Origin: Moraxellaceae bacterium | Lineage (GTDB): Bacteria; Pseudomonadota; Gammaproteobacteria; Burkholderiales; Rhodocyclaceae | Assembly (NCBI GenBank): GCA_031119205.1 | Contig: JAVHYF010000005.1 | Span: 7,260 to 71,259, forward strand | Length of the DNA: 64,000 bases | Reading direction: 5' to 3' | Part shown: positions 1 to 64,000 of the stretch, piece after piece | Numbering within the stretch: the first letter of the stretch is position 1 | Layout of the letters: the number at the start of each line of letters is the position of its first letter | Position numbers and translations under genes: made by a program | Notes under the pieces: model-generated | Told to the model about the DNA's origin: nothing | What the model saw: only the letters and a program-made list of their open reading frames with translations | Database searches by the model: none

Positions 1-927
1 CCAATCGTAGTCAAACGCATCAAGAAGGGCGGCGGTGGCGCCCACGGTGGTGCGTGGAAGATTGCCTATGCCGACTTCGTGACGGCGATGATGGCCTTCT
101 TCCTGCTCATGTGGCTGCTGGGCTCGACCACCAAGGGCGATCTCAAGGGCATCCAGGACTACTTCCAGAATCCGCTGAAGCTCTCGCTGGAAGGCGGCCC
201 GGGTTCCGGCTCGGCTACGTCTGCGGTGGAGGGTGGAGGCAAGGACCTCACCCGTTCGGTGGGCGAGGTGGCCAACAGCACCTTCCAGGAGGCGCGCAAG
301 CTCACCAAGGTGCATACCGCGCCCCAGCAGACCGAGGAAGAGCGCCAGAAGGAACGCGCGATGCTGCAGGACCTGAAGGGCAAGATCGAAGCGCTGATCG
401 AGGCCAACCCGAACCTGCGCCAGTTCAAGAACCAGCTGCTCATCGATCTGACGTCTGACGGTCTGCGCCTGCAGATCGTCGATGAACAGAACCGGCCGAT
501 GTTCGACACCGCGAGTGCCACGCTCAAGCCCTACACGAGCGAAATCCTGCGCGCCATCGGTGCGGTACTGAACCAGGTGGAAAACCGCCTCAGCATCACC
601 GGTCACACCGATGCCTCGCGATACTCCGGCGATGGCAGCGGGTTCACCAACTGGGAGCTGTCTGCCAACCGGGCCAATGCCTGCCGACGCGAGCTGGTGG
701 TCGGTGGCATCGGTGACACCAAGGTGATGCGCGTCGTGGGGCTGGCCTCCACGATCCCGCTGGATCGCAACGATCCATATAGCGCCATCAACCGCCGCAT
801 CAGCATCATCGTGCTGAATCGCAAGGCGGAAGAAAACCTGCTGAATGAAGGGCAGGAGCTGGATGTCGGCACCGGCCAGCCTCTCCAGGCTGAAGAACTG
901 CGCGAAGCTGCGCCAGTTCCCCGCTGA
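1..927 (+). CDS. motB: Flagellar motor protein MotB (5' truncated by window edge)
   Basis: Frame 1 is open from base 1 (PIVVKRIKKGGGGAHGGAWKIAYADFVTAMMAFFLLMWLLG), the MotB N-terminal plug/TM motif, followed by an OmpA-like domain (LSITGHTDAS). Confidence 0.95.
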   Translation, partial: PIVVKRIKKGGGGAHGGAWKIAYADFVTAMMAFFLLMWLLGSTTKGDLKGIQDYFQNPLKLSLEGGPGSGSATSAVEGGGKDLTRSVGEVANSTFQEARKLTKVHTAPQQTEEERQKERAMLQDLKGKIEALIEANPNLRQFKNQLLIDLTSDGLRLQIVDEQNRPMFDTASATLKPYTSEILRAIGAVLNQVENRLSITGHTDASRYSGDGSGFTNWELSANRANACRRELVVGGIGDTKVMRVVGLASTIPLDRNDPYSAINRRISIIVLNRKAEENLLNEGQELDVGTGQPLQAEELREAAPVPR

Positions 928-1130
928 CCCTCACCGTCTTTCACGCAATCTCCACGGGACTGGCTGGCGATTGGCCACTGCTGGTCATACCAGTCCCGTA
1001 AGCACATCTGTCCCGGTCGCCTGCGCGATCTAGTCCTTTCGTCATACGCTCTTCTGGGCAGGTTCCGCCGGTCCGCCATATTCCATGCGGGTCTTCGGAG
1101 GCGTCCTTCTGCGCATTCCATGTTGCCTGT

Positions 1131-1157
1131 TCAAGTTGAAATGGTGATCGACGATAT
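1131..1157 (+). promoter_or_regulatory. Candidate sigma-28 (FliA) promoter, TCAAGTTG-N11-GACGATAT
   Basis: Close to TCAAGTTT/TAAAGTTT-N11/12-GCCGATAA; about 47 bp upstream of the MCP start at 1204. Confidence 0.55.
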
Positions 1158-1203
1158 CCCTATTGCATCAGGTGGGGAGGCATTCGAGGCAGGAGGTTAG
1201 GCA

Positions 1204-2400
1204 ATGCAGACGTGGGCGACGGGTTGGAAGAGTCTGGTCCTGGCAGCGGGATGGAGCGTAGTGCTTCCGCTCGTGCTGTTGTCCTTCGCTGCGATACGCG
1301 CCTCGCTGCCCGCCAGCTGGCTGGTCGCGCTGGCAGCCGCCGCGCCATGGGTGTGGCTGGCGCTGCGCACTGACCGTGGGACAAGCGCTTCTGTCCCAGC
1401 GGGCACGCCGGATGACGTCGGGATTCAGGCGGGGCTCTCCGATTTCCTCAGCCATTGCACGCGCGAATTCGGCCGATTGCTCACGGCCAACCGCGAGGAC
1501 ACCGTGCGCGTCCAGACCTTGCTGACCCAGGCCATCGCCCAGCTCACGACCAGCTTCAGCGGCATGAACGAACAGACCCGTGCGCAGCAGCGCCTCGCGG
1601 TCGATATGGCGAGCGGGCAAGGTGATGGGGCGACCGTTCAGATCGACGTATTCATGTCGCATGCGTCTGAAGCCATGCAACGGATCGTCGATAGCGTCGT
1701 CGAGAACAGCCGCCTCGGACAAAGCCTGGTGGGCTTGACCGAGAACATCGCGGAGCGCGCCCGCCAGGTGGAATCGATCCTCGGTGAGATCGGTGCCATC
1801 TCCAAGCAGACCAATCTGCTTGCGCTCAATGCCGCCATCGAGGCCGCCCGCGCCGGTGAGACCGGGCGGGGATTTGCCGTCGTGGCCGACGAGGTGCGCG
1901 AGCTGTCGAACCGTACTACCCAATTCTCGCAGCAGATCTCGAATGTCATGGGGCAGATGCGCGCCGTGGTGGGCGAGACCGAGACCGCCATCCGGCGGAT
2001 GGCCTCGCAGGACATGAGTTTTGCCGTGGAGTCCAAGACGCGGGTGGAAAGCGTGCTGGGCGAGATCGAGCATATCCACCAGCAGCGCAATGCAGGGCTG
2101 GAGCGAATGGGCGAAGCCGCCAATGCGCTGGATGGCGAGGTTGGCCGCGCCATAACGGCCCTGCAGTTCCAGGACATGGTGTCGCAACTGCTGACCCACA
2201 TGGACAAGCGCGTGGTCTTGCTGGATGGCGCCCTGCAGGACATGCAGCGCCTGGCGGGCCAGCTTGGCGGCGTCGAGGCGGCAGTTGTGCAGAAGGAACT
2301 GGCGCAACTCGCGCAGTCCCTGTCCGGCCTGTCGTCCCGCGAGACGGCGACGCCCGTGTTGCAGACCGCGATGGCACGCGGCGACGTCGAACTTTTCTAG
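1204..2400 (+). CDS. Methyl-accepting chemotaxis protein, short, with N-terminal TM hairpin and no large periplasmic domain
   Basis: Two N-terminal hydrophobic segments; MCP signalling hairpin ([38 protein letters not shown]). Confidence 0.9.
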
Positions 2401-2411
2401 GAGAGAACGAG

Positions 2412-2777
2412 ATGGCGAAGACCGTACTGACTGTCGATGACTCCGCCTCCATCCGCCAGATGGTGTCCTTCACCCTCAAGGGTGCTGGCTACGACGTGGT
2501 CGAAGCGGTGGACGGCATGGACGGCGTGGAGAAGGCCAAGGGCCGTCCGGTCGATCTGGTGCTGACCGACCAGAACATGCCACGCCTGGATGGCATCTCG
2601 CTGATCAAGACGCTGCGTGGCCTGCCGCAGTACAAGAGCACGCCGATCCTGATGCTGACCACCGAGTCGTCCGACATCATGAAGACGCAAGGCCGCAACG
2701 CCGGTGCGACCGGCTGGTTGGTCAAGCCCTTCGATCCGCAGAAGCTGATCGAAGTCGTCAAGAAAGTCATCGGCTGA
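2412..2777 (+). CDS. cheY: Chemotaxis response regulator CheY
   Basis: Single receiver domain (TVDDSASIRQMV, LTDQNMPRLDG, LVKPFDPQKL). Confidence 0.93.
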   Translation: MAKTVLTVDDSASIRQMVSFTLKGAGYDVVEAVDGMDGVEKAKGRPVDLVLTDQNMPRLDGISLIKTLRGLPQYKSTPILMLTTESSDIMKTQGRNAGATGWLVKPFDPQKLIEVVKKVIG

Positions 2778-2795
2778 CACCCGGGAGGCGCGCCA

Positions 2796-4946
2796 ATGTC
2801 CATCGACATGAGCCGCTTCCACGCCACCTTTTTCGAGGAGGCGCAGGAGCACCTGGGCAGCATGGAGTCCCTCCTGCTGGAGATCGATCTGTCTGCGCCG
2901 GACGCGGAGGCCGTCAACGCCATCTTCCGTGCCGCGCATTCCATCAAGGGATCGGCCGGCACGTTCGGCTTCAATGATCTTGCCGAAGTCACCCACGATC
3001 TTGAGACCCTTCTGGACCTTGTGCGCAAGGGCGAGCGGGCGCTGACCGAGGACATCGTCGACGCTTCGCTGGTGGCCGGCGACGTGCTCAAGAACCTGCT
3101 GGCAGCCCACCAGGGGCAAGGCGAAGCCGACCACGATGCGGCGGAACAGATCCGTGCGCGGCTGGTGCAGCTTGCCGCCAACCCGGGTGCGGGGGCGGAC
3201 ACCAATCCGGTACCCGCCACGACGGCATTGGTGGCCTATCGTCTGCATGCCCACATCAGTGGCGGTGACGCTGCCCGGCTTGCCGAGAACCTGCGCCAGG
3301 AGTTGCTGGCAGTCGGCAGCGTGGAGGAGTTTTCGCTGGATGCCGAAGGCACGCTCACCGTGCTGATCCAGGGAACATCCAGCGCCGAGGAGCTGACGGG
3401 CATTCTCGATTACGTAGCGGATACTGGTAGCGTGCGCGTGTCCGCGATAGCGACAGCGAGCATGCCGACGGCCGTGGCCGAGACGGCCGCCGGTGATGAC
3501 GACCCGGATGGTGCTTTCGGTTTCTTCGCGCCGCTGGACGACGCGAACGACGTTGCTACGGGTGAGCCGGTGGTTGCCACCCAGTCGTCCGGATTCGAAG
3601 CCGACGATGGCTCGTTCGGGCTTTTCGATGTCAGCAGCTTGCCGGCCCAACAGGCGATGGCGCAGCCTGCGGGCGTCGCGACGACCAGCGCCCGGCCGGT
3701 TGCCGATGCCGCACCTGCTGCCAGGGCAGAACAGAAGGGCGCCGGCGCGGCCGCGAAGGCAGCACCCGACAGCTCGATCCGCGTCAGCGTCGAGAAGGTG
3801 GACCAGATGATCAATCTGGTGGGGGAGCTGGTCATCACGCAGGCGATGCTGGCCCAGGCTGCGGCCGATGTGGACCCGCAGTTGCACGAGCGCCTGCTCA
3901 ACGGCATCGGTCAGCTTGCACGCAACACGCGCGACCTGCAGGAGTCGGTGATGTCGGTGCGCATGTTGCCGATCTCCACCGTGTTCTCGCGCTTCCCGCG
4001 ACTGGTGCGCGACCTGTCGCAGAAGCTCGGCAAGAAGGTGCAGCTCATCATGACCGGCGAGCACACCGAATTGGACAAAACCCTGGTCGAGCGCATCACC
4101 GATCCGCTGACCCATCTGGTGCGCAACAGCCTGGACCACGGCATCGAGTCGCCCGAGGCGCGCGCGGCAGCGCAGAAGACCGAGATGGGCACGCTCATGC
4201 TGCGGGCCTATCACCAGAGCGGCAACATCGTCATCGAGGTGTCCGACGACGGTGGTGGCCTGCATCGCGAGCGCATCCTTGCCAAGGCGCGTGAGCGCGG
4301 CCTGCCGGTGCACGACAACATGAGCGACCAGGATGTCTGGATGCTCATCTTCGAGCCCGGCTTCTCCACCGCCGCGGCAGTCACCGATGTGTCCGGTCGT
4401 GGTGTCGGCATGGACGTGGTGAAACGCAACATCGCTGCCATGAACGGGCGCGTCGAGCTGGACTCTGTCGCTGGCGTAGGCACGCGCGTCACCGTTCGCC
4501 TGCCGCTGACGCTCGCGATTCTCGATGGCATGTCGGTGGCCGTGGGTGACGAGACTTACATCATTCCGCTGGACTACGTCGTCGAGTCGCTGCAGGCCAC
4601 ACCGACGATGGTCAAGAGCGTGTCCGGTCGCGAGTGCCTGATCCAGATCCGCGGCGAGTACCTGCCTGTCATCGGTCTGCGCGAGCAGTTCCGGGTGCCC
4701 GGCGAAGGGCCCGGATTCAGCGAGGGGATCATGGTCGTTCTGGAGAGCGATGGCACCAAGGCCGCGCTGTTCGTCGACGCGCTGATCGGCCAGCACCAGG
4801 TGGTGATCAAGAGCCTGGAGGCGAACTACCACCGGGTCCTCGGCGTGGCCGGCGCGACCATCATGGGTGATGGTCGCGTGGCACTGATCGTGGACGCCGC
4901 GGCGATGGTCAACCTGGTGCGGCGCAGCCTGCCGGTGGCGGCCTGA
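2796..4946 (+). CDS. cheA: Chemotaxis histidine kinase CheA (first copy)
   Basis: Hpt motif AAHSIKGSAGTFGF, ATPase motifs LVRNSLDHGIE and GRGVGMDVVKRNI, C-terminal CheW-like domain. Confidence 0.95.
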   Translation: MSIDMSRFHATFFEEAQEHLGSMESLLLEIDLSAPDAEAVNAIFRAAHSIKGSAGTFGFNDLAEVTHDLETLLDLVRKGERALTEDIVDASLVAGDVLKNLLAAHQGQGEADHDAAEQIRARLVQLAANPGAGADTNPVPATTALVAYRLHAHISGGDAARLAENLRQELLAVGSVEEFSLDAEGTLTVLIQGTSSAEELTGILDYVADTGSVRVSAIATASMPTAVAETAAGDDDPDGAFGFFAPLDDANDVATGEPVVATQSSGFEADDGSFGLFDVSSLPAQQAMAQPAGVATTSARPVADAAPAARAEQKGAGAAAKAAPDSSIRVSVEKVDQMINLVGELVITQAMLAQAAADVDPQLHERLLNGIGQLARNTRDLQESVMSVRMLPISTVFSRFPRLVRDLSQKLGKKVQLIMTGEHTELDKTLVERITDPLTHLVRNSLDHGIESPEARAAAQKTEMGTLMLRAYHQSGNIVIEVSDDGGGLHRERILAKARERGLPVHDNMSDQDVWMLIFEPGFSTAAAVTDVSGRGVGMDVVKRNIAAMNGRVELDSVAGVGTRVTVRLPLTLAILDGMSVAVGDETYIIPLDYVVESLQATPTMVKSVSGRECLIQIRGEYLPVIGLREQFRVPGEGPGFSEGIMVVLESDGTKAALFVDALIGQHQVVIKSLEANYHRVLGVAGATIMGDGRVALIVDAAAMVNLVRRSLPVAA

Positions 4947-4990
4947 TCAGGTGGTGGACGATACAGCGGACAGGACAGGAGGAACGCAGG

Positions 4991-5494
4991 ATGCTGCAGC
5001 TGCATGAAACGGGACAGGCGACGAGCACCGGCGACAGCGCGGGCGGGAGCGACTACCTGACCTTCTCGCTGGGTGAGGAGGAGTACGCCATCGACATCCT
5101 GAAGGTGCAGGAGATCCGCGGTTACGACGCGGTGACGCGGATCGCCAATGCGCCGGAGTTCATAAAGGGTGTCATCAACCTGCGCGGCATCATCGTGCCC
5201 ATCGTCGACCTGCGCATCAAGTTCGGTGTCGGCAAGGTGGAATACACGCCTTTCACCGTGGTGATCATCCTCAACGTGGGGACCCGCGTGGTCGGTATGG
5301 TGGTGGACGGCGTGTCCGACGTGCTCACCTTGCCGGACGGCGAGGTACGACCGGTGCCGGAGTTCTCGTCGTCGGTCGGCGCGGAATACATAGCCGGGCT
5401 GGCTTCACTGGAGTCCCGCATGCTGATCGTGCTGGACATCGCCCGGATGATGAGTTCGGCCGAGATGTGTCTGATCGACCAGTCGGTGCACTAG
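4991..5494 (+). CDS. cheW: Chemotaxis coupling protein CheW
   Basis: DYLTFSLGEEEYAIDILKVQEIRGY...FIKGVINLRGIIVPIVDLR. Confidence 0.95.
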   Translation: MLQLHETGQATSTGDSAGGSDYLTFSLGEEEYAIDILKVQEIRGYDAVTRIANAPEFIKGVINLRGIIVPIVDLRIKFGVGKVEYTPFTVVIILNVGTRVVGMVVDGVSDVLTLPDGEVRPVPEFSSSVGAEYIAGLASLESRMLIVLDIARMMSSAEMCLIDQSVH

Positions 5495-5596
5495 GCCATA
5501 GGCCCTGGGCCCGGCATACCGCAACAGCAAGCAACAAGCAGCGAACGAACAGCGTCAGTACGAACCACGCAGTCATCGAAAAGCCGGGAGGCAAGC

Positions 5597-8461
5597 ATGC
5601 GTACCAATCTGCCCGTGACCCAACGCGAGTATCCGCTCACCGCGGACACGATGATCGTCTCCAAGACCGACACCAAGGGACGCATCACCTACGTCAACCG
5701 CGACTTCATCGATGTCAGCGGCTTCACCGAGGCCGAGTTGATCGGCCAGCCGCACAACATCGTGCGGCACCCCGACATGCCACCCGCGGCGTTCGAGGAC
5801 TTGTGGAACACCCTGAAGGACGGCAAGCCGTGGATCGGTCTCGTCAAGAACCGTTGCAAGAACGGCGACCACTACTGGGTGGAAGCGCACGCCACGCCGA
5901 TCTGGGAAGGTGGCGTGGTCAGTGGCTACATGTCAGTGCGCCGTACCGCGACGCGCGAACAGGTGGAGTACGGCGAACGCATCTACCGGGAGATCCGCGA
6001 AGGTCAGGCCAAGGGCGTGGCGGTGTCGCAAGGTGCGGTGGTGAACGCCCGCCGCCACTGGTGGCAAAAACAGGCAGGCCGCTTTGGCCTGCGTGCCCAG
6101 TTCGGCATCGGCTTCGGCTTGCTGGCCGCGGTGGCGCTGGTGGTAGCCGGCCTGGCGATCCGTCAGGTCAGCCAGCTTGGCGAGGCAGGAGGGGCCTTTG
6201 TTCCGCAGCACTTCTCACCGATGGTGCATGTCGTCGCGGCGCATGGCGAGCTGATCCACGCGCGTGACGAGATCGTGCAGGGTTTGCAGCATGCACCGCG
6301 TGTCCAGTCCGCGAGCCATGCCCACCCGCTGGCCGACCACCTTGCGGCGTTTGACCGGGCCATGGCGACCGCCGACATCCGTTGGGGAGAGTACCTGAAG
6401 AGACCGGGCGGCGTTCCTGCAGAGCTCCAGTCCGTTCAGACCGCCTACGAGCAACGGCGCCAGCAACTGCGTACGCTCCTGAAGCAGGGGCGTGACGCCC
6501 TGGAGGCTGGCCGCTTCGATGATGCGCAGCGTGTATGGCAGGGCAGCATCGTGCCGGCCGCGGCGGCTTTCGACGTGTCGGTCGGACGACTGATCGATGG
6601 CGAGCGCGTGGTGGCCAATGCCCATGCGATCGCCATTTCCGATGGGCTTGCGGGTACGCGCAATGGTTTGCTGCTTGGAGGCGTGATCGCGATAGCGCTC
6701 GCCGCGGGGCTGACCTTGCTGTTCGCCCGTCGCTTCGTGCCGCCGCTGAAGAAGGCGATCACCATCTTCCGCAACATCGCGCAGGGCAACTATGACGGTC
6801 GGGTGCAGATCAATCGGGGCGACGAGGTGGGTGACGTGCTGCGCGCGCTGGAGTCCATGCAGATCAAGCTGGGCTTCGACGTGGCCGAAGCCGACCGTCA
6901 GGCCGAGGAGACACAGCGCATCAAGATCGGTCTGGACAACGTGGCCACCAACGTGATGATTGCGGATCGTGACCTCAACATCATCTATATGAACCGTGCC
7001 ATCGGCCAGATGTTTGCCGATGCCGAGTCGGACATCCGTCGCGATCTGCCCAACTTCTCGGTGGCGACGCTGCAAGGTGCCAACATCGACGTCTTCCACA
7101 AGAACCCGGCCCACCAGCGCCGCATGCTGGCGGACCTGAAGGCCACCCACAAGGCGCAGATCGTCATGGGAGGCCGCACTTTCTCGCTCACCGTGACGCC
7201 CGCTTTCACCGACAAGCAGGAGCGCATCGGCACGGCGGTGGAATGGGTGGACCGCACTGCCGAGGTGGCGGCCGAGCGCGAGATCGCAGCGCTGATCGCC
7301 GCCGCGGCTGACGGTGACTTCAGCCAGCGACTGGGCGTCGAGGGGCGCAGCGGCTTCTTCCTGCAACTGGCCGAGGGCATGAACCGCCTGGTCGAGAGCG
7401 TCGCGGCGAGCCTGGAGGATCTGGGCCGTGTGCTGAATGCGATTGCCCAGGGCGACCTCACCAAGCAGATCACCGCTGAGTACGGTGGCACGCTGGGACA
7501 GATCAAGCAGGACACCAATGCGACGGTGGGGCGCCTGCGCGAAGTGGTTGCCAGCATCCAGGAGGCGGTTGCCGCGGTGGGTACGGCTTCCGGCGAGATC
7601 GCTTCAGGCAATGCGGACCTGTCCTCCCGTACCGAGGCACAGGCCAGCAGCCTGGAAGAAACTGCCTCCAGCATGGAGGAACTGAATGCCACGGTGCGGC
7701 AGAACGCCACCAACGCCAGCGAGGCGCAGCAACTCGCGACCAGTTCCAACGCGGTGGCGCAGCAGGGCGGCGAGATGGTGCGGCAGGTGGTGGAGACCAT
7801 CCAGTCCATCCAGCAGTCCAGCAAGAAGATCGCCGACATCATCGGCGTCATCGACTCGATTGCCTTCCAGACCAACATCCTGGCCCTGAACGCCGCGGTG
7901 GAGGCTGCCCGTGCCGGTGAGCAAGGCCGCGGTTTCGCGGTGGTGGCGACCGAAGTGCGCAGCCTGGCCCAGCGCAGTGCCCAGGCCGCACGCGAGATCA
8001 AGACCCTGATTGCGGAGAGTGTGACCCGTGTCGATGACGGCGTAGCCCTGGTGCAGGAGGCCGGCGGCACCATCGGTGGCCTGGTCGAGCGCTTCCAGTC
8101 GCTGTCATCCCTGGTTTCAGAAATTGCCCAGGCGAGCCGTGAACAAGCTGCAGGCATCGAGCAGGTGACCCAGGCGGTCAGCCAGATGGAGGGCGTGACG
8201 CAGCAGAACGCGGCACTGGTGGAGCAGGCGGCGGCCTCGGCCGGCAGCTTAAGCGAGCAATCGCAGACCTTGGCCTCCACGGTTGCGGTGTTCCGGCTGG
8301 AAGCGCCCGCCCAGGGGGCTGAAGTCCGCGAACTGAAGCCACGCGCCGGCAGCCGTCCGGCTACGCGTCGCGAAGCGGCGCCGCGGCCGCCGGTTCGTGC
8401 AGCGGCGCCAGCCCGCAAGGAGCGGGCAGAGGTTGATGAGGATGGCTGGTCGGAGTTCTAG
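5597..8461 (+). CDS. Methyl-accepting chemotaxis protein with Aer-like N-terminal PAS, TM/HAMP region, second PAS and MCP signalling domain
   Basis: PAS motif ([33 protein letters not shown]), second PAS-like segment ([15 protein letters not shown]), MCP hairpin ([38 protein letters not shown]); ends WSEF. Confidence 0.92.
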
Positions 8462-8541
8462 GACACGACTGGCATGGATGACAGGCGTACCGGGAGCGGA
8501 TTTCCCGCCAACGGACGTATTGAGCAAGGAGCAGGCAGGGC

Positions 8542-9567
8542 ATGGCATTCGACAAACCGGTGACGTCTTCGGGCAAGCTTCCGCCCGGCACGGGCAGCTC
8601 GACGGCAGCGGGTAGCGCCGCACGCAGTCCAGCCACGGCTACGCCGCCGCGTCCGGACCGGCCGCGCCTGAGTCCGGACGATCTGCGCCGTGCGCAACAA
8701 GGCGCGATGGATTCGTTGCGCAAGATCGACACCGGTACGCGGGAGTTCGCTTTCACTGCGGCGGACTTCGAACGCGTCCGTGCGCTCATCTACAAGCAGG
8801 CCGGCATTTCGCTGTCACCCGTCAAGCAGGACATGGTCTACAGCCGCCTGGCGCGACGCCTGCGCGGCAAGGGCATGAAGACCTTTTCGGAGTACCTGGA
8901 CGCGCTGGAGAAGGGCGGTGATCCGGCCGAGCGGGAGGCCTTCGTCAACGCCCTGACTACCAACCTCACGTCCTTCTTCCGCGAGGCGCATCACTTCGAC
9001 ATCCTCAACAACCACCTGCGCGGCATCGCTGAAAAGCGGCCGATCAAGATCTGGTGTTGCGCAGCATCGACCGGTGAAGAGCCGTACTCACTGGCGATCA
9101 CTGCCTGTGAAGCCTTCGGCGGGCTGACCCCGCCGGTGCAGATCACCGCGTCGGACCTGGACACCAATGTGCTGGCCCACGGGCAACGTGCCGTCTACGG
9201 CATGGACCGCGTGGAGCGGCTGGAGCAGGACCGCCTGCAGCGCTACTTCCTGCGCGGTACGGGTGACCAGGACGGCTTCGTGCGCGTGCGGCCCGAGCTG
9301 CAGCGCCTGATCAACTTCCGGCAGATCAACCTGCTGGACAAGAGCTACCCGGTGCAAGGCCCGTTCGATGCGATCTTCTGCCGCAACGTGATGATCTACT
9401 TCGACAAACCGACGCAGTACCAGATCCTCGAAAAGTTCGTCCCCCTGCTGCGGCCCGAAGGCCTGCTGTTCGCAGGGCACTCCGAGAACTTCATCCACGC
9501 CGCCAATCTGTTCCGCTCGATGGGAAGAACGGTCTATGCACGCGCGGACGCCGCCGCCCGGAAGTAG
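8542..9567 (+). CDS. cheR: Chemotaxis protein methyltransferase CheR
   Basis: LTTNLTSFFREAHHF, IWCCAASTGEEPYSLAI, IFCRNVMIYFD. Confidence 0.95.
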   Translation: MAFDKPVTSSGKLPPGTGSSTAAGSAARSPATATPPRPDRPRLSPDDLRRAQQGAMDSLRKIDTGTREFAFTAADFERVRALIYKQAGISLSPVKQDMVYSRLARRLRGKGMKTFSEYLDALEKGGDPAEREAFVNALTTNLTSFFREAHHFDILNNHLRGIAEKRPIKIWCCAASTGEEPYSLAITACEAFGGLTPPVQITASDLDTNVLAHGQRAVYGMDRVERLEQDRLQRYFLRGTGDQDGFVRVRPELQRLINFRQINLLDKSYPVQGPFDAIFCRNVMIYFDKPTQYQILEKFVPLLRPEGLLFAGHSENFIHAANLFRSMGRTVYARADAAARK

Positions 9568-10234
9568 CGTCGCAGGGGCCACGGCGCTTGCAGCATCTCC
9601 AAAGGCTGCGCTCACGTCGGGAAGCGTCCTGGGTATTCGCGATCAGCTTGCCAGCAACCGCTACTTCGACCGTGGCTTCGGCTGCGAAGCCGTCAAGGTG
9701 CTGCCGGGCGAATACTTCGTGACCAGCGAGCAGATGGCGATCGTCACCGTGCTGGGCTCTTGCGTCTCCGCCTGCGTGCGCGACCGTATGCTCGGCGTCG
9801 GTGGCCTCAACCATTTCATGCTGCCGGACGGCACCGTCGGCTGCGACGCCCGGCCGCTGTCCGGCTCGGCGCGCTATGGCGTATTCGCGATGGAGATCCT
9901 CATCAATCACCTCTTGAAGCTCGGAGCACGGCGCGAGCATCTGGAGGCCAAGGTCTTCGGCGGTGGCCATGTCATGGCCAAGCTGGCAGGGTCACAGGTG
10001 GGCGAGCGCAACGCCGAGTTCGTGCTCGACTATCTGCACACCGAGAGGATTCCTCTCGTGGCCGAGGACCTCGGCGACATTTACCCCCGCAAGGTCTATT
10101 TCTTTCCTGCAAGCGGGCGGGTCATGGTCAAGAGGTTGATCGAATTGAAGAACGGCACCGTCATGGATCGCGAGCGTGAGTACGCGCATCGCCTGCACAC
10201 CCAACCCCTGGCAGGGGCGGTGGAACTGTTCTGA
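9536..10234 (+). CDS. cheD: Chemoreceptor glutamine deamidase CheD (overlaps the cheR 3' end)
   Basis: VTVLGSCVSACVRDRMLGVGGLNHFMLP, KVFGGGHVM; start codon inferred. Confidence 0.92.
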   Translation: MHARTPPPGSSVAGATALAASPKAALTSGSVLGIRDQLASNRYFDRGFGCEAVKVLPGEYFVTSEQMAIVTVLGSCVSACVRDRMLGVGGLNHFMLPDGTVGCDARPLSGSARYGVFAMEILINHLLKLGARREHLEAKVFGGGHVMAKLAGSQVGERNAEFVLDYLHTERIPLVAEDLGDIYPRKVYFFPASGRVMVKRLIELKNGTVMDREREYAHRLHTQPLAGAVELF

Positions 10235-10243
10235 GGAAGCCTG

Positions 10244-11353
10244 ATGAAGACCCGGGTGCTCGTGGTGGATGACTCTGCACTGATGCGCGGCATCCTCAGT
10301 GAGTTAATCAATGCTGCGCCCGACCTGGAGGTCGTGGGTACGGCGGGCAGCGCACAGACTGCGCGCGAGGCCATCAAGCAACTGTCGCCGGACGTCCTGA
10401 CCCTGGACGTGGAGATGCCCGGCATGGACGGGCTGGAGTTCCTGGACAAGTTGATGCGGCTGCGCCCGATGCCGGTGATCATGATTTCCGCGCTGACCGA
10501 GCGTGGATCGGAAACCAGCCTGCGCGCCCTTGAGCTGGGAGCGGTGGATGTCATCTCCAAACCACGCTCTGAACCCGTGGCGGGCATGCAGCGTTATGCT
10601 GACGAGATCTGCGACAAGATCCGGGCGGCGCGCCAGTCCCGCCCGCGTGCCACGCCGCGTGTGGAGACCACGGTGGCGCGTGGAGCAACGTCGCCTGCTG
10701 CAGGTGGTGTTGCAGCAAACGGAGGTGCTGCGAATCTCCCCCAGCTGGATGCCCGGACGCTGAACGACAAATATATATATATAGGAGCATCGACCGGCGG
10801 CACCGAGGCCATCAAGGAAGTGCTGACCCAGCTGCCGGCCAGCATGCCGCCCATCCTGATCGTGCAGCACATGCCCGAGATGTTCACCGGCTCCTTTGCA
10901 CGCCGCCTCGACAGCCTGTGCAGGATCCGCGTGAAAGAGGCCGAGGATGGCGAGCGCATCCAGCCCGGCACGGCCTACCTTGCGCCTGGCCACTCCCACT
11001 TGCGGCTGCGACGCACGGGCGCAGGGGCCGTCTGCGAGCTGTCGCGCGACGAACCGGTGAACCGGCACCGTCCTTCTGTCGACGTCTTGTTCGAATCGGC
11101 TGCGCGCTGGAGTGGCAGTCAGGCCTTGGGGGTAATCCTTACCGGCATGGGCAAGGATGGCGCCCGCGGTATGCTCGCCATGCGTCAGGCCGGCGCCTGG
11201 AACATTGCGCAGGACGAGGAAAGCTGTGTAGTCTGGGGCATGCCGCGGGAGGCGACGCTGATTGGTGCAGCGCAGGAGGTCGCCGCCCTGCGGGATATCC
11301 CCACCCGTCTGCTTGCTCGCCTCAAGGGAGAAGGGCGCGGGAGCAACATGTAA
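10244..11353 (+). CDS. cheB: Chemotaxis response regulator protein-glutamate methylesterase CheB
   Basis: Receiver ([13 protein letters not shown]) plus catalytic motifs [24 protein letters not shown]. Confidence 0.95.
10771..10783. repeat. Alternating AT tract (AT)6A inside cheB
   Basis: aacgacaaATATATATATATAggagca, encoding D-K-Y-I-Y-I-G just before the catalytic Ser loop. Confidence 0.95.
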
Positions 11354-11367
11354 AATGCTGACTCACG

Positions 11368-11398
11368 CAGAAGGCCATTCAAGACTTGGCGCCTTCTG
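11368..11398. repeat. 8-bp inverted repeat cagaaggc...gccttctg between cheB and the STAS gene
   Basis: cagaaggc (11368-11375) and gccttctg (11391-11398) are exact reverse complements. Confidence 0.6.
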
Positions 11399-11405
11399 AC
11401 GATAG
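11379..11405 (+). promoter_or_regulatory. Candidate sigma-28 promoter, TCAAGACT-N11-GACGATAG
   Basis: Same architecture as the 1131 site; about 38 bp upstream of the STAS ORF. Confidence 0.45.
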
Positions 11406-11443
11406 AATCGGATAATAGCTACAAGAACACTGGAGTCGCACCT

Positions 11444-11749
11444 ATGGAAGCAAACGTGACGGTCAATGAGGGGCAGGCAACCCTGCACCTGTCGGGCCGC
11501 TTCGATTTCAAGGCGCATCGTGAATTTCGCGAGGCCGTCGAAAAGCTGCTGTCTCAGTCCCCGGGCCGTTCAGTCAGCGTCGATCTGGCCAGTGTTTCCT
11601 ACCTCGACAGTTCCGCACTCGGCATGCTCCTCATGCTGCGCGACAAGGCCAAGGCTGCCAGCCGCGAAGTGCATCTCACCGGTGTCAAAGGTAACGTCCG
11701 CCAGGTGCTGGACATCGCCAACTTCTCCAAGCTCTTCACGATCAACTGA
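11444..11749 (+). CDS. STAS-domain anti-sigma factor antagonist-like protein
   Basis: SVDLASVSYLDSSALGMLLMLRDKAK, a STAS phosphoacceptor-type DSSALG motif. Confidence 0.88.
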   Translation: MEANVTVNEGQATLHLSGRFDFKAHREFREAVEKLLSQSPGRSVSVDLASVSYLDSSALGMLLMLRDKAKAASREVHLTGVKGNVRQVLDIANFSKLFTIN

Positions 11750-11774
11750 TTGCGGAAGTGCTGCGCAGCATCTG

Positions 11775-11805
11775 AAAAGGCCGGGGTTATCCCGGCCTTT
11801 TCTTT
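11775..11805 (+). terminator. Rho-independent terminator
   Basis: aaaaggccggg-gttat-cccggccttttctttt. Confidence 0.85.
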
Positions 11806-11896
11806 TCCGGAAGCCTTCAGGGTGCTCGCGCCTGGAGCTGGTTGCTCCTGTTCTGTGACGGTGTGTTTCCCGGCTCGTGGCGAGGCTTCCGTTCCC

Positions 11897-11924
11897 TAAA
11901 GTCATTGAGCGCCCGGACCGATAT
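11897..11924 (+). promoter_or_regulatory. Candidate sigma-28 promoter, TAAAGTCA-N12-ACCGATAT
   Basis: Matches the TAAA...CCGATA pattern; upstream of the MCP starting near 11959. Confidence 0.45.
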
Positions 11925-11958
11925 CCGGCCTTAGTCGCCAGTGGTCAAGGGAGCAGCA

Positions 11959-13632
11959 ATGAGAATCAGCACCGCCGAAGCCGGTCTTGCCCTGTTTACG
12001 GGCATGTCCTGCGCCGGCGTGGCCATTGCATCGCGAGCCTGGCCGTGGTGGGCGCTGGTGCTGGCGTGTGGCGTGGTAGCGGTTCTGACAGCCTTGTGGT
12101 GGAGACGGGCTGGTGGCGGCGCGGCGCAGACCGGAACGCTGGTCGATCTTCTGGAGCAGACGGTGCTGGATGGCGATCTGAGCCGCCGCGCCCAGGAGGG
12201 GCATTCCCCGGCCGGGCGGCTGGGTGCTGCCCTGAACCGTTTCGTTTCCAGCGTGGAGAGCCTGGTCGGCAAGGCCGTTCAGGACGCCCGGCGACTTGCC
12301 GAAGGCTCGGCCGAAGTCCGTAGCCAGGCCGAAGGTGTCGAGCATGGGTCCCGCGAGCAGTCGGATACGGCAGCCCGGGCTGCGGATGCCATTGGCCGCC
12401 TGGGGGGCGAGATGCGCCAGATGATGGATGCTGCGCGCAGTGCAGCCGGCATGGCAGACCAGTCACGCAGCCTGGCGGTGGAGGGTGATCGAGTCGTCAG
12501 CGAAGCGGCCTCGGAGATCGAGCGCATTGCCTCCAGCGTGCGCGATTCGGCTGCCATCGTGGTGGGGCTCAACCAGCGGACCCTCGACATCGCCCGCATG
12601 GTGGGTGAAATCCGCGAGATTGCCGACCAGACCAATCTGTTGGCTCTGAATGCGGCCATCGAAGCGGCAAGGGCGGGTGAGCAGGGGCGCGGTTTCGCAG
12701 TGGTGGCGGACGAGGTGCGCAAGCTGGCCGAGCGGACGACGCGGGTGACCACTGAAATCAGCAACGTCACCGATCTGATCCAGACCGAGACCCGCGGCGC
12801 GATTGCCAGTATCGAAGGTGGCAGTCGTCAGGCCGGTGAGGGGGCCGCCCTGGCGCGCAACGCCGCGCAGACCCTGCAGGCCATTCATGCCGGAGCGGAG
12901 GAAACCAGGGCACGCGTGGTCGCGATGGTTACCGCGCTGGAGTCTCACCTCAGCGAGAGCGAAGTGATCCAGCGTCATGTGGACGCCATCGTCGGCGTAG
13001 CCCAGGCCAATGCCCGGCGCGTCAGCGGCACCATTGAGCTGGCGATCCTGCTGGGGCAGCAGGCCGAAAACATGCAGGAAATCAGCCGCGTCTACCGCAT
13101 TGGCGCAGCCGGTGAGGCAGCTATGCGGGCGCATGCGACGGTTCCGCAGGTGGCGCAGGAGGCCGCGCGGGCCATTGGCCGCCTTCTGGATGAGGCGGTG
13201 GCGGCCGGCACGATCAGCGAGGCGGACCTGTTCGACCAGCACTACCAGCCGATCCCGGACACGCAGCCACAGAAGTACCACACCCGCTTTGACCGGCTGA
13301 CCGACAAGCTCTTTCCCGCCGTCCAGGAACCGATCCTGGACAGGCACCCGGAGTGCGTGTTCGCCGGGGCGGTCGACCGCAAGGGCTACTTCCCGACCCA
13401 CAACAAGCGTTATTGCCAGCCCCTGACCGGTGACCCCAGGAAGGATGTGGCCGGCAACCGGACCAAGCGGATTTTCGATGACCCGGTGGGGCGTCGCTGC
13501 GGCGCCCATGAACTGCCCTGGCTGGTGCAGACCTACCGGCGTGACACCGGCGAAGTGTTGCACGATGTGTCGGCGCCGATTTATGTCCGAGGACGCCACT
13601 GGGGCGGCTTCCGCATTGGGTTTCGGGCCTGA
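11959..13632 (+). CDS. Methyl-accepting chemotaxis protein with C-terminal extra (Cache/PAS-like) domain
   Basis: Start ATG at 11959 preferred over GTG 11941 (RBS-like AAGGGAG upstream). MCP hairpin ([38 protein letters not shown]) followed by ~150 aa ending [37 protein letters not shown]. Confidence 0.9.
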
Positions 13633-13651
13633 TGCAGTGCAGCTTTGCGGC

Positions 13652-13678
13652 TTAAGTTTGCCTGAAAGGCGTCGTAAA
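13652..13678 (+). promoter_or_regulatory. Candidate sigma-28 promoter, TTAAGTTT-N11-GTCGTAAA
   Basis: Good -35-like element with standard spacing, weaker -10; upstream of cheV. Confidence 0.35.
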
Positions 13679-13739
13679 CCCTGTTGCAGTGGTGCACCTG
13701 CGAGAAAGCAGGTGCGGAACGAAACAACGGAGCACCCAA

Positions 13740-14699
13740 ATGTCCGAATTGCTCAAGGCAGTTGATGCACGAACCCGGTTGGCGGGAACCAACAAACTGG
13801 AGATCCTGCTGTTCTCGCTGGGCGTCGATGGACGTACCGGCCGGCGCGAGAGCTTCGGCATCAACGTCTTCAAGGTGCGCGAGGTGATGCGCACGCCCGC
13901 AATCACGGCTGCGCCGGACATGCAGACAGGTGTTGAAGGCATGGTGTCGCTGCGTGGCCAGCTCGTGCCGGTGGTGGATCTCGCCAAGTACTGCGGCATC
14001 GATCGCGAGGGCAAGCGCGAGATCATGATCGTCACCGAGTACAACGGTCACACACAAGGCTTCCTGGTCGAGGGCGTGGACACCATCCTGCGCCTGGACT
14101 GGTCGAACATGCGGGTGCCGCCGGACATGCTGACCAACCGCCTGGGCGGCATGGTCACCGCGGTGAGCGAGCTCGAAGACGGCCGCCTCATCATGATGCT
14201 GGACGTCGAGAAGGTGCTCTCCGAGACCACCAAGTACGACGACGAATTCATGTTCCGCGACATCAAGCCGATCGGTCGCGACATGATGGTGTTCTATGCG
14301 GATGACTCCTCCGTCGCTCGCAAGCAGATCGAACGCACGCTGAACGTCCTGGGCTTGCGCCACAGCGGCGCCATCAACGGACGTATCGCCTGGGAAGAGC
14401 TCGACAAGATCGCCACCCATGCCGAGATGACCGGCCGGAAAGTGTGGGAGCTGGTGCACCTGATCCTCACCGACGTCGAGATGCCCGAAATGGATGGCTA
14501 CATCCTGACCCGCAAGATCAAGTCCGACCCGCGTTTTGACGGGGTCCCGGTGCTGATGCATTCCTCCCTGTCTTCCATGTCCAACCAGACGCTGGGCAAG
14601 TCGGTAGGCGTGGATGGTTACGTGCCCAAATTCGAACCGCACAAGCTGTCCGACGCGATCCGCGCCATGCTGGCGCCGGAACAACTGGTCGCGGCCTGA
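13740..14699 (+). CDS. cheV: Chemotaxis protein CheV (CheW-receiver fusion), first copy
   Basis: N-terminal CheW-like ([15 protein letters not shown]...GMVSLRGQLVPVVDLAKY) and C-terminal receiver ([31 protein letters not shown]). Start ATG at 13740. Confidence 0.92.
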   Translation: MSELLKAVDARTRLAGTNKLEILLFSLGVDGRTGRRESFGINVFKVREVMRTPAITAAPDMQTGVEGMVSLRGQLVPVVDLAKYCGIDREGKREIMIVTEYNGHTQGFLVEGVDTILRLDWSNMRVPPDMLTNRLGGMVTAVSELEDGRLIMMLDVEKVLSETTKYDDEFMFRDIKPIGRDMMVFYADDSSVARKQIERTLNVLGLRHSGAINGRIAWEELDKIATHAEMTGRKVWELVHLILTDVEMPEMDGYILTRKIKSDPRFDGVPVLMHSSLSSMSNQTLGKSVGVDGYVPKFEPHKLSDAIRAMLAPEQLVAA

Positions 14700-14735
14700 G
14701 CGCCGCAGCGAGCATCAACCTGGCGATCGAGAAAC

Positions 14736-15671
14736 ATGGATACGCAAAACTCCAACCTGCTTGAATCGATAGACGGCCGTACCCGGCTGGCGGGCTCCAA
14801 TCGCATGGAGATCCTGCTGTTCAGCCTGGGTACCAGCGAGATTTTCGGCATCAACGTGTTCAAGGTGCGTGAAGTCTCTAAGACGCCCTTCATCACCAAG
14901 TCGCCGAACATGCCGCACGGTGTGGAAGGGCTCATTTCCCTGCGTGGCAATGTCATTCCGGTGCTGTCGCTGGCCAAGGTCATCGGCCTGGCGAAGCCGG
15001 GCGCACCGCTCGGTGGCTCGATGATGGTCACCGAGTACAGCAAGCGCACGCTGGGTTTCCTCGTCAATGATGTCGATCGCATCATCCGCGTGGAATGGGG
15101 CAAGGTCCGCCAGCCGGAGAACATGGCGGCACAGAATTTCATCACCGCCATCACCGACCTGCCTGACGGCAAGCTGGTGTCGATCCTGGATGTCGAAACC
15201 ATCATGGCGCAAACCTTCGGTGAGCCGGCGATCGGCAGCATCGAGGCCATCGATCAGGATGGCGAACGCAATATCTTCTTCGTGGATGACTCCAGCGTGG
15301 CCCGCCGCAAGATCGCGGAAGTGCTCGACAAGCTGGGTATCCGCCACAAGCATGCCCTCAACGGCATGGAAGCGTGGACCCGCCTGGAGGGTCTGGCCAC
15401 GCATGCGCAACAACAGAAGCGGCGTCTCGCCGAAGAGCTCGACCTGATCCTGGTCGACGCCGAGATGCCCGAGATGGACGGCTATGTGCTCACTCGCCAC
15501 ATCAAGAGTGACAGCCGTTTCGACGGAATCCCCGTTGTGATGCATTCGTCGCTGTCATCGGAGGCGAATCGTTCGATGGGCAAATCGGTGGGCGTGGATG
15601 CCTACGTAGCGAAGTTCGATGCAGAAATTCTCGCCGATACGTTGCGCCCGTATCTCATGAAAGCAAAGTAA
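14736..15671 (+). CDS. cheV: Chemotaxis protein CheV, second copy
   Basis: Same architecture as the preceding gene ([15 protein letters not shown]..., [30 protein letters not shown]). Confidence 0.92.
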
Positions 15672-15697
15672 GCCAAGGACAGAGCCGGAGAAAAACC

Positions 15698-16093
15698 ATG
15701 TCGGATCCCAAAATGAAATTCCTGGTTGTTGACGATTTTTCGACCATGCGCCGGATTGTCCGCAACCTGCTGAAGGAACTCGGATACACCAACGTCGATG
15801 AGGCGGAAGACGGTGTTGCGGCCATGCAGAAGCTGACCGCAGGCGGCTTCGACTTCGTCGTGACGGACTGGAACATGCCGAACATGACCGGCATCGAGCT
15901 GCTGCGCGCGATCCGTGCCAATGCGCAGCTCCAGCACCTGCCGGTGCTGATGATCACCGCCGAGGCCAAGAAGGAAAACATCATCGAGGCAGCGCAGGCA
16001 GGTGCCAGCGGCTACATCGTGAAGCCCTTCACCGCCGCGACCTTGTCCGAGAAGCTGGGCAAGATCTTTGAAAAGATGCAGGCAGCAGCCTGA
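15698..16093 (+). CDS. cheY: Chemotaxis response regulator CheY (second copy)
   Basis: [31 protein letters not shown]...[11 protein letters not shown]...[11 protein letters not shown], classical CheY. Confidence 0.96.
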
Positions 16094-16118
16094 TCTGCAC
16101 CGACAAGGAGCCCATGAC

Positions 16119-17078
16119 ATGGCCAAGCGGCAAAAAGCAGACGAGACTGGTGACAACGCCGAATTGCAGGCGTTGTTCGACAACATCGCCGGTGAGGCAG
16201 GTGCGCCCAAGCTGGCAGTGGTAGCGGGTGGGGCCGCGTCCGAAGAAGCAGGCGATTCGGCTGACCTGCAGACTCTCTTCGATTCCGTTGCCAGCAGCGC
16301 AGCTGCCGTGGCGGCAGCGCCGGCGGTTGTACCGGCATCCCCGGACACCAGCGACTCGGCTGACCTGCAGGCGCTGTTCGACAACGTGGCGGCGGGTGGC
16401 GCTGCGCCCGCGGCATCCAAGGCGGCCAGCGAACCCATCGTCGTCCACATTCCCCAGACAGCGGAAGAGCGCCAGGAGTCGGTGTTCAACAAGCTGGGCA
16501 ATCTGACCCGGTTGCTGCACGACACGCTGTGCGAACTGGGCTACGACAAGAAGCTGGAAGAGACCGCGCAGAAATTGCCGGACGCCCGTCAGCGCCTGAC
16601 CTACATCTCGCAGATGACGGAGCAGGCCGCCAGTCGCGTGCTGAACGCGACCGATGTCGCCAAGCCGATCCAGGATCGTGTCGAGGAAGACGCCAGCATG
16701 CTGTCGTCCCGCTGGGACAAGCTCTACGGCCGCGAACTGTCGGTCGACGAGTTCAAACAACTGGCTGGCGACACGCGCGCCTTCATGAACCAGGTGAAGG
16801 AAGACAGCAAGGTCGTCAATGCGCAGCTGCTGGAAATCATGATGGCGCAGGACTTCCAGGATCTGACCGGCCAGGTCATCAAGCGCGTGGTCGACATGGC
16901 CCAGACGCTCGAGACCGAGTTGCTGGGCGTGCTGATCCAGTCGGCGCCTGAAGGCAAGCTGAACCTGGCTGCCGACGAAGGCCTGCTGAACGGCCCGGTC
17001 GTCAATGCGGCGGGTCGCGACGATGTGGTGACCAACCAGGAGCAGGTCGACGATCTGCTCGAAAGCCTGGGCTTCTGA
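16119..17078 (+). CDS. cheZ: Protein phosphatase CheZ with repeat-bearing N-terminal extension
   Basis: MMAQDFQDLTGQVIKRVVD core motif and C-terminal CheY-binding peptide EQVDDLLESLGF. Start ATG at 16119. Confidence 0.93.
   Translation: MAKRQKADETGDNAELQALFDNIAGEAGAPKLAVVAGGAASEEAGDSADLQTLFDSVASSAAAVAAAPAVVPASPDTSDSADLQALFDNVAAGGAAPAASKAASEPIVVHIPQTAEERQESVFNKLGNLTRLLHDTLCELGYDKKLEETAQKLPDARQRLTYISQMTEQAASRVLNATDVAKPIQDRVEEDASMLSSRWDKLYGRELSVDEFKQLAGDTRAFMNQVKEDSKVVNAQLLEIMMAQDFQDLTGQVIKRVVDMAQTLETELLGVLIQSAPEGKLNLAADEGLLNGPVVNAAGRDDVVTNQEQVDDLLESLGF
16149..16392 (+). repeat. Three spaced copies of D(N/S)A(E/D)LQ(A/T)LFD(N/S)(I/V)A in the CheZ N-terminus
   Basis: GDNAELQALFDNIA (from 16149), GDSADLQTLFDSVA (from 16251), SDSADLQALFDNVA (from 16350), ~33-34 aa apart. 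Confidence 0.9.
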
Positions 17079-17120
17079 GCCAACTGAGCAAACCTGAGCG
17101 CGTTCTGAGCGGAGTACGAG

Positions 17121-19049
17121 ATGAGTGACTTTGGGGGCATGGAAGACCTGTTGCAGGATTTCCTGATCGAGGCGGGCGACTTGCTGTCCGGTGTGGACAA
17201 CAAGCTGGTCGATCTCGAACGGGCGCCGAATGACAAGGGCTTGCTCAACGACATTTTCCGGGGGTTCCACACCATCAAGGGTGGCGCCGGCTTCCTCAAC
17301 GCGACCGAACTGGTGACCTTGTGTCATCTCACCGAGAATCTGTTCGACAAGCTTCGCAACGGCGAACTGTCGATCACGCCGGAGGCGATGGACGTGATCC
17401 TCGCCGCTACCGGCGCGGTGCGCGACATGTTCGGTTACCTCGAACGTGGCATCCAGCCAGCGCCCGCGGATCACCAGATCATTGCCCAGCTCAAGCTGGC
17501 ACTGGCTGGCGAGCTGAAGGCCGGCGCCGTGCCGGTGGCTGCTCCGGCGCCTGTTGCGGCCAAGCCAGCCGCTGCGCCTGCGCCCCAGGTCGCGCCGGTG
17601 GCAGCCAGCGCAGTCGGTGAAGACGGGATCGACTGGAACGCCTACTACTTTGCCGTGACTGGCGTGCAGCCGGGCGCGGTGGTGTCCGTGGTTCCGGGCG
17701 AACCCGAGGTGCATCTCGAAGACGCCAAGGCGCAGGAAATCATCCAGGCTGCGATCGGCCGCCGCGCGACCGACAAACCCGGCTACAGCGGCCCGACCGG
17801 CCGACGTACCGAAGAGCGCCAGCGCGACAACTCGATCCGCGTCGATACCTCGCGTCTCGACCAGGTGCTGAACCTGTCGGGCGAAATCGGCCTGACCAAG
17901 AACCGCCTGAACGCGCTTCGCAGCGACATCCTGAACGGCAAGAACGATACGGACACGCTGCATGCGCTGGACGTGGCGGTCAGCCAGCTCGACCTGCTGG
18001 TGTCGGATCTGCAGAACGCCGTCATGAAGACGCGCATGCAGCCGATCGGTCGCCTGTTCCAGAAGTACCCGCGCATCGCACGCGACCTGGCCCGTTCGCT
18101 GGGCAAGGACGTGGAGCTGGTGCTCGAAGGCGAAGAGACCGAGATCGACAAGACGATGATCGAGGATCTGTCCGATCCGATCATCCACTTGATCCGCAAT
18201 GCGGTCGATCACGGTGTCGAACTGCCGCACGAGCGCCTTGCTGCCGGCAAACCGGACAAATCCTTCGTGCGCCTGGAAGCGCGCCAGGAAGGCGACCACA
18301 TCCTCATCCTCGTGGCCGAAGACGGCCGCGGCATGAATGCAGAGAAGCTGCGCGCACGCGCCGTGGAGAAGGGCCTCATCTCGGATGAGGAAGCCAACAC
18401 CATGGATGAGCGCCAGAGCTTCAACCTCATCTTCCTGCCGGGTTTCTCCACGGCGGCGCAGGTGTCCGACGTGTCCGGCCGTGGCGTGGGCATGGATGTG
18501 GTGCGTACCAACATCCAGAAGCTCAACGGCACCATCGACATCAAGTCGGAGCTGGGCAAGGGCACGACCTTCATCATCTCGCTGCCGCTGACCCTGGCAA
18601 TCCTGCCGGTGCTGCTGGTGTGCCTGGAAGACCAACCCTTCGCGGTGCCGCTGTCCATGGTCCGCGAGATCCTGCCGATCGTGCCGAACGAGGTGCAGGA
18701 GCTGGGCGGCCGTGCCACCCTGGTGGTACGTGGCGAAGTCCTGCCGATCGTGTCGCTGGCAAGCCTGCTGGGCTGGCCGCAGAACCAGGTGCCCGAGTAC
18801 GGTGTGTTGATGCAGACGGCCGAACAGAGCTTCGTGCTGGCCATCGACAGCTTCGCCGGTCGCGAGGACGCGGTGATCAAGTCGCTGGATGACTTCCGTC
18901 CCAAGGGTGTCGCGGGCGTCACCACGCTGTCGAACGGCCAGATCGTGCTGATTCTGGACATGAAGGAACTGCTCGCAGCCATGGGCGACCAGAAGGTGGC
19001 CACCCGTTCTGCACTGCTGCTCGAGGACCGCGTCGCCCAGGCAGCCTGA
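17121..19049 (+). CDS. cheA: Chemotaxis histidine kinase CheA (second copy)
   Basis: Hpt GFHTIKGGAGFLN, LIRNAVDHGVELP, GRGVGMDVVRTNIQKLNG, CheW-like C-terminus. Confidence 0.95.
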   Translation: MSDFGGMEDLLQDFLIEAGDLLSGVDNKLVDLERAPNDKGLLNDIFRGFHTIKGGAGFLNATELVTLCHLTENLFDKLRNGELSITPEAMDVILAATGAVRDMFGYLERGIQPAPADHQIIAQLKLALAGELKAGAVPVAAPAPVAAKPAAAPAPQVAPVAASAVGEDGIDWNAYYFAVTGVQPGAVVSVVPGEPEVHLEDAKAQEIIQAAIGRRATDKPGYSGPTGRRTEERQRDNSIRVDTSRLDQVLNLSGEIGLTKNRLNALRSDILNGKNDTDTLHALDVAVSQLDLLVSDLQNAVMKTRMQPIGRLFQKYPRIARDLARSLGKDVELVLEGEETEIDKTMIEDLSDPIIHLIRNAVDHGVELPHERLAAGKPDKSFVRLEARQEGDHILILVAEDGRGMNAEKLRARAVEKGLISDEEANTMDERQSFNLIFLPGFSTAAQVSDVSGRGVGMDVVRTNIQKLNGTIDIKSELGKGTTFIISLPLTLAILPVLLVCLEDQPFAVPLSMVREILPIVPNEVQELGGRATLVVRGEVLPIVSLASLLGWPQNQVPEYGVLMQTAEQSFVLAIDSFAGREDAVIKSLDDFRPKGVAGVTTLSNGQIVLILDMKELLAAMGDQKVATRSALLLEDRVAQAA

Positions 19050-19178
19050 ATGCTGCGCTGCACAGGCGTTGCGGCCGATTTGCGACTTACTGCCGCCTAG
19101 AAAGCTATCGTCGGCTTGAATGCCGTCAGTACCCCGGCGTAGGATGGGGTCACTGGCGGCATTTTCATTGGAGCGGCG

Positions 19179-19502
19179 GTGGCCCATCCCTCGCACGAGA
19201 ACTTCGATTTCGACTACTGGAGCGCGCTCGCCAGGCGTGATCCGGCGGCGTTCTTCGCGGAACGTGCGCAGATGATCGAAGCCTTCATCGCCTCGGTGCC
19301 TCCCCAGCACCGCGACAACATGCGCAATCTGCAGCAGCTCATCGACGCCACCCGCCTGGAAGCGGGCACCCCGATGCAGGCAGTGCGCAAGATGATGGGC
19401 ATGCTGGGCGACCAGCTCGGTGCCTTGCAGGGCCAGCTCGTCGAGCTGCGCAAGGAGTCCGACAGACTGGTCGAGGTGGCCGACCGGCTCAATACCCGCT
19501 GA
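19179..19502 (+). CDS. DUF3135-like small protein
   Basis: NFDFDYWSALARRDPAAFFAERAQMIEAFI resembles the DUF3135 family from memory; not searched. Confidence 0.7.
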   Translation: MAHPSHENFDFDYWSALARRDPAAFFAERAQMIEAFIASVPPQHRDNMRNLQQLIDATRLEAGTPMQAVRKMMGMLGDQLGALQGQLVELRKESDRLVEVADRLNTR

Positions 19503-19551
19503 TGGGCTGAAGTATCATTCGCCGTGTTCAATGCCCATAACAACACGGCTC

Positions 19552-20466
19552 ATGTCCACATCCAGGCAGTTCCCCACACTCGAAGACTACGTCGGCAACA
19601 CGCCCCTGGTGCGCCTGAAGCGTCTGCCCGGCGATGCCATCGCGGCGCGCAACAACGTCATCCTCGCCAAGCTTGAAGGCAACAACCCGGCCGGTTCGGT
19701 GAAGGACCGTCCCGCGCTGTCGATGATCCAGCGCGCCGAGAAGCGCGGCGACATCAAGCCCGGCGACACCCTGATCGAGGCTACCAGTGGCAACACCGGC
19801 ATCGCACTGGCGATGGCCGCTGCCATGGGCGGCTACAAGATGATCCTGGTGATGCCTGAAAACCAGAGCGTCGAGCGTCGCCAGACCATGCGGGCTTTCG
19901 GCGCCGAGCTGGTGCTGACCCCACGTGAGGGCGGCATGGAACTGGCGCGCGATGTGGCCGAGCGCATGCGCAACGAAGGGCAGGGCATCATCCTCGACCA
20001 GTTCGGCAACCCGGACAATCCGCAGGCGCACTACGAGGGCACCGGCCCGGAGCTCTGGCGCCAGACCGATGGCCGCATCACCCACTTCGTCAGCAGCATG
20101 GGCACCACCGGCACCATCATGGGCTGCTCGCGTTACCTCAAGGAAGTGAACCCGGCGATCCGCATCATCGGCTGCCAGCCGGAAGACGGCTCGCAGATTC
20201 CCGGCATCCGCAAATGGCCAGAGGCCTATCTGCCGTCGATCTTCGATCGCAGTCGCGTCGACCAAGTGGAGAACATCAGCCAGGCCGAGGCCGAGGAGAT
20301 CACGCGTCGCCTGGCGCGTGAGGAAGGTATCTTCGCCGGCATCTCGTCCGGCGGCGCGATGGCCGTCGCGCTGCGTATTGCGGCCCAGGTCGAGAATGCG
20401 GTGATCGTCTCCATCGTCTGCGACCGCGGCGACCGCTACCTGTCTACCGGTGTGTTCCCCGCCTGA
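19552..20466 (+). CDS. cysM: Cysteine synthase B
   Basis: EDYVGNTPLVRLKRL, NPAGSVKDRPA, EATSGNTGIALAMAAA; start ATG 19552. Confidence 0.93.
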   Translation: MSTSRQFPTLEDYVGNTPLVRLKRLPGDAIAARNNVILAKLEGNNPAGSVKDRPALSMIQRAEKRGDIKPGDTLIEATSGNTGIALAMAAAMGGYKMILVMPENQSVERRQTMRAFGAELVLTPREGGMELARDVAERMRNEGQGIILDQFGNPDNPQAHYEGTGPELWRQTDGRITHFVSSMGTTGTIMGCSRYLKEVNPAIRIIGCQPEDGSQIPGIRKWPEAYLPSIFDRSRVDQVENISQAEAEEITRRLAREEGIFAGISSGGAMAVALRIAAQVENAVIVSIVCDRGDRYLSTGVFPA

Positions 20467-21254
20467 TGGCTGCGACGCTCGTCTTCGACATCGAATCGAT
20501 TCCGGACGTCGCTGGCATCCGCAAGCTGGAGAACCTGCCCGACGACCTCGCCGACAGCGAGGTGGCGGAGTGGATGTTCCAGAAGCGTCGCGCCGCAACC
20601 GGATCAGACTTCCTGCCGCATTTCCTGCAGCGCATCGTCACCATCAGCTGCGCCCTGCGCGACGGCAACAGCTTCCGTGTGTTCTCGCTGTCGGAGCCGG
20701 ATACTGACGAAGCAGGCATCATCCAGCGCTTCTTCGACGGCATCGAGAAATACACGCCGCAGGTGGTGTCCTGGAACGGCGGAGGCTTCGACCTGCCGGT
20801 GCTTCACTACCGCGGTCTGCAACACGGCATCGTCGCACCGCGTTACTGGGACATGGGCGACGGCGACTATGCCGACAGCCGCGAATTCAAGTGGAACAAC
20901 TACATCAGTCGCTACCACACGCGCCATCTGGACCTGATGGATCTGCTGGCGATGTACCAACCGCGCGCCAGTGCTCCGCTGGATGACCTTGCCAAGCTGT
21001 GTGGTTTCCCCGGCAAGCTGGGCATGGACGGCAGCGCGGTGTGGGGGGCTTACCAGGACGGCAAGATCGCCGAGATCCGCAACTACTGCGAGACGGACGT
21101 TGTGAACACCTATCTCGTTTTCCTGCGTTTCCAGCTGATGCGTGGTGCGCTGGATGGGGATGCCTACGCCCGTGAGGCCGAGCTGGTGCGCGATACCTTG
21201 TCTCGCAGCGAGGCCGGGCACTGGAAGGAATTCCTGGCCGCCTGGAAGTCCTGA
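20466..21254 (+). CDS. Predicted 3'-5' exonuclease (PolB-exonuclease-like)
   Basis: LVFDIESIPD, VVSWNGGGFDLPVLHYR, RHLDLMDLL, NYCETDVVNTYLVFLR exonuclease motifs. Confidence 0.85.
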   Translation: MAATLVFDIESIPDVAGIRKLENLPDDLADSEVAEWMFQKRRAATGSDFLPHFLQRIVTISCALRDGNSFRVFSLSEPDTDEAGIIQRFFDGIEKYTPQVVSWNGGGFDLPVLHYRGLQHGIVAPRYWDMGDGDYADSREFKWNNYISRYHTRHLDLMDLLAMYQPRASAPLDDLAKLCGFPGKLGMDGSAVWGAYQDGKIAEIRNYCETDVVNTYLVFLRFQLMRGALDGDAYAREAELVRDTLSRSEAGHWKEFLAAWKS

Positions 21255-21274
21255 ACCTTGCAGGTGACGACATG

Positions 21275-21304
21275 AAAAAGGCAGCCCGAGGGCTGCCTTT
21301 CTTA
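21275..21304. terminator. Rho-independent terminator, convergent genes
   Basis: aaaaaggcagcccgagggctgcctttctt. Confidence 0.8.
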
Positions 21305-21320
21305 TCTTGCGTTCTGCGGC

Positions 21321-22118
21321 TCAGGCCGGCAGGTCGATACCCTTGTGCGCCTGCACGATCTGCAGCAACGGCGCAAAGATCTTCGGCGAGCCGGCAACCA
21401 GGTTGCCGGTCTTCAGATAGTCGGCTTCGCCACCGAAGTCGCTGACCAGGCCACCGGCTTCGCTGACCAGCAGCGCGCCAGCTGCCATGTCCCACGGCGA
21501 CAGGCCGATCTCGAAGAAGCCGTCGAAGCGACCGCAGGCGACGTACGCCAGGTCCAGCGAGGCAGCACCCGGGCGGCGCAGGCCGGCGGTCTTCTCGGTC
21601 AGCTCGCGGAACATGCCGAGGTAGGCGTCGACGTGCTGCAGCTGCTTGAAGGGGAAGCCGGTGCCGAGCAGGGCCTCGTTCATGCGCGCGCGCTTGGAGA
21701 CACGGATGCGGCGGTCATTCAGGAAAGCGCCGCGGCCGCGGGTGGCGGTGAACAGCTCGTTGCGGCTGGTGTCGTAGATGACGGCCTGTTGCAGCACGCC
21801 TTTCTGGGCCAGCGCGATCGACACCGCGTACTGCGGCATGCCGTGGATGAAGTTGGTCGTGCCATCGAGCGGATCGATGATCCACTGGAACTCGCTCTGG
21901 CCGTCTTCGCCCGATTCCTCCGCGAGGATCGCGTGGTCGGGGTAAGCTTCACGGATGACCTCGATGATCGCCTCTTCTGCTGCGCGGTCGACCTCGGTCA
22001 CGAAGTCGTTCTGCGTTTTCGCGCGTACTTCAAGCAGGTCAAGATCCAGCGCGGCGCGGTTGATGATCGTGCCCGCGCGGCGTGCGGCCTTGACGGCGAT
22101 GTTGAGCGTGGGATGCAT
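21321..22118 (-). CDS. suhB: Inositol-1-monophosphatase SuhB
   Basis: [42 protein letters not shown]; start inferred at 22118. Confidence 0.93.
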
Positions 22119-22188
22119 GGATGCGAATCTCGTCGTGAGCGCCACGGACATCATTGTTCCGGACGCGTAAAACTCTCGATTATACAAC

Positions 22189-22956
22189 GTGGATCATCAA
22201 ACTCCCGAGGCGCCGTCGTCTGCGAGCGCCATGCTGTCCCGCGTGCGCGTCGTGCTGACACGGCCCAGCCATCCCGGCAATATCGGTTCCGCTGCGCGCG
22301 CCATGAAGACGATGGGGCTGACGCGGCTCTATCTCGTGCAGCCGCGGGCATTTCCTCACCCGGAAGCCGAAACACTCGCTTCAGGCGCTACCGACGTACT
22401 TGCGGCAGCGACCGTCTGCGAATCGCTGTCAGACGCCCTGGCCGGCGTGACGATTGCTGCGGCCACGACTTCGCGCCGTCGCGAACTGGCCCTGCCGATG
22501 CAATGGTCGCGGGATGCTGCACGCACCCTTGCCTCGGCAGCGCAGCAGGGCGAGGTAGCGCTGGTCTTCGGTAACGAGACCTACGGCCTGTCCAACGAAG
22601 AACTGGCGCAATGCCAGTTGCCGGTGATGATCCCGGCCAATCCCGAATACGCCTCCCTGAATCTGGCCGCCGCCGTGCAGTTGCTGAGCTACGAATTGCG
22701 CATGGCCATCGTCGATACAGGCGAGGCGCCTTACATCGAAGGCGAGCTGGCGACCGTGGATGAAGTGGAGCAGATGTTCGGCCACTTCGAGCGCGCGATG
22801 ACCACCAGCGGTTTCTTCAATCCCGACAACCCGAAGCGCCTGCTACCGCGGCTGCGCCGCATGTTCGGCCGTATCCGGCTGGAGAAGGACGAGGTCAATA
22901 TCCTTCGCGGCATGCTGGGGGCATTCGAGGCGCCCTGGCGCAAGCCCAAAAGTTGA
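22189..22956 (+). CDS. trmJ: tRNA (cytidine/uridine-2'-O-)-methyltransferase TrmJ
   Basis: [64 protein letters not shown]. Confidence 0.92.
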
Positions 22957-22986
22957 TCGTTTTAGTCGGATAATCTAGAATCCGAC
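22953..22986 (+). promoter_or_regulatory. Candidate sigma-70 promoter for cysE with overlapping inverted repeat
   Basis: TTGATC-N17-TAGAAT (22953-22981); inverted repeat GTCGGAT-N8-ATCCGAC (22965-22986) spans the -10. Confidence 0.55.
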
Positions 22987-23010
22987 GCTTTCCTCATAAG
23001 AAACAACATC

Positions 23011-23748
23011 ATGTTCGCCCATCTCCGCGAAGACGTCGCCAGCGTTCTGCAACGCGACCCGGCCGCAAGGTCGAAGCTGGAGGTGGTGACCTGTTACCCG
23101 GGTATCCATGCCCTGTTGTTTCATCGCCTGGCTCACGCGCTGTGGCTGCGTCAATGGCGCTGGCTGGCCCGCTTCGTTTCGCAGTTTTCGCGCTGGCTCA
23201 CCGGTATCGAGATCCATCCCGGCGCCGTCATTGGTCGGCGGGTGTTCATTGACCATGGCTACGGCGTGGTCATAGGCGAAACGGCCGAGATCGGGGACGA
23301 CTGCACGATCTACCAGGGCGTGACACTTGGTGGTACTTCCCTGTACCGCGGCCAGAAGCGCCATCCGACGCTGGAGAGCGGTGTCGTGGTCGGGGCCGGC
23401 GCGAAGGTGCTGGGCGGTTTCACGGTCGGCGCCGGCTCCAAGATCGGCTCCAATGCGGTGGTGGTCAAACCTGTTCCTCCCGGCGCGACAGCGGTCGGGA
23501 ATCCGGCCAGGATCATCGAGGCTGGCAGTAGCGGGCAGGAGTCCCCGTTCTCTGCCTACGGCGTGACCCGCAACATGGATGATCCGCTCTCCAAAGCCCT
23601 GCATGCCTTGCTTGACCATGCCACCGAGCAGGACCGGCGTATTGATGCGCTGGCTGCACGCTTGAAGGCAGCAGGTCTGTGTGCAGAAGGCGAAATCGAT
23701 AGCCAGCAGCAGTTCGACCACGATTACCTGAGCAAGATAGTCGATTGA
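23011..23748 (+). CDS. cysE: Serine O-acetyltransferase
   Basis: Left-handed beta-helix hexapeptides ([44 protein letters not shown]). Confidence 0.95.
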
Positions 23749-23773
23749 AATCTTGACTGAAACTGTCGGGTAT
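23749..23773 (+). promoter_or_regulatory. IscR type-1-like binding box, copy 1
   Basis: AATCTTGACTGAAACTGTCGGGTAT matches ATASYYGACTRWWWYAGTCRRSTAT at 22 of 25 positions (counted by hand); contains -35 TTGACT (23753-23758). Confidence 0.75.
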
Positions 23774-23776
23774 TTT

Positions 23777-23801
23777 AATCTTGACTAAATTCATCGGGAA
23801 T
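23777..23801 (+). promoter_or_regulatory. IscR type-1-like binding box, copy 2
   Basis: AATCTTGACTAAATTCATCGGGAAT, 20 of 25 positions to the same consensus, 28 bp downstream of copy 1. Confidence 0.65.
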
Positions 23802-23839
23802 TAACCGGACTTCCTCGCCAGCTCTCTGAGGCCCACGCC

Positions 23840-24343
23840 ATGCGGCTTACCACCAAAGGACGCTTCGCTGTCACCGCCATGATCGATCTTGCCCTGCGGC
23901 AAGGCGAGGGGCCCGTGACGCTGGCAGGCATCAGCGAACGGCAGAGCATTTCGCTGTCCTATCTCGAACAGTTATTCGGCAAGCTGCGCCGCCACGAACT
24001 GGTGGCGAGCGTGCGCGGCCCGGGCGGCGGTTACACGCTGGCGCGTGACATGTCCGGCATCTCGGTGGCCGACATCATCATCGCGGTGGATGAGCCACTC
24101 GACGCCACCCAATGCGGTGGACGCGAGAACTGCCACGACGATGGCCGCTGCATGACCCATGAGCTGTGGAGCAACCTCAACCGCACGATGTACGCCTACC
24201 TGGAATCGGTCACGCTGGCGGCGCTGGTTGACCAGCAGCGCAAGCGGAAGAGCGCGGCAGCGCCCGGTTCGGAATGTGTTGCGGTGCTGCACGACGAACG
24301 CATGCGTGCGGCGCTGGGCTCTGCGTCGATGCTTGCCGACTGA
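23840..24343 (+). CDS. iscR: Fe-S cluster assembly transcriptional regulator IscR
   Basis: [19 protein letters not shown], Rrf2 HTH, cluster ligands C-x5-C-x5-C ([13 protein letters not shown]). Confidence 0.96.
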
Positions 24344-24356
24344 AACAGGACCCATC

Positions 24357-25508
24357 ATGTTCGCGCCGGTATACCTCGATCACAACGCCACCACGCCGCT
24401 TGATGAGCGCGTGTTCGCGGTGATGGAGCCGTTCTTGCGCGATCGTTTCGGCAACGCGTCCAGTCGCCATGAGTATGGCCGACATGCTCGCGCAGCAATC
24501 GATACCGCGCGTGCGCAGGTGGCCGATGCCGTTGGCGCGCATCCCAGCGAAGTCGTATTCACCAGCGGTGGTTCGGAAGCGAACAACCTGTTCGTGAAGG
24601 GCGCTGCGGGAAGCCAGCGTGGTGGCGTGATCGCCATCGGCGCGAGCGAACATCCCTGCGTGCGTGAGCCGGCCCGTCAGTTGGTGGGGCAGGGCTGGCG
24701 CATGCTTGAACTGCCGGTCATGGCCACTGGCCACCTTAATACGACTGCTTCGGCTGCGCTGATTGCCCAGCACCGCCCGCGTCTGGTGTCGGCGATGCTG
24801 GCCAACAACGAAACCGGTGCCTTGTCGAACGTGATGGCGCTGGTGGAGCCGATGCGTCAGGCCGGCGGCTGGTTGCATACGGATGCTGTGCAGGCCCTGG
24901 GCAAGATCACCCTCGATTTCCGCGCTCTGGGCGTGCAGGCCATGACGCTGTCCTCGCACAAGATCGGCGGCCCGATCGGCGCTGGCGCGCTGGTGGTGGC
25001 GAAGCGGGTCGATATCGCTGCGCAGATCGCCGGTGGTGGTCACGAGCGTGGCCTGCGATCCGGTACGGAAAACGTCGCCGCGATTGCGGGGTTCGGCCGT
25101 GCTTGCGAGCTGGCCTCCCAGGAACTGGAGGCGCGTGCAACCCGAATGCAGGCAGCACGTGACCGCCTTGAAGAGCGACTGCTTGGCCTTGGTGCGCGCC
25201 CCTTCGGTGGCGTGGAGCCGCGCCTGCCGAATACGAGCTACTTCGGCTTCGACAACATCGATGGCGAAACCCTTGTGGCGAAGATGGATCGCGCCGGTTT
25301 TGCGATCGCCAGTGGTGCCGCGTGTTCCAGCGCGAACCCCGAACCTTCGCGCACCTTGCTTGCCATGGGCGTGGAGCCGGATGTGGCGCGCACGGCAGTG
25401 CGCGTCAGCATGGGGCCGCACACCTCGCTCGAAGATGTCGACCGATTCGCCGAGACTATCGGCGCGATGCTGATTGAGTTGAAACGCATGGCTGCAGTGG
25501 CAGTCTGA
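24357..25508 (+). CDS. Cysteine desulfurase, NifS-like paralogue
   Basis: VYLDHNATTPLDERV, SSHKIGGPIGAGAL (PLP Lys), ASGAACSSANPEPS active-site Cys loop; start ATG 24357. Confidence 0.92.
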   Translation: MFAPVYLDHNATTPLDERVFAVMEPFLRDRFGNASSRHEYGRHARAAIDTARAQVADAVGAHPSEVVFTSGGSEANNLFVKGAAGSQRGGVIAIGASEHPCVREPARQLVGQGWRMLELPVMATGHLNTTASAALIAQHRPRLVSAMLANNETGALSNVMALVEPMRQAGGWLHTDAVQALGKITLDFRALGVQAMTLSSHKIGGPIGAGALVVAKRVDIAAQIAGGGHERGLRSGTENVAAIAGFGRACELASQELEARATRMQAARDRLEERLLGLGARPFGGVEPRLPNTSYFGFDNIDGETLVAKMDRAGFAIASGAACSSANPEPSRTLLAMGVEPDVARTAVRVSMGPHTSLEDVDRFAETIGAMLIELKRMAAVAV

Positions 25509-25537
25509 CCAGATAAGTACAACAGGGAGTGGTAGTG

Positions 25538-26746
25538 ATGAAGTTCCCCATCTATCTCGATTACTCGGCGACCACGCCGGTGGACCCGCGCGTGGCGCAG
25601 GCGATGATCCCGTGGCTGACCGAGAATTTCGGCAACCCGGCGAGCCGCTCGCACGCTTATGGCTGGACCGCTGAAGAAGCAGTCGAGACTTCGCGCGAGC
25701 ATGTCGCAGCGCTGGTCGGCGCGGACCCGAAAGAGATCGTGTGGACTTCCGGCGCGACGGAATCGAACAACCTTGCCATCAAGGGCGCCGCGCACTTCTA
25801 CGCCAGCAAGGGCAAGCACCTCATCACCCTGAAGACCGAGCACAAGGCCGTGCTGGACACCATGCGCGAACTGGAGCGCACCGGCTTCGAAGTGACGTAT
25901 ATGGACGTGCAGGAAAACGGCCTGATCGACCTTGAAGCATTCAAGGCCGCGCTGCGCCCGGACACCACCGTCGTGTCGGTGATGTTCGTAAATAACGAGA
26001 TCGGCGTCATCCAGCCGATCGCCGAACTGGGCGAGATCTGCCGCGCGCGCGGCATCATCTTTCACGTCGATGCAGCGCAGGCGACCGGCAAGGTCGATAT
26101 CGATCTGGGCGCGCTGAAGGTGGACCTGATGTCCTTCTCGGCGCACAAGACCTACGGCCCGAAAGGTATCGGAGCCCTGTACGTGCGCCGCAAGCCGCGC
26201 GTGCGTCTGGAAGCCCAGATGCACGGTGGTGGTCATGAGCGCGGCATGCGTTCCGGTACGCTGGCGACGCACCAGATCGTCGGCATGGGCGAAGCCTTCC
26301 GCCTGGCGAAGCTGGAAATGGGCGCTGAGCGCGAGCGCATCCGTGCCCTGCGCGACAGGCTGCTGGCCGGCCTGACGACGATGGAAGAGACCTTCGTCAA
26401 TGGCGACATGGAAGCCCGCGTGCCGCACAACCTGAACATCAGCTTCGCTTACGTCGAAGGTGAGTCGCTGATCATGGCGATCAAGGACGTGGCCGTGTCT
26501 TCCGGCTCCGCCTGCACCTCGGCATCGCTGGAGCCGTCCTACGTGTTGCGTGCGCTCGGCCGCAACGATGAACTGGCGCACAGCTCGATCCGTTTCTCCA
26601 TCGGCCGTTTCACGACCGAGGAAGAAGTGAATTACACGATCGAACTGCTGCACAACAAGATCGGCAAGCTGCGCGAACTGTCTCCGCTGTGGGAGATGGT
26701 GAAGGAAGGCGTTGATCTGAACACCGTGCAATGGGCTGCTCACTGA
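25538..26746 (+). CDS. iscS: Cysteine desulfurase IscS
   Basis: [79 protein letters not shown]; start ATG 25538. Confidence 0.96.
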
Positions 26747-26780
26747 GCGCCGCGCACTGAAGGAATACTGGAGTACTGAA

Positions 26781-27167
26781 ATGGCATATAGCGAAAAGGT
26801 CCTCGACCACTACGAAAACCCCCGCAACGTTGGCTCCTTCGCCAAGGAAGACGGCGAGGTCGGCACCGGCATGGTCGGCGCGCCGGCCTGCGGTGACGTG
26901 ATGAAGCTGCAGATCAAGGTGGACCCGTCCACCGGTGTCATCCAGGACGCCAAGTTCAAGACCTACGGCTGCGGCTCGGCCATTGCTTCCAGCTCGCTGG
27001 TGACCGAATGGGTCAAGGGCAAGACGCTGGACGAAGCGATGAACATCAAGAACACCGCGATCGCCGAAGAGCTGGCGCTGCCGCCGGTGAAGATCCACTG
27101 TTCCATCCTGGCCGAAGACGCCATCAAGGCAGCGGTCGAGGATTACAAGAAGAAGCACGGAGCCTGA
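26781..27167 (+). CDS. iscU: Fe-S cluster scaffold IscU
   Basis: [53 protein letters not shown]. Confidence 0.97.
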
Positions 27168-27169
27168 TC

Positions 27170-27493
27170 ATGGCTGTCACGTTGTCCGCATCGGCGGCAC
27201 GCCACGTCGCCAACTTCATGACGAAGCGGGGCAAGGGCGTCGGTATCCGCCTGGGCGTCAAGACTTCCGGCTGCTCGGGCATGGCCTACAAGCTGGAGTA
27301 CGCAGACGAGCAGGCCGGTGACGATCTGGTGTTCGAAAGCCACGGCGTGAAGGTGCTGGTCGATCCGAAGAGCCTGCCCTACATCGATGGCACCGAACTG
27401 GACTTCGTGAAGGAAGGCCTGAACGAGGGCTTCAAGTTCAACAACCCGAACGTCAAGGACGCATGCGGTTGCGGCGAAAGCTTCAACGTCTGA
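27170..27493 (+). CDS. iscA: Iron-sulfur cluster assembly protein IscA
   Basis: [16 protein letters not shown] and CGCGESFNV; start ATG 27170. Confidence 0.96.
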
Positions 27494-27501
27494 GCTTGCG
27501 T

Positions 27502-27548
27502 CGGGCCCCCGCATCAGTGGCTCGTCGCAAGACGGGCCCGTTTTCTTT
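27502..27548 (+). terminator. Terminator-like hairpin between iscA and hscB
   Basis: cgggccc (27502-27508) ... gggcccg (27534-27540) followed by TTTTCTTT; loop 25 nt. Confidence 0.5.
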
Positions 27549-27554
27549 GTAGCC

Positions 27555-28070
27555 GTGATCCAGGACTATTTCTCTCTGTTCCAGTTGCCGGAAAGATTCG
27601 CGCTCGATCTGGGCGCGCTGGAAGGCGCATACCGGCACGTCCAGGCGCAGGTTCACCCTGACCGTTTTGCCCATCGCTCGGAAGTGGAGCGACGCGTGGC
27701 AATGCAGTGGGCAACGCATGCCAACGAGGCGTATCGCGCGTTGCGCAACCCGGTGGAGCGTGCACGTTACCTGCTGGAGCGGCGTGGCACGACTATCGAC
27801 GCCGAACGCAACACCGGTATGTCGCACGCCTTCCTGATGCAGCAGATGGCGTGGCGCGAGGCGGTGGAAGAGGCTGCAGGCGACGTTGCTGCGCTAAGAA
27901 GGCTGGAGAAGGATTTGCTGCGCGACGAAGGCGTCATGCTTGACGATCTTCAACATGCGCTGGACGACGCCAGCGACAATACCCAGGCGGCCGAGCTGGT
28001 GCGCCGCCTGATGTTCATGGAAAAGCTGCGTAGCGAGATCGACGATGCGATCGCGCAGCTCGAAGACTGA
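27555..28070 (+). CDS. hscB: Co-chaperone HscB
   Basis: DYFSLFQLPERFALDLGALEGAYRHVQAQVHPDRFA J-domain with HPD. Confidence 0.94.
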   Translation: MIQDYFSLFQLPERFALDLGALEGAYRHVQAQVHPDRFAHRSEVERRVAMQWATHANEAYRALRNPVERARYLLERRGTTIDAERNTGMSHAFLMQQMAWREAVEEAAGDVAALRRLEKDLLRDEGVMLDDLQHALDDASDNTQAAELVRRLMFMEKLRSEIDDAIAQLED

Positions 28071-28120
28071 TCTGCCTGCTACATGCTTGATGTAACTGGA
28101 CTGCCGAGAGCGGAACGCTG

Positions 28121-29986
<1,866 letters not shown>

Positions 29987-30000
29987 AAGCACGAGAACCC

Positions 30001-30348
30001 ATGACCCAAGTCGTTGTACTTCCCCACGTCGAACTGTGTCCCGAAGGCGCAGTGCTCGAGATCGCGCCCGGCGAGTCCATCTGTGATGGCCTGCTGGAGA
30101 ACGGCATCGATATCGAACACGCCTGCGAGAAATCCTGTGCCTGTACCACCTGTCACGTCATCGTGCGTGAAGGTTTTCGCTCTCTGGAGAGCGCCGAGGA
30201 TCTGGAAGAGGACATGCTCGACAAGGCCTGGGGCCTCGAGCCGAATTCCCGCCTGTCCTGTCAGGCCATCGTGACGGAAACGCCGCTTGTGGTGGAGATT
30301 CCGCGCTACACGATCAACATGGTGTCCGAGGGAGGCAAGCGCTCATGA
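30001..30348 (+). CDS. fdx: Isc-type 2Fe-2S ferredoxin
   Basis: HACEKSCACTTCHV...SRLSCQAIV. Confidence 0.95.
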   Translation: MTQVVVLPHVELCPEGAVLEIAPGESICDGLLENGIDIEHACEKSCACTTCHVIVREGFRSLESAEDLEEDMLDKAWGLEPNSRLSCQAIVTETPLVVEIPRYTINMVSEGGKRS

Positions 30349-30539
30349 AGTGGACCGACACGCTGGACATCGCCATCGAGCTGGCCGAGACCCATCCCGA
30401 TGTGGACCCCACGCGCGTGAATTTCGTGGACCTGATGAACTGGGTGATGGCGCTACCCGGTTTCGACGACGACCCCAATCGATGTGGAGAGCGCATTCTG
30501 GAGGCGATCCAGGCAGCGTGGATCGAAGAGCGCGACTGA
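30345..30539 (+). CDS. iscX: Fe-S cluster assembly protein IscX
   Basis: MKWTDTLDIAIELAETHPDVDPTRVNFVDLMNWVMALPGFDDDP. Confidence 0.95.
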   Translation: MKWTDTLDIAIELAETHPDVDPTRVNFVDLMNWVMALPGFDDDPNRCGERILEAIQAAWIEERD

Positions 30540-30556
30540 GGCAGAGGTCGCTCAAC

Positions 30557-30600
30557 CGACAAACAAAAAAGCGAGGCAAGCCTCGCTTTTTTGTTTGTCG
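30557..30600. terminator. Bidirectional terminator, perfect 21-bp inverted repeat with 2-nt spacer
   Basis: cgacaaacaaaaaagcgaggc-aa-gcctcgcttttttgtttgtcg between convergent iscX and the response regulator. Confidence 0.9.
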
Positions 30601-30613
30601 CTTCCGGCGACGC

Positions 30614-31063
30614 CTACTCGAACCGCGACTCCGGCACCTCGTTGAGGCTCAACCAGTACTGACCCAGCTGGCCAACGGTCTGCAGAAATTTCTCGAAGTC
30701 CACCGGCTTGCGCACATAGCTGTTGGCACCCAGGCTGTAGGCCTCGTGGATGTCCTGTTGTTCGCGCGAAGTCGTCAGCACGACCACCGGCAGGAGGGCC
30801 GTGCGCGAGTCGGCGCGGATGCGGCGCAGCACTTCCAGGCCGTCGATGCGCGGCAGCTTTAGGTCCAGCAGCACCACGGCCGGCATGATGCCCATGTCGC
30901 GGCCTGCATGCCGCCCGGTGCCGAACAGATAGTCCAGTGCGTCCACGCCGTCCCGCGCCACCACGATCTCGTTGGGGATGCGGTTCTTGCCGAAGGCGCG
31001 CAGGGTCAGCGCTTCGTCATCGGGGTTGTCTTCGACGAGAAGGATCGGTCGGTCGGAGGACAT
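30614..31063 (-). CDS. Stand-alone response regulator (Rcp1-like receiver)
   Basis: ILLVEDNPDDEALTLRAF, VVLLDLKLPRIDGLEVLRRIR, SYVRKPVDFEKF. An alternative start at 31105 is possible. Confidence 0.9.
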   Translation of the reverse strand: MSSDRPILLVEDNPDDEALTLRAFGKNRIPNEIVVARDGVDALDYLFGTGRHAGRDMGIMPAVVLLDLKLPRIDGLEVLRRIRADSRTALLPVVVLTTSREQQDIHEAYSLGANSYVRKPVDFEKFLQTVGQLGQYWLSLNEVPESRFE

Positions 31064-31251
31064 CTTGGATTCCAGTACGCGGTGTCGCCGGTGATGGTCT
31101 GCCATGCCGATTCTAAACGAAGCCTGCGGCCGGCATATACGGCGACGCGCATGCCGTCTGCCATGCCGACGGGCGGGTGGCCCTCAATGTCCGCATGCCT
31201 GCGCCGATATGGGACAGGTTGCCGTCGTGTCCGCCCGGAGAGCCGACCCCC

Positions 31252-32589
31252 ATGCCCGATCTGTCGCTGCCAGCGCATTCCAACAAATATTTCCTGCACG
31301 GCCTGATCCAGCTTGCGCGTCATCGTGACGTCGAGGTGGTCGAGGACATTTGCGCGCAAAACGGCACGAAGCTGGTGGCGCGTGGCAGTCGCGTCGACGC
31401 CGGTTTCTACGAGCGGGTGGCCAACCACAAGCTGGCGCGGCCGATCGAGACATCGGTGGTCGCAGCCGATCTGCCGGGGCCGGAAATCTACCGGCGTGAG
31501 GCAGAGCGACTGCTCGACACGTTTCCCTTTGTGCGCTGCATTTGCGACTGGTCACATGGACGCGTCAGTCCTGTCGACATGCTGGCAGAGATGCGTTTCT
31601 CGCCGCAGGCCGCGACCTTGCTGGCCGTGGCCGAGCAACGCATGCCTGGCATGCGCAGTCATGACGTGCTGGTGTCACTGCTGGGGATGGGCCTGGCCAA
31701 TGTATACCGCTACAACGACGCGGAGTTGCTGGCCGCGGTCGGCATCGCCGGCATGTTCCATGACGTCGGTGAGGCTTATGTCGACCCGGCATTGTTGCGG
31801 GCGGAGCGACCGCTGAGCCCGCGCGAGTGGATGTCCTATACCGCGCATCCCATCATCGGCGCGGCGCTGGCGCGCGAGGTGGGTGGCTTCGACAGCCTGG
31901 TGCAGCGCGGCATCCTGGAGCATCACGAGCGCCTGGACGGCTTCGGCTATCCGCGCAGCCTGCGTGAAGACGGCTTTTCGATTGCCGGGCGCCTGGTCGC
32001 GCTGGCCGAGACGCTGTCGGCGCTGGTGCAGAAACAGGCGCCGTGCCGGCGTATCGATATCGCCCTGAAGATCATGCCCGGGGAGTACGAGCCCGAACTG
32101 GTCAGCCTGGTGTCGGATCTCATCGACGAGGTGGGCATCGAGGGGCGTGACAGGCTGGAGACGCTGGGCGACATCCAGGCATCCATTCACGATGTGTTCA
32201 TGCGGATAGCCCGGGTGCTGGCCGCTCATGACATGGTGCAGGTGCAGGGGCGCGGCATGTCGGCGCGCGCGCGCGGCTTCCTGGATGACGTCTTTGAACG
32301 CTTCGTGCGGGTCCAGCGGGCATTTGCCAGCACGGGCGTGGCTGGTCTGGCCGAGCTGGGTATGGCGATGAGCGACGAGGAGTTCATCGAGTTCCAGTTC
32401 GAAGCCGGCTGCGTGCTGGACGAGATCGCCTGGCGGCTCATGAAACTGTCGCGTGAGCTGGTGCTGCAGAGCGCGACGCTGGATGAGGGGGATCGCCGCC
32501 TCCTGATGCAGTTGGCCGAAGCCATGGCAGGCGGACAGGGCGGCGCCGGCACGGGCGCAGCGCAGGATTCCGCCCTGGCTACGCTGTAG
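31252..32589 (+). CDS. HD-GYP-like domain protein, catalytic motifs partly degenerate
   Basis: MFHDVGEAYVDPALL...AHPIIGAAL...HHERLDGFGYPRSL...ALAETLSAL; start ATG 31252. Confidence 0.78.
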   Translation: MPDLSLPAHSNKYFLHGLIQLARHRDVEVVEDICAQNGTKLVARGSRVDAGFYERVANHKLARPIETSVVAADLPGPEIYRREAERLLDTFPFVRCICDWSHGRVSPVDMLAEMRFSPQAATLLAVAEQRMPGMRSHDVLVSLLGMGLANVYRYNDAELLAAVGIAGMFHDVGEAYVDPALLRAERPLSPREWMSYTAHPIIGAALAREVGGFDSLVQRGILEHHERLDGFGYPRSLREDGFSIAGRLVALAETLSALVQKQAPCRRIDIALKIMPGEYEPELVSLVSDLIDEVGIEGRDRLETLGDIQASIHDVFMRIARVLAAHDMVQVQGRGMSARARGFLDDVFERFVRVQRAFASTGVAGLAELGMAMSDEEFIEFQFEAGCVLDEIAWRLMKLSRELVLQSATLDEGDRRLLMQLAEAMAGGQGGAGTGAAQDSALATL

Positions 32590-32610
32590 CCGCTCTTCTG
32601 GTGCTTCCTC

Positions 32611-33381
32611 TCAGGGGCGTTTCAGCCAGCCGATCTCGGCCGCACTCTCGGGGCCGATCAACACCTGGTTCAGCGAGCGCGGGATATCCGATTCGGACTC
32701 GCTGCGCGGAATGCGACCGGCCATCAGCTCGGCCATCCGTTGCGGATAACGCGGCTGCGCCTGCGGGTCCGCGAAGCCGTCCGGCCAGCGCGGCTGCAGG
32801 TCCGGGCCGTACTTGTCGGTAGCGCCCAGCGTGTGCAGGAACTCGTGGGCGATCACCATCGCGTTGCTGCCGCGCATGGCGCGTGAGGCAAAGGCATTGA
32901 TGACGCCGATCTGGCCTTTCTGCAAACCGTGCGAATGCAGCGATCCCGCGTGGCTCTGCGGGTCGTAGTACTGCACGTAGAGCCGCACGTCCGGCTTCAG
33001 CGACGTCGCCGGCGTGTTGCGCCAGGCCCACCAGCGCAACTTGAGGCTCCACATGATGGCCGACAAGGCGCTGGCCAGGGTCGGCGCAGGCGGTGGCTTC
33101 ACCGTGGTGGCGGGTCCGAGTGCGACATCGATCGGACGCAGCACCTCCACGCCGTGCCGCTTTGCCTCCTCGGCAATGAAATCGGTGATGTCCGCAAAAC
33201 TATCCGGCTGCAGGCTGCGGATGTAGGTTTCGCTCGCCGCGCTGCCGTCGCCATTGATGGGATACACCGCGACATGCAGGGTGTGTTCCCAGGACGTGGC
33301 GCGCTGTTGCGCGCGCCAGCTGCCCAGGGCGACGGTGGCGAGGACGATCAGCAGGATCGCGATGCGGAACTTGCGGAACAC
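32611..33381 (-). CDS. Membrane-anchored putative zinc metalloprotease-like protein
   Basis: N-terminal TM (FRIAILLIVLATVALGSW); HExxHxxGxxD motif in NAMVIAHEFLHTLGATDKYG. Confidence 0.65.
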   Translation of the reverse strand: MFRKFRIAILLIVLATVALGSWRAQQRATSWEHTLHVAVYPINGDGSAASETYIRSLQPDSFADITDFIAEEAKRHGVEVLRPIDVALGPATTVKPPPAPTLASALSAIMWSLKLRWWAWRNTPATSLKPDVRLYVQYYDPQSHAGSLHSHGLQKGQIGVINAFASRAMRGSNAMVIAHEFLHTLGATDKYGPDLQPRWPDGFADPQAQPRYPQRMAELMAGRIPRSESESDIPRSLNQVLIGPESAAEIGWLKRP

Positions 33382-33390
33382 GCGAGCCGG

Positions 33391-34908
33391 TCAGGCGACA
33401 GTGACGGGGATCTTGCCGATCTTCGCCTGCCATTCCTTCGGTCCGGTGTTGTGCACCGAGGTCCCGGCAGAGTCGACCGCCACGGTCACCGGCATGTCCT
33501 CCACGGTGAATTCGTAGATGGCTTCCATGCCCAGGTCGGCGAAGGCGACGGTGCGCGAGGCCTTGATGGCTTTTGACACCAGGTAGGCGGCACCGCCTAC
33601 GGCCATCAGGTACACCGACTGGTGCTTCTTGATGGCTTCGATGGCGGTGGGGCCACGCTCCGACTTGCCGATCATGCCCAGCAGGCCGGTCTGCGCCAGC
33701 ACCTGTTCGGTGAACTTGTCCATGCGCGTCGCGGTGGTGGGGCCGGCGGGGCCGACGACTTCGTTGCGTACCGGGTCGACCGGGCCCACGTAGTAGATGA
33801 AGCGGCCAGCCAGATCGACCGGCAGCTGCTCGCCCTTGTTGAGCATGTCGACGATGCGCTTGTGCGCCGCGTCGCGGCCGGTGAGCATCTTGCCGTTGAG
33901 CAGCAGCACTTCGCCCGGTTTCCAGGAGGCGACTTCCTCGCGGGTAACCGTGTCGAGGTTCACGCGACGGCCCTTGGAGGTGTCGTAGGTGATCGACGGC
34001 CAGTCGTCCAGCGACGGCGGATCCAGATAGACCGGGCCGGAACCGTCCAGCGTGAAGTGGGCGTGACGGGTCGCCGCGCAGTTCGGGATCATGCAGATCG
34101 GCAGGCTGGCGGCGTGGGTCGGGTAGTCGAGGATCTTCACGTCCAGCACGGTGGTCAGGCCGCCGAGGCCCTGCGCGCCGATGCCCAGTGCGTTGACCTT
34201 CTCCCACAGCTCGATGCGCAGTTCCTCGATGCGGTTCTGCGGGCCGCGGGCGATCAGCTCCGGCATGTCGATCGGGTCCATGAGGGACTCCTTGGCCAGC
34301 AGCGCGGCCTTTTCCGCCGTGCCGCCGATGCCGATCCCCAGCATGCCCGGCGGGCACCAGCCGGCGCCCATGGTCGGCACCGTCTTCAGCACCCAGTCGA
34401 CGATGGAATCCGACGGGTTGAGCATGACCATCTTGCTCTTGTTTTCCGAGCCGCCGCCCTTGGCCGCCACGGTGATATCCACCTTGTCGCCGGGGACGAT
34501 CTCGTAGTGGATCACCGCCGGTGTGTTGTCTTTGGTGTTCTTGCGGCCGCCAGCCGGGTCGGCCAGGATCGATGCGCGCAGCTTGTTGTCCGGGTCGTTG
34601 TAGGCGCGGCGAACGCCTTCGTTGATGGCGTCATCCAGTGAGCCGGGGAAGCCTTCCCAGCGCACCTCCATGCCCACCTTCACGAAGATCGTCACGATCC
34701 CCGTGTCCTGGCAGATCGGGCGATGGCCCTCGGCGCACAGGCGGGAGTTGATCAGGATCTGCGCCATGGCGTCCTTGGCGGCCGGACTCTGTTCCAGCTC
34801 GTAGGCTCTGGCGAGGTTCGTGATGTAGTCGACCGGGTGGTAGTAGCTGATGTACTGCAGTGCAGCGGCCACGCTGTCGATCAGGTCTTTCTGGCGGATG
34901 GTGCTCAT
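33391..34908 (-). CDS. Fumarate hydratase class I
   Basis: MSTIRQKDLIDSVAAALQYISYYHPVDYI, GHRPICQDTGIVTIFVKVG, GGGSENKSKMVMLNPSDSIVDWV. Confidence 0.93.
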   Translation of the reverse strand: MSTIRQKDLIDSVAAALQYISYYHPVDYITNLARAYELEQSPAAKDAMAQILINSRLCAEGHRPICQDTGIVTIFVKVGMEVRWEGFPGSLDDAINEGVRRAYNDPDNKLRASILADPAGGRKNTKDNTPAVIHYEIVPGDKVDITVAAKGGGSENKSKMVMLNPSDSIVDWVLKTVPTMGAGWCPPGMLGIGIGGTAEKAALLAKESLMDPIDMPELIARGPQNRIEELRIELWEKVNALGIGAQGLGGLTTVLDVKILDYPTHAASLPICMIPNCAATRHAHFTLDGSGPVYLDPPSLDDWPSITYDTSKGRRVNLDTVTREEVASWKPGEVLLLNGKMLTGRDAAHKRIVDMLNKGEQLPVDLAGRFIYYVGPVDPVRNEVVGPAGPTTATRMDKFTEQVLAQTGLLGMIGKSERGPTAIEAIKKHQSVYLMAVGGAAYLVSKAIKASRTVAFADLGMEAIYEFTVEDMPVTVAVDSAGTSVHNTGPKEWQAKIGKIPVTVA

Positions 34909-34965
34909 GGCGAAGTCCTTCTGGGAATGATGCGCGCGCCCGGTGACTGTCTGGGCGCGCGTCGG

Positions 34966-35562
34966 TCAGTGTGCGTCTTTGTCGTGCTTGATGGCCGGCG
35001 TCATGAGGCGATCGCAGGCAGCGATCGCCATGGCCGACAGCAGGAAGGCCAGGTGGATGCCGGTCTGTGCCCACAGCACCTTCTCCGAGTAGGCCTCGGC
35101 GTTGATGAAGGTCTTGAGCAGGTGGATCGAGGAGATGCCGATGATTGCCGTCGCCAGCTTCACCTTCAGCACCGAGGCGTTCACATGCGACAGCCACTCC
35201 GGCTGGTCCGGGTGGTCTTCCAGGTGCATGCGCGACACGAAGGTCTCGTAGCCGCCGACGATGACCATGATCAGCAGGTTGGAGATCATCACCACGTCGA
35301 TCAGGCCCAGCACCACCAGCATGATGGTGGTTTCGGTCAGCTTGCCCTTGTCGGCGCCGTAGCCGACCGACTGCGTGATGTGCGCCAGGGCGTCGGCGTT
35401 ACCGAAGGCGGCGCCGATCAGGTCGACCAGCTCCACCCAGAAATGCACGACATAGACGGCCTGGGCCAGGATCAGGCCCACATACAGGGGCAATTGCAGC
35501 CAGCGGCTGGCAAAGATGAGGCTGGGGACGGGCGGGAGCTTTTTGTAGGGCGACGGCGACAT
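34966..35562 (-). CDS. YqhA/UPF0114-like membrane protein
   Basis: MSPSPYKKLPPVPSLIFASRWLQLPLYVGLILAQAVYVVHFWVELVDL...LTETTIMLVVLGLIDVVMISNLLIMVIVGGYETFVS; start inferred at 35562. Confidence 0.85.
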   Translation of the reverse strand: MSPSPYKKLPPVPSLIFASRWLQLPLYVGLILAQAVYVVHFWVELVDLIGAAFGNADALAHITQSVGYGADKGKLTETTIMLVVLGLIDVVMISNLLIMVIVGGYETFVSRMHLEDHPDQPEWLSHVNASVLKVKLATAIIGISSIHLLKTFINAEAYSEKVLWAQTGIHLAFLLSAMAIAACDRLMTPAIKHDKDAH

Positions 35563-35831
35563 GGTCTTTGTGGGGAACGATATTTGTACAGGGGAGGCCG
35601 AAGGAGCGGGGCGGTGCGTTCCGGCGGCGCTCATTTTACCTGCGCGGAGCTTTGCTGCGGGCGCGAAGGTGGCGCGCAGTGATTCGTGATGTAATGCACC
35701 CCCTTGCGTTGGCCCACAGATAACCTTGTGGCAATCTCGGCCCGCACATAATAAATACGGCGCGCTCATCAATTGAGACACACCGGCGCCGATATAGAGA
35801 CACGGATGGTAGGCAGGAGGAGCTTGTGGCA

Positions 35832-36320
35832 ATGAAGAAGCAGTCGGCGGGCCGGACGTCGGGCCTGGGTCATCGCTGCGCCGTGCGCGCAGGTCGTGCA
35901 ACGCGTGCAGTTCGTGCAACTCGTGGCTTCACGCTGCTGGAGCTGCTGGTGGTCGTGGCCATCATCGGCATGCTGGCCGCCTACGTGGGCCCCAAGTACT
36001 TCGGCGTGCTGGGCAATACCGAGCAGAAGTCGGCCAAGGCGCAGATCAAGCTGCTGACGGATGCGGTCAAGCTCTACCGCCTCGATGTCGGCACCTATCC
36101 CACCACCCAGCAGGGCCTCAACGCGCTGCTGCAGCAGCCGGGTGGTGTCAGCGGCTGGAAGGGCCCGTACCTGGAAAAGAAGGGCGTGCCGCTGGATCCG
36201 TGGAAGAAGGTGTACATGTACCGCTTCCCCGGCACCGAGGGTCGTGACTTCGATGTCTATTCCTACGGTAGCGACGGTCAGCCCGGTGGCGCTGACACCG
36301 CTGCCGACGTGATGGACTGA
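35832..36320 (+). CDS. gspG: Type II secretion major pseudopilin GspG-like
   Basis: Prepilin motif RGFTLLELLVVVAIIGMLAAYVGPKYFG; LYRLDVGTYPTTQQGLNALL. Start ATG 35832 or 35826. Confidence 0.92.
   Translation: MKKQSAGRTSGLGHRCAVRAGRATRAVRATRGFTLLELLVVVAIIGMLAAYVGPKYFGVLGNTEQKSAKAQIKLLTDAVKLYRLDVGTYPTTQQGLNALLQQPGGVSGWKGPYLEKKGVPLDPWKKVYMYRFPGTEGRDFDVYSYGSDGQPGGADTAADVMD
35895..35921 (+). repeat. Three tandem 9-bp units (cgtgcaNNN) in the gspG leader
   Basis: cgtgcaacg-cgtgcagtt-cgtgcaact, encoding RAT-RAV-RAT. Confidence 0.8.
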
Positions 36321-36342
36321 GCGACTTACTCGGAGACGCGTC

Positions 36343-37530
36343 ATGCGTTTCGAAGTCCGGGCCCTGTCGGCCGCCAACCAGTTGCAGACGGTCCTGCTCG
36401 ATGCGGAAGACGAGCAGTCGGCCCGTCGTGCCGCCGAGGCGCAGAAACTGCGCCCGGTGACCGTTCGTCGTGTCCAGGCCAAGGGCGGGGCACGCGGACG
36501 GAGCAAGGCATTCTCGCTGGTGCTGTTCAGCCAGGAATTGCTGGCGCTGCTGGAGGCCGGCCTCACGCTGGTGGAAGGCATCGAGGCGCTGGTCGAGAAG
36601 GAAAGCTCGCCGGTGGCGCGCGGCATCATGGAGTCCCTGCTCAGCCGCATGCGGGAGGGTCTGCGCTTCTCCGATGCCATCGCCCTGCAGCCCGAATACT
36701 TCCCGCCGCTGTATATCGGCATCGTCAAGGCGGCCGAAAAGACCAGCGACCTGCCGCGGGCGCTGACCCGCTTCATCGACTACCAGATCCGCCTGGACGC
36801 GGTGCGCAGCAAGATCGTCGGCGCGATGATCTATCCGTCCATCCTGTTCTCGGTCGGTGGGCTGGTGGGCCTCTTCCTCATGGGCTTCGTGGTGCCCAAG
36901 TTCGCCGAGGTGTACAAGGACAGCGGTCGCGACCTGCCGTGGGCGTCGCAGATCCTGCTGTCCTGGGGCAATTTCCTGTCCGAGCACGTCACCATCGTGC
37001 TGGGCCTGGTGGCGGTGCTGATCGTCGGCATCGTGCTGGGCATCCAGAAGATGAACCGGGAAGGTCGCTGGGGGCAGCTGTTCTCCAAGCTGCCGGGTAT
37101 CGCCGAGCGCGTGCGCATCATCGAGCTGTCGCGCCTCTACCTCACCATGGGCATGCTGCTGGAAGGCGGTATCCCCATCGTCGGTACGCTGGAGATGGTC
37201 AGTGGCACGGTATCGGCCAATACGCGCAAGAGCCTCGCGCTGGCGCGGGCCGACATCTCGCATGGCGATCCGGTGTCGAAGGCCTTCGAGGTAAACGGCC
37301 TGGTGACTCCGATCGCGCTGCGCATGCTGCGTGTCGGAGAGCGCTCCGGCCAGCTCGGCACCATGCTGATGCGCTCGGCGCTGTTCTACGAAGGCGAGAG
37401 CGCGCGCTGGATCGACCGCTTCAGCAAGACATTCGAGCCCGCGCTGATGGCCCTGATCGGCCTCGTCGTGGGCCTCATCGTGGTACTCCTGTACATGCCG
37501 ATCTTCGATCTGGCGGGGTCGCTGCAATGA
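36343..37530 (+). CDS. gspF: Type II secretion inner-membrane protein GspF-like
   Basis: FSQELLALLEAGLTLVEGIEAL, YPSILFSVGGLVGLFLMGFVVPKF, repeated GspF domain. Confidence 0.93.
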   Translation: MRFEVRALSAANQLQTVLLDAEDEQSARRAAEAQKLRPVTVRRVQAKGGARGRSKAFSLVLFSQELLALLEAGLTLVEGIEALVEKESSPVARGIMESLLSRMREGLRFSDAIALQPEYFPPLYIGIVKAAEKTSDLPRALTRFIDYQIRLDAVRSKIVGAMIYPSILFSVGGLVGLFLMGFVVPKFAEVYKDSGRDLPWASQILLSWGNFLSEHVTIVLGLVAVLIVGIVLGIQKMNREGRWGQLFSKLPGIAERVRIIELSRLYLTMGMLLEGGIPIVGTLEMVSGTVSANTRKSLALARADISHGDPVSKAFEVNGLVTPIALRMLRVGERSGQLGTMLMRSALFYEGESARWIDRFSKTFEPALMALIGLVVGLIVVLLYMPIFDLAGSLQ

Positions 37531-39215
37531 ACGCGCGCGACACCCGCATCACGCCCGAACAACTGACTGCCGCACGCAAGGCAGCAGGCATGTCCGGCCG
37601 CAGTGTCATGACCGAGCTGGAGCTGGCCACGGGGCTGGATTCGCGCGAGCTGCTGCATGCACTCGCGGCCAGCCTGCGTTACGCGGTCATGGAAACGGCC
37701 GAGATGCTCGATTCCCTGCCGGCTTTCGACATGCTGCCGCTGGCACGTGCGCAACAGCGCAACTGCCTGCTGTTGCGTCTGCCGGATGGTGCCGCCGGTC
37801 GACTGACAGGCGTCGTGTCCGACCCCTTCGATAGCGACCTGCAGGTCTGGCTGGACAACCTGACCGGCCGCTCGCTGGAATACCGCCTCGCACTGCCGGC
37901 CGACATCCAGGCCTACCTGTCGAAGCAGGAAGAGAACGTCAGCGCGCTGGATTCCCTGACCTCGGGTTCCGGTGAGTCGACCGCTGAAGGCAAGGTGCTG
38001 GAAAGTCTGACCTTCGCGTCGGTCAGCGACGCCGCCAGCCCGGCGGTGAAGCTGGTGAACTCCACCCTGTACGAGGCCTTGAAGCTGGGTGTCTCCGACA
38101 TCCACCTTGAGAGCACGCCCAGCGGCATGGTGTCCAAGTACCGTATCGACGGCGTACTGGACCAGGTGGCGACCATCAACGGCATCGCACTGGCCGAGCA
38201 GGTCATTTCGCGCATCAAGGTGCTGGCCGAACTGGATATCGCCGAACGTCGCATCCCGCAGGACGGCAGCTTCCGCGTCGAGGCGCGTGGCCGCGAGATC
38301 GACTTGCGGGTCTCCATCATGCCCAGCATCCACGGCGAGGACGCGGTGATCCGTATCCTCGACAAGCGGGCGATGGTGGAGCAGCACGGTTCGCTGACGC
38401 TGGATGCAGTGGGCCTCGACGGCCAGACGCTGCAGATCATGCGCCGCCTGGTGAACGAACCTTACGGCATGGTGCTGGTGACCGGTCCGACCGGTTCCGG
38501 CAAGACCACCACGCTGTACGGCGCGATCTCCGAGATCAATTCCGGTCGCGACAAGATCATCACCATCGAGGATCCGGTCGAGTACCAGCTCCCCGGCATC
38601 CTGCAGATTCCGGTGAACGACAAGAAAGGCCTCACCTTCGCTCGTGGCCTGCGCTCCATCCTGCGTCACGACCCGGACAAGATCATGGTCGGCGAAATCC
38701 GCGACAAGGAGACTGCCGAGATCGCGGTGCAGTCCGCGCTGACGGGCCACCTTGTGTTGTCCACGGTGCACGCGAACAGCGTGTACGACGTGTTCCAGCG
38801 TTTCACGCACATCGGCGTGGACCTGTATTCCTTCGTGTCTGCCTTGAATGGTGTGACCGCCCAGCGCTTGGTGCGTGTCAATTGCAAGCATTGCAGCGCA
38901 CCCTATGAGCCGAGTGACGAGGAACTGACGCTCACCAACCTGACGCGCGATCAGGTCGAGGGCTTCCGCTTCGTGAAGGGACGCGGCTGTGGTGATTGCC
39001 GTGGCACTGGCTACCGTGGCCGCAAGGCGGTGGCGGAAGTCCTGACGATGAACCCGGAGCTGGCGGAGCTGATCGTCGAGCGCCGCTCGGTGCGCCAGAT
39101 CATGGAAGCTGCGCGCCGCAACGGCACGCGCAGTCTGTACGAAGACGCCCTGCGCCTGGTGGCGCGCGGCGAAACAACCCTGGAGGAGGTAAGGCGTGTC
39201 ACGCTGGCTACGTAA
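37527..39215 (+). CDS. gspE: Type II secretion ATPase GspE-like
   Basis: Walker A GPTGSGKTTTLYGAI, GEIRDKETAEIAVQSALTGHLVLSTVH, tetracysteine motif CKHC...CGDC. Start ATG 37527 overlaps the gspF stop. Confidence 0.94.
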   Translation: MNARDTRITPEQLTAARKAAGMSGRSVMTELELATGLDSRELLHALAASLRYAVMETAEMLDSLPAFDMLPLARAQQRNCLLLRLPDGAAGRLTGVVSDPFDSDLQVWLDNLTGRSLEYRLALPADIQAYLSKQEENVSALDSLTSGSGESTAEGKVLESLTFASVSDAASPAVKLVNSTLYEALKLGVSDIHLESTPSGMVSKYRIDGVLDQVATINGIALAEQVISRIKVLAELDIAERRIPQDGSFRVEARGREIDLRVSIMPSIHGEDAVIRILDKRAMVEQHGSLTLDAVGLDGQTLQIMRRLVNEPYGMVLVTGPTGSGKTTTLYGAISEINSGRDKIITIEDPVEYQLPGILQIPVNDKKGLTFARGLRSILRHDPDKIMVGEIRDKETAEIAVQSALTGHLVLSTVHANSVYDVFQRFTHIGVDLYSFVSALNGVTAQRLVRVNCKHCSAPYEPSDEELTLTNLTRDQVEGFRFVKGRGCGDCRGTGYRGRKAVAEVLTMNPELAELIVERRSVRQIMEAARRNGTRSLYEDALRLVARGETTLEEVRRVTLAT

Positions 39216-40044
39216 TGCCTGTCTGGTCGGCGTGGGGCTGCGCGAAGTGGTGGGCATCGAGCCCCGCCACGGCGGCAAGCCTGCCGACGTGCTGGCCGTG
39301 GCACCGCTGGATCCGTCCATCACGGGCGGCATGCCGGAGGTGCGCAACTGGGGTGCGCCGCTCGCGACCGTGATGGCGGACGTCGCCCGCAAGGTCAAGA
39401 CCGTCGATGTCAGCGTCGCCGACGACTGGGTGCGTTACTGGCGTGTGCAGGCCCCCGAAGGGCTGGGCAGCCTTGGCGAACTGCGTGCGCTTGCGCAATC
39501 GCGTTTCGAAGAACTGTTCGGTGTGACGACGACCGACTGGGTGGTGGAAGCCGACTGGCGTGCCAGCGGCAGCATGCTGGCCAGCGCCATGCCGCGCGAG
39601 CTGGTGGATGCGCTGAGGTCTTCCGCCGAAGCTTCCGGACTCACCTTGCGCACGGTCGCCCCGGCTGCCGTACGCTGGTTCAACCGCCATGCAGACGGCA
39701 TGGCAGGGGATTGCTGGTTCTGCAGCTTCGGTGAGCGCAGTGTCTGTGCGGTGCTGTACGAAGGCGGGCAGGTCGTGCACGTGCGCCAGTTCCGCTTCGA
39801 CCAGAAGCCGGACACCACTGAAATGCTGGCCCGCCTGGAGTCCGAATCCCTCCGCGTAGGCCTGCCGCAACCACGCCAGGCCTATTTTGCGGGGCAGACC
39901 CAGATGAAGGGTGAGGGTGAAGTCGGCAGCTTCAAGCTGAAGGTGCTGGGCCGCTTCGACGCCATGCCGGAACTGCGTCCGCGCTCGGGTCAGGGCGTGA
40001 CGGCAGAGGCCAGCCTGCTGGCGTTCTCGGGGTGGGTCAAATGA
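39196..40044 (+). CDS. PilM/GspL-cytoplasmic-domain-like protein
   Basis: Position in operon and size; WFCSFGERSVCAVLYEGGQVVHVRQFRF suggests an actin-like/PilM-type fold. Weak sequence evidence. Confidence 0.5.
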   Translation: MSRWLRNACLVGVGLREVVGIEPRHGGKPADVLAVAPLDPSITGGMPEVRNWGAPLATVMADVARKVKTVDVSVADDWVRYWRVQAPEGLGSLGELRALAQSRFEELFGVTTTDWVVEADWRASGSMLASAMPRELVDALRSSAEASGLTLRTVAPAAVRWFNRHADGMAGDCWFCSFGERSVCAVLYEGGQVVHVRQFRFDQKPDTTEMLARLESESLRVGLPQPRQAYFAGQTQMKGEGEVGSFKLKVLGRFDAMPELRPRSGQGVTAEASLLAFSGWVK

Positions 40045-40616
40045 AACCGATGCGCATCGATTTTTCCGGCCGTTCGCCGCTGCGCACGCTGCCCAGCGGG
40101 TCGCCGCGCGACTTCGCGATGCTGGGCGTGTTGCTGCTGGCCTTGCTGGCAGTGCTGGCAGGTGTGGCGACCTGGTCGCACCTGCAGGCGAAGACCTCCG
40201 CGGCCCGGCAGTCGCTGGCCGAGGTGGAGGACCAGCAGGTCCGGCTGGCCCAGGTGCCGAGCGATGCCGGTCTGTCGGCGGAAGGTGTCGCAGCGGTCAA
40301 TCTGGCCGTACGCCATCTCAACTATCCCTGGGGAATGGTTTTCGAGGCACTCGAAAAGAGCCTGCAGCCTGACGTGGTGATCAGCTCGGTGGAGGTCGGC
40401 ATGGCGCGGCAGGGCGCCAAGATCATCATCGACGCGCCCAGTGTCGAACATGCACTCAATTACGTGGAAGGCCTGCGCGGCCAGCCGGAAGTCGGCGGCG
40501 TGGTGCTGATGCGCCAGGAGGTGGTATCCACCGACACCAACCTGCTGCGCTTCACGCTGGATGTCCAGAGCAGTGATGTCGTGCGTCGTGAAGGCGCGCC
40601 GGGGGCTCGGCCATGA
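40041..40616 (+). CDS. PilN-like bitopic assembly protein
   Basis: Single N-terminal TM (FAMLGVLLLALLAVLAGVATW), followed by a coiled segment and periplasmic domain; gene order. Confidence 0.55.
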   Translation: MKPMRIDFSGRSPLRTLPSGSPRDFAMLGVLLLALLAVLAGVATWSHLQAKTSAARQSLAEVEDQQVRLAQVPSDAGLSAEGVAAVNLAVRHLNYPWGMVFEALEKSLQPDVVISSVEVGMARQGAKIIIDAPSVEHALNYVEGLRGQPEVGGVVLMRQEVVSTDTNLLRFTLDVQSSDVVRREGAPGARP

Positions 40617-41224
40617 CCGCGTTGCGTGATCGCTCGGCGGCCTACTGGCGTACCGCTGCGGAAATCTGGTTCTGGCGCCAGGGTCTGGCGCCGGTATTGC
40701 TCGTGGGCTTGTCGCTGCTGGCGGTGGTCGTCTGGGCCGTGCTGGTCCCGGCCGAAAACCGACGTCTTGAAGAAGTGGAAGAGCGCCAGGCGGCTGCCGA
40801 ACGCCTTGCCGAAAGCGGTGCCAACGCCGCCGCAGCGGCGGCCAGCCGGCCGTCTGCACTGGCTGCATTCCGCCAGCTGCTGGGCGATCCTGAAGACGGA
40901 AACGTCACTATCCGGCAGATCTTCAACATTGCGCAGGAAGCCGGTGTGCGGCTCGCCCAGGCGGAATATCGTCGCCTGGGTGACACAAGCGGGGCCTACT
41001 CGCAGATGCAGGTGGCGCTGCCGGTGAGGGGGAGCTACTCCTCGATCCGTCGTTTCTCGCTGTTGCTGCTCGCGCGCCAACCGTCGATCTCGATCGACCA
41101 GATCAACCTTCGGCGTGAAAACTCCGGCGGTCCCGAGGTGGAAGGCCAGTTCATCCTGTCCGTCTGGCAGCAGCCGGTGCCGGGGGCCGCGGTGGCGCAA
41201 GCACCGCAAGGAGCTGCGCGATGA
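40613..41224 (+). CDS. PilO/GspM-like bitopic assembly protein
   Basis: Single TM (VLLVGLSLLAVVVWAVLV), then coiled coil ENRRLEEVEERQAAAERLAE; gene order. Confidence 0.55.
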   Translation: MTALRDRSAAYWRTAAEIWFWRQGLAPVLLVGLSLLAVVVWAVLVPAENRRLEEVEERQAAAERLAESGANAAAAAASRPSALAAFRQLLGDPEDGNVTIRQIFNIAQEAGVRLAQAEYRRLGDTSGAYSQMQVALPVRGSYSSIRRFSLLLLARQPSISIDQINLRRENSGGPEVEGQFILSVWQQPVPGAAVAQAPQGAAR

Positions 41225-41793
41225 GGAACCAGCGCATCCTCTTCATGCTGCCCTTGCTGCTGATCGCAGCCTACCTGGCGTTCTTCGCCGACAAGACGCC
41301 GGAGGAGGAGCTCGTTGCGCCAGTCGCGCGGACCACGCCGATCGAGCCGGTAGGCCAGGGGCAACCAGCCTCTACTGCGTCCCAACCGGTCGCCGCGCCC
41401 CGCTTCTCGCAGGAGCCGGACGCGTCGGGCGTGATCCCGCCGGCACCGCGTGCGCAGCTGGCAGAGCTCGCCACGGCCGGTGGCCCCGATCTGTTCGCCC
41501 ACGGCGTCGGCCCTTCGCCGGAGGAGCGGGCCGCTCAGGAGGCACAGCAGCAACAGGAGCAGCAGCAAGCCGTTCAACCGCCGCCGCAGTTCCCGTACGC
41601 CTTCATCGGCAAGCAGTACGACGGCCAGGACTGGCAGGCCTTCTTCGAGAAGGGTGACTCCACCCTGATCGTCAGCACCGGTGCGGTGGTGGATAACGAC
41701 TTCCGCGTGCAATCGATCAAACCGCCGCAGATGCTGGTACTCCACGTGCCCAGCAAGCAGATCATCAACATCGACATCGACAATGCGCAGTGA
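41221..41793 (+). CDS. PilP/GspC-like periplasmic linker protein
   Basis: N-terminal TM, Pro/Gln-rich linker, C-terminal FPYAFIGKQYDGQDWQAFFEKGDSTLIVSTGAVVDNDFRVQSIKPPQMLVLHV (HR-domain-like). Confidence 0.55.
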   Translation: MRNQRILFMLPLLLIAAYLAFFADKTPEEELVAPVARTTPIEPVGQGQPASTASQPVAAPRFSQEPDASGVIPPAPRAQLAELATAGGPDLFAHGVGPSPEERAAQEAQQQQEQQQAVQPPPQFPYAFIGKQYDGQDWQAFFEKGDSTLIVSTGAVVDNDFRVQSIKPPQMLVLHVPSKQIINIDIDNAQ

Positions 41794-41794
41794 C

Positions 41795-43774
41795 ATGAAA
41801 ACGACAACTCTGACTGCTGCGATGCGAAGGGCCGGCATGCTCGTGCTGACGGCCGGCATGCTCGCTGCATGTGCCACCGCACCCATGCAGGGCGAACTGG
41901 ACCACGCCCGTGCCTTGATGAACACCGGCCGCGTCAAGGAAGCCTATACGCGCCTGGCCGATCTGCATTCCCAGTACCCGGGAAGCGTGGAAACGAGTGC
42001 CGCATACAAGGTGGCGCTCGAACGCTACTCGGGTCTGCTGAGCAGCGCCGCCAGCGAGGCGACGACGCAAAAGCGCTACGACGATGCCGAGGCGCTGTAC
42101 AACGTCCTGGCCGGCCTGCCAGGCCAGACTGCGCGTGCGCAGTCCGGGCTCTCCAGTGTGCAGACCGCGCGCGGCCACGCCGCTTCGGTGGCGGTGAGTG
42201 AGCCGGTTGCCAAGGCGCCTGCGACTGCAGCGGCGCCCTTGCCGCCGACCACCACCACGCCTGTCGCTCCCGCTGCCACCGCACCCGCTGCAGCGCCTGC
42301 CGTTGCCGCGGCTCCTGCCGCTACGGCTGTGCGTCCCCCTGCAACTGCGGCAGCACCCGCGCCCAAGCCCGCCGCGCTGGCAACGGCCGGTGGCATGGCC
42401 AACAACGTGGAAGAAGGTCTCAACCGCCGCATCTCCATGCAGTTCAAGGATGCGTCGGTGCGCTCGCTGTTCGACGTCATCAGCAAGACGGCCGGTCTGA
42501 ATGTCATCATCGACAAGGACGTACCGCAGGACCTGAAGACCTCGATCTTCCTGAAGAACACCACGGTGGCTGCGGCCATCGAGAAGATCCTGATCACCAC
42601 CCAGCTCAACAAGCGCAATCTCGACGACAACACCCTGCTGATCTTCCCGGATGACCCGGCCAAGCAGCATGACCACCGCGAGATGCTGGTGCGCGCCTTC
42701 CACCTTGGCAACGCTGACGCGAAGGCGGTGGCGAACAGCCTGAAGACTGTTCTCAAGGCCAACAACATGGTGGTCGACGAAAAGCTCAACATGATCATGT
42801 TGCGCGATACCGTCGAAGTCATCCGCATGGCAGAGAAGATCGTGGCATTGCAGGACGTGCCGGAACCCGAAGTCATGCTCGAGGTAGAAATCCTCGAAGT
42901 GAACGTCGACTACCTGCGCAACCTCGGCGTGAGCTGGCCCTCCGGCGTCTCGTTCTCGGTGCCGACCGCGGAGAATGCCGGCAAGCTGACCCTGAACGAC
43001 CTGATGAAGCTCAATTCCAGCGGCATCGGCGTGTCCGATCTCAAGCTGGGCATCAACGCCCAGGACAAGAACGGCAACCTCAACCTGCTGGCCAATCCGC
43101 GCATCCGCGCCAAGAACCGCGAGAAGGCACGCATCCTGATCGGCGAGCGCTTGCCCAACATCACGACCACCTTGAACAACACCGGTTTTGCAGCGGAGAG
43201 CATCAACTACATCGAAGTCGGTCTGAAGCTGGAGTTCGAGCCGCAGGTTTATGCCGGCAACGAAGTGGTCATCCGCATCGGCCTGGAAGTCAGCTCGGCA
43301 CAGCCGGCAACAGTCAGCACTTCGAACGGTTCCACTGCCTACCAGATCAGCACCCGCAATGCGAACACCGCGTTGCGCCTGAAGGATGGCGAGAACCAGA
43401 TCCTCGCCGGCCTGATCCAGGACCAGGATGTGAAGCAGACGACGGGCCTGCCCTGGCTGTCCAGCGTGCCGGTCCTCGGCCGCCTGTTCGGCACCAACAG
43501 CGATCAGAAGAACAAGAAGGAAATCGTGCTGTCGATCACGCCGCGTCTGGTGCGTGGCATCACGCGTCCGGACAACGCCGAGTATTCCGCCGGCACGGGC
43601 TCCAGCCTGCGTGGTCGTCGCCCGGGTGGTGGTGAGTTCGGCGCCAGTGCAGACTCCGCCGGAACCGGGGCATTCGGTGCGGACAATGGCAACTTCCAGC
43701 AGGGTGGCGCGCAGATCGAGGCGATCCGCATCCCGCTGCAGTCCAGCCCGCGTCGCGAGCGTGACGAAGACTGA
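41795..43774 (+). CDS. Lipoprotein secretin (GspD/PilQ/MshL-type)
   Basis: Lipobox LTAGMLAAC; STN-like VRSLFDVISKTAGLNVIIDKDV; secretin core VEILEVNVDYLRNLGVSWP...LLANPRIRAKNREKARILIGERLP...GLPWLSSVPVLGRLFG; start ATG 41795. Confidence 0.9.
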   Translation: MKTTTLTAAMRRAGMLVLTAGMLAACATAPMQGELDHARALMNTGRVKEAYTRLADLHSQYPGSVETSAAYKVALERYSGLLSSAASEATTQKRYDDAEALYNVLAGLPGQTARAQSGLSSVQTARGHAASVAVSEPVAKAPATAAAPLPPTTTTPVAPAATAPAAAPAVAAAPAATAVRPPATAAAPAPKPAALATAGGMANNVEEGLNRRISMQFKDASVRSLFDVISKTAGLNVIIDKDVPQDLKTSIFLKNTTVAAAIEKILITTQLNKRNLDDNTLLIFPDDPAKQHDHREMLVRAFHLGNADAKAVANSLKTVLKANNMVVDEKLNMIMLRDTVEVIRMAEKIVALQDVPEPEVMLEVEILEVNVDYLRNLGVSWPSGVSFSVPTAENAGKLTLNDLMKLNSSGIGVSDLKLGINAQDKNGNLNLLANPRIRAKNREKARILIGERLPNITTTLNNTGFAAESINYIEVGLKLEFEPQVYAGNEVVIRIGLEVSSAQPATVSTSNGSTAYQISTRNANTALRLKDGENQILAGLIQDQDVKQTTGLPWLSSVPVLGRLFGTNSDQKNKKEIVLSITPRLVRGITRPDNAEYSAGTGSSLRGRRPGGGEFGASADSAGTGAFGADNGNFQQGGAQIEAIRIPLQSSPRRERDED

Positions 43775-43787
43775 TCCGGTGTCGGGG

Positions 43788-44216
43788 ATGCAATTGCTGG
43801 CACTGAGGCGGGCCCCGGGCGTGCGCCCGGGGGCGACAGCCCCCGGCTGGCAGCGCGCCTTCACGCTCGTCGAGTTGCTGGTGGTGATGGCCATCGTTGC
43901 CATGCTGCTGACGCTGGCGGTGCCCAAGTACTTCCAGGGGCTGGATCGTTCGAAGGACGCGGTGCTTATGGAGAACCTGCGCATCACCCGCGAGGTGATC
44001 GACAAGTTCTACGGCGACAACGGCCGCTATCCGGAGAGTCTGGGCGAGCTGGTGCAGCGGCAGTACCTGCGTAATGTGCCGCTGGATCCGATCACCGCCA
44101 GCACGCGCAGCTGGATCATCGTGCCGCCGCAGCCACCGTACAAAGGCAATGTGTACGACATCCGCAGTGGTGCACGCGGTTTTACGCGGGACGGGCGACC
44201 TTACTCATCGCTCTAG
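43788..44216 (+). CDS. Second GspG-like pseudopilin
   Basis: AFTLVELLVVMAIVAMLLTLAVPKYFQGLDRSKDAVLMENLRITREVIDKFYGDNGRYPESLGELV; start ATG 43788. Confidence 0.88.
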   Translation: MQLLALRRAPGVRPGATAPGWQRAFTLVELLVVMAIVAMLLTLAVPKYFQGLDRSKDAVLMENLRITREVIDKFYGDNGRYPESLGELVQRQYLRNVPLDPITASTRSWIIVPPQPPYKGNVYDIRSGARGFTRDGRPYSSL

Positions 44217-44245
44217 GTTGTCGTTGCGCACGCGCAGCGGAAACA

Positions 44246-44280
44246 GAAAAGGCCTCGCAATCGCGAGGCCTTTTCGTTTT
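44246..44280. terminator. Rho-independent terminator between convergent genes
   Basis: gaaaaggcctcgc-aatc-gcgaggccttttcgtttt. Confidence 0.85.
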
Positions 44281-44289
44281 TGGGTGTGC

Positions 44290-46347
<2,058 letters not shown>

Positions 46348-46516
46348 ATCTCCTTGAACGACATGACACGAACGGCAGTGGTCCGGGCCAGGAGGCGATG
46401 CGCAGGATGGCCCGACGGGTTGCGGGCAGGGTAGCACTGCCACGGCGACGAACCATGGCGGGTGCACCCTGACTTGACGCCAGTGGGCGCAATGAGGCGC
46501 GGTATAGTTCGGCCCC

Positions 46517-48151
46517 ATGAACACCGCAACATCGAACACGGCAACACTCAAGATCGCGCTGGCGCAGATCAACTGCGTGGTCGGCGATATTTCCGGCAAC
46601 GCGCAACGCATCCGCCAGGCGGCCGAAGAGGCGAAGGCGCGTGGCGCCCATCTCCTGCTGACGCCTGAGCTGGCCCTGTGCGGCTATCCGCCAGAGGATC
46701 TGCTGCTGCGCGACGACTTCTTCCGCGCCTGCGACCGCGAACTGGGGGCGCTGGCCGCAGCGACCGCCGGCATCGACGTGCTGGTGGGGCATCCCGACGA
46801 ATGCGGCGGTCGCCGCTTCAATGCGGCCTCGCTGCTGCGCGATGGCCGTGTCGTGGCGACTTACCACAAGCACCGTCTGCCGAATTACGAGGTTTTCGAC
46901 GAACTGCGCTACTTCGATTCCGGTACGGCGCCTTGCGTGCTGGACATCCGGGGCGTCAAGGTCGGTATCAATATCTGCGCCGATGTCTGGGAGGAGGGGG
47001 CTGCAGAGGCGGCAGCGGCCAGCGGCGCCGAACTGTTGCTGGTGCTGAACGCCTCGCCGTATCACATGCACAAGCAGGCCAGCCGCTACGAGGTGCTGCG
47101 CGACCGCATATCGCACGCGCGCATGGCGGCAATCTACTGCAACCTCGTGGGTGGCCAGGACGAGCTGGTGTTCGACGGCGCCAGCTTCGCCCTGGATGCT
47201 GGCGGTGGGCTGGCCTACCAGGCGCCGCTCTTCGTCGAGCGCCTGGATGTGCTGGAGTACGCCCACGGCCGCATCCGCGGCGGCGAAGTGACGTCGCCGC
47301 AATCCATCGAGGCCGAGGTGTACGAAGCGCTGAAGGTCGGCGTGCGCGACTATCTGGGCAAGAACGGCTTTCCGGGTGCGCTGCTCGGCTTGTCCGGTGG
47401 CGTGGACTCGGCGCTGGTGCTGTGTATCGCCGCCGATGCGCTGGGCGCGGACAAGGTGCGCGCGGTGATGATGCCGTCGCCCTACACCGCGCAGATGAGC
47501 CTGGATGACTCCCGCGCACTGATTGCCGCGCTGGGTGTGCGCTACGACGAACTGGCCATCCAGCCGGCGATGGATGTCTTCGAGAACATGCTGACACCAC
47601 TGTTCGAGGGCCGGGCGGCAGATGCCACCGAGGAAAACCTGCAAGCGCGCATCCGCGGTATGAGCCTGATGGCGCTGTCCAACAAGTTCGGCGTCATCGT
47701 GCTGACGACCGGCAACAAGAGCGAGATGGCGGTTGGCTATGCCACCCTTTATGGCGACATGGCTGGCGGTTTTGCGGTCATCAAGGACATCTTCAAGACC
47801 TTCGTCTACCGCCTGTGCCGCTATCGCAACAGCCTGTCGCCGGTCATTCCGGAGAACATCCTGACCCGCGCACCGTCGGCCGAACTCAAGCCGGATCAGA
47901 CCGACCAGGACACCTTGCCGCCCTACGAGGTGCTGGACGCGATCATCGAGGCCTACATGGAGCGCAACGAAAGTCCGCGTGAAATCGTGGCCCGTGGCTA
48001 TCCGGAGCACGACGTCCGTCGGGTCGTGGGCATGCTCCGGCGCAACGAATACAAGCGCCGCCAGTCCCCGGTCGGCATCCGTGTCACCCCCCGTGGATTC
48101 GGCAAAGACTGGCGCCAGCCGATCACCAATCGCTACGTCGACGAGATTTAA
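46517..48151 (+). CDS. nadE: Glutamine-dependent NAD+ synthetase
   Basis: N-terminal nitrilase domain ([20 protein letters not shown]) and C-terminal [21 protein letters not shown]. Confidence 0.95.
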
Positions 48152-48162
48152 TTGTTGCAATA

Positions 48163-48183
48163 GCCACCGGAATGCCCGGTGGC
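48163..48183. repeat. Hairpin between nadE and leuC
   Basis: gccaccgg-aatgc-ccggtggc; no convincing U-tract. Confidence 0.4.
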
Positions 48184-48246
48184 GGCTGGCAATGCGGCCC
48201 TTCCCTGTGAAATAATTGAGGTTTTCCTCCGGTTTCGGGAATTGCA

Positions 48247-49653
48247 ATGCCGCAGACCCTGTACGACAAGCTCTGGTCCAGTCACGTTGTCCATGAAGAA
48301 TCGGATGGCACGGCGCTGATTTACATCGACCGCCACCTCATCCACGAGGTGACCAGCCCGCAAGCCTTCGAAGGCCTGCGCATCTCCGGCCGCAAGGCTT
48401 GGCGCTCGAATTCGATCGTGGCCGTGCCCGATCACAACACGCCGACGAAGAACTGGGATCAGGGCATCACCGACCCGATCTCCCGTCAGCAGGTCGAGAC
48501 CCTGGACAGCAACATCCGCCAGACCGGCGCGCTGGCCTACTTCCCGTTCAAGGACCGCAAGCAGGGCATCGTGCACGTCATCGGCCCGGAAAACGGCGTG
48601 ACCCTGCCGGGCATGACCGTCGTCTGCGGTGACTCGCACACCTCCACGCATGGCGCCTTCGCCGCGCTGGCGCACGGTATCGGCACCTCGGAAGTCGAGC
48701 ACGTGCTGGCTACCCAGACGCTGCTGCAGAAGAAGAGCAAGACCATGCTGATCCAGATCGATGGTCAGCCTGGCAAGGGCGTCACGCCCAAGGACGTGGT
48801 GCTATACGTCATCGGCCAGATCGGTACCGCCGGCGGCACCGGTTACGCCATCGAGTTCGGCGGCAGCGTCATCCGCAACATGAGCATCGAAGGCCGCATG
48901 ACCGTCTGCAACATGGCGATCGAGGCCGGTGCCCGCGCCGGCATCATCGCGGCGGACGACAACACCATCAATTACCTGAAGGGCCGTCCCTACGCCCCGA
49001 GCGGTGACGACTGGGACAAGGCTGTTGCCTACTGGCGCACCCTGCACTCCGATGAAGGCGCGCAGTTCGACAAGGTCATCAAGATCGACGCTGCGAAGAT
49101 CATCCCGCAGGTGACCTGGGGGACTTCGCCCGAGATGGTGCTGAGCATCGACGGCATCGTGCCGGACCCGGCCAAGATCGAAGACCCGGTCAAGCGTACC
49201 GGCGTCGAACGCGCGCTGGAGTACATGGGCCTGAACCCCAACACCCCGATCAACACCGTGAAGATCGACAAGGTGTTCATCGGCTCCTGCACCAACTCGC
49301 GCATCGAAGATCTGCGTGCAGCAGCAGCGGTGGTCAAGGGGCGTCACGTGTCGGCCAGCCTCAAGCTGGCGATGGTCGTGCCGGGCTCCGGTCTGGTGAA
49401 GGAGCAAGCCGAGCGCGAAGGCCTGCATGAAGTGTTCAAGGCCGCAGGCTTCGAGTGGCGCGAGCCGGGTTGCTCGATGTGCCTGGCAATGAACGACGAC
49501 CGCCTGTCCCCGGGCGAACGTTGCGCTTCCACCTCGAACCGCAACTTCGAAGGCCGTCAGGGCCCGGGCGGACGCACCCACCTCGTCAGTCCGCAGATGG
49601 CCGCAGCAGCAGCCATCGCCGGTCGTTTTGCCGACGTACGCGAAATCCTCTGA
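48247..49653 (+). CDS. leuC: 3-isopropylmalate dehydratase large subunit
   Basis: [45 protein letters not shown]; Fe-S ligands CTNS and CSMC. Confidence 0.97.
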
Positions 49654-49682
49654 TCCGTTCAACCCTGACTGGAGACATCGTC

Positions 49683-49814
49683 ATGAAGACTTTCGTCAAG
49701 TTTGTCGCCCTGTTCGTTATGGCCAGTGGTCTGAGCGCCTGCAACACCTGGCACGGCTTCGGCAAGGACGTCGAAAAGGTCGGCGACTCCATCCAGCGTA
49801 GTGGAAGCAAGTAA
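49683..49814 (+). CDS. ecnB: Entericidin A/B-family lipoprotein
   Basis: MKTFVKFVALFVMASGLSACNTWHGFGKDVEKVGDSIQRSGSK with lipobox LSAC; below the ORF-track length cut-off. Confidence 0.88.
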   Translation: MKTFVKFVALFVMASGLSACNTWHGFGKDVEKVGDSIQRSGSK

Positions 49815-49817
49815 ACA

Positions 49818-50459
49818 ATGAACAAGTTCACCGTTCTCGATGGCCTGGCCGCACCGCTGGATCGCGCCAACGTCGACACCGACGCCATCATCCCCAAGCA
49901 ATTCCTGAAGTCGATCAAGCGTTCGGGCTTCGGCCCCTACCTGTTCGACGAGTGGCGCTACATGGACCACGGCGAGCCGGGTATGGATTGCACCAACCGC
50001 CCGCGCAATCCGAATTTCGTGCTGAACCAGGATCGTTATCAAGGCGCCAGCATCCTGCTGACCCGTGACAACTTCGGCTGCGGCTCGTCCCGCGAACACG
50101 CGCCCTGGGCCATCGAAGACTATGGTTTCCGTGCGCTGATCGGCACCAGCTTCGCCGACATCTTCTTCAACAACTGCTTCAAGAACGGCGTGCTGCCGAT
50201 CGTGTTGCCGAAGGAAGAAGTCGATGCGCTGTTCGCCATGACCGAAGCGACGCCGGGCTTCAAGCTGCACATCGACCTGGATGCGCAGACCGTGAGCCGT
50301 CCGGACGGCAAGGTCATTCATTTCGAGGTCGACCAGTTCCGCAAGTACTGCCTGCTCAATGGGCTGGACGACATCGGCCTGACCCTGCGTCACGCCGACA
50401 AGATCCGCGCCTTCGAAGACAAGCGTCGTACCGAGCAGCCCTGGCTGTTCGCGTCCTGA
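49818..50459 (+). CDS. leuD: 3-isopropylmalate dehydratase small subunit
   Basis: [43 protein letters not shown]. Confidence 0.97.
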
Positions 50460-50496
50460 TCTGTTTCTGATTCCCGAACGAACAAAGAAAACAAGC

Positions 50497-51558
50497 ATGA
50501 AGATCTGTGTGTTGCCCGGCGACGGGATCGGTATCGAAATCACCGCCGAAGCCGTGCGCGTGCTGGAAGCCCTGCGTAGCGACGGTCTCAAGGTCGAGAT
50601 GGAAAACGCCCTGCTGGGTGGCTGCGCGGTGGATGCCACCGGCGAGCCCTACCCGGAAGAGACGAAGAAGCTGGCGCGCGCTTCTGACGCCGTGCTGCTG
50701 GGCGCCGTCGGCGGCCCGAAGTGGGACGTGCTGCCGCGTCCTCAGCGTCCGGAGCGTGGCCTGCTGGGTATCCGCAAGGATCTGAACCTGTTCGCCAACC
50801 TGCGTCCGGCCATGCTGTACCCGGAACTGGCCAATGCTTCGTCGCTGAAGCCGGAAGTCGTGTCCGGTCTGGATATCCTGATCGTGCGTGAGCTGACCGG
50901 TGACATCTACTTCGGCGAGCCGCGCGGTATCACGACCGAAGACGGCAAGCGCGTCGGCCGTAACACCATGATCTACAACGAAGACGAAATCCGCCGCATC
51001 GGTCACGTCGCCTTCAAGTCTGCCCAGAAGCGCAACAAGAAGGTGTGCTCGGTCGACAAGATGAACGTGCTGGAAACCACCCAGTTGTGGCGCGACGTGA
51101 TGATCGAAGTCGCCAAGGAATATCCGGACGTCGAGCTGTCGCACATGCTGGTCGACAACGCCGCCATGCAGCTCGTGCGCGCACCGAAGCAGTTCGACGT
51201 GATGGTCACCGGCAACATGTTCGGCGACATCCTGTCGGACGAAGCCTCGATGCTCACCGGCTCCATCGGCATGCTGCCGTCCGCGTCGCTGGACCAGAAC
51301 AACAAGGGCATGTACGAGCCTTGCCACGGTTCTGCTCCGGACATCGCCGGCAAGGGCGTGGCCAATCCGCTGGCGACCATCCTTTCCGTGGCGATGCTGC
51401 TGCGCTACAGTGGCGCTAATGAAGCGGCCGCAGTCCGCGTCGAAGATGCCGTCAAGAAGGTGCTGGCCCAAGGCCTGCGCACCGGCGACATCTGGGAAGA
51501 GGGTTGCAAGCGCGTTGGTACGCGCGAAATGGGCGACGCGGTCATCGCGGCGCTGTAA
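50497..51558 (+). CDS. leuB: 3-isopropylmalate dehydrogenase
   Basis: [46 protein letters not shown]. Confidence 0.97.
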
Positions 51559-51576
51559 GACGGGAAACGGGGTCAC

Positions 51577-51708
51577 ATGAACAAGCTCGCACAGGCCTTT
51601 GAAAACAGCATCCGCGCCGCGGATGCTGTGGCCTGCACGCGCGGTGTGACCACCGTCATTACCCTGTCCACCAAGAAAACGACTACCAAAACCACCTTTG
51701 GGGTCTAG
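51577..51708 (+). CDS. Thr/Lys-rich 43-aa ORF, putative leader peptide upstream of asd
   Basis: Hand translation: MNKLAQAFENSIRAADAVACTRGVTTVITLSTKKTTTKTTFGV*. 10 Thr in 43 residues, 9 of them within residues 25-40. Not in the supplied ORF track (too short). Confidence 0.5.
   Translation: MNKLAQAFENSIRAADAVACTRGVTTVITLSTKKTTTKTTFGV
51592..51635 (+). promoter_or_regulatory. Strong bulged hairpin inside the leader ORF
   Basis: CAGGCC-tttgaaa-ACAGCATCCG-cgccg-CGGATGCTGT-GGCCTG: 10-bp perfect stem plus 6-bp outer stem. Confidence 0.6.
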
Positions 51709-51709
51709 T

Positions 51710-51772
51710 CCTGTCGCCACTGCGCCTGTCTCCGCCGCAGCGGAGATGGGGCCAAGACAAGGCGGGGACAGG
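51710..51772 (+). promoter_or_regulatory. Second hairpin region between the leader ORF and asd
   Basis: Inner stem tctccgc-cgca-gcggaga (51729-51746); outer cctgtc (51710-51715)/gacagg (51767-51772). Confidence 0.5.
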
Positions 51773-51792
51773 TTCATTCAAGGAAATTCATC

Positions 51793-52920
51793 ATGAAGCG
51801 AGTAGGTATCGTCGGCTGGCGCGGCATGGTCGGCTCTGTGCTGATGCAACGCATGCGCGAAGAGAACGACTTTGCGCTGATCGATCCGGTGTTCTTCACG
51901 ACCTCGAATGTCGGTGGCAAAGGTCCCGACATCGGCCGCGACGTGCCGGCACTGCAGGACGCGAAGAGTATCGAGGCGCTCAAGCAGATGGAAGTCATCA
52001 TCACCTGCCAGGGTGGTGACTACACGAACGAGATCTACCCGCAACTGCGCGCTGCCGGCTGGACGGGCTACTGGATCGATGCGGCGTCCGCGCTGCGCAT
52101 GAAGGATCACGCGATCATCATCCTCGATCCGGTCAACCAGAACGTCATCAAGGACGGCCTGGTGCGCGGGGTGAAGGATTATGTAGGCGGCAATTGCACG
52201 GTCAGCCTGATGCTGATGGCGCTGGGTGGCCTGTTCCAGAATGATCTGGTCGAATGGGCGACATCCATGACCTATCAGGCGGCTTCCGGCGCGGGTGCCC
52301 AGAACATGCGCGAGCTGATCGCGCAGATGGGCAAGATACATGGTTCGGTCGCGCATCTGCTGGAAGACCCGGCATCGGCCATTCTGGATATCGACCGCAA
52401 GGTCGCGGAAACCATCCGTTCGGCGGAAATGCCGGTGCAGAATTTCCGCGGTGTTCCGCTCGCCGGCAGCCTGATTCCATGGATCGACGTGGCCTACGAA
52501 AATGGCCAGAGCAAGGAAGAATGGAAGGGCGGTGCCGAGTGCAACAAGATTCTCGGCAAGCCTGCTTTCCGTACGCCGGGCAGCATTCCCATCGATGGTC
52601 TGTGCGTGCGCATCGGCGCCATGCGCTGCCATAGCCAGGCGCTGACCATCAAGCTCAAGCGCGATGTGCCGTTGGATGAAGTCAATGACATCCTGGCGGG
52701 CGCCAATGACTGGGTGCGCGTCGTGCCGAACGAGCGCGAGCGCTCGGAACGCGAGTTGACGCCTGCTGCAGTGACCGGCCATCTGCACGTACCGGTTGGT
52801 CGTCTGCACAAGATGGCGATGGGCCCTGAGTATCTGGCAGCCTTTACCGTTGGCGACCAGCTCTTGTGGGGAGCAGCGGAGCCTTTGCGGCGCATGTTGC
52901 GGATCCTGCTTGATGCATAA
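51793..52920 (+). CDS. asd: Aspartate-semialdehyde dehydrogenase
   Basis: [57 protein letters not shown]. Confidence 0.96.
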
Positions 52921-52924
52921 AAGC

Positions 52925-52960
52925 AACGGGGCAGCCAAAGCTGCCCCGTTTTGTTTTTGC
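52925..52960 (+). terminator. Rho-independent terminator
   Basis: aacggggcagc-caaa-gctgccccgttttgttttt. Confidence 0.88.
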
Positions 52961-53074
52961 ATTTAGCGTCGATAACTCAGGGAATAGATTAGCTTGCAGG
53001 CATAACTTGTTGATGTTATTTTGATCTAGGGACTATTCACTAAGATCGCCATCAGAGCGCCTCAGATACTCAAG

Positions 53075-56000
53075 ATGAAAAAACCGATTCTTCGTAGCAC
53101 CCTGATCGCAGCGCTGATTGCTGCTGCCGGCCATGCAAACGCAGCCGGCCTCGGCCGAATCACCGTTCTTTCATCACTGGGGCAACCCCTGAGGGCAGAG
53201 GTGGAAGTTGCAGCCTCGCCCGAGGAGCTTGAAACCCTGTCGGCGCGGCTTGCGTCGCCGGATTCATTCAAGCGCGCGAATATCGAGTACGCGGGATCGC
53301 TTACCGGAATCCGTATGGCGGTGGAGCGCCGCGGTGCCAGCGCGATCGTCCGTGTGACGTCGGATCGGCCTTTCAACGAGCCGTTCGTCGACATGCTGAT
53401 CGAGCTGAACTGGGCTGGTGGCCGTCTGCTGCGTGAATACACATTCCTGCTGGATCCGTCCGAAAACGCCGTACGTCCCTTGGCTGGCGAGCCCGGCCCC
53501 GCAGTGGCTGCGCCGGTAGCGCCTGCGCCCAGCGTGTCGGCCCCGCGGAGTACGACGACTGCTCCCGCTGCAGCACCGGCGCGCCGTGCCGCTGCCACGC
53601 CAGCGCCGGCCGCGTCCACCGAGTCGCGCAAGATCGCGACCGATGGCGAATATGAAGTGCAGAAGGGTGATTCGCTGTCGTCCATCGCGACCGATCTGAG
53701 GGGTGACGGCGTTACGCAGGACCAGATGCTGGCCGCGCTCTATCAGGCAAATACCCAGGCTTTCACCAACGGCAATATCAACCGCCTGCGCGCTGGACGG
53801 ATTCTCAGCGTGCCGACGGCCGAGGACGCGAAGGCTATTGCGCCGCGTGAAGCTCGTCAGATCGTGTTGAAGGCCTCGAACTTCGATGCCTACCGCAATC
53901 AGGTTGCCGCCGCTGCAGAGGTCGGCCCGGCTCGCGAAGCATCCGGTAGCCAGTCTTCGTCCGGCCAGATTGCGCCGCGCGTGCAGGAAACCGCACCCGC
54001 TCAAGCCAGCACGCAAGACAAGCTGAAGATCGCCAAGACGCAAGTCGCCGCCGCAGGTGCCGCTGGCGCTGCAGACGGCAAGGCTGCTGCAGGTCGCATC
54101 CAGGCGCTGGAAGAAGATATTGCCAGCCGTGACAAGGCCCTGAAGGAAGCGCGTAGCCGCGTCGCCGAGCTGGAAAAGAATATCAAGGGCCTGCAGGACC
54201 TCGTCAAGATGAAGGACGAGAATCTGGCCAATCTCCAGAAGCAGTCTGCCGCTGCTGAAAAGGCCGCGCAGGAAGCCCAGAAGAAGGCGGATGCGCTGGC
54301 CAAGTCTGCTGATTCGCAGAAGGCGGCAGAGGCCAGGAAGGCTGCTGACGACGCCAAGAAGGCTGCCGAAGACGCAAAGAAGGCCGCTGACGACGCCAAG
54401 AAGGCCGAGACGGCTCGCCTGGCTGAAGAACAGAGGGCTGAGGAAGCGCGTAAGGCCGCAGAAGCCCAGCGCCTTGCCGACGAACAGAAGGCTGCGGAAG
54501 AGGCCAAGGCCGCCGCGGAACTGGCTGCTGCGCAATCTGCCGCTGCAGCGGTGGCCGCTCCGGCTGCGTCGGAACCGGTTGTCGAAACTCCGCCGGTTGA
54601 AGAGGTGGCCTCTGCACCGGCACCTGCTCCCCAGGTTGCTGCCCAGCAACCGGCTCCGCCGCCCGCCCCGCAACCTGTGGTCGAGGAAGAGTCGAGCTTC
54701 CCGGGTGGCACCTTGGGTATGTTGCTCGCTGCGGCCGCCCTGCTGGGTGGGGGCCTGCTGTGGCGCAAGAAGCAGCAGCAGAACAAGAACTCGTCGCTGA
54801 ATACCACTGCGCTGACCGAGGCTTCGACCAGTCCGAATTCGGTGTTCGGTAATGCAGGTGGGCAGACTGTAGATACCGGCACCAGCGTGCTGCACACCGA
54901 CTTCAGCCAGTCCGGCCTGTCGGCAATCGATACCGATGAAGGTGTCGATCCGGTGGCTGAAGCTGATGTTTATATGGCCTACGGTCGTGATGCTCAGGCT
55001 GAGGAAATCCTCCTCGACGCACTGAAGAATGACCCCAGCCGTACTGCCATCTACGTGAAGTTGCTGGAAATCTATTCGCAACGTCGCAGCGTCAAGCAGT
55101 TCGAGAACATTGCTACCGATCTGTTTACGCAGACCGGTGGTGCTGGCGATGACTGGGCCAAGGCTGCGGCGCTGGGTGTCGCGCTGGATCCCGAGAACGG
55201 GCTGTACCGTAACGGAGCCCCCGTTGCTGCCGCGCCGGTGGCTGCTCCCAGTGTGCCGACGCCGGTAGCTGCAGCAGCAGCTGCTGCTGCCGTCGCGCCG
55301 CTGACCATTCCCGATCCGCTTGAAGAAGAAGCCACGCCTGCGGTGACCTTCGGCACTAACAATGTGTCGCAGATGCGCGCGACCTGGACGGTGCCGGGTG
55401 AGATCAATCAATTCACCAACGACGCCGATGGCGTGCCGCAGATTTCGCCTGAGCCGGTCGCAACTGCCCAGTCTCCTGAGCCGCTGAATCTGGATTTCAA
55501 CCTCGATCTCGAGTTGCCGAACGAGGATGAACCGGAAACCCGGATGGAGGCGCGCGACGCCGATGAGGACATCCTGCGCCCGCTCGACGAGCAGACCGTC
55601 GAAGTCGCAGCCGACGAGTCGGCCCCGCTGGAATTCGACATCGGTGACCTGGGCAGCAAGTCCCTGTCGTCCGATGCAGCCATGAGCCGCACCCTGCCCG
55701 AGGGTATCGGCGCCTTGAATGCGGAATCCCTGCCGACCTCGCTGACTGATGCCGATCTGGGTATCGAACGCAATCTAGAGGATGACGGTCTGGCCGTGGT
55801 CGATCTGGAAAAGACCAACTTCGAGGGCAATCTGCTGGACTTCGACTTCGAACTGGGCGACGAGGCCAAGCGTGGCACGGCGATGCCGGATCGCAGTGTT
55901 GATCTCAGCAACATCGGTCTGCGTACTGACGGAAACATGCAGAGCACCGGCGGCATCGCTGTGCCGCCGTCGGTAACGGTCGCGACGTCGGAAGACGTTC

Positions 56001-56170
56001 CGGACAGCATCGATCTCAACGAAGAAGTGAGCACCAAGCTGGAACTGGCGCGTGCTTACGAAGAGATGGGTGATCTGGAAGGTGCGCGCGAGTTGCTGGA
56101 GGAAGTGGTAAGCGACGGTGCTTCCCAACAGAAGGACCAGGCTCGCCAGATTCTTGCGCGCCTGGGCTGA
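53075..56170 (+). CDS. fimV: FimV-like pilus/polar assembly protein (LysM, coiled coil, TM, C-terminal TPR-like)
   Basis: N-terminal GLGRITVLSSLGQPLRAEVE, LysM-like YEVQKGDSLSSIATDLR, Ala/Lys coiled coil, TM, C-terminal KLELARAYEEMGDLEGARELLEEVV. Confidence 0.93.
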   Translation: MKKPILRSTLIAALIAAAGHANAAGLGRITVLSSLGQPLRAEVEVAASPEELETLSARLASPDSFKRANIEYAGSLTGIRMAVERRGASAIVRVTSDRPFNEPFVDMLIELNWAGGRLLREYTFLLDPSENAVRPLAGEPGPAVAAPVAPAPSVSAPRSTTTAPAAAPARRAAATPAPAASTESRKIATDGEYEVQKGDSLSSIATDLRGDGVTQDQMLAALYQANTQAFTNGNINRLRAGRILSVPTAEDAKAIAPREARQIVLKASNFDAYRNQVAAAAEVGPAREASGSQSSSGQIAPRVQETAPAQASTQDKLKIAKTQVAAAGAAGAADGKAAAGRIQALEEDIASRDKALKEARSRVAELEKNIKGLQDLVKMKDENLANLQKQSAAAEKAAQEAQKKADALAKSADSQKAAEARKAADDAKKAAEDAKKAADDAKKAETARLAEEQRAEEARKAAEAQRLADEQKAAEEAKAAAELAAAQSAAAAVAAPAASEPVVETPPVEEVASAPAPAPQVAAQQPAPPPAPQPVVEEESSFPGGTLGMLLAAAALLGGGLLWRKKQQQNKNSSLNTTALTEASTSPNSVFGNAGGQTVDTGTSVLHTDFSQSGLSAIDTDEGVDPVAEADVYMAYGRDAQAEEILLDALKNDPSRTAIYVKLLEIYSQRRSVKQFENIATDLFTQTGGAGDDWAKAAALGVALDPENGLYRNGAPVAAAPVAAPSVPTPVAAAAAAAAVAPLTIPDPLEEEATPAVTFGTNNVSQMRATWTVPGEINQFTNDADGVPQISPEPVATAQSPEPLNLDFNLDLELPNEDEPETRMEARDADEDILRPLDEQTVEVAADESAPLEFDIGDLGSKSLSSDAAMSRTLPEGIGALNAESLPTSLTDADLGIERNLEDDGLAVVDLEKTNFEGNLLDFDFELGDEAKRGTAMPDRSVDLSNIGLRTDGNMQSTGGIAVPPSVTVATSEDVPDSIDLNEEVSTKLELARAYEEMGDLEGARELLEEVVSDGASQQKDQARQILARLG
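54338..54400 (+). repeat. Three imperfect 21-bp tandem repeats in fimV (KAA[D/E]DAK)
   Basis: aaggctgctgacgacgccaag / aaggctgccgaagacgcaaag / aaggccgctgacgacgccaag. Confidence 0.9.
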
Positions 56171-56293
56171 TCCGGTCGATCCTGCCTTGTTGCCGGCCGC
56201 CCTGTGGGGCGGCCGGTTGTCTTTCATGCAGCCACTTTTCCTTTCATCCGCTCCCTGGTTTTCCTGCCGGTGCCTGATTCGCGAGGTGCAGGC

Positions 56294-57088
56294 GTGAGGC
56301 TCGCGTTAGGTGTGGAATACGACGGGCGCGCATTCAGTGGCTGGCAGACCCAGCCGGGTGGCACAGGCATACAGGACGCGCTGGAGCGGGCGCTGACCGT
56401 CATTGCGGATGCGCCGGTCAGTACCCTGTGCGCCGGGCGCACGGACGCAGGCGTGCATGCCACGGCGCAAGTCGTGCATTTTGACACCACGGCAGAACGG
56501 CCCCTGAGCGCGTGGGTACGTGGCGTGAATGCGCATCTACCGGATAGCGTTGCCGTGACTTGGGCAGTTCCCGTTGCGGACGATTTCCATGCGCGCTTTT
56601 CTGCGACCGGCAGGCGCTATCGCTATCTGCTGCTCAACCGCCCGGTGCGCCCGGCTTTGCAGGCGGGCAGGGCGGGCTGGTTTCATACACCGCTTGACGC
56701 AACGGCCATGACAGCGGCGGCTGCGATGCTGGTCGGGACGCATGATTTCTCGGCCTTTCGCGCCGCGGAGTGCCAGGCCAGATCGCCGGTCCGCGACATG
56801 CGGGAGGTGTCGGTGCAGCGCCAGGGGGACTGGATCAGCTTTGACTTCGAGGCCAATGCCTTCCTGCATCACATGATCCGCAACCTGGTCGGCGCACTGG
56901 TCTATGTCGGCAAGGGCGCGCTGGACAAGGATGGTTTTGCCGAGCTGCTCGCCCGTCGCGACCGGCGCCTTTCCCCGCCCACCTTTTCGCCTGCAGGGCT
57001 ATACCTTTGCGGCGTGACCTACCCGGATCACTGGTCTCTGCCGGGCGGTGGGCGCATCATCGCGCCTGTCCATCTTCCTCTTTCCTGA
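56294..57088 (+). CDS. truA: tRNA pseudouridine synthase A
   Basis: [55 protein letters not shown] start inferred at 56294. Confidence 0.93.
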
Positions 57089-57096
57089 GAGTCACC

Positions 57097-57717
57097 TTGA
57101 GAACCCGTATCAAGATCTGCGGCCTGACGCGTGTCGAGGACGTGAAGGCTGTCGTGGAGGCCGGGGCTGACGCCATCGGTTTCGTGTTCTATCCGCCCAG
57201 CCCGCGCGCCGTGACGATCGAGCAGGCGGCCGAGCTTTGCCGTCACGTGCCGCCCTTCGTGAGTACGGTGGGGCTCTTCGTGAACGAGGAGCGGCAACGG
57301 ATACGGGCCGTGCTGGATGCGGTGCCGCTGTCCCTGCTCCAGTTCCACGGCGATGAAACAGCAGCCGATTGCGAGGGCTTCGGCCGCCCTTACCTCAAGG
57401 CCGCGCGGATGCGGCCGGGGCTCGATCTGGTAGACTACGCCGCCCAATTCAGCGCTGCGGCCGGGTTGTTGCTGGATGCCTTCGCGGAAGGCTACGGCGG
57501 CAGTGGTCGCGTGTTTGACTGGTCCCTGATCCCCTCCGCGTTGCCGTTGCCGATCGTGTTGTCTGGCGGTCTGGGCCCGGCGAACGTGGAGGAGGCGGTG
57601 CGCCGCGTCCGGCCTTTCGCGGTGGATGTCAGCAGCGGCGTGGAAGCCGCCAAAGGCATCAAGGATGCCGCGCTGATCCGGGACTTTGTCGCAGGAGTTC
57701 GCCATGCAGATGCCTGA
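57097..57717 (+). CDS. trpF: Phosphoribosylanthranilate isomerase
   Basis: [39 protein letters not shown] start inferred. Confidence 0.94.
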
Positions 57718-58915
57718 TATTCCCTACCAGTACCCTGACGCTGTCGGCCATTTCGGCCCTTATGGCGGCGTGTTCGTTGCCGAAACCCTGATTCCTGCGC
57801 TCGAAGAGCTGCGCGAGGCCTACGAGGCCTGCCAGAAGGATCCGGCTTTCATCGCCGAGTACGAATACGAACTGAAGCACTTCGTCGGCCGTCCCAGCCC
57901 GATTTATCACGCCCGTCGCTGGTCCGCCGAGCTGGGTGGGGCACAGATCTACCTGAAGCGCGAAGACCTGAACCACACCGGCGCGCACAAGGTGAACAAC
58001 TGCATCGGCCAGGCGCTGCTGGCGCGTCGCATGGGCAAGCCGCGTGTGATCGCCGAGACCGGCGCCGGCCAGCACGGCGTGGCCACTGCCACCGTCGCCG
58101 CCCGCTACGGCATGGAATGCGTGGTCTACATGGGTTCGGAAGACGTCAAGCGCCAGGCCGCCAACGTCTACCGCATGAAGCTGCTGGGTGCGACCGTTGT
58201 GCCGGTGGAGAGTGGCTCCAAGACCCTGAAGGATGCGCTCAACGAAGCGATGCGCGACTGGGTCACCAATGTCGGCAACACCTTCTACATCATCGGTACC
58301 GTGGCGGGCCCGCACCCGTACCCGATGCTGGTGCGTGACTTCCAGACCGTGATCGGCCGCGAATGCATCGAGCAGATGCCGGAGCTGGTAGAACGCCAGC
58401 CGGACTACGTGATCGCCTGCGTGGGCGGTGGCTCCAATGCCATGGGCATCTTCCATCCCTACATTCCGTTCGAGGACGTGAAGCTGATCGGTGTCGAAGC
58501 CTCGGGCCATGGCATCGACAGCGGGCTGCATGCCGCGACGCTGACGGCGGGTCGCCCCGGCGTGCTGCATGGCAACCGCACCTATCTGCTGCAGGACGAG
58601 AACGGCCAGATCATCGAGACGCATTCGATCTCTGCCGGCTTGGACTATCCGGGCGTCGGCCCCGAGCACGCCTGGCTGAAGGACATCGAGCGCGCGCAGT
58701 ACGTCAGCATCACCGACGACGAAGCGCTGGCCGCGTTCCACACGCTGTGCCGTACCGAAGGCATCATCCCGGCCCTGGAGTCGTCCCACGCGCTGGCCTA
58801 TGCGGCCAAACTGGCGCCGACCCTGCCGAAGGACAAGGTATTGCTGGTGAACCTGTCCGGTCGTGGCGACAAGGACATGCACACCGTCGCCGAGAAATCC
58901 GGCATCCGTTTCTGA
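57704..58915 (+). CDS. trpB: Tryptophan synthase beta chain
   Basis: [58 protein letters not shown]. Confidence 0.97.
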
Positions 58916-58967
58916 ACCGACAGCGGGGCTGCCTCCATGACGCAGCCCCGCGTCTCGTGGTGAATCT

Positions 58968-59786
58968 ATGTCTCGTATTGCCGCTGTATTCGAGCGACTG
59001 ATTGCCGAGGGCCGCAAGGCGCTCATTCCCTACATTACCGCCGGTGATCCGGATGCCGAGGCGACGCTGCCGCTGATGCACGGCCTGGTTGCCGCTGGCT
59101 CCGACATCATCGAGCTGGGCGTGCCGTTCTCCGACCCGATGGCTGATGGCCCGACCATCCAGCGTGCGTCGGAACGCGCCCTGGCGAACGGCATGTCGCT
59201 CAAGGGCGTGCTGGACATCGTGCGCCGCTTCCGCGAAACCGATAACGCCACCGCCGTGGTGCTGATGGGCTATGCCAATCCGGTGGAGGCCATGGGCGTC
59301 GACAACTTCGTCGCGCAGGCCAAGGCCGCCGGCGTGGATGGTGTCCTGATCGTCGACTACCCGCCGCAGGAATGCCGCGAGCTGTCGGCAAAGTTGAAGG
59401 CTGTGTCCATCGACCCGATCTTCCTGCTGGCGCCGACCTCGGTCGACGCACGTTTCGCCGAAGTGGCCGAGGCGGGCAGTGGCTACATCTACTACGTGTC
59501 GCTGAAGGGCGTGACCGGCGCCGGTCACCTCGATCTGCAGGAAGTGTCGCGCCGCATTCCGGTGATCCGCCAGAAGGTGGGCATGCCGGTCGGCGTTGGT
59601 TTCGGCATTCGTGATGCGGCCACCGCTGCAGGCGTCGCCGGCTTTGCGGATGCTGTTGTGGTCGGCAGCCGCATCATCGAAGAGATCGAACAATCCCCGC
59701 GCGGCGAAGTCGTTGCGCGTGTCCAGAATCTCGTGGCCGGCTTGCGCCAGGCCATCGACCAGGTGAAAGAGGGAGTGCAGGCATGA
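58968..59786 (+). CDS. trpA: Tryptophan synthase alpha chain
   Basis: [49 protein letters not shown]. Confidence 0.97.
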
Positions 59787-60649
59787 GCTGGCTTACCAAA
59801 CTGCTGCCGCCCAAGATCAAGCGCGATGCGCCGGTCCGCAAATCCATTCCGGAAGGCCTGTGGATCAAGTGCGAGGCCTGCGAGGCCGTGCTGTACCGCT
59901 CCGATCTGGATGCGAGCCAGTACGTGTGCCCGAAGTGTGGCCACCACAAGCGTATCCGTGCGCGTCAGCGTCTGGACATGCTGCTGGATGCTGAGGGCCG
60001 TTTCGAGATCGGTGCCGAAGTCGTGCCGGTCGATCCGTTGAAGTTCAAGGACAGCAAGAAATACCCGGAACGCCTGGCAGCCTCCAATGAAGATACGGGT
60101 GAGGCCGATGCGCTGGTCGTCATGCAGGGTGCGGTCAAGACCGTACCGGTGGTGATCGCGGTATTCGAATTCGACTTCATGGGTGGCTCCATGGGCTCGG
60201 TGGTCGGGGAGCGCTTCGTGCGCGGCGTCACCTCTGCGCTGGAGCAGAACCTGCCCTTCGTGTGCTTCACCGCGACCGGTGGCGCACGCATGCAGGAAGG
60301 CCTGTTCTCGCTGATGCAGATGGCCAAAACCACTGCGGCCATTACGCGCCTGTCCGCCAAGCGTCTGCCCTTCGTCACGGTGTTGACCGACCCCACGATG
60401 GGCGGTGTGTCGGCCAGCTTCGCCTTCATGGGTGACGTGGTGATGGCGGAACCCGGTGCTCTGATCGGTTTTGCCGGTCCGCGCGTCATCGAACAGACCG
60501 TGCGCGAGAAACTGCCGGAAGGCTTCCAGCGTTCCGAGTTCCTGCTCGAGAAGGGTGCCATCGACATGATCGTCGACCGCCGTCAGTTGCCGGACAAGCT
60601 GGCCCAGGTGCTCACCCTGCTGTCGCGTCAGCCCTCTGTCGCCGCCTGA
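59783..60649 (+). CDS. accD: Acetyl-CoA carboxylase carboxyltransferase beta subunit
   Basis: [34 protein letters not shown] zinc finger, [18 protein letters not shown]. Confidence 0.97.
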
Positions 60650-60718
60650 CAGGCTGAACCACTGCGCTGAATCTCTCGCGCCGACACCCCCGCGCCGAAC
60701 CCCCACCAGACACTCCTG

Positions 60719-61996
60719 ATGGCTCTACCTGACACCCTGGCCGGCTGGCTGGCCTGGGTCGAGCAACAGCATGCCCGCCCTATCGACCTGGGGCTGGAGC
60801 GCGTCGCGCGCGTGCGCGATGCGCTGGCTGCGCACAGCGACGCCGTGGTCATCACGGTCGCCGGTACCAATGGCAAGGGTTCCACCTGCGCCATGCTGGA
60901 GGCGATGCTGCGCTCCGCCGGCTACCGCGTCGGCCTGTACACCTCGCCGCATCTGCTCGACTACAACGAACGCGTGCGCATCGATGGCGACAACGCCAGT
61001 GATGCCGCCCTGTGCGAAGCCTTCGCGGCTGTCGAAACCGCGCGCGCTTCTCTGTCGCCGGCTGTGCCGCTGACCTATTTCGAGTACGGCACGCTGGTGG
61101 GCTGGTGGCTGTTCTGTCGCGCGAAGCTGGACGTGGTGATCCTGGAGGTCGGCATGGGCGGCAGGCTGGACGCCGTGAATGTCTTCGAGCCGGACTGTGC
61201 CATCGTCACCGGCGTCGCGATGGATCACATGGAGTTCCTCGGCGACACGCGTGAAGCCATCGGTTTCGAAAAGGCCGGCATCTATCGCGCCGGCAAGCCG
61301 GCCATCTGCGCCGATCCGCAACCGCCGAAGAGTCTGCTCGACCACGCTGCTGACATCGGCGCGGACCTGTGGCTGCAGGGCCGTGATTTCCGCTTCGCTG
61401 GCGATCGCCAGCAGTGGCAGTACGTCGGCCGCACCCAGAAGCGCAACAGTCTGGCGTACCCCGCACTGCGTGGCGCCAACCAGTTGCTGAATGCTGCCGG
61501 TGCACTGGCCGCGCTCGAAGCGCTGGGCAGCCGTCTGCCGGTGCCGATGCAGGCGGTGCGCCAGGGCTTGATGCTCGTGGAGTGGCCGGGCCGCTTCCAG
61601 GTATTGCCGGGGCGTCCTTCCATCGTGCTGGACGTTGCCCACAACCCGCAGTCGGTGGCCGTGCTGGCCGAGAATCTCGCCAACATGGGTTTCTTCCCGG
61701 AGACCTGGGCGGTGTGCGGCATGCTCGCCGACAAGGATGTGGAAGGCAGCCTGCGGCACATGATTTCACGCGTCGACAAATGGCTGGTGTGCGCGCTCCC
61801 GGGGCCACGTGGCCTGAGCGCGCAGGCCTTGGCCGAGCGCCTGCAGGCCATGGGTGCCGCGTCGGTCGAGTGTTTCGCAAGTCCTGCAGAAGCGATGAGT
61901 GCCGCACGGAAGAGGGCAGGCGAGGGTGATAGAATCGTCGCCTTCGGTTCCTTCCTGACAGTCGCCGACGTGATGCGCAACGCCCTGCGCAACTAG
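60719..61996 (+). CDS. folC: Folylpolyglutamate/dihydrofolate synthase
   Basis: VAGTNGKGSTCAMLEAMLRSAGYRVGLYTSPHLLDYNERVRI. Confidence 0.95.
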   Translation: MALPDTLAGWLAWVEQQHARPIDLGLERVARVRDALAAHSDAVVITVAGTNGKGSTCAMLEAMLRSAGYRVGLYTSPHLLDYNERVRIDGDNASDAALCEAFAAVETARASLSPAVPLTYFEYGTLVGWWLFCRAKLDVVILEVGMGGRLDAVNVFEPDCAIVTGVAMDHMEFLGDTREAIGFEKAGIYRAGKPAICADPQPPKSLLDHAADIGADLWLQGRDFRFAGDRQQWQYVGRTQKRNSLAYPALRGANQLLNAAGALAALEALGSRLPVPMQAVRQGLMLVEWPGRFQVLPGRPSIVLDVAHNPQSVAVLAENLANMGFFPETWAVCGMLADKDVEGSLRHMISRVDKWLVCALPGPRGLSAQALAERLQAMGAASVECFASPAEAMSAARKRAGEGDRIVAFGSFLTVADVMRNALRN

Positions 61997-62024
61997 TGTC
62001 CAGCGCCTGATTTGCGCCTGATCC

Positions 62025-62717
62025 ATGCCGGAAAACGACGCCCAGCTCGAACTCAAGAAACGCGCCCGCCGCCGCCTGGTGGGTGCCGCAGCACTCGCGA
62101 TGGCTGCCGCCATCATCCTGCCCGTAGTGATGGACAAGGAACCGCGTCCCAGCGGCAACGAGTTGCAGATCCGCATTCCGAGCCAGGAGGGCGGTAATTA
62201 CGCCTCGCGCCTGATCACGGCGCGTCCTGATTCCGCGACGACCACACAGGCGCCGCTTGCGCCTGTCGAGCCGCCTGCGCCTCCTGCGGTGACTGCGCCG
62301 CAAGCCCCCGCACAAGCAGAGCCGGCCGCTGCCGCTCCTGTTGCGCCGGTACCGCCCCCGGCGCCTGTTGCCCAGGACAAACCTGTCGTTGAAAAGCCTG
62401 TGGTTGAAAAGCCGGCGCCGGCCGCGAAGCCTGTCGAGCCGGATCGCGCACTCGCCATTCTTGAAGGCAAGGAAACGCAAACGCATGCGGCATCCGCCAG
62501 CAGCTTCTACGTGCAACTGGGTGTCTATCGCGAGCAGGACAACGTGCGCAGCGTGCAGGCCAAGGCGAAGGATGTCGGCTACAGCGCCAGCACTGAAAAA
62601 GTGGGTGATCGCACGCGTGTGCGTATCGGCCCCTTCAAGACGCGTGCCGCCGCAGATGCCGCGGTGGCGAAACTGAAGAAGGCCGGATTGGCGGCTGTGG
62701 TGGCACCGGTACGTTGA
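62025..62717 (+). CDS. SPOR-domain protein (DedD-like)
   Basis: N-terminal TM, Pro/Ala-rich linker, C-terminal SPOR (FYVQLGVYREQDNVRSVQAKAKDVGY...RVRIGPFKTRAAADAAVAKL). Confidence 0.9.
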   Translation: MPENDAQLELKKRARRRLVGAAALAMAAAIILPVVMDKEPRPSGNELQIRIPSQEGGNYASRLITARPDSATTTQAPLAPVEPPAPPAVTAPQAPAQAEPAAAAPVAPVPPPAPVAQDKPVVEKPVVEKPAPAAKPVEPDRALAILEGKETQTHAASASSFYVQLGVYREQDNVRSVQAKAKDVGYSASTEKVGDRTRVRIGPFKTRAAADAAVAKLKKAGLAAVVAPVR

Positions 62718-62739
62718 ATCCGGCCGCGGCCGCCCCCAC

Positions 62740-63231
62740 ATGACTGTTTTCGACTATGTATTCCTCGCCATTCTTGGCCTGAGCACGCTGCTGGGCCTGT
62801 GGCGCGGACTGGTGTCCGAAGTACTGTCGCTGGCCGGCTGGGTGCTGGCGCTGGTGCTGGCCTGGAAAGGTGCGCCGCTGGCCGTGCCTTACCTGGCTGG
62901 CGTCGCGGAGAACGAATGGGCTCGCTGGGCCTTGGGTTTCATCGCCATCTTCGTGCTGTGCCTGATCCTCATGGCACTGGTGCGGTGGTTGATGAAGGAA
63001 CTGTTGAAGTCGGCCGGACTCAGCGCCAGTGACCGTTTGCTGGGTTCGATCTTCGGTGCCGTGCGAGGTGTGTTGATCGCGCTGGTGCTGGTTCTGCTGG
63101 CAGGGCTGACCGCACTGCCGAAGGAGCCCTGGTGGCGCGACGCAGTATTCGCTCCACCGCTGGAAACGATGGTGATCGCGCTCAAGCCGCGTTTGCCGGA
63201 TGACTTGGCCAAACGCTTGAAGTATCGGTAA
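62740..63231 (+). CDS. cvpA: CvpA family membrane protein
   Basis: FDYVFLAILGLSTLLGLWRGLVSEVLSLAGWVLALVLAW. Confidence 0.94.
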   Translation: MTVFDYVFLAILGLSTLLGLWRGLVSEVLSLAGWVLALVLAWKGAPLAVPYLAGVAENEWARWALGFIAIFVLCLILMALVRWLMKELLKSAGLSASDRLLGSIFGAVRGVLIALVLVLLAGLTALPKEPWWRDAVFAPPLETMVIALKPRLPDDLAKRLKYR

Positions 63232-63242
63232 CGGGTGAAGGT

Positions 63243-64000
63243 ATGTGCGGAATCATCGGAGTCGTGGCGAAATCGCCGGTCAATCAACTTCTGTACGACG
63301 GCCTGCAGGTCCTGCAGCACCGTGGTCAGGACGCGGCGGGAATCTGCACGGCAGACGCCGGGCGTTTCCATATGCACAAGGGGCCGGGCCTCGTGCGCGA
63401 CGTGTTCCGCACGCGCAACATGCGCAACCTGGAAGGCAACTGGGGCATCGGTCACTGCCGTTACCCGACTGCCGGCTCGGCCTACAACCCGGCCGAAGCA
63501 CAACCGTTCTACGTGAATTCGCCGTTCGGCCTGATGCTGGCCCACAACGGCAACCTGACGAACGCCGAGGCGCTGAAGCGCGAGATGTATCTCGCCGACC
63601 TGCGCCACATGAACACCAACTCGGACTCCGAGGTGCTGCTCAACGTGCTGGCCCACGAGCTGCAGGAGGCTTCGCAGGGTTCGTTCCGCCTCGATCCGGA
63701 CACCATCTTCCGCGCCGTGGCGGGCGTGCATCGTCGTGCTAAGGGCGCCTATGCGGCGATGGTGATGATTGCCGGCTATGGCCTGCTGGCTTTCCGTGAT
63801 CCCTATGGCATCCGTCCGCTGGTGATGGGCGTGAATGAAACGCCGGAGGGCAATGAGTACATCGTGGCCTCCGAGAGCGTCGCCATCGACGTGCTGGGCT
63901 TCAGGATGTTGCGCGACATCGCGCCGGGTGAGGCTGTGCTGTTCGACACCAATGGCAACATGGTGGCGCGCCAGTGCGCCGAGCCCAAGCCGCATGCACC
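63243..64000 (+). CDS. purF: Amidophosphoribosyltransferase (3' truncated by window edge)
   Basis: Open frame with no stop: MCGIIGVVAKSPVNQLLYDGLQVLQHRGQDAAGICTADAGRFHMHKGPG...; absent from the ORF track because it has no in-window stop. Confidence 0.96.
   Translation, partial: MCGIIGVVAKSPVNQLLYDGLQVLQHRGQDAAGICTADAGRFHMHKGPGLVRDVFRTRNMRNLEGNWGIGHCRYPTAGSAYNPAEAQPFYVNSPFGLMLAHNGNLTNAEALKREMYLADLRHMNTNSDSEVLLNVLAHELQEASQGSFRLDPDTIFRAVAGVHRRAKGAYAAMVMIAGYGLLAFRDPYGIRPLVMGVNETPEGNEYIVASESVAIDVLGFRMLRDIAPGEAVLFDTNGNMVARQCAEPKPHA

Follow-up and report, generated by a model that had tools for sequence, protein, structure and literature searches.

A candidate threonine/lysine-sensing attenuator upstream of asd in Burkholderiales, with control codons in a separate leader ORF or in the C-terminal tail of LeuB

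Introduction

Aspartate-semialdehyde dehydrogenase (Asd) stands at the branch point leading to lysine and diaminopimelate (DAP; cell wall), methionine, threonine and isoleucine. The attenuator of the enterobacterial thr operon, thrL (Rfam Thr_leader, RF00506), consists of a short leader rich in codons for the end products, followed by mutually exclusive hairpins. A preliminary description of the 64,000-nucleotide stretch of DNA analysed here (the window) noted a Thr/Lys-rich open reading frame (ORF) directly upstream of asd, and proposed that ribosome stalling at its Thr and Lys codons controls that gene. The question raised by this locus is whether the ORF is the leader of an attenuator and, if so, how widely such an arrangement is found upstream of asd in related bacteria.

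Results

The leader ORF between leuB and asd

The following coding features were identified around the intergenic region of the window:

50497–51558, + strand: leuB (3-isopropylmalate dehydrogenase; TIGR00169 match)
51577–51708, + strand: leader ORF of 43 codons, MNKLAQAFENSIRAADAVACTRGVTTVITLSTKKTTTKTTFGV (from the sequence; conserved in relatives, with in-frame gaps only)
51649–51696, + strand: Thr/Lys control codons, residues 25–40 of the leader, TTVITLSTKKTTTKTT (unique in the window; frame-specific enrichment)
51780–51785, + strand: Shine-Dalgarno sequence (SD) of asd, AAGGAA (from the sequence)
51793–52920, + strand: asd (aspartate-semialdehyde dehydrogenase), presumably the gene under control (TIGR01745 and NF005144 matches)

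The C-terminus of LeuB in the window was ordinary (...MGDAVIAAL-stop) and the leader ATG was located 18 nt past the end of leuB. The leader was as first described, with nine Thr and three Lys codons in residues 25–40 and 84 nt separating its end from the asd ATG at 51793. This was the only spot with at least 8 Thr per 16 residues among the 98,559 stop-free 16-residue windows in the six frames of the 64 kb. When the window and nine relatives were taken together, 72% of the final 15 in-frame codons specified Thr, Lys or Ile vs 15% and 6% in the other frames, and the enriched residues were encoded by varied synonymous codons. The Thr codons of the leader were mostly ACC, which matched the usage in neighbouring genes, and they are therefore not rare. 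The SD-like sequence of the leader itself was weak. Neither a promoter-like nor a terminator-like site was detected in the leuB–asd interval, and co-transcription of the leader with leuB is therefore probable. Additionally, a search of 51300–51900 for an intrinsic terminator (GC-rich hairpin followed by a U-tract) revealed no terminator-like site, which agreed with the initial reading that there is no clear U-tract and that a classic terminator is the less likely mechanism, and no relevant Rfam family, including Thr_leader, riboswitch aptamers and T-box, matched the window at gathering level.

Elsewhere in the window, a small lipoprotein-like ORF, MKTFVKFVALFVMASGLSACNTWHGFGKDVEKVGDSIQRSGSK, which resembles entericidin, was present between leuC and leuD (49683–49814, + strand); similar ORFs precede asd at two other loci (L159 and L160).

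Predicted competing RNA structures in the window

Five RNA elements were placed within the leader and the region past its stop codon:

51592–51635, + strand: hairpin in the 5′ part of the ORF, pairing 51592–51597 with 51630–51635 and 51605–51615 with 51619–51629 (folding; both stems covary in the genus)
51710–51724, + strand: arm 2, CCTGTCGCCACTGCG, directly past the stop codon, where a ribosome at the stop would cover it
51725–51736, + strand: arm 3, CCTGTCTCCGCC, 12 nt (pairing test with arms 4 and 5)
51736–51751, + strand: arm 4, CGCAGCGGAGATGGGG, which pairs with arm 3 or arm 2 (pairing test)
51761–51772, + strand: arm 5, GGCGGGGACAGG, an alternative partner of arm 3 and the partner of arm 2 in the minimum-energy fold (folding and pairing test)

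Folding, which was modelled at equilibrium and ignored co-transcriptional order, gave z = -3.55 for the stretch holding the 51592–51635 hairpin (0/200 shuffles as good) and z = -2.44 for the post-stop region 51709–51812 (3/200 as good). The minimum-energy fold of the latter paired 51710–51715 with 51767–51772 and 51725–51735 with 51740–51750. The hairpin first reported after the ORF (51729–51746) was likewise present. CCTGTC was confirmed at 51663, 51710 and 51725, and GACAGG once, at 51767–51772. The suggestion that these copies could form mutually exclusive structures was refined, as CCTGTC:GACAGG is one of several competing pairings. Arm 3, which contains the copy at 51725, can pair with either 51740–51750 or 51761–51772.

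Conservation in Uliginosibacterium and a second genus

Judged by its named relatives, the window belongs in or near Uliginosibacterium (Rhodocyclales). The leader ORF, its codons and its position were retained in 8/8 genomes of this genus and in two genomes of a second genus. The Uliginosibacterium leaders had 38–43 codons, ended in ...KTTTTV-stop or similar and lay 81–84 nt before asd. Those of the second genus (two MAGs, L015 and L017) ended in ...VTTKTTKTVTG-stop or similar, 95–97 nt before asd, and had no leuB upstream. No such ORF was found in the other Rhodocyclales inspected, where most leuB–asd gaps were shorter, commonly 20–55 nt. A spacer of 329 nt between leuB and asd in an Azonexus MAG (L042) was made up mostly of tandem GGATCAA heptamers. 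A covariance model built on the region past the stop (R1) matched only these two genera among 399 genomes of the family, representing 68 genera, and similarity searches alone would therefore miss the wider pattern described below.

Alignment of the genus sequences showed that 27/27 gaps in the ORF were multiples of three, vs 0/13 past the stop. Like the frame-specific codon composition, this gap pattern suggests that the leader is translated. Permutation tests, which preserve composition and not phylogeny, revealed 14 pairs changed on both sides across the genus-wide structure, vs a shuffled mean of 7.4 (0/500 shuffles as high), and a native-vs-foreign partner test on all ten sequences gave P = 0.019 for 2:4, P = 0.007 for 3:4 and P = 0.006 for 3:5. 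The same arm pairings were not significant with the eight sequences of the genus alone. Pairing of a linker with the SD was unsupported in the window's group (P about 0.2), and masking arm 2 did not significantly alter predicted SD accessibility in this group. A 2:5 pairing, although predicted by folding, was rejected because the matched/mismatched test gave it no support (P = 0.46). The comparison with relatives called for in the preliminary description found the ORF, the Thr/Lys codons and the alternative stems conserved and covarying.

Analogous leaders in other Burkholderiales

When 400 genomes of the order were searched upstream of asd for the codon pattern, three more loci emerged, whose leaders differed in sequence. 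In 229 genomes of the class, of which three had already been included in the sample of the order, the window was the only match. Thr/Ile/Lys leaders in two families, designated f14 and f49, came to light when the regions upstream of asd were surveyed. Burkholderia stagnalis encodes the leader MALISLISPVLKTHGNTARAVTRAIVITKTITTKTIIKR, followed by a stop, before asd, and a Thr/Ile/Lys leader was also present in B. multivorans, B. cenocepacia and Caballeronia sp. SBC2. Other Burkholderiales families have, ahead of asd, sequences that share this anatomy without recognisable similarity, in line with the original proposal. Most families of the order were without the element, and asd is therefore not dependent on it.

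In f49, a large Burkholderiales family, an analogous element accompanies most asd genes. Scripts that applied scoring and motif rules were used to locate leaders and arms. The f49 loci included 43 with a free leader, typically MFAARPF...ARAITTKTTTIKG-stop, and 43 in which the control codons were fused to LeuB (...MGDAVVAAITGKTITKS-stop). Over these 86 elements, the last 11 codons were 37% Thr, 18% Lys and 16% Ile. All three amino acids are products of the pathway through Asd. Gaps in the f49 free leaders were multiples of three in 21/21 cases, vs 35/127 past the stop. A TACAAT-like -10 box was located 6–11 nt before the leader ATG in 42/43 of the free leaders (for example, L217 and L242); its position predicts a leaderless or near-leaderless transcript and suggests that transcription begins at or near the start codon. 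B. cenocepacia is known to have leaderless mRNAs (PMC4603805).

Candidate control codons as a C-terminal tail of LeuB

The Thr/Ile/Lys tail of LeuB was present at 47/51 loci with a leuB–asd gap of 66–190 nt vs 0/40 others (Fisher P = 1.3e-21). It was found only where the spacer and hairpins come next, and was absent where there was a free leader or no element. The preliminary description had dealt with Thr and Lys codons in a separate ORF; elsewhere Ile was found to be a third control amino acid, and the control codons often formed the C-terminal tail of LeuB. In L240, the likeness of LeuB to solved structures stopped at residue 355, with 16 extra residues beyond this point. Tails were carried by L235, L238, L240, L244 and about 40 more f49 loci, where standard annotation would treat them as part of the enzyme.

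Two further sets of loci were noted. L247 (G904; leuB–asd gap of 95 nt) apparently had arms 2, 3 and 4 together with an ordinary LeuB end (...AVIKALK-stop) and no Thr/Lys tail; it is possibly a degenerate element. In L152, L153 and L207 (family f22), LeuB had a Thr/Lys-rich segment, IATKTTKKPSTTSEIGTAVVKAI to the stop, about 20 residues before its end and 69–78 nt before asd. This segment was set aside as a source of control codons because it aligned with an ordinary LeuB loop.

A proposed switch in f49

The arms past the stop in f49 were arm 2 (AGCTCCGGTTCGTC), arm 3 (CCCCGG) and arm 4 (GACGAGCCGGGG). Arm 4 was shared by the mutually exclusive pairings 2:4 (94.5% of cells paired) and 3:4 (97.7%), with compensatory changes in both, and the linker between arms 2 and 3 was complementary to the asd SD. 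Comparison of matched and mismatched duplex energies, again by permutations that preserve composition and not phylogeny, gave z = -7.9 (2:4), -6.8 (3:4) and -5.3 (linker:SD); two control pairings in this test were not significant. Effect sizes, here and in the window's group, are somewhat optimistic because the same sequences both defined and tested the arms. Pairing of the ORF end with the linker or with arm 4 was unsupported, and pairing with arm 2 was weak (P = 0.008 over all 86, unclear in either group alone). Masking arm 2, to mimic a ribosome at the stop, lowered predicted SD accessibility in 37/43 free leaders; the change was not significant in the LeuB-fused loci.

A model of the f49 element (R2) gave strong matches in 83/101 f49 genomes. 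In 82 of these the element lay just before asd; in the sole exception, G820:C18 (L306), 594 nt separated it from asd, with other sequence, possibly another gene, in between. All other R2 matches were weak. R2 matched Burkholderia loci weakly, at the right place (11.5–13.6 bits), and did not match the leader of the window. The window and f49 elements are therefore alike in anatomy only, as far as the evidence goes. An Rfam search of eight loci at E up to 1 returned nothing except a chance snoRNA match.

Discussion

Proposed mechanism and alternatives

The best explanation of the element, and in our judgement a likely one, is that asd is under ribosome-mediated attenuation that responds to how much Thr, Lys and Ile is available. 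It was reached by comparison, from the conserved ORF and codon content, the conserved alternative stems and the association with asd; stalling, sensing, the direction of switching and the translational output are what we infer from these. The preliminary idea that stalling at Thr/Lys codons controls asd gains support in the same way, from the ORF, the codons and the covarying alternative stems in relatives. A ribosome would translate the Thr/Lys-rich leader and, during a shortage of charged Thr- or Lys-tRNA, stall before it gets to the stop. Arm 2 would then stay exposed and pair with arm 4, the 3:4 hairpin would be blocked and asd would be on. With ample supply, the ribosome would reach the stop codon and cover arm 2, 3:4 (or 3:5) would form and asd expression would be reduced. 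Repression in f49 would most likely act at translation initiation, because the linker is complementary to the asd SD, and a translational output is favoured there. In the window's genus the 3:4 and 3:5 stems would probably occlude the asd ribosome-binding site, with Rho as the alternative. Elsewhere, the same logic would operate with LeuB carrying the control codons as a C-terminal tail.

The same sensing could have Rho-dependent termination as its output, with the C/A-rich, G-poor Thr stretch and the post-stop RNA providing a Rho loading site dependent on ribosome position. We hold this to be possible but unlikely. The window is without an intrinsic terminator, and no U-tract follows arm 4 in the 86 f49 loci, where the next 10 nt contain at most 3 T; a Rho mechanism has also been proposed for the terminator-less Cys leaders of Mycobacterium (PMC1262725). 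However, the linker:SD covariation in f49 indicates translation initiation, and a Rho site alone needs neither frame-specific Thr/Lys/Ile codons nor the fusion to LeuB.

Intrinsic termination at a later hairpin, under the 2:4/3:4 switch, would use a stem just before the SD and the T-rich tract found in some f49 loci. A run of at least 5 T occurred between arm 4 and the asd ATG in 25/86 f49 loci; in L258 and L266 the stem ACAAACCC/GGGTTTGT is followed by TTTTT. Such a run was, however, missing from most f49 loci, and between arm 4 and asd the longest T run was 4 in the window's group and 2 in the window, which has no terminator-like site, so that this reading appears improbable. More doubtful still is the reading of the Thr/Lys stretch as a feature of protein or RNA composition, either an unstructured A/C-rich spacer or a LeuB tail that serves the protein: A/C/T-rich Thr, Lys and Ile codons would keep the RNA unstructured, but the enrichment is limited to the reading frame with varied synonymous codons, the LeuB tail is restricted to loci with the spacer and hairpins downstream, and the three amino acids are those derived from the product of Asd.

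Comparison with known systems

Attenuation by amino acid supply would place the asd element beside thrL, with which it shares a leader of end-product codons and exclusive hairpins ahead of aspartate-pathway genes. Unlike thrL, which precedes thrABC, the element precedes asd, has Thr/Lys (window) or Thr/Ile/Lys (f49) codons, and is without an intrinsic terminator or an Rfam match. In translational attenuators of the ermC type, a ribosome stalled on the leader is thought to switch stems and so expose the ribosome-binding site of the next gene. A stalled ribosome is likewise proposed to change the choice of stem before asd, but the presumed signal is amino acid supply, not a drug. In SecM, MifM and VemP, the next gene is controlled by ribosomes that stall close to the C-terminal end of a longer protein, and the LeuB-tail form is the parallel to these. 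LeuB, in contrast, is a metabolic enzyme whose tail is compositionally biased without a conserved arrest sequence, and this tail is presumed to act by codon hunger, not by interaction of the peptide with the tunnel. The main survey of proteobacterial attenuators is reportedly that of Vitreschak and colleagues from 2004. The leaders of Mycobacterium cys operons have regulatory codons near the stop and no terminator hairpin, and no conserved hairpins were reported for them (Seliverstov et al. 2005, PMC1262725). The asd element also has near-stop regulatory codons and no terminator hairpin, but its alternative hairpins are conserved and covarying, and it belongs to another pathway and another phylum.

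Significance

The amino acid attenuator is a known kind of element; what sets the present one apart is asd as its presumed target in Burkholderiales, the missing terminator and, above all, the leader that the tail of an enzyme would form. A literature search of open-access papers found no description of a betaproteobacterial asd leader or of a LeuB-tail leader. It is probable, if a degree less secure than attenuation itself, that a large group of Burkholderiales uses the C-terminal tail of full-length LeuB as the leader peptide for attenuating asd; translation of the last LeuB codons would read the availability of Thr, Lys and Ile and set the expression of the next gene; the window would represent the alternative, a separate ORF doing the same job. 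The element predicts a simple circuit that spans several products together. If the LeuB-tail form is true, an ordinary enzyme can bear the sensor peptide of an attenuator, searches for short upstream ORFs would overlook such leaders, and protein tails specific to a lineage may in fact be hidden regulatory sequence.
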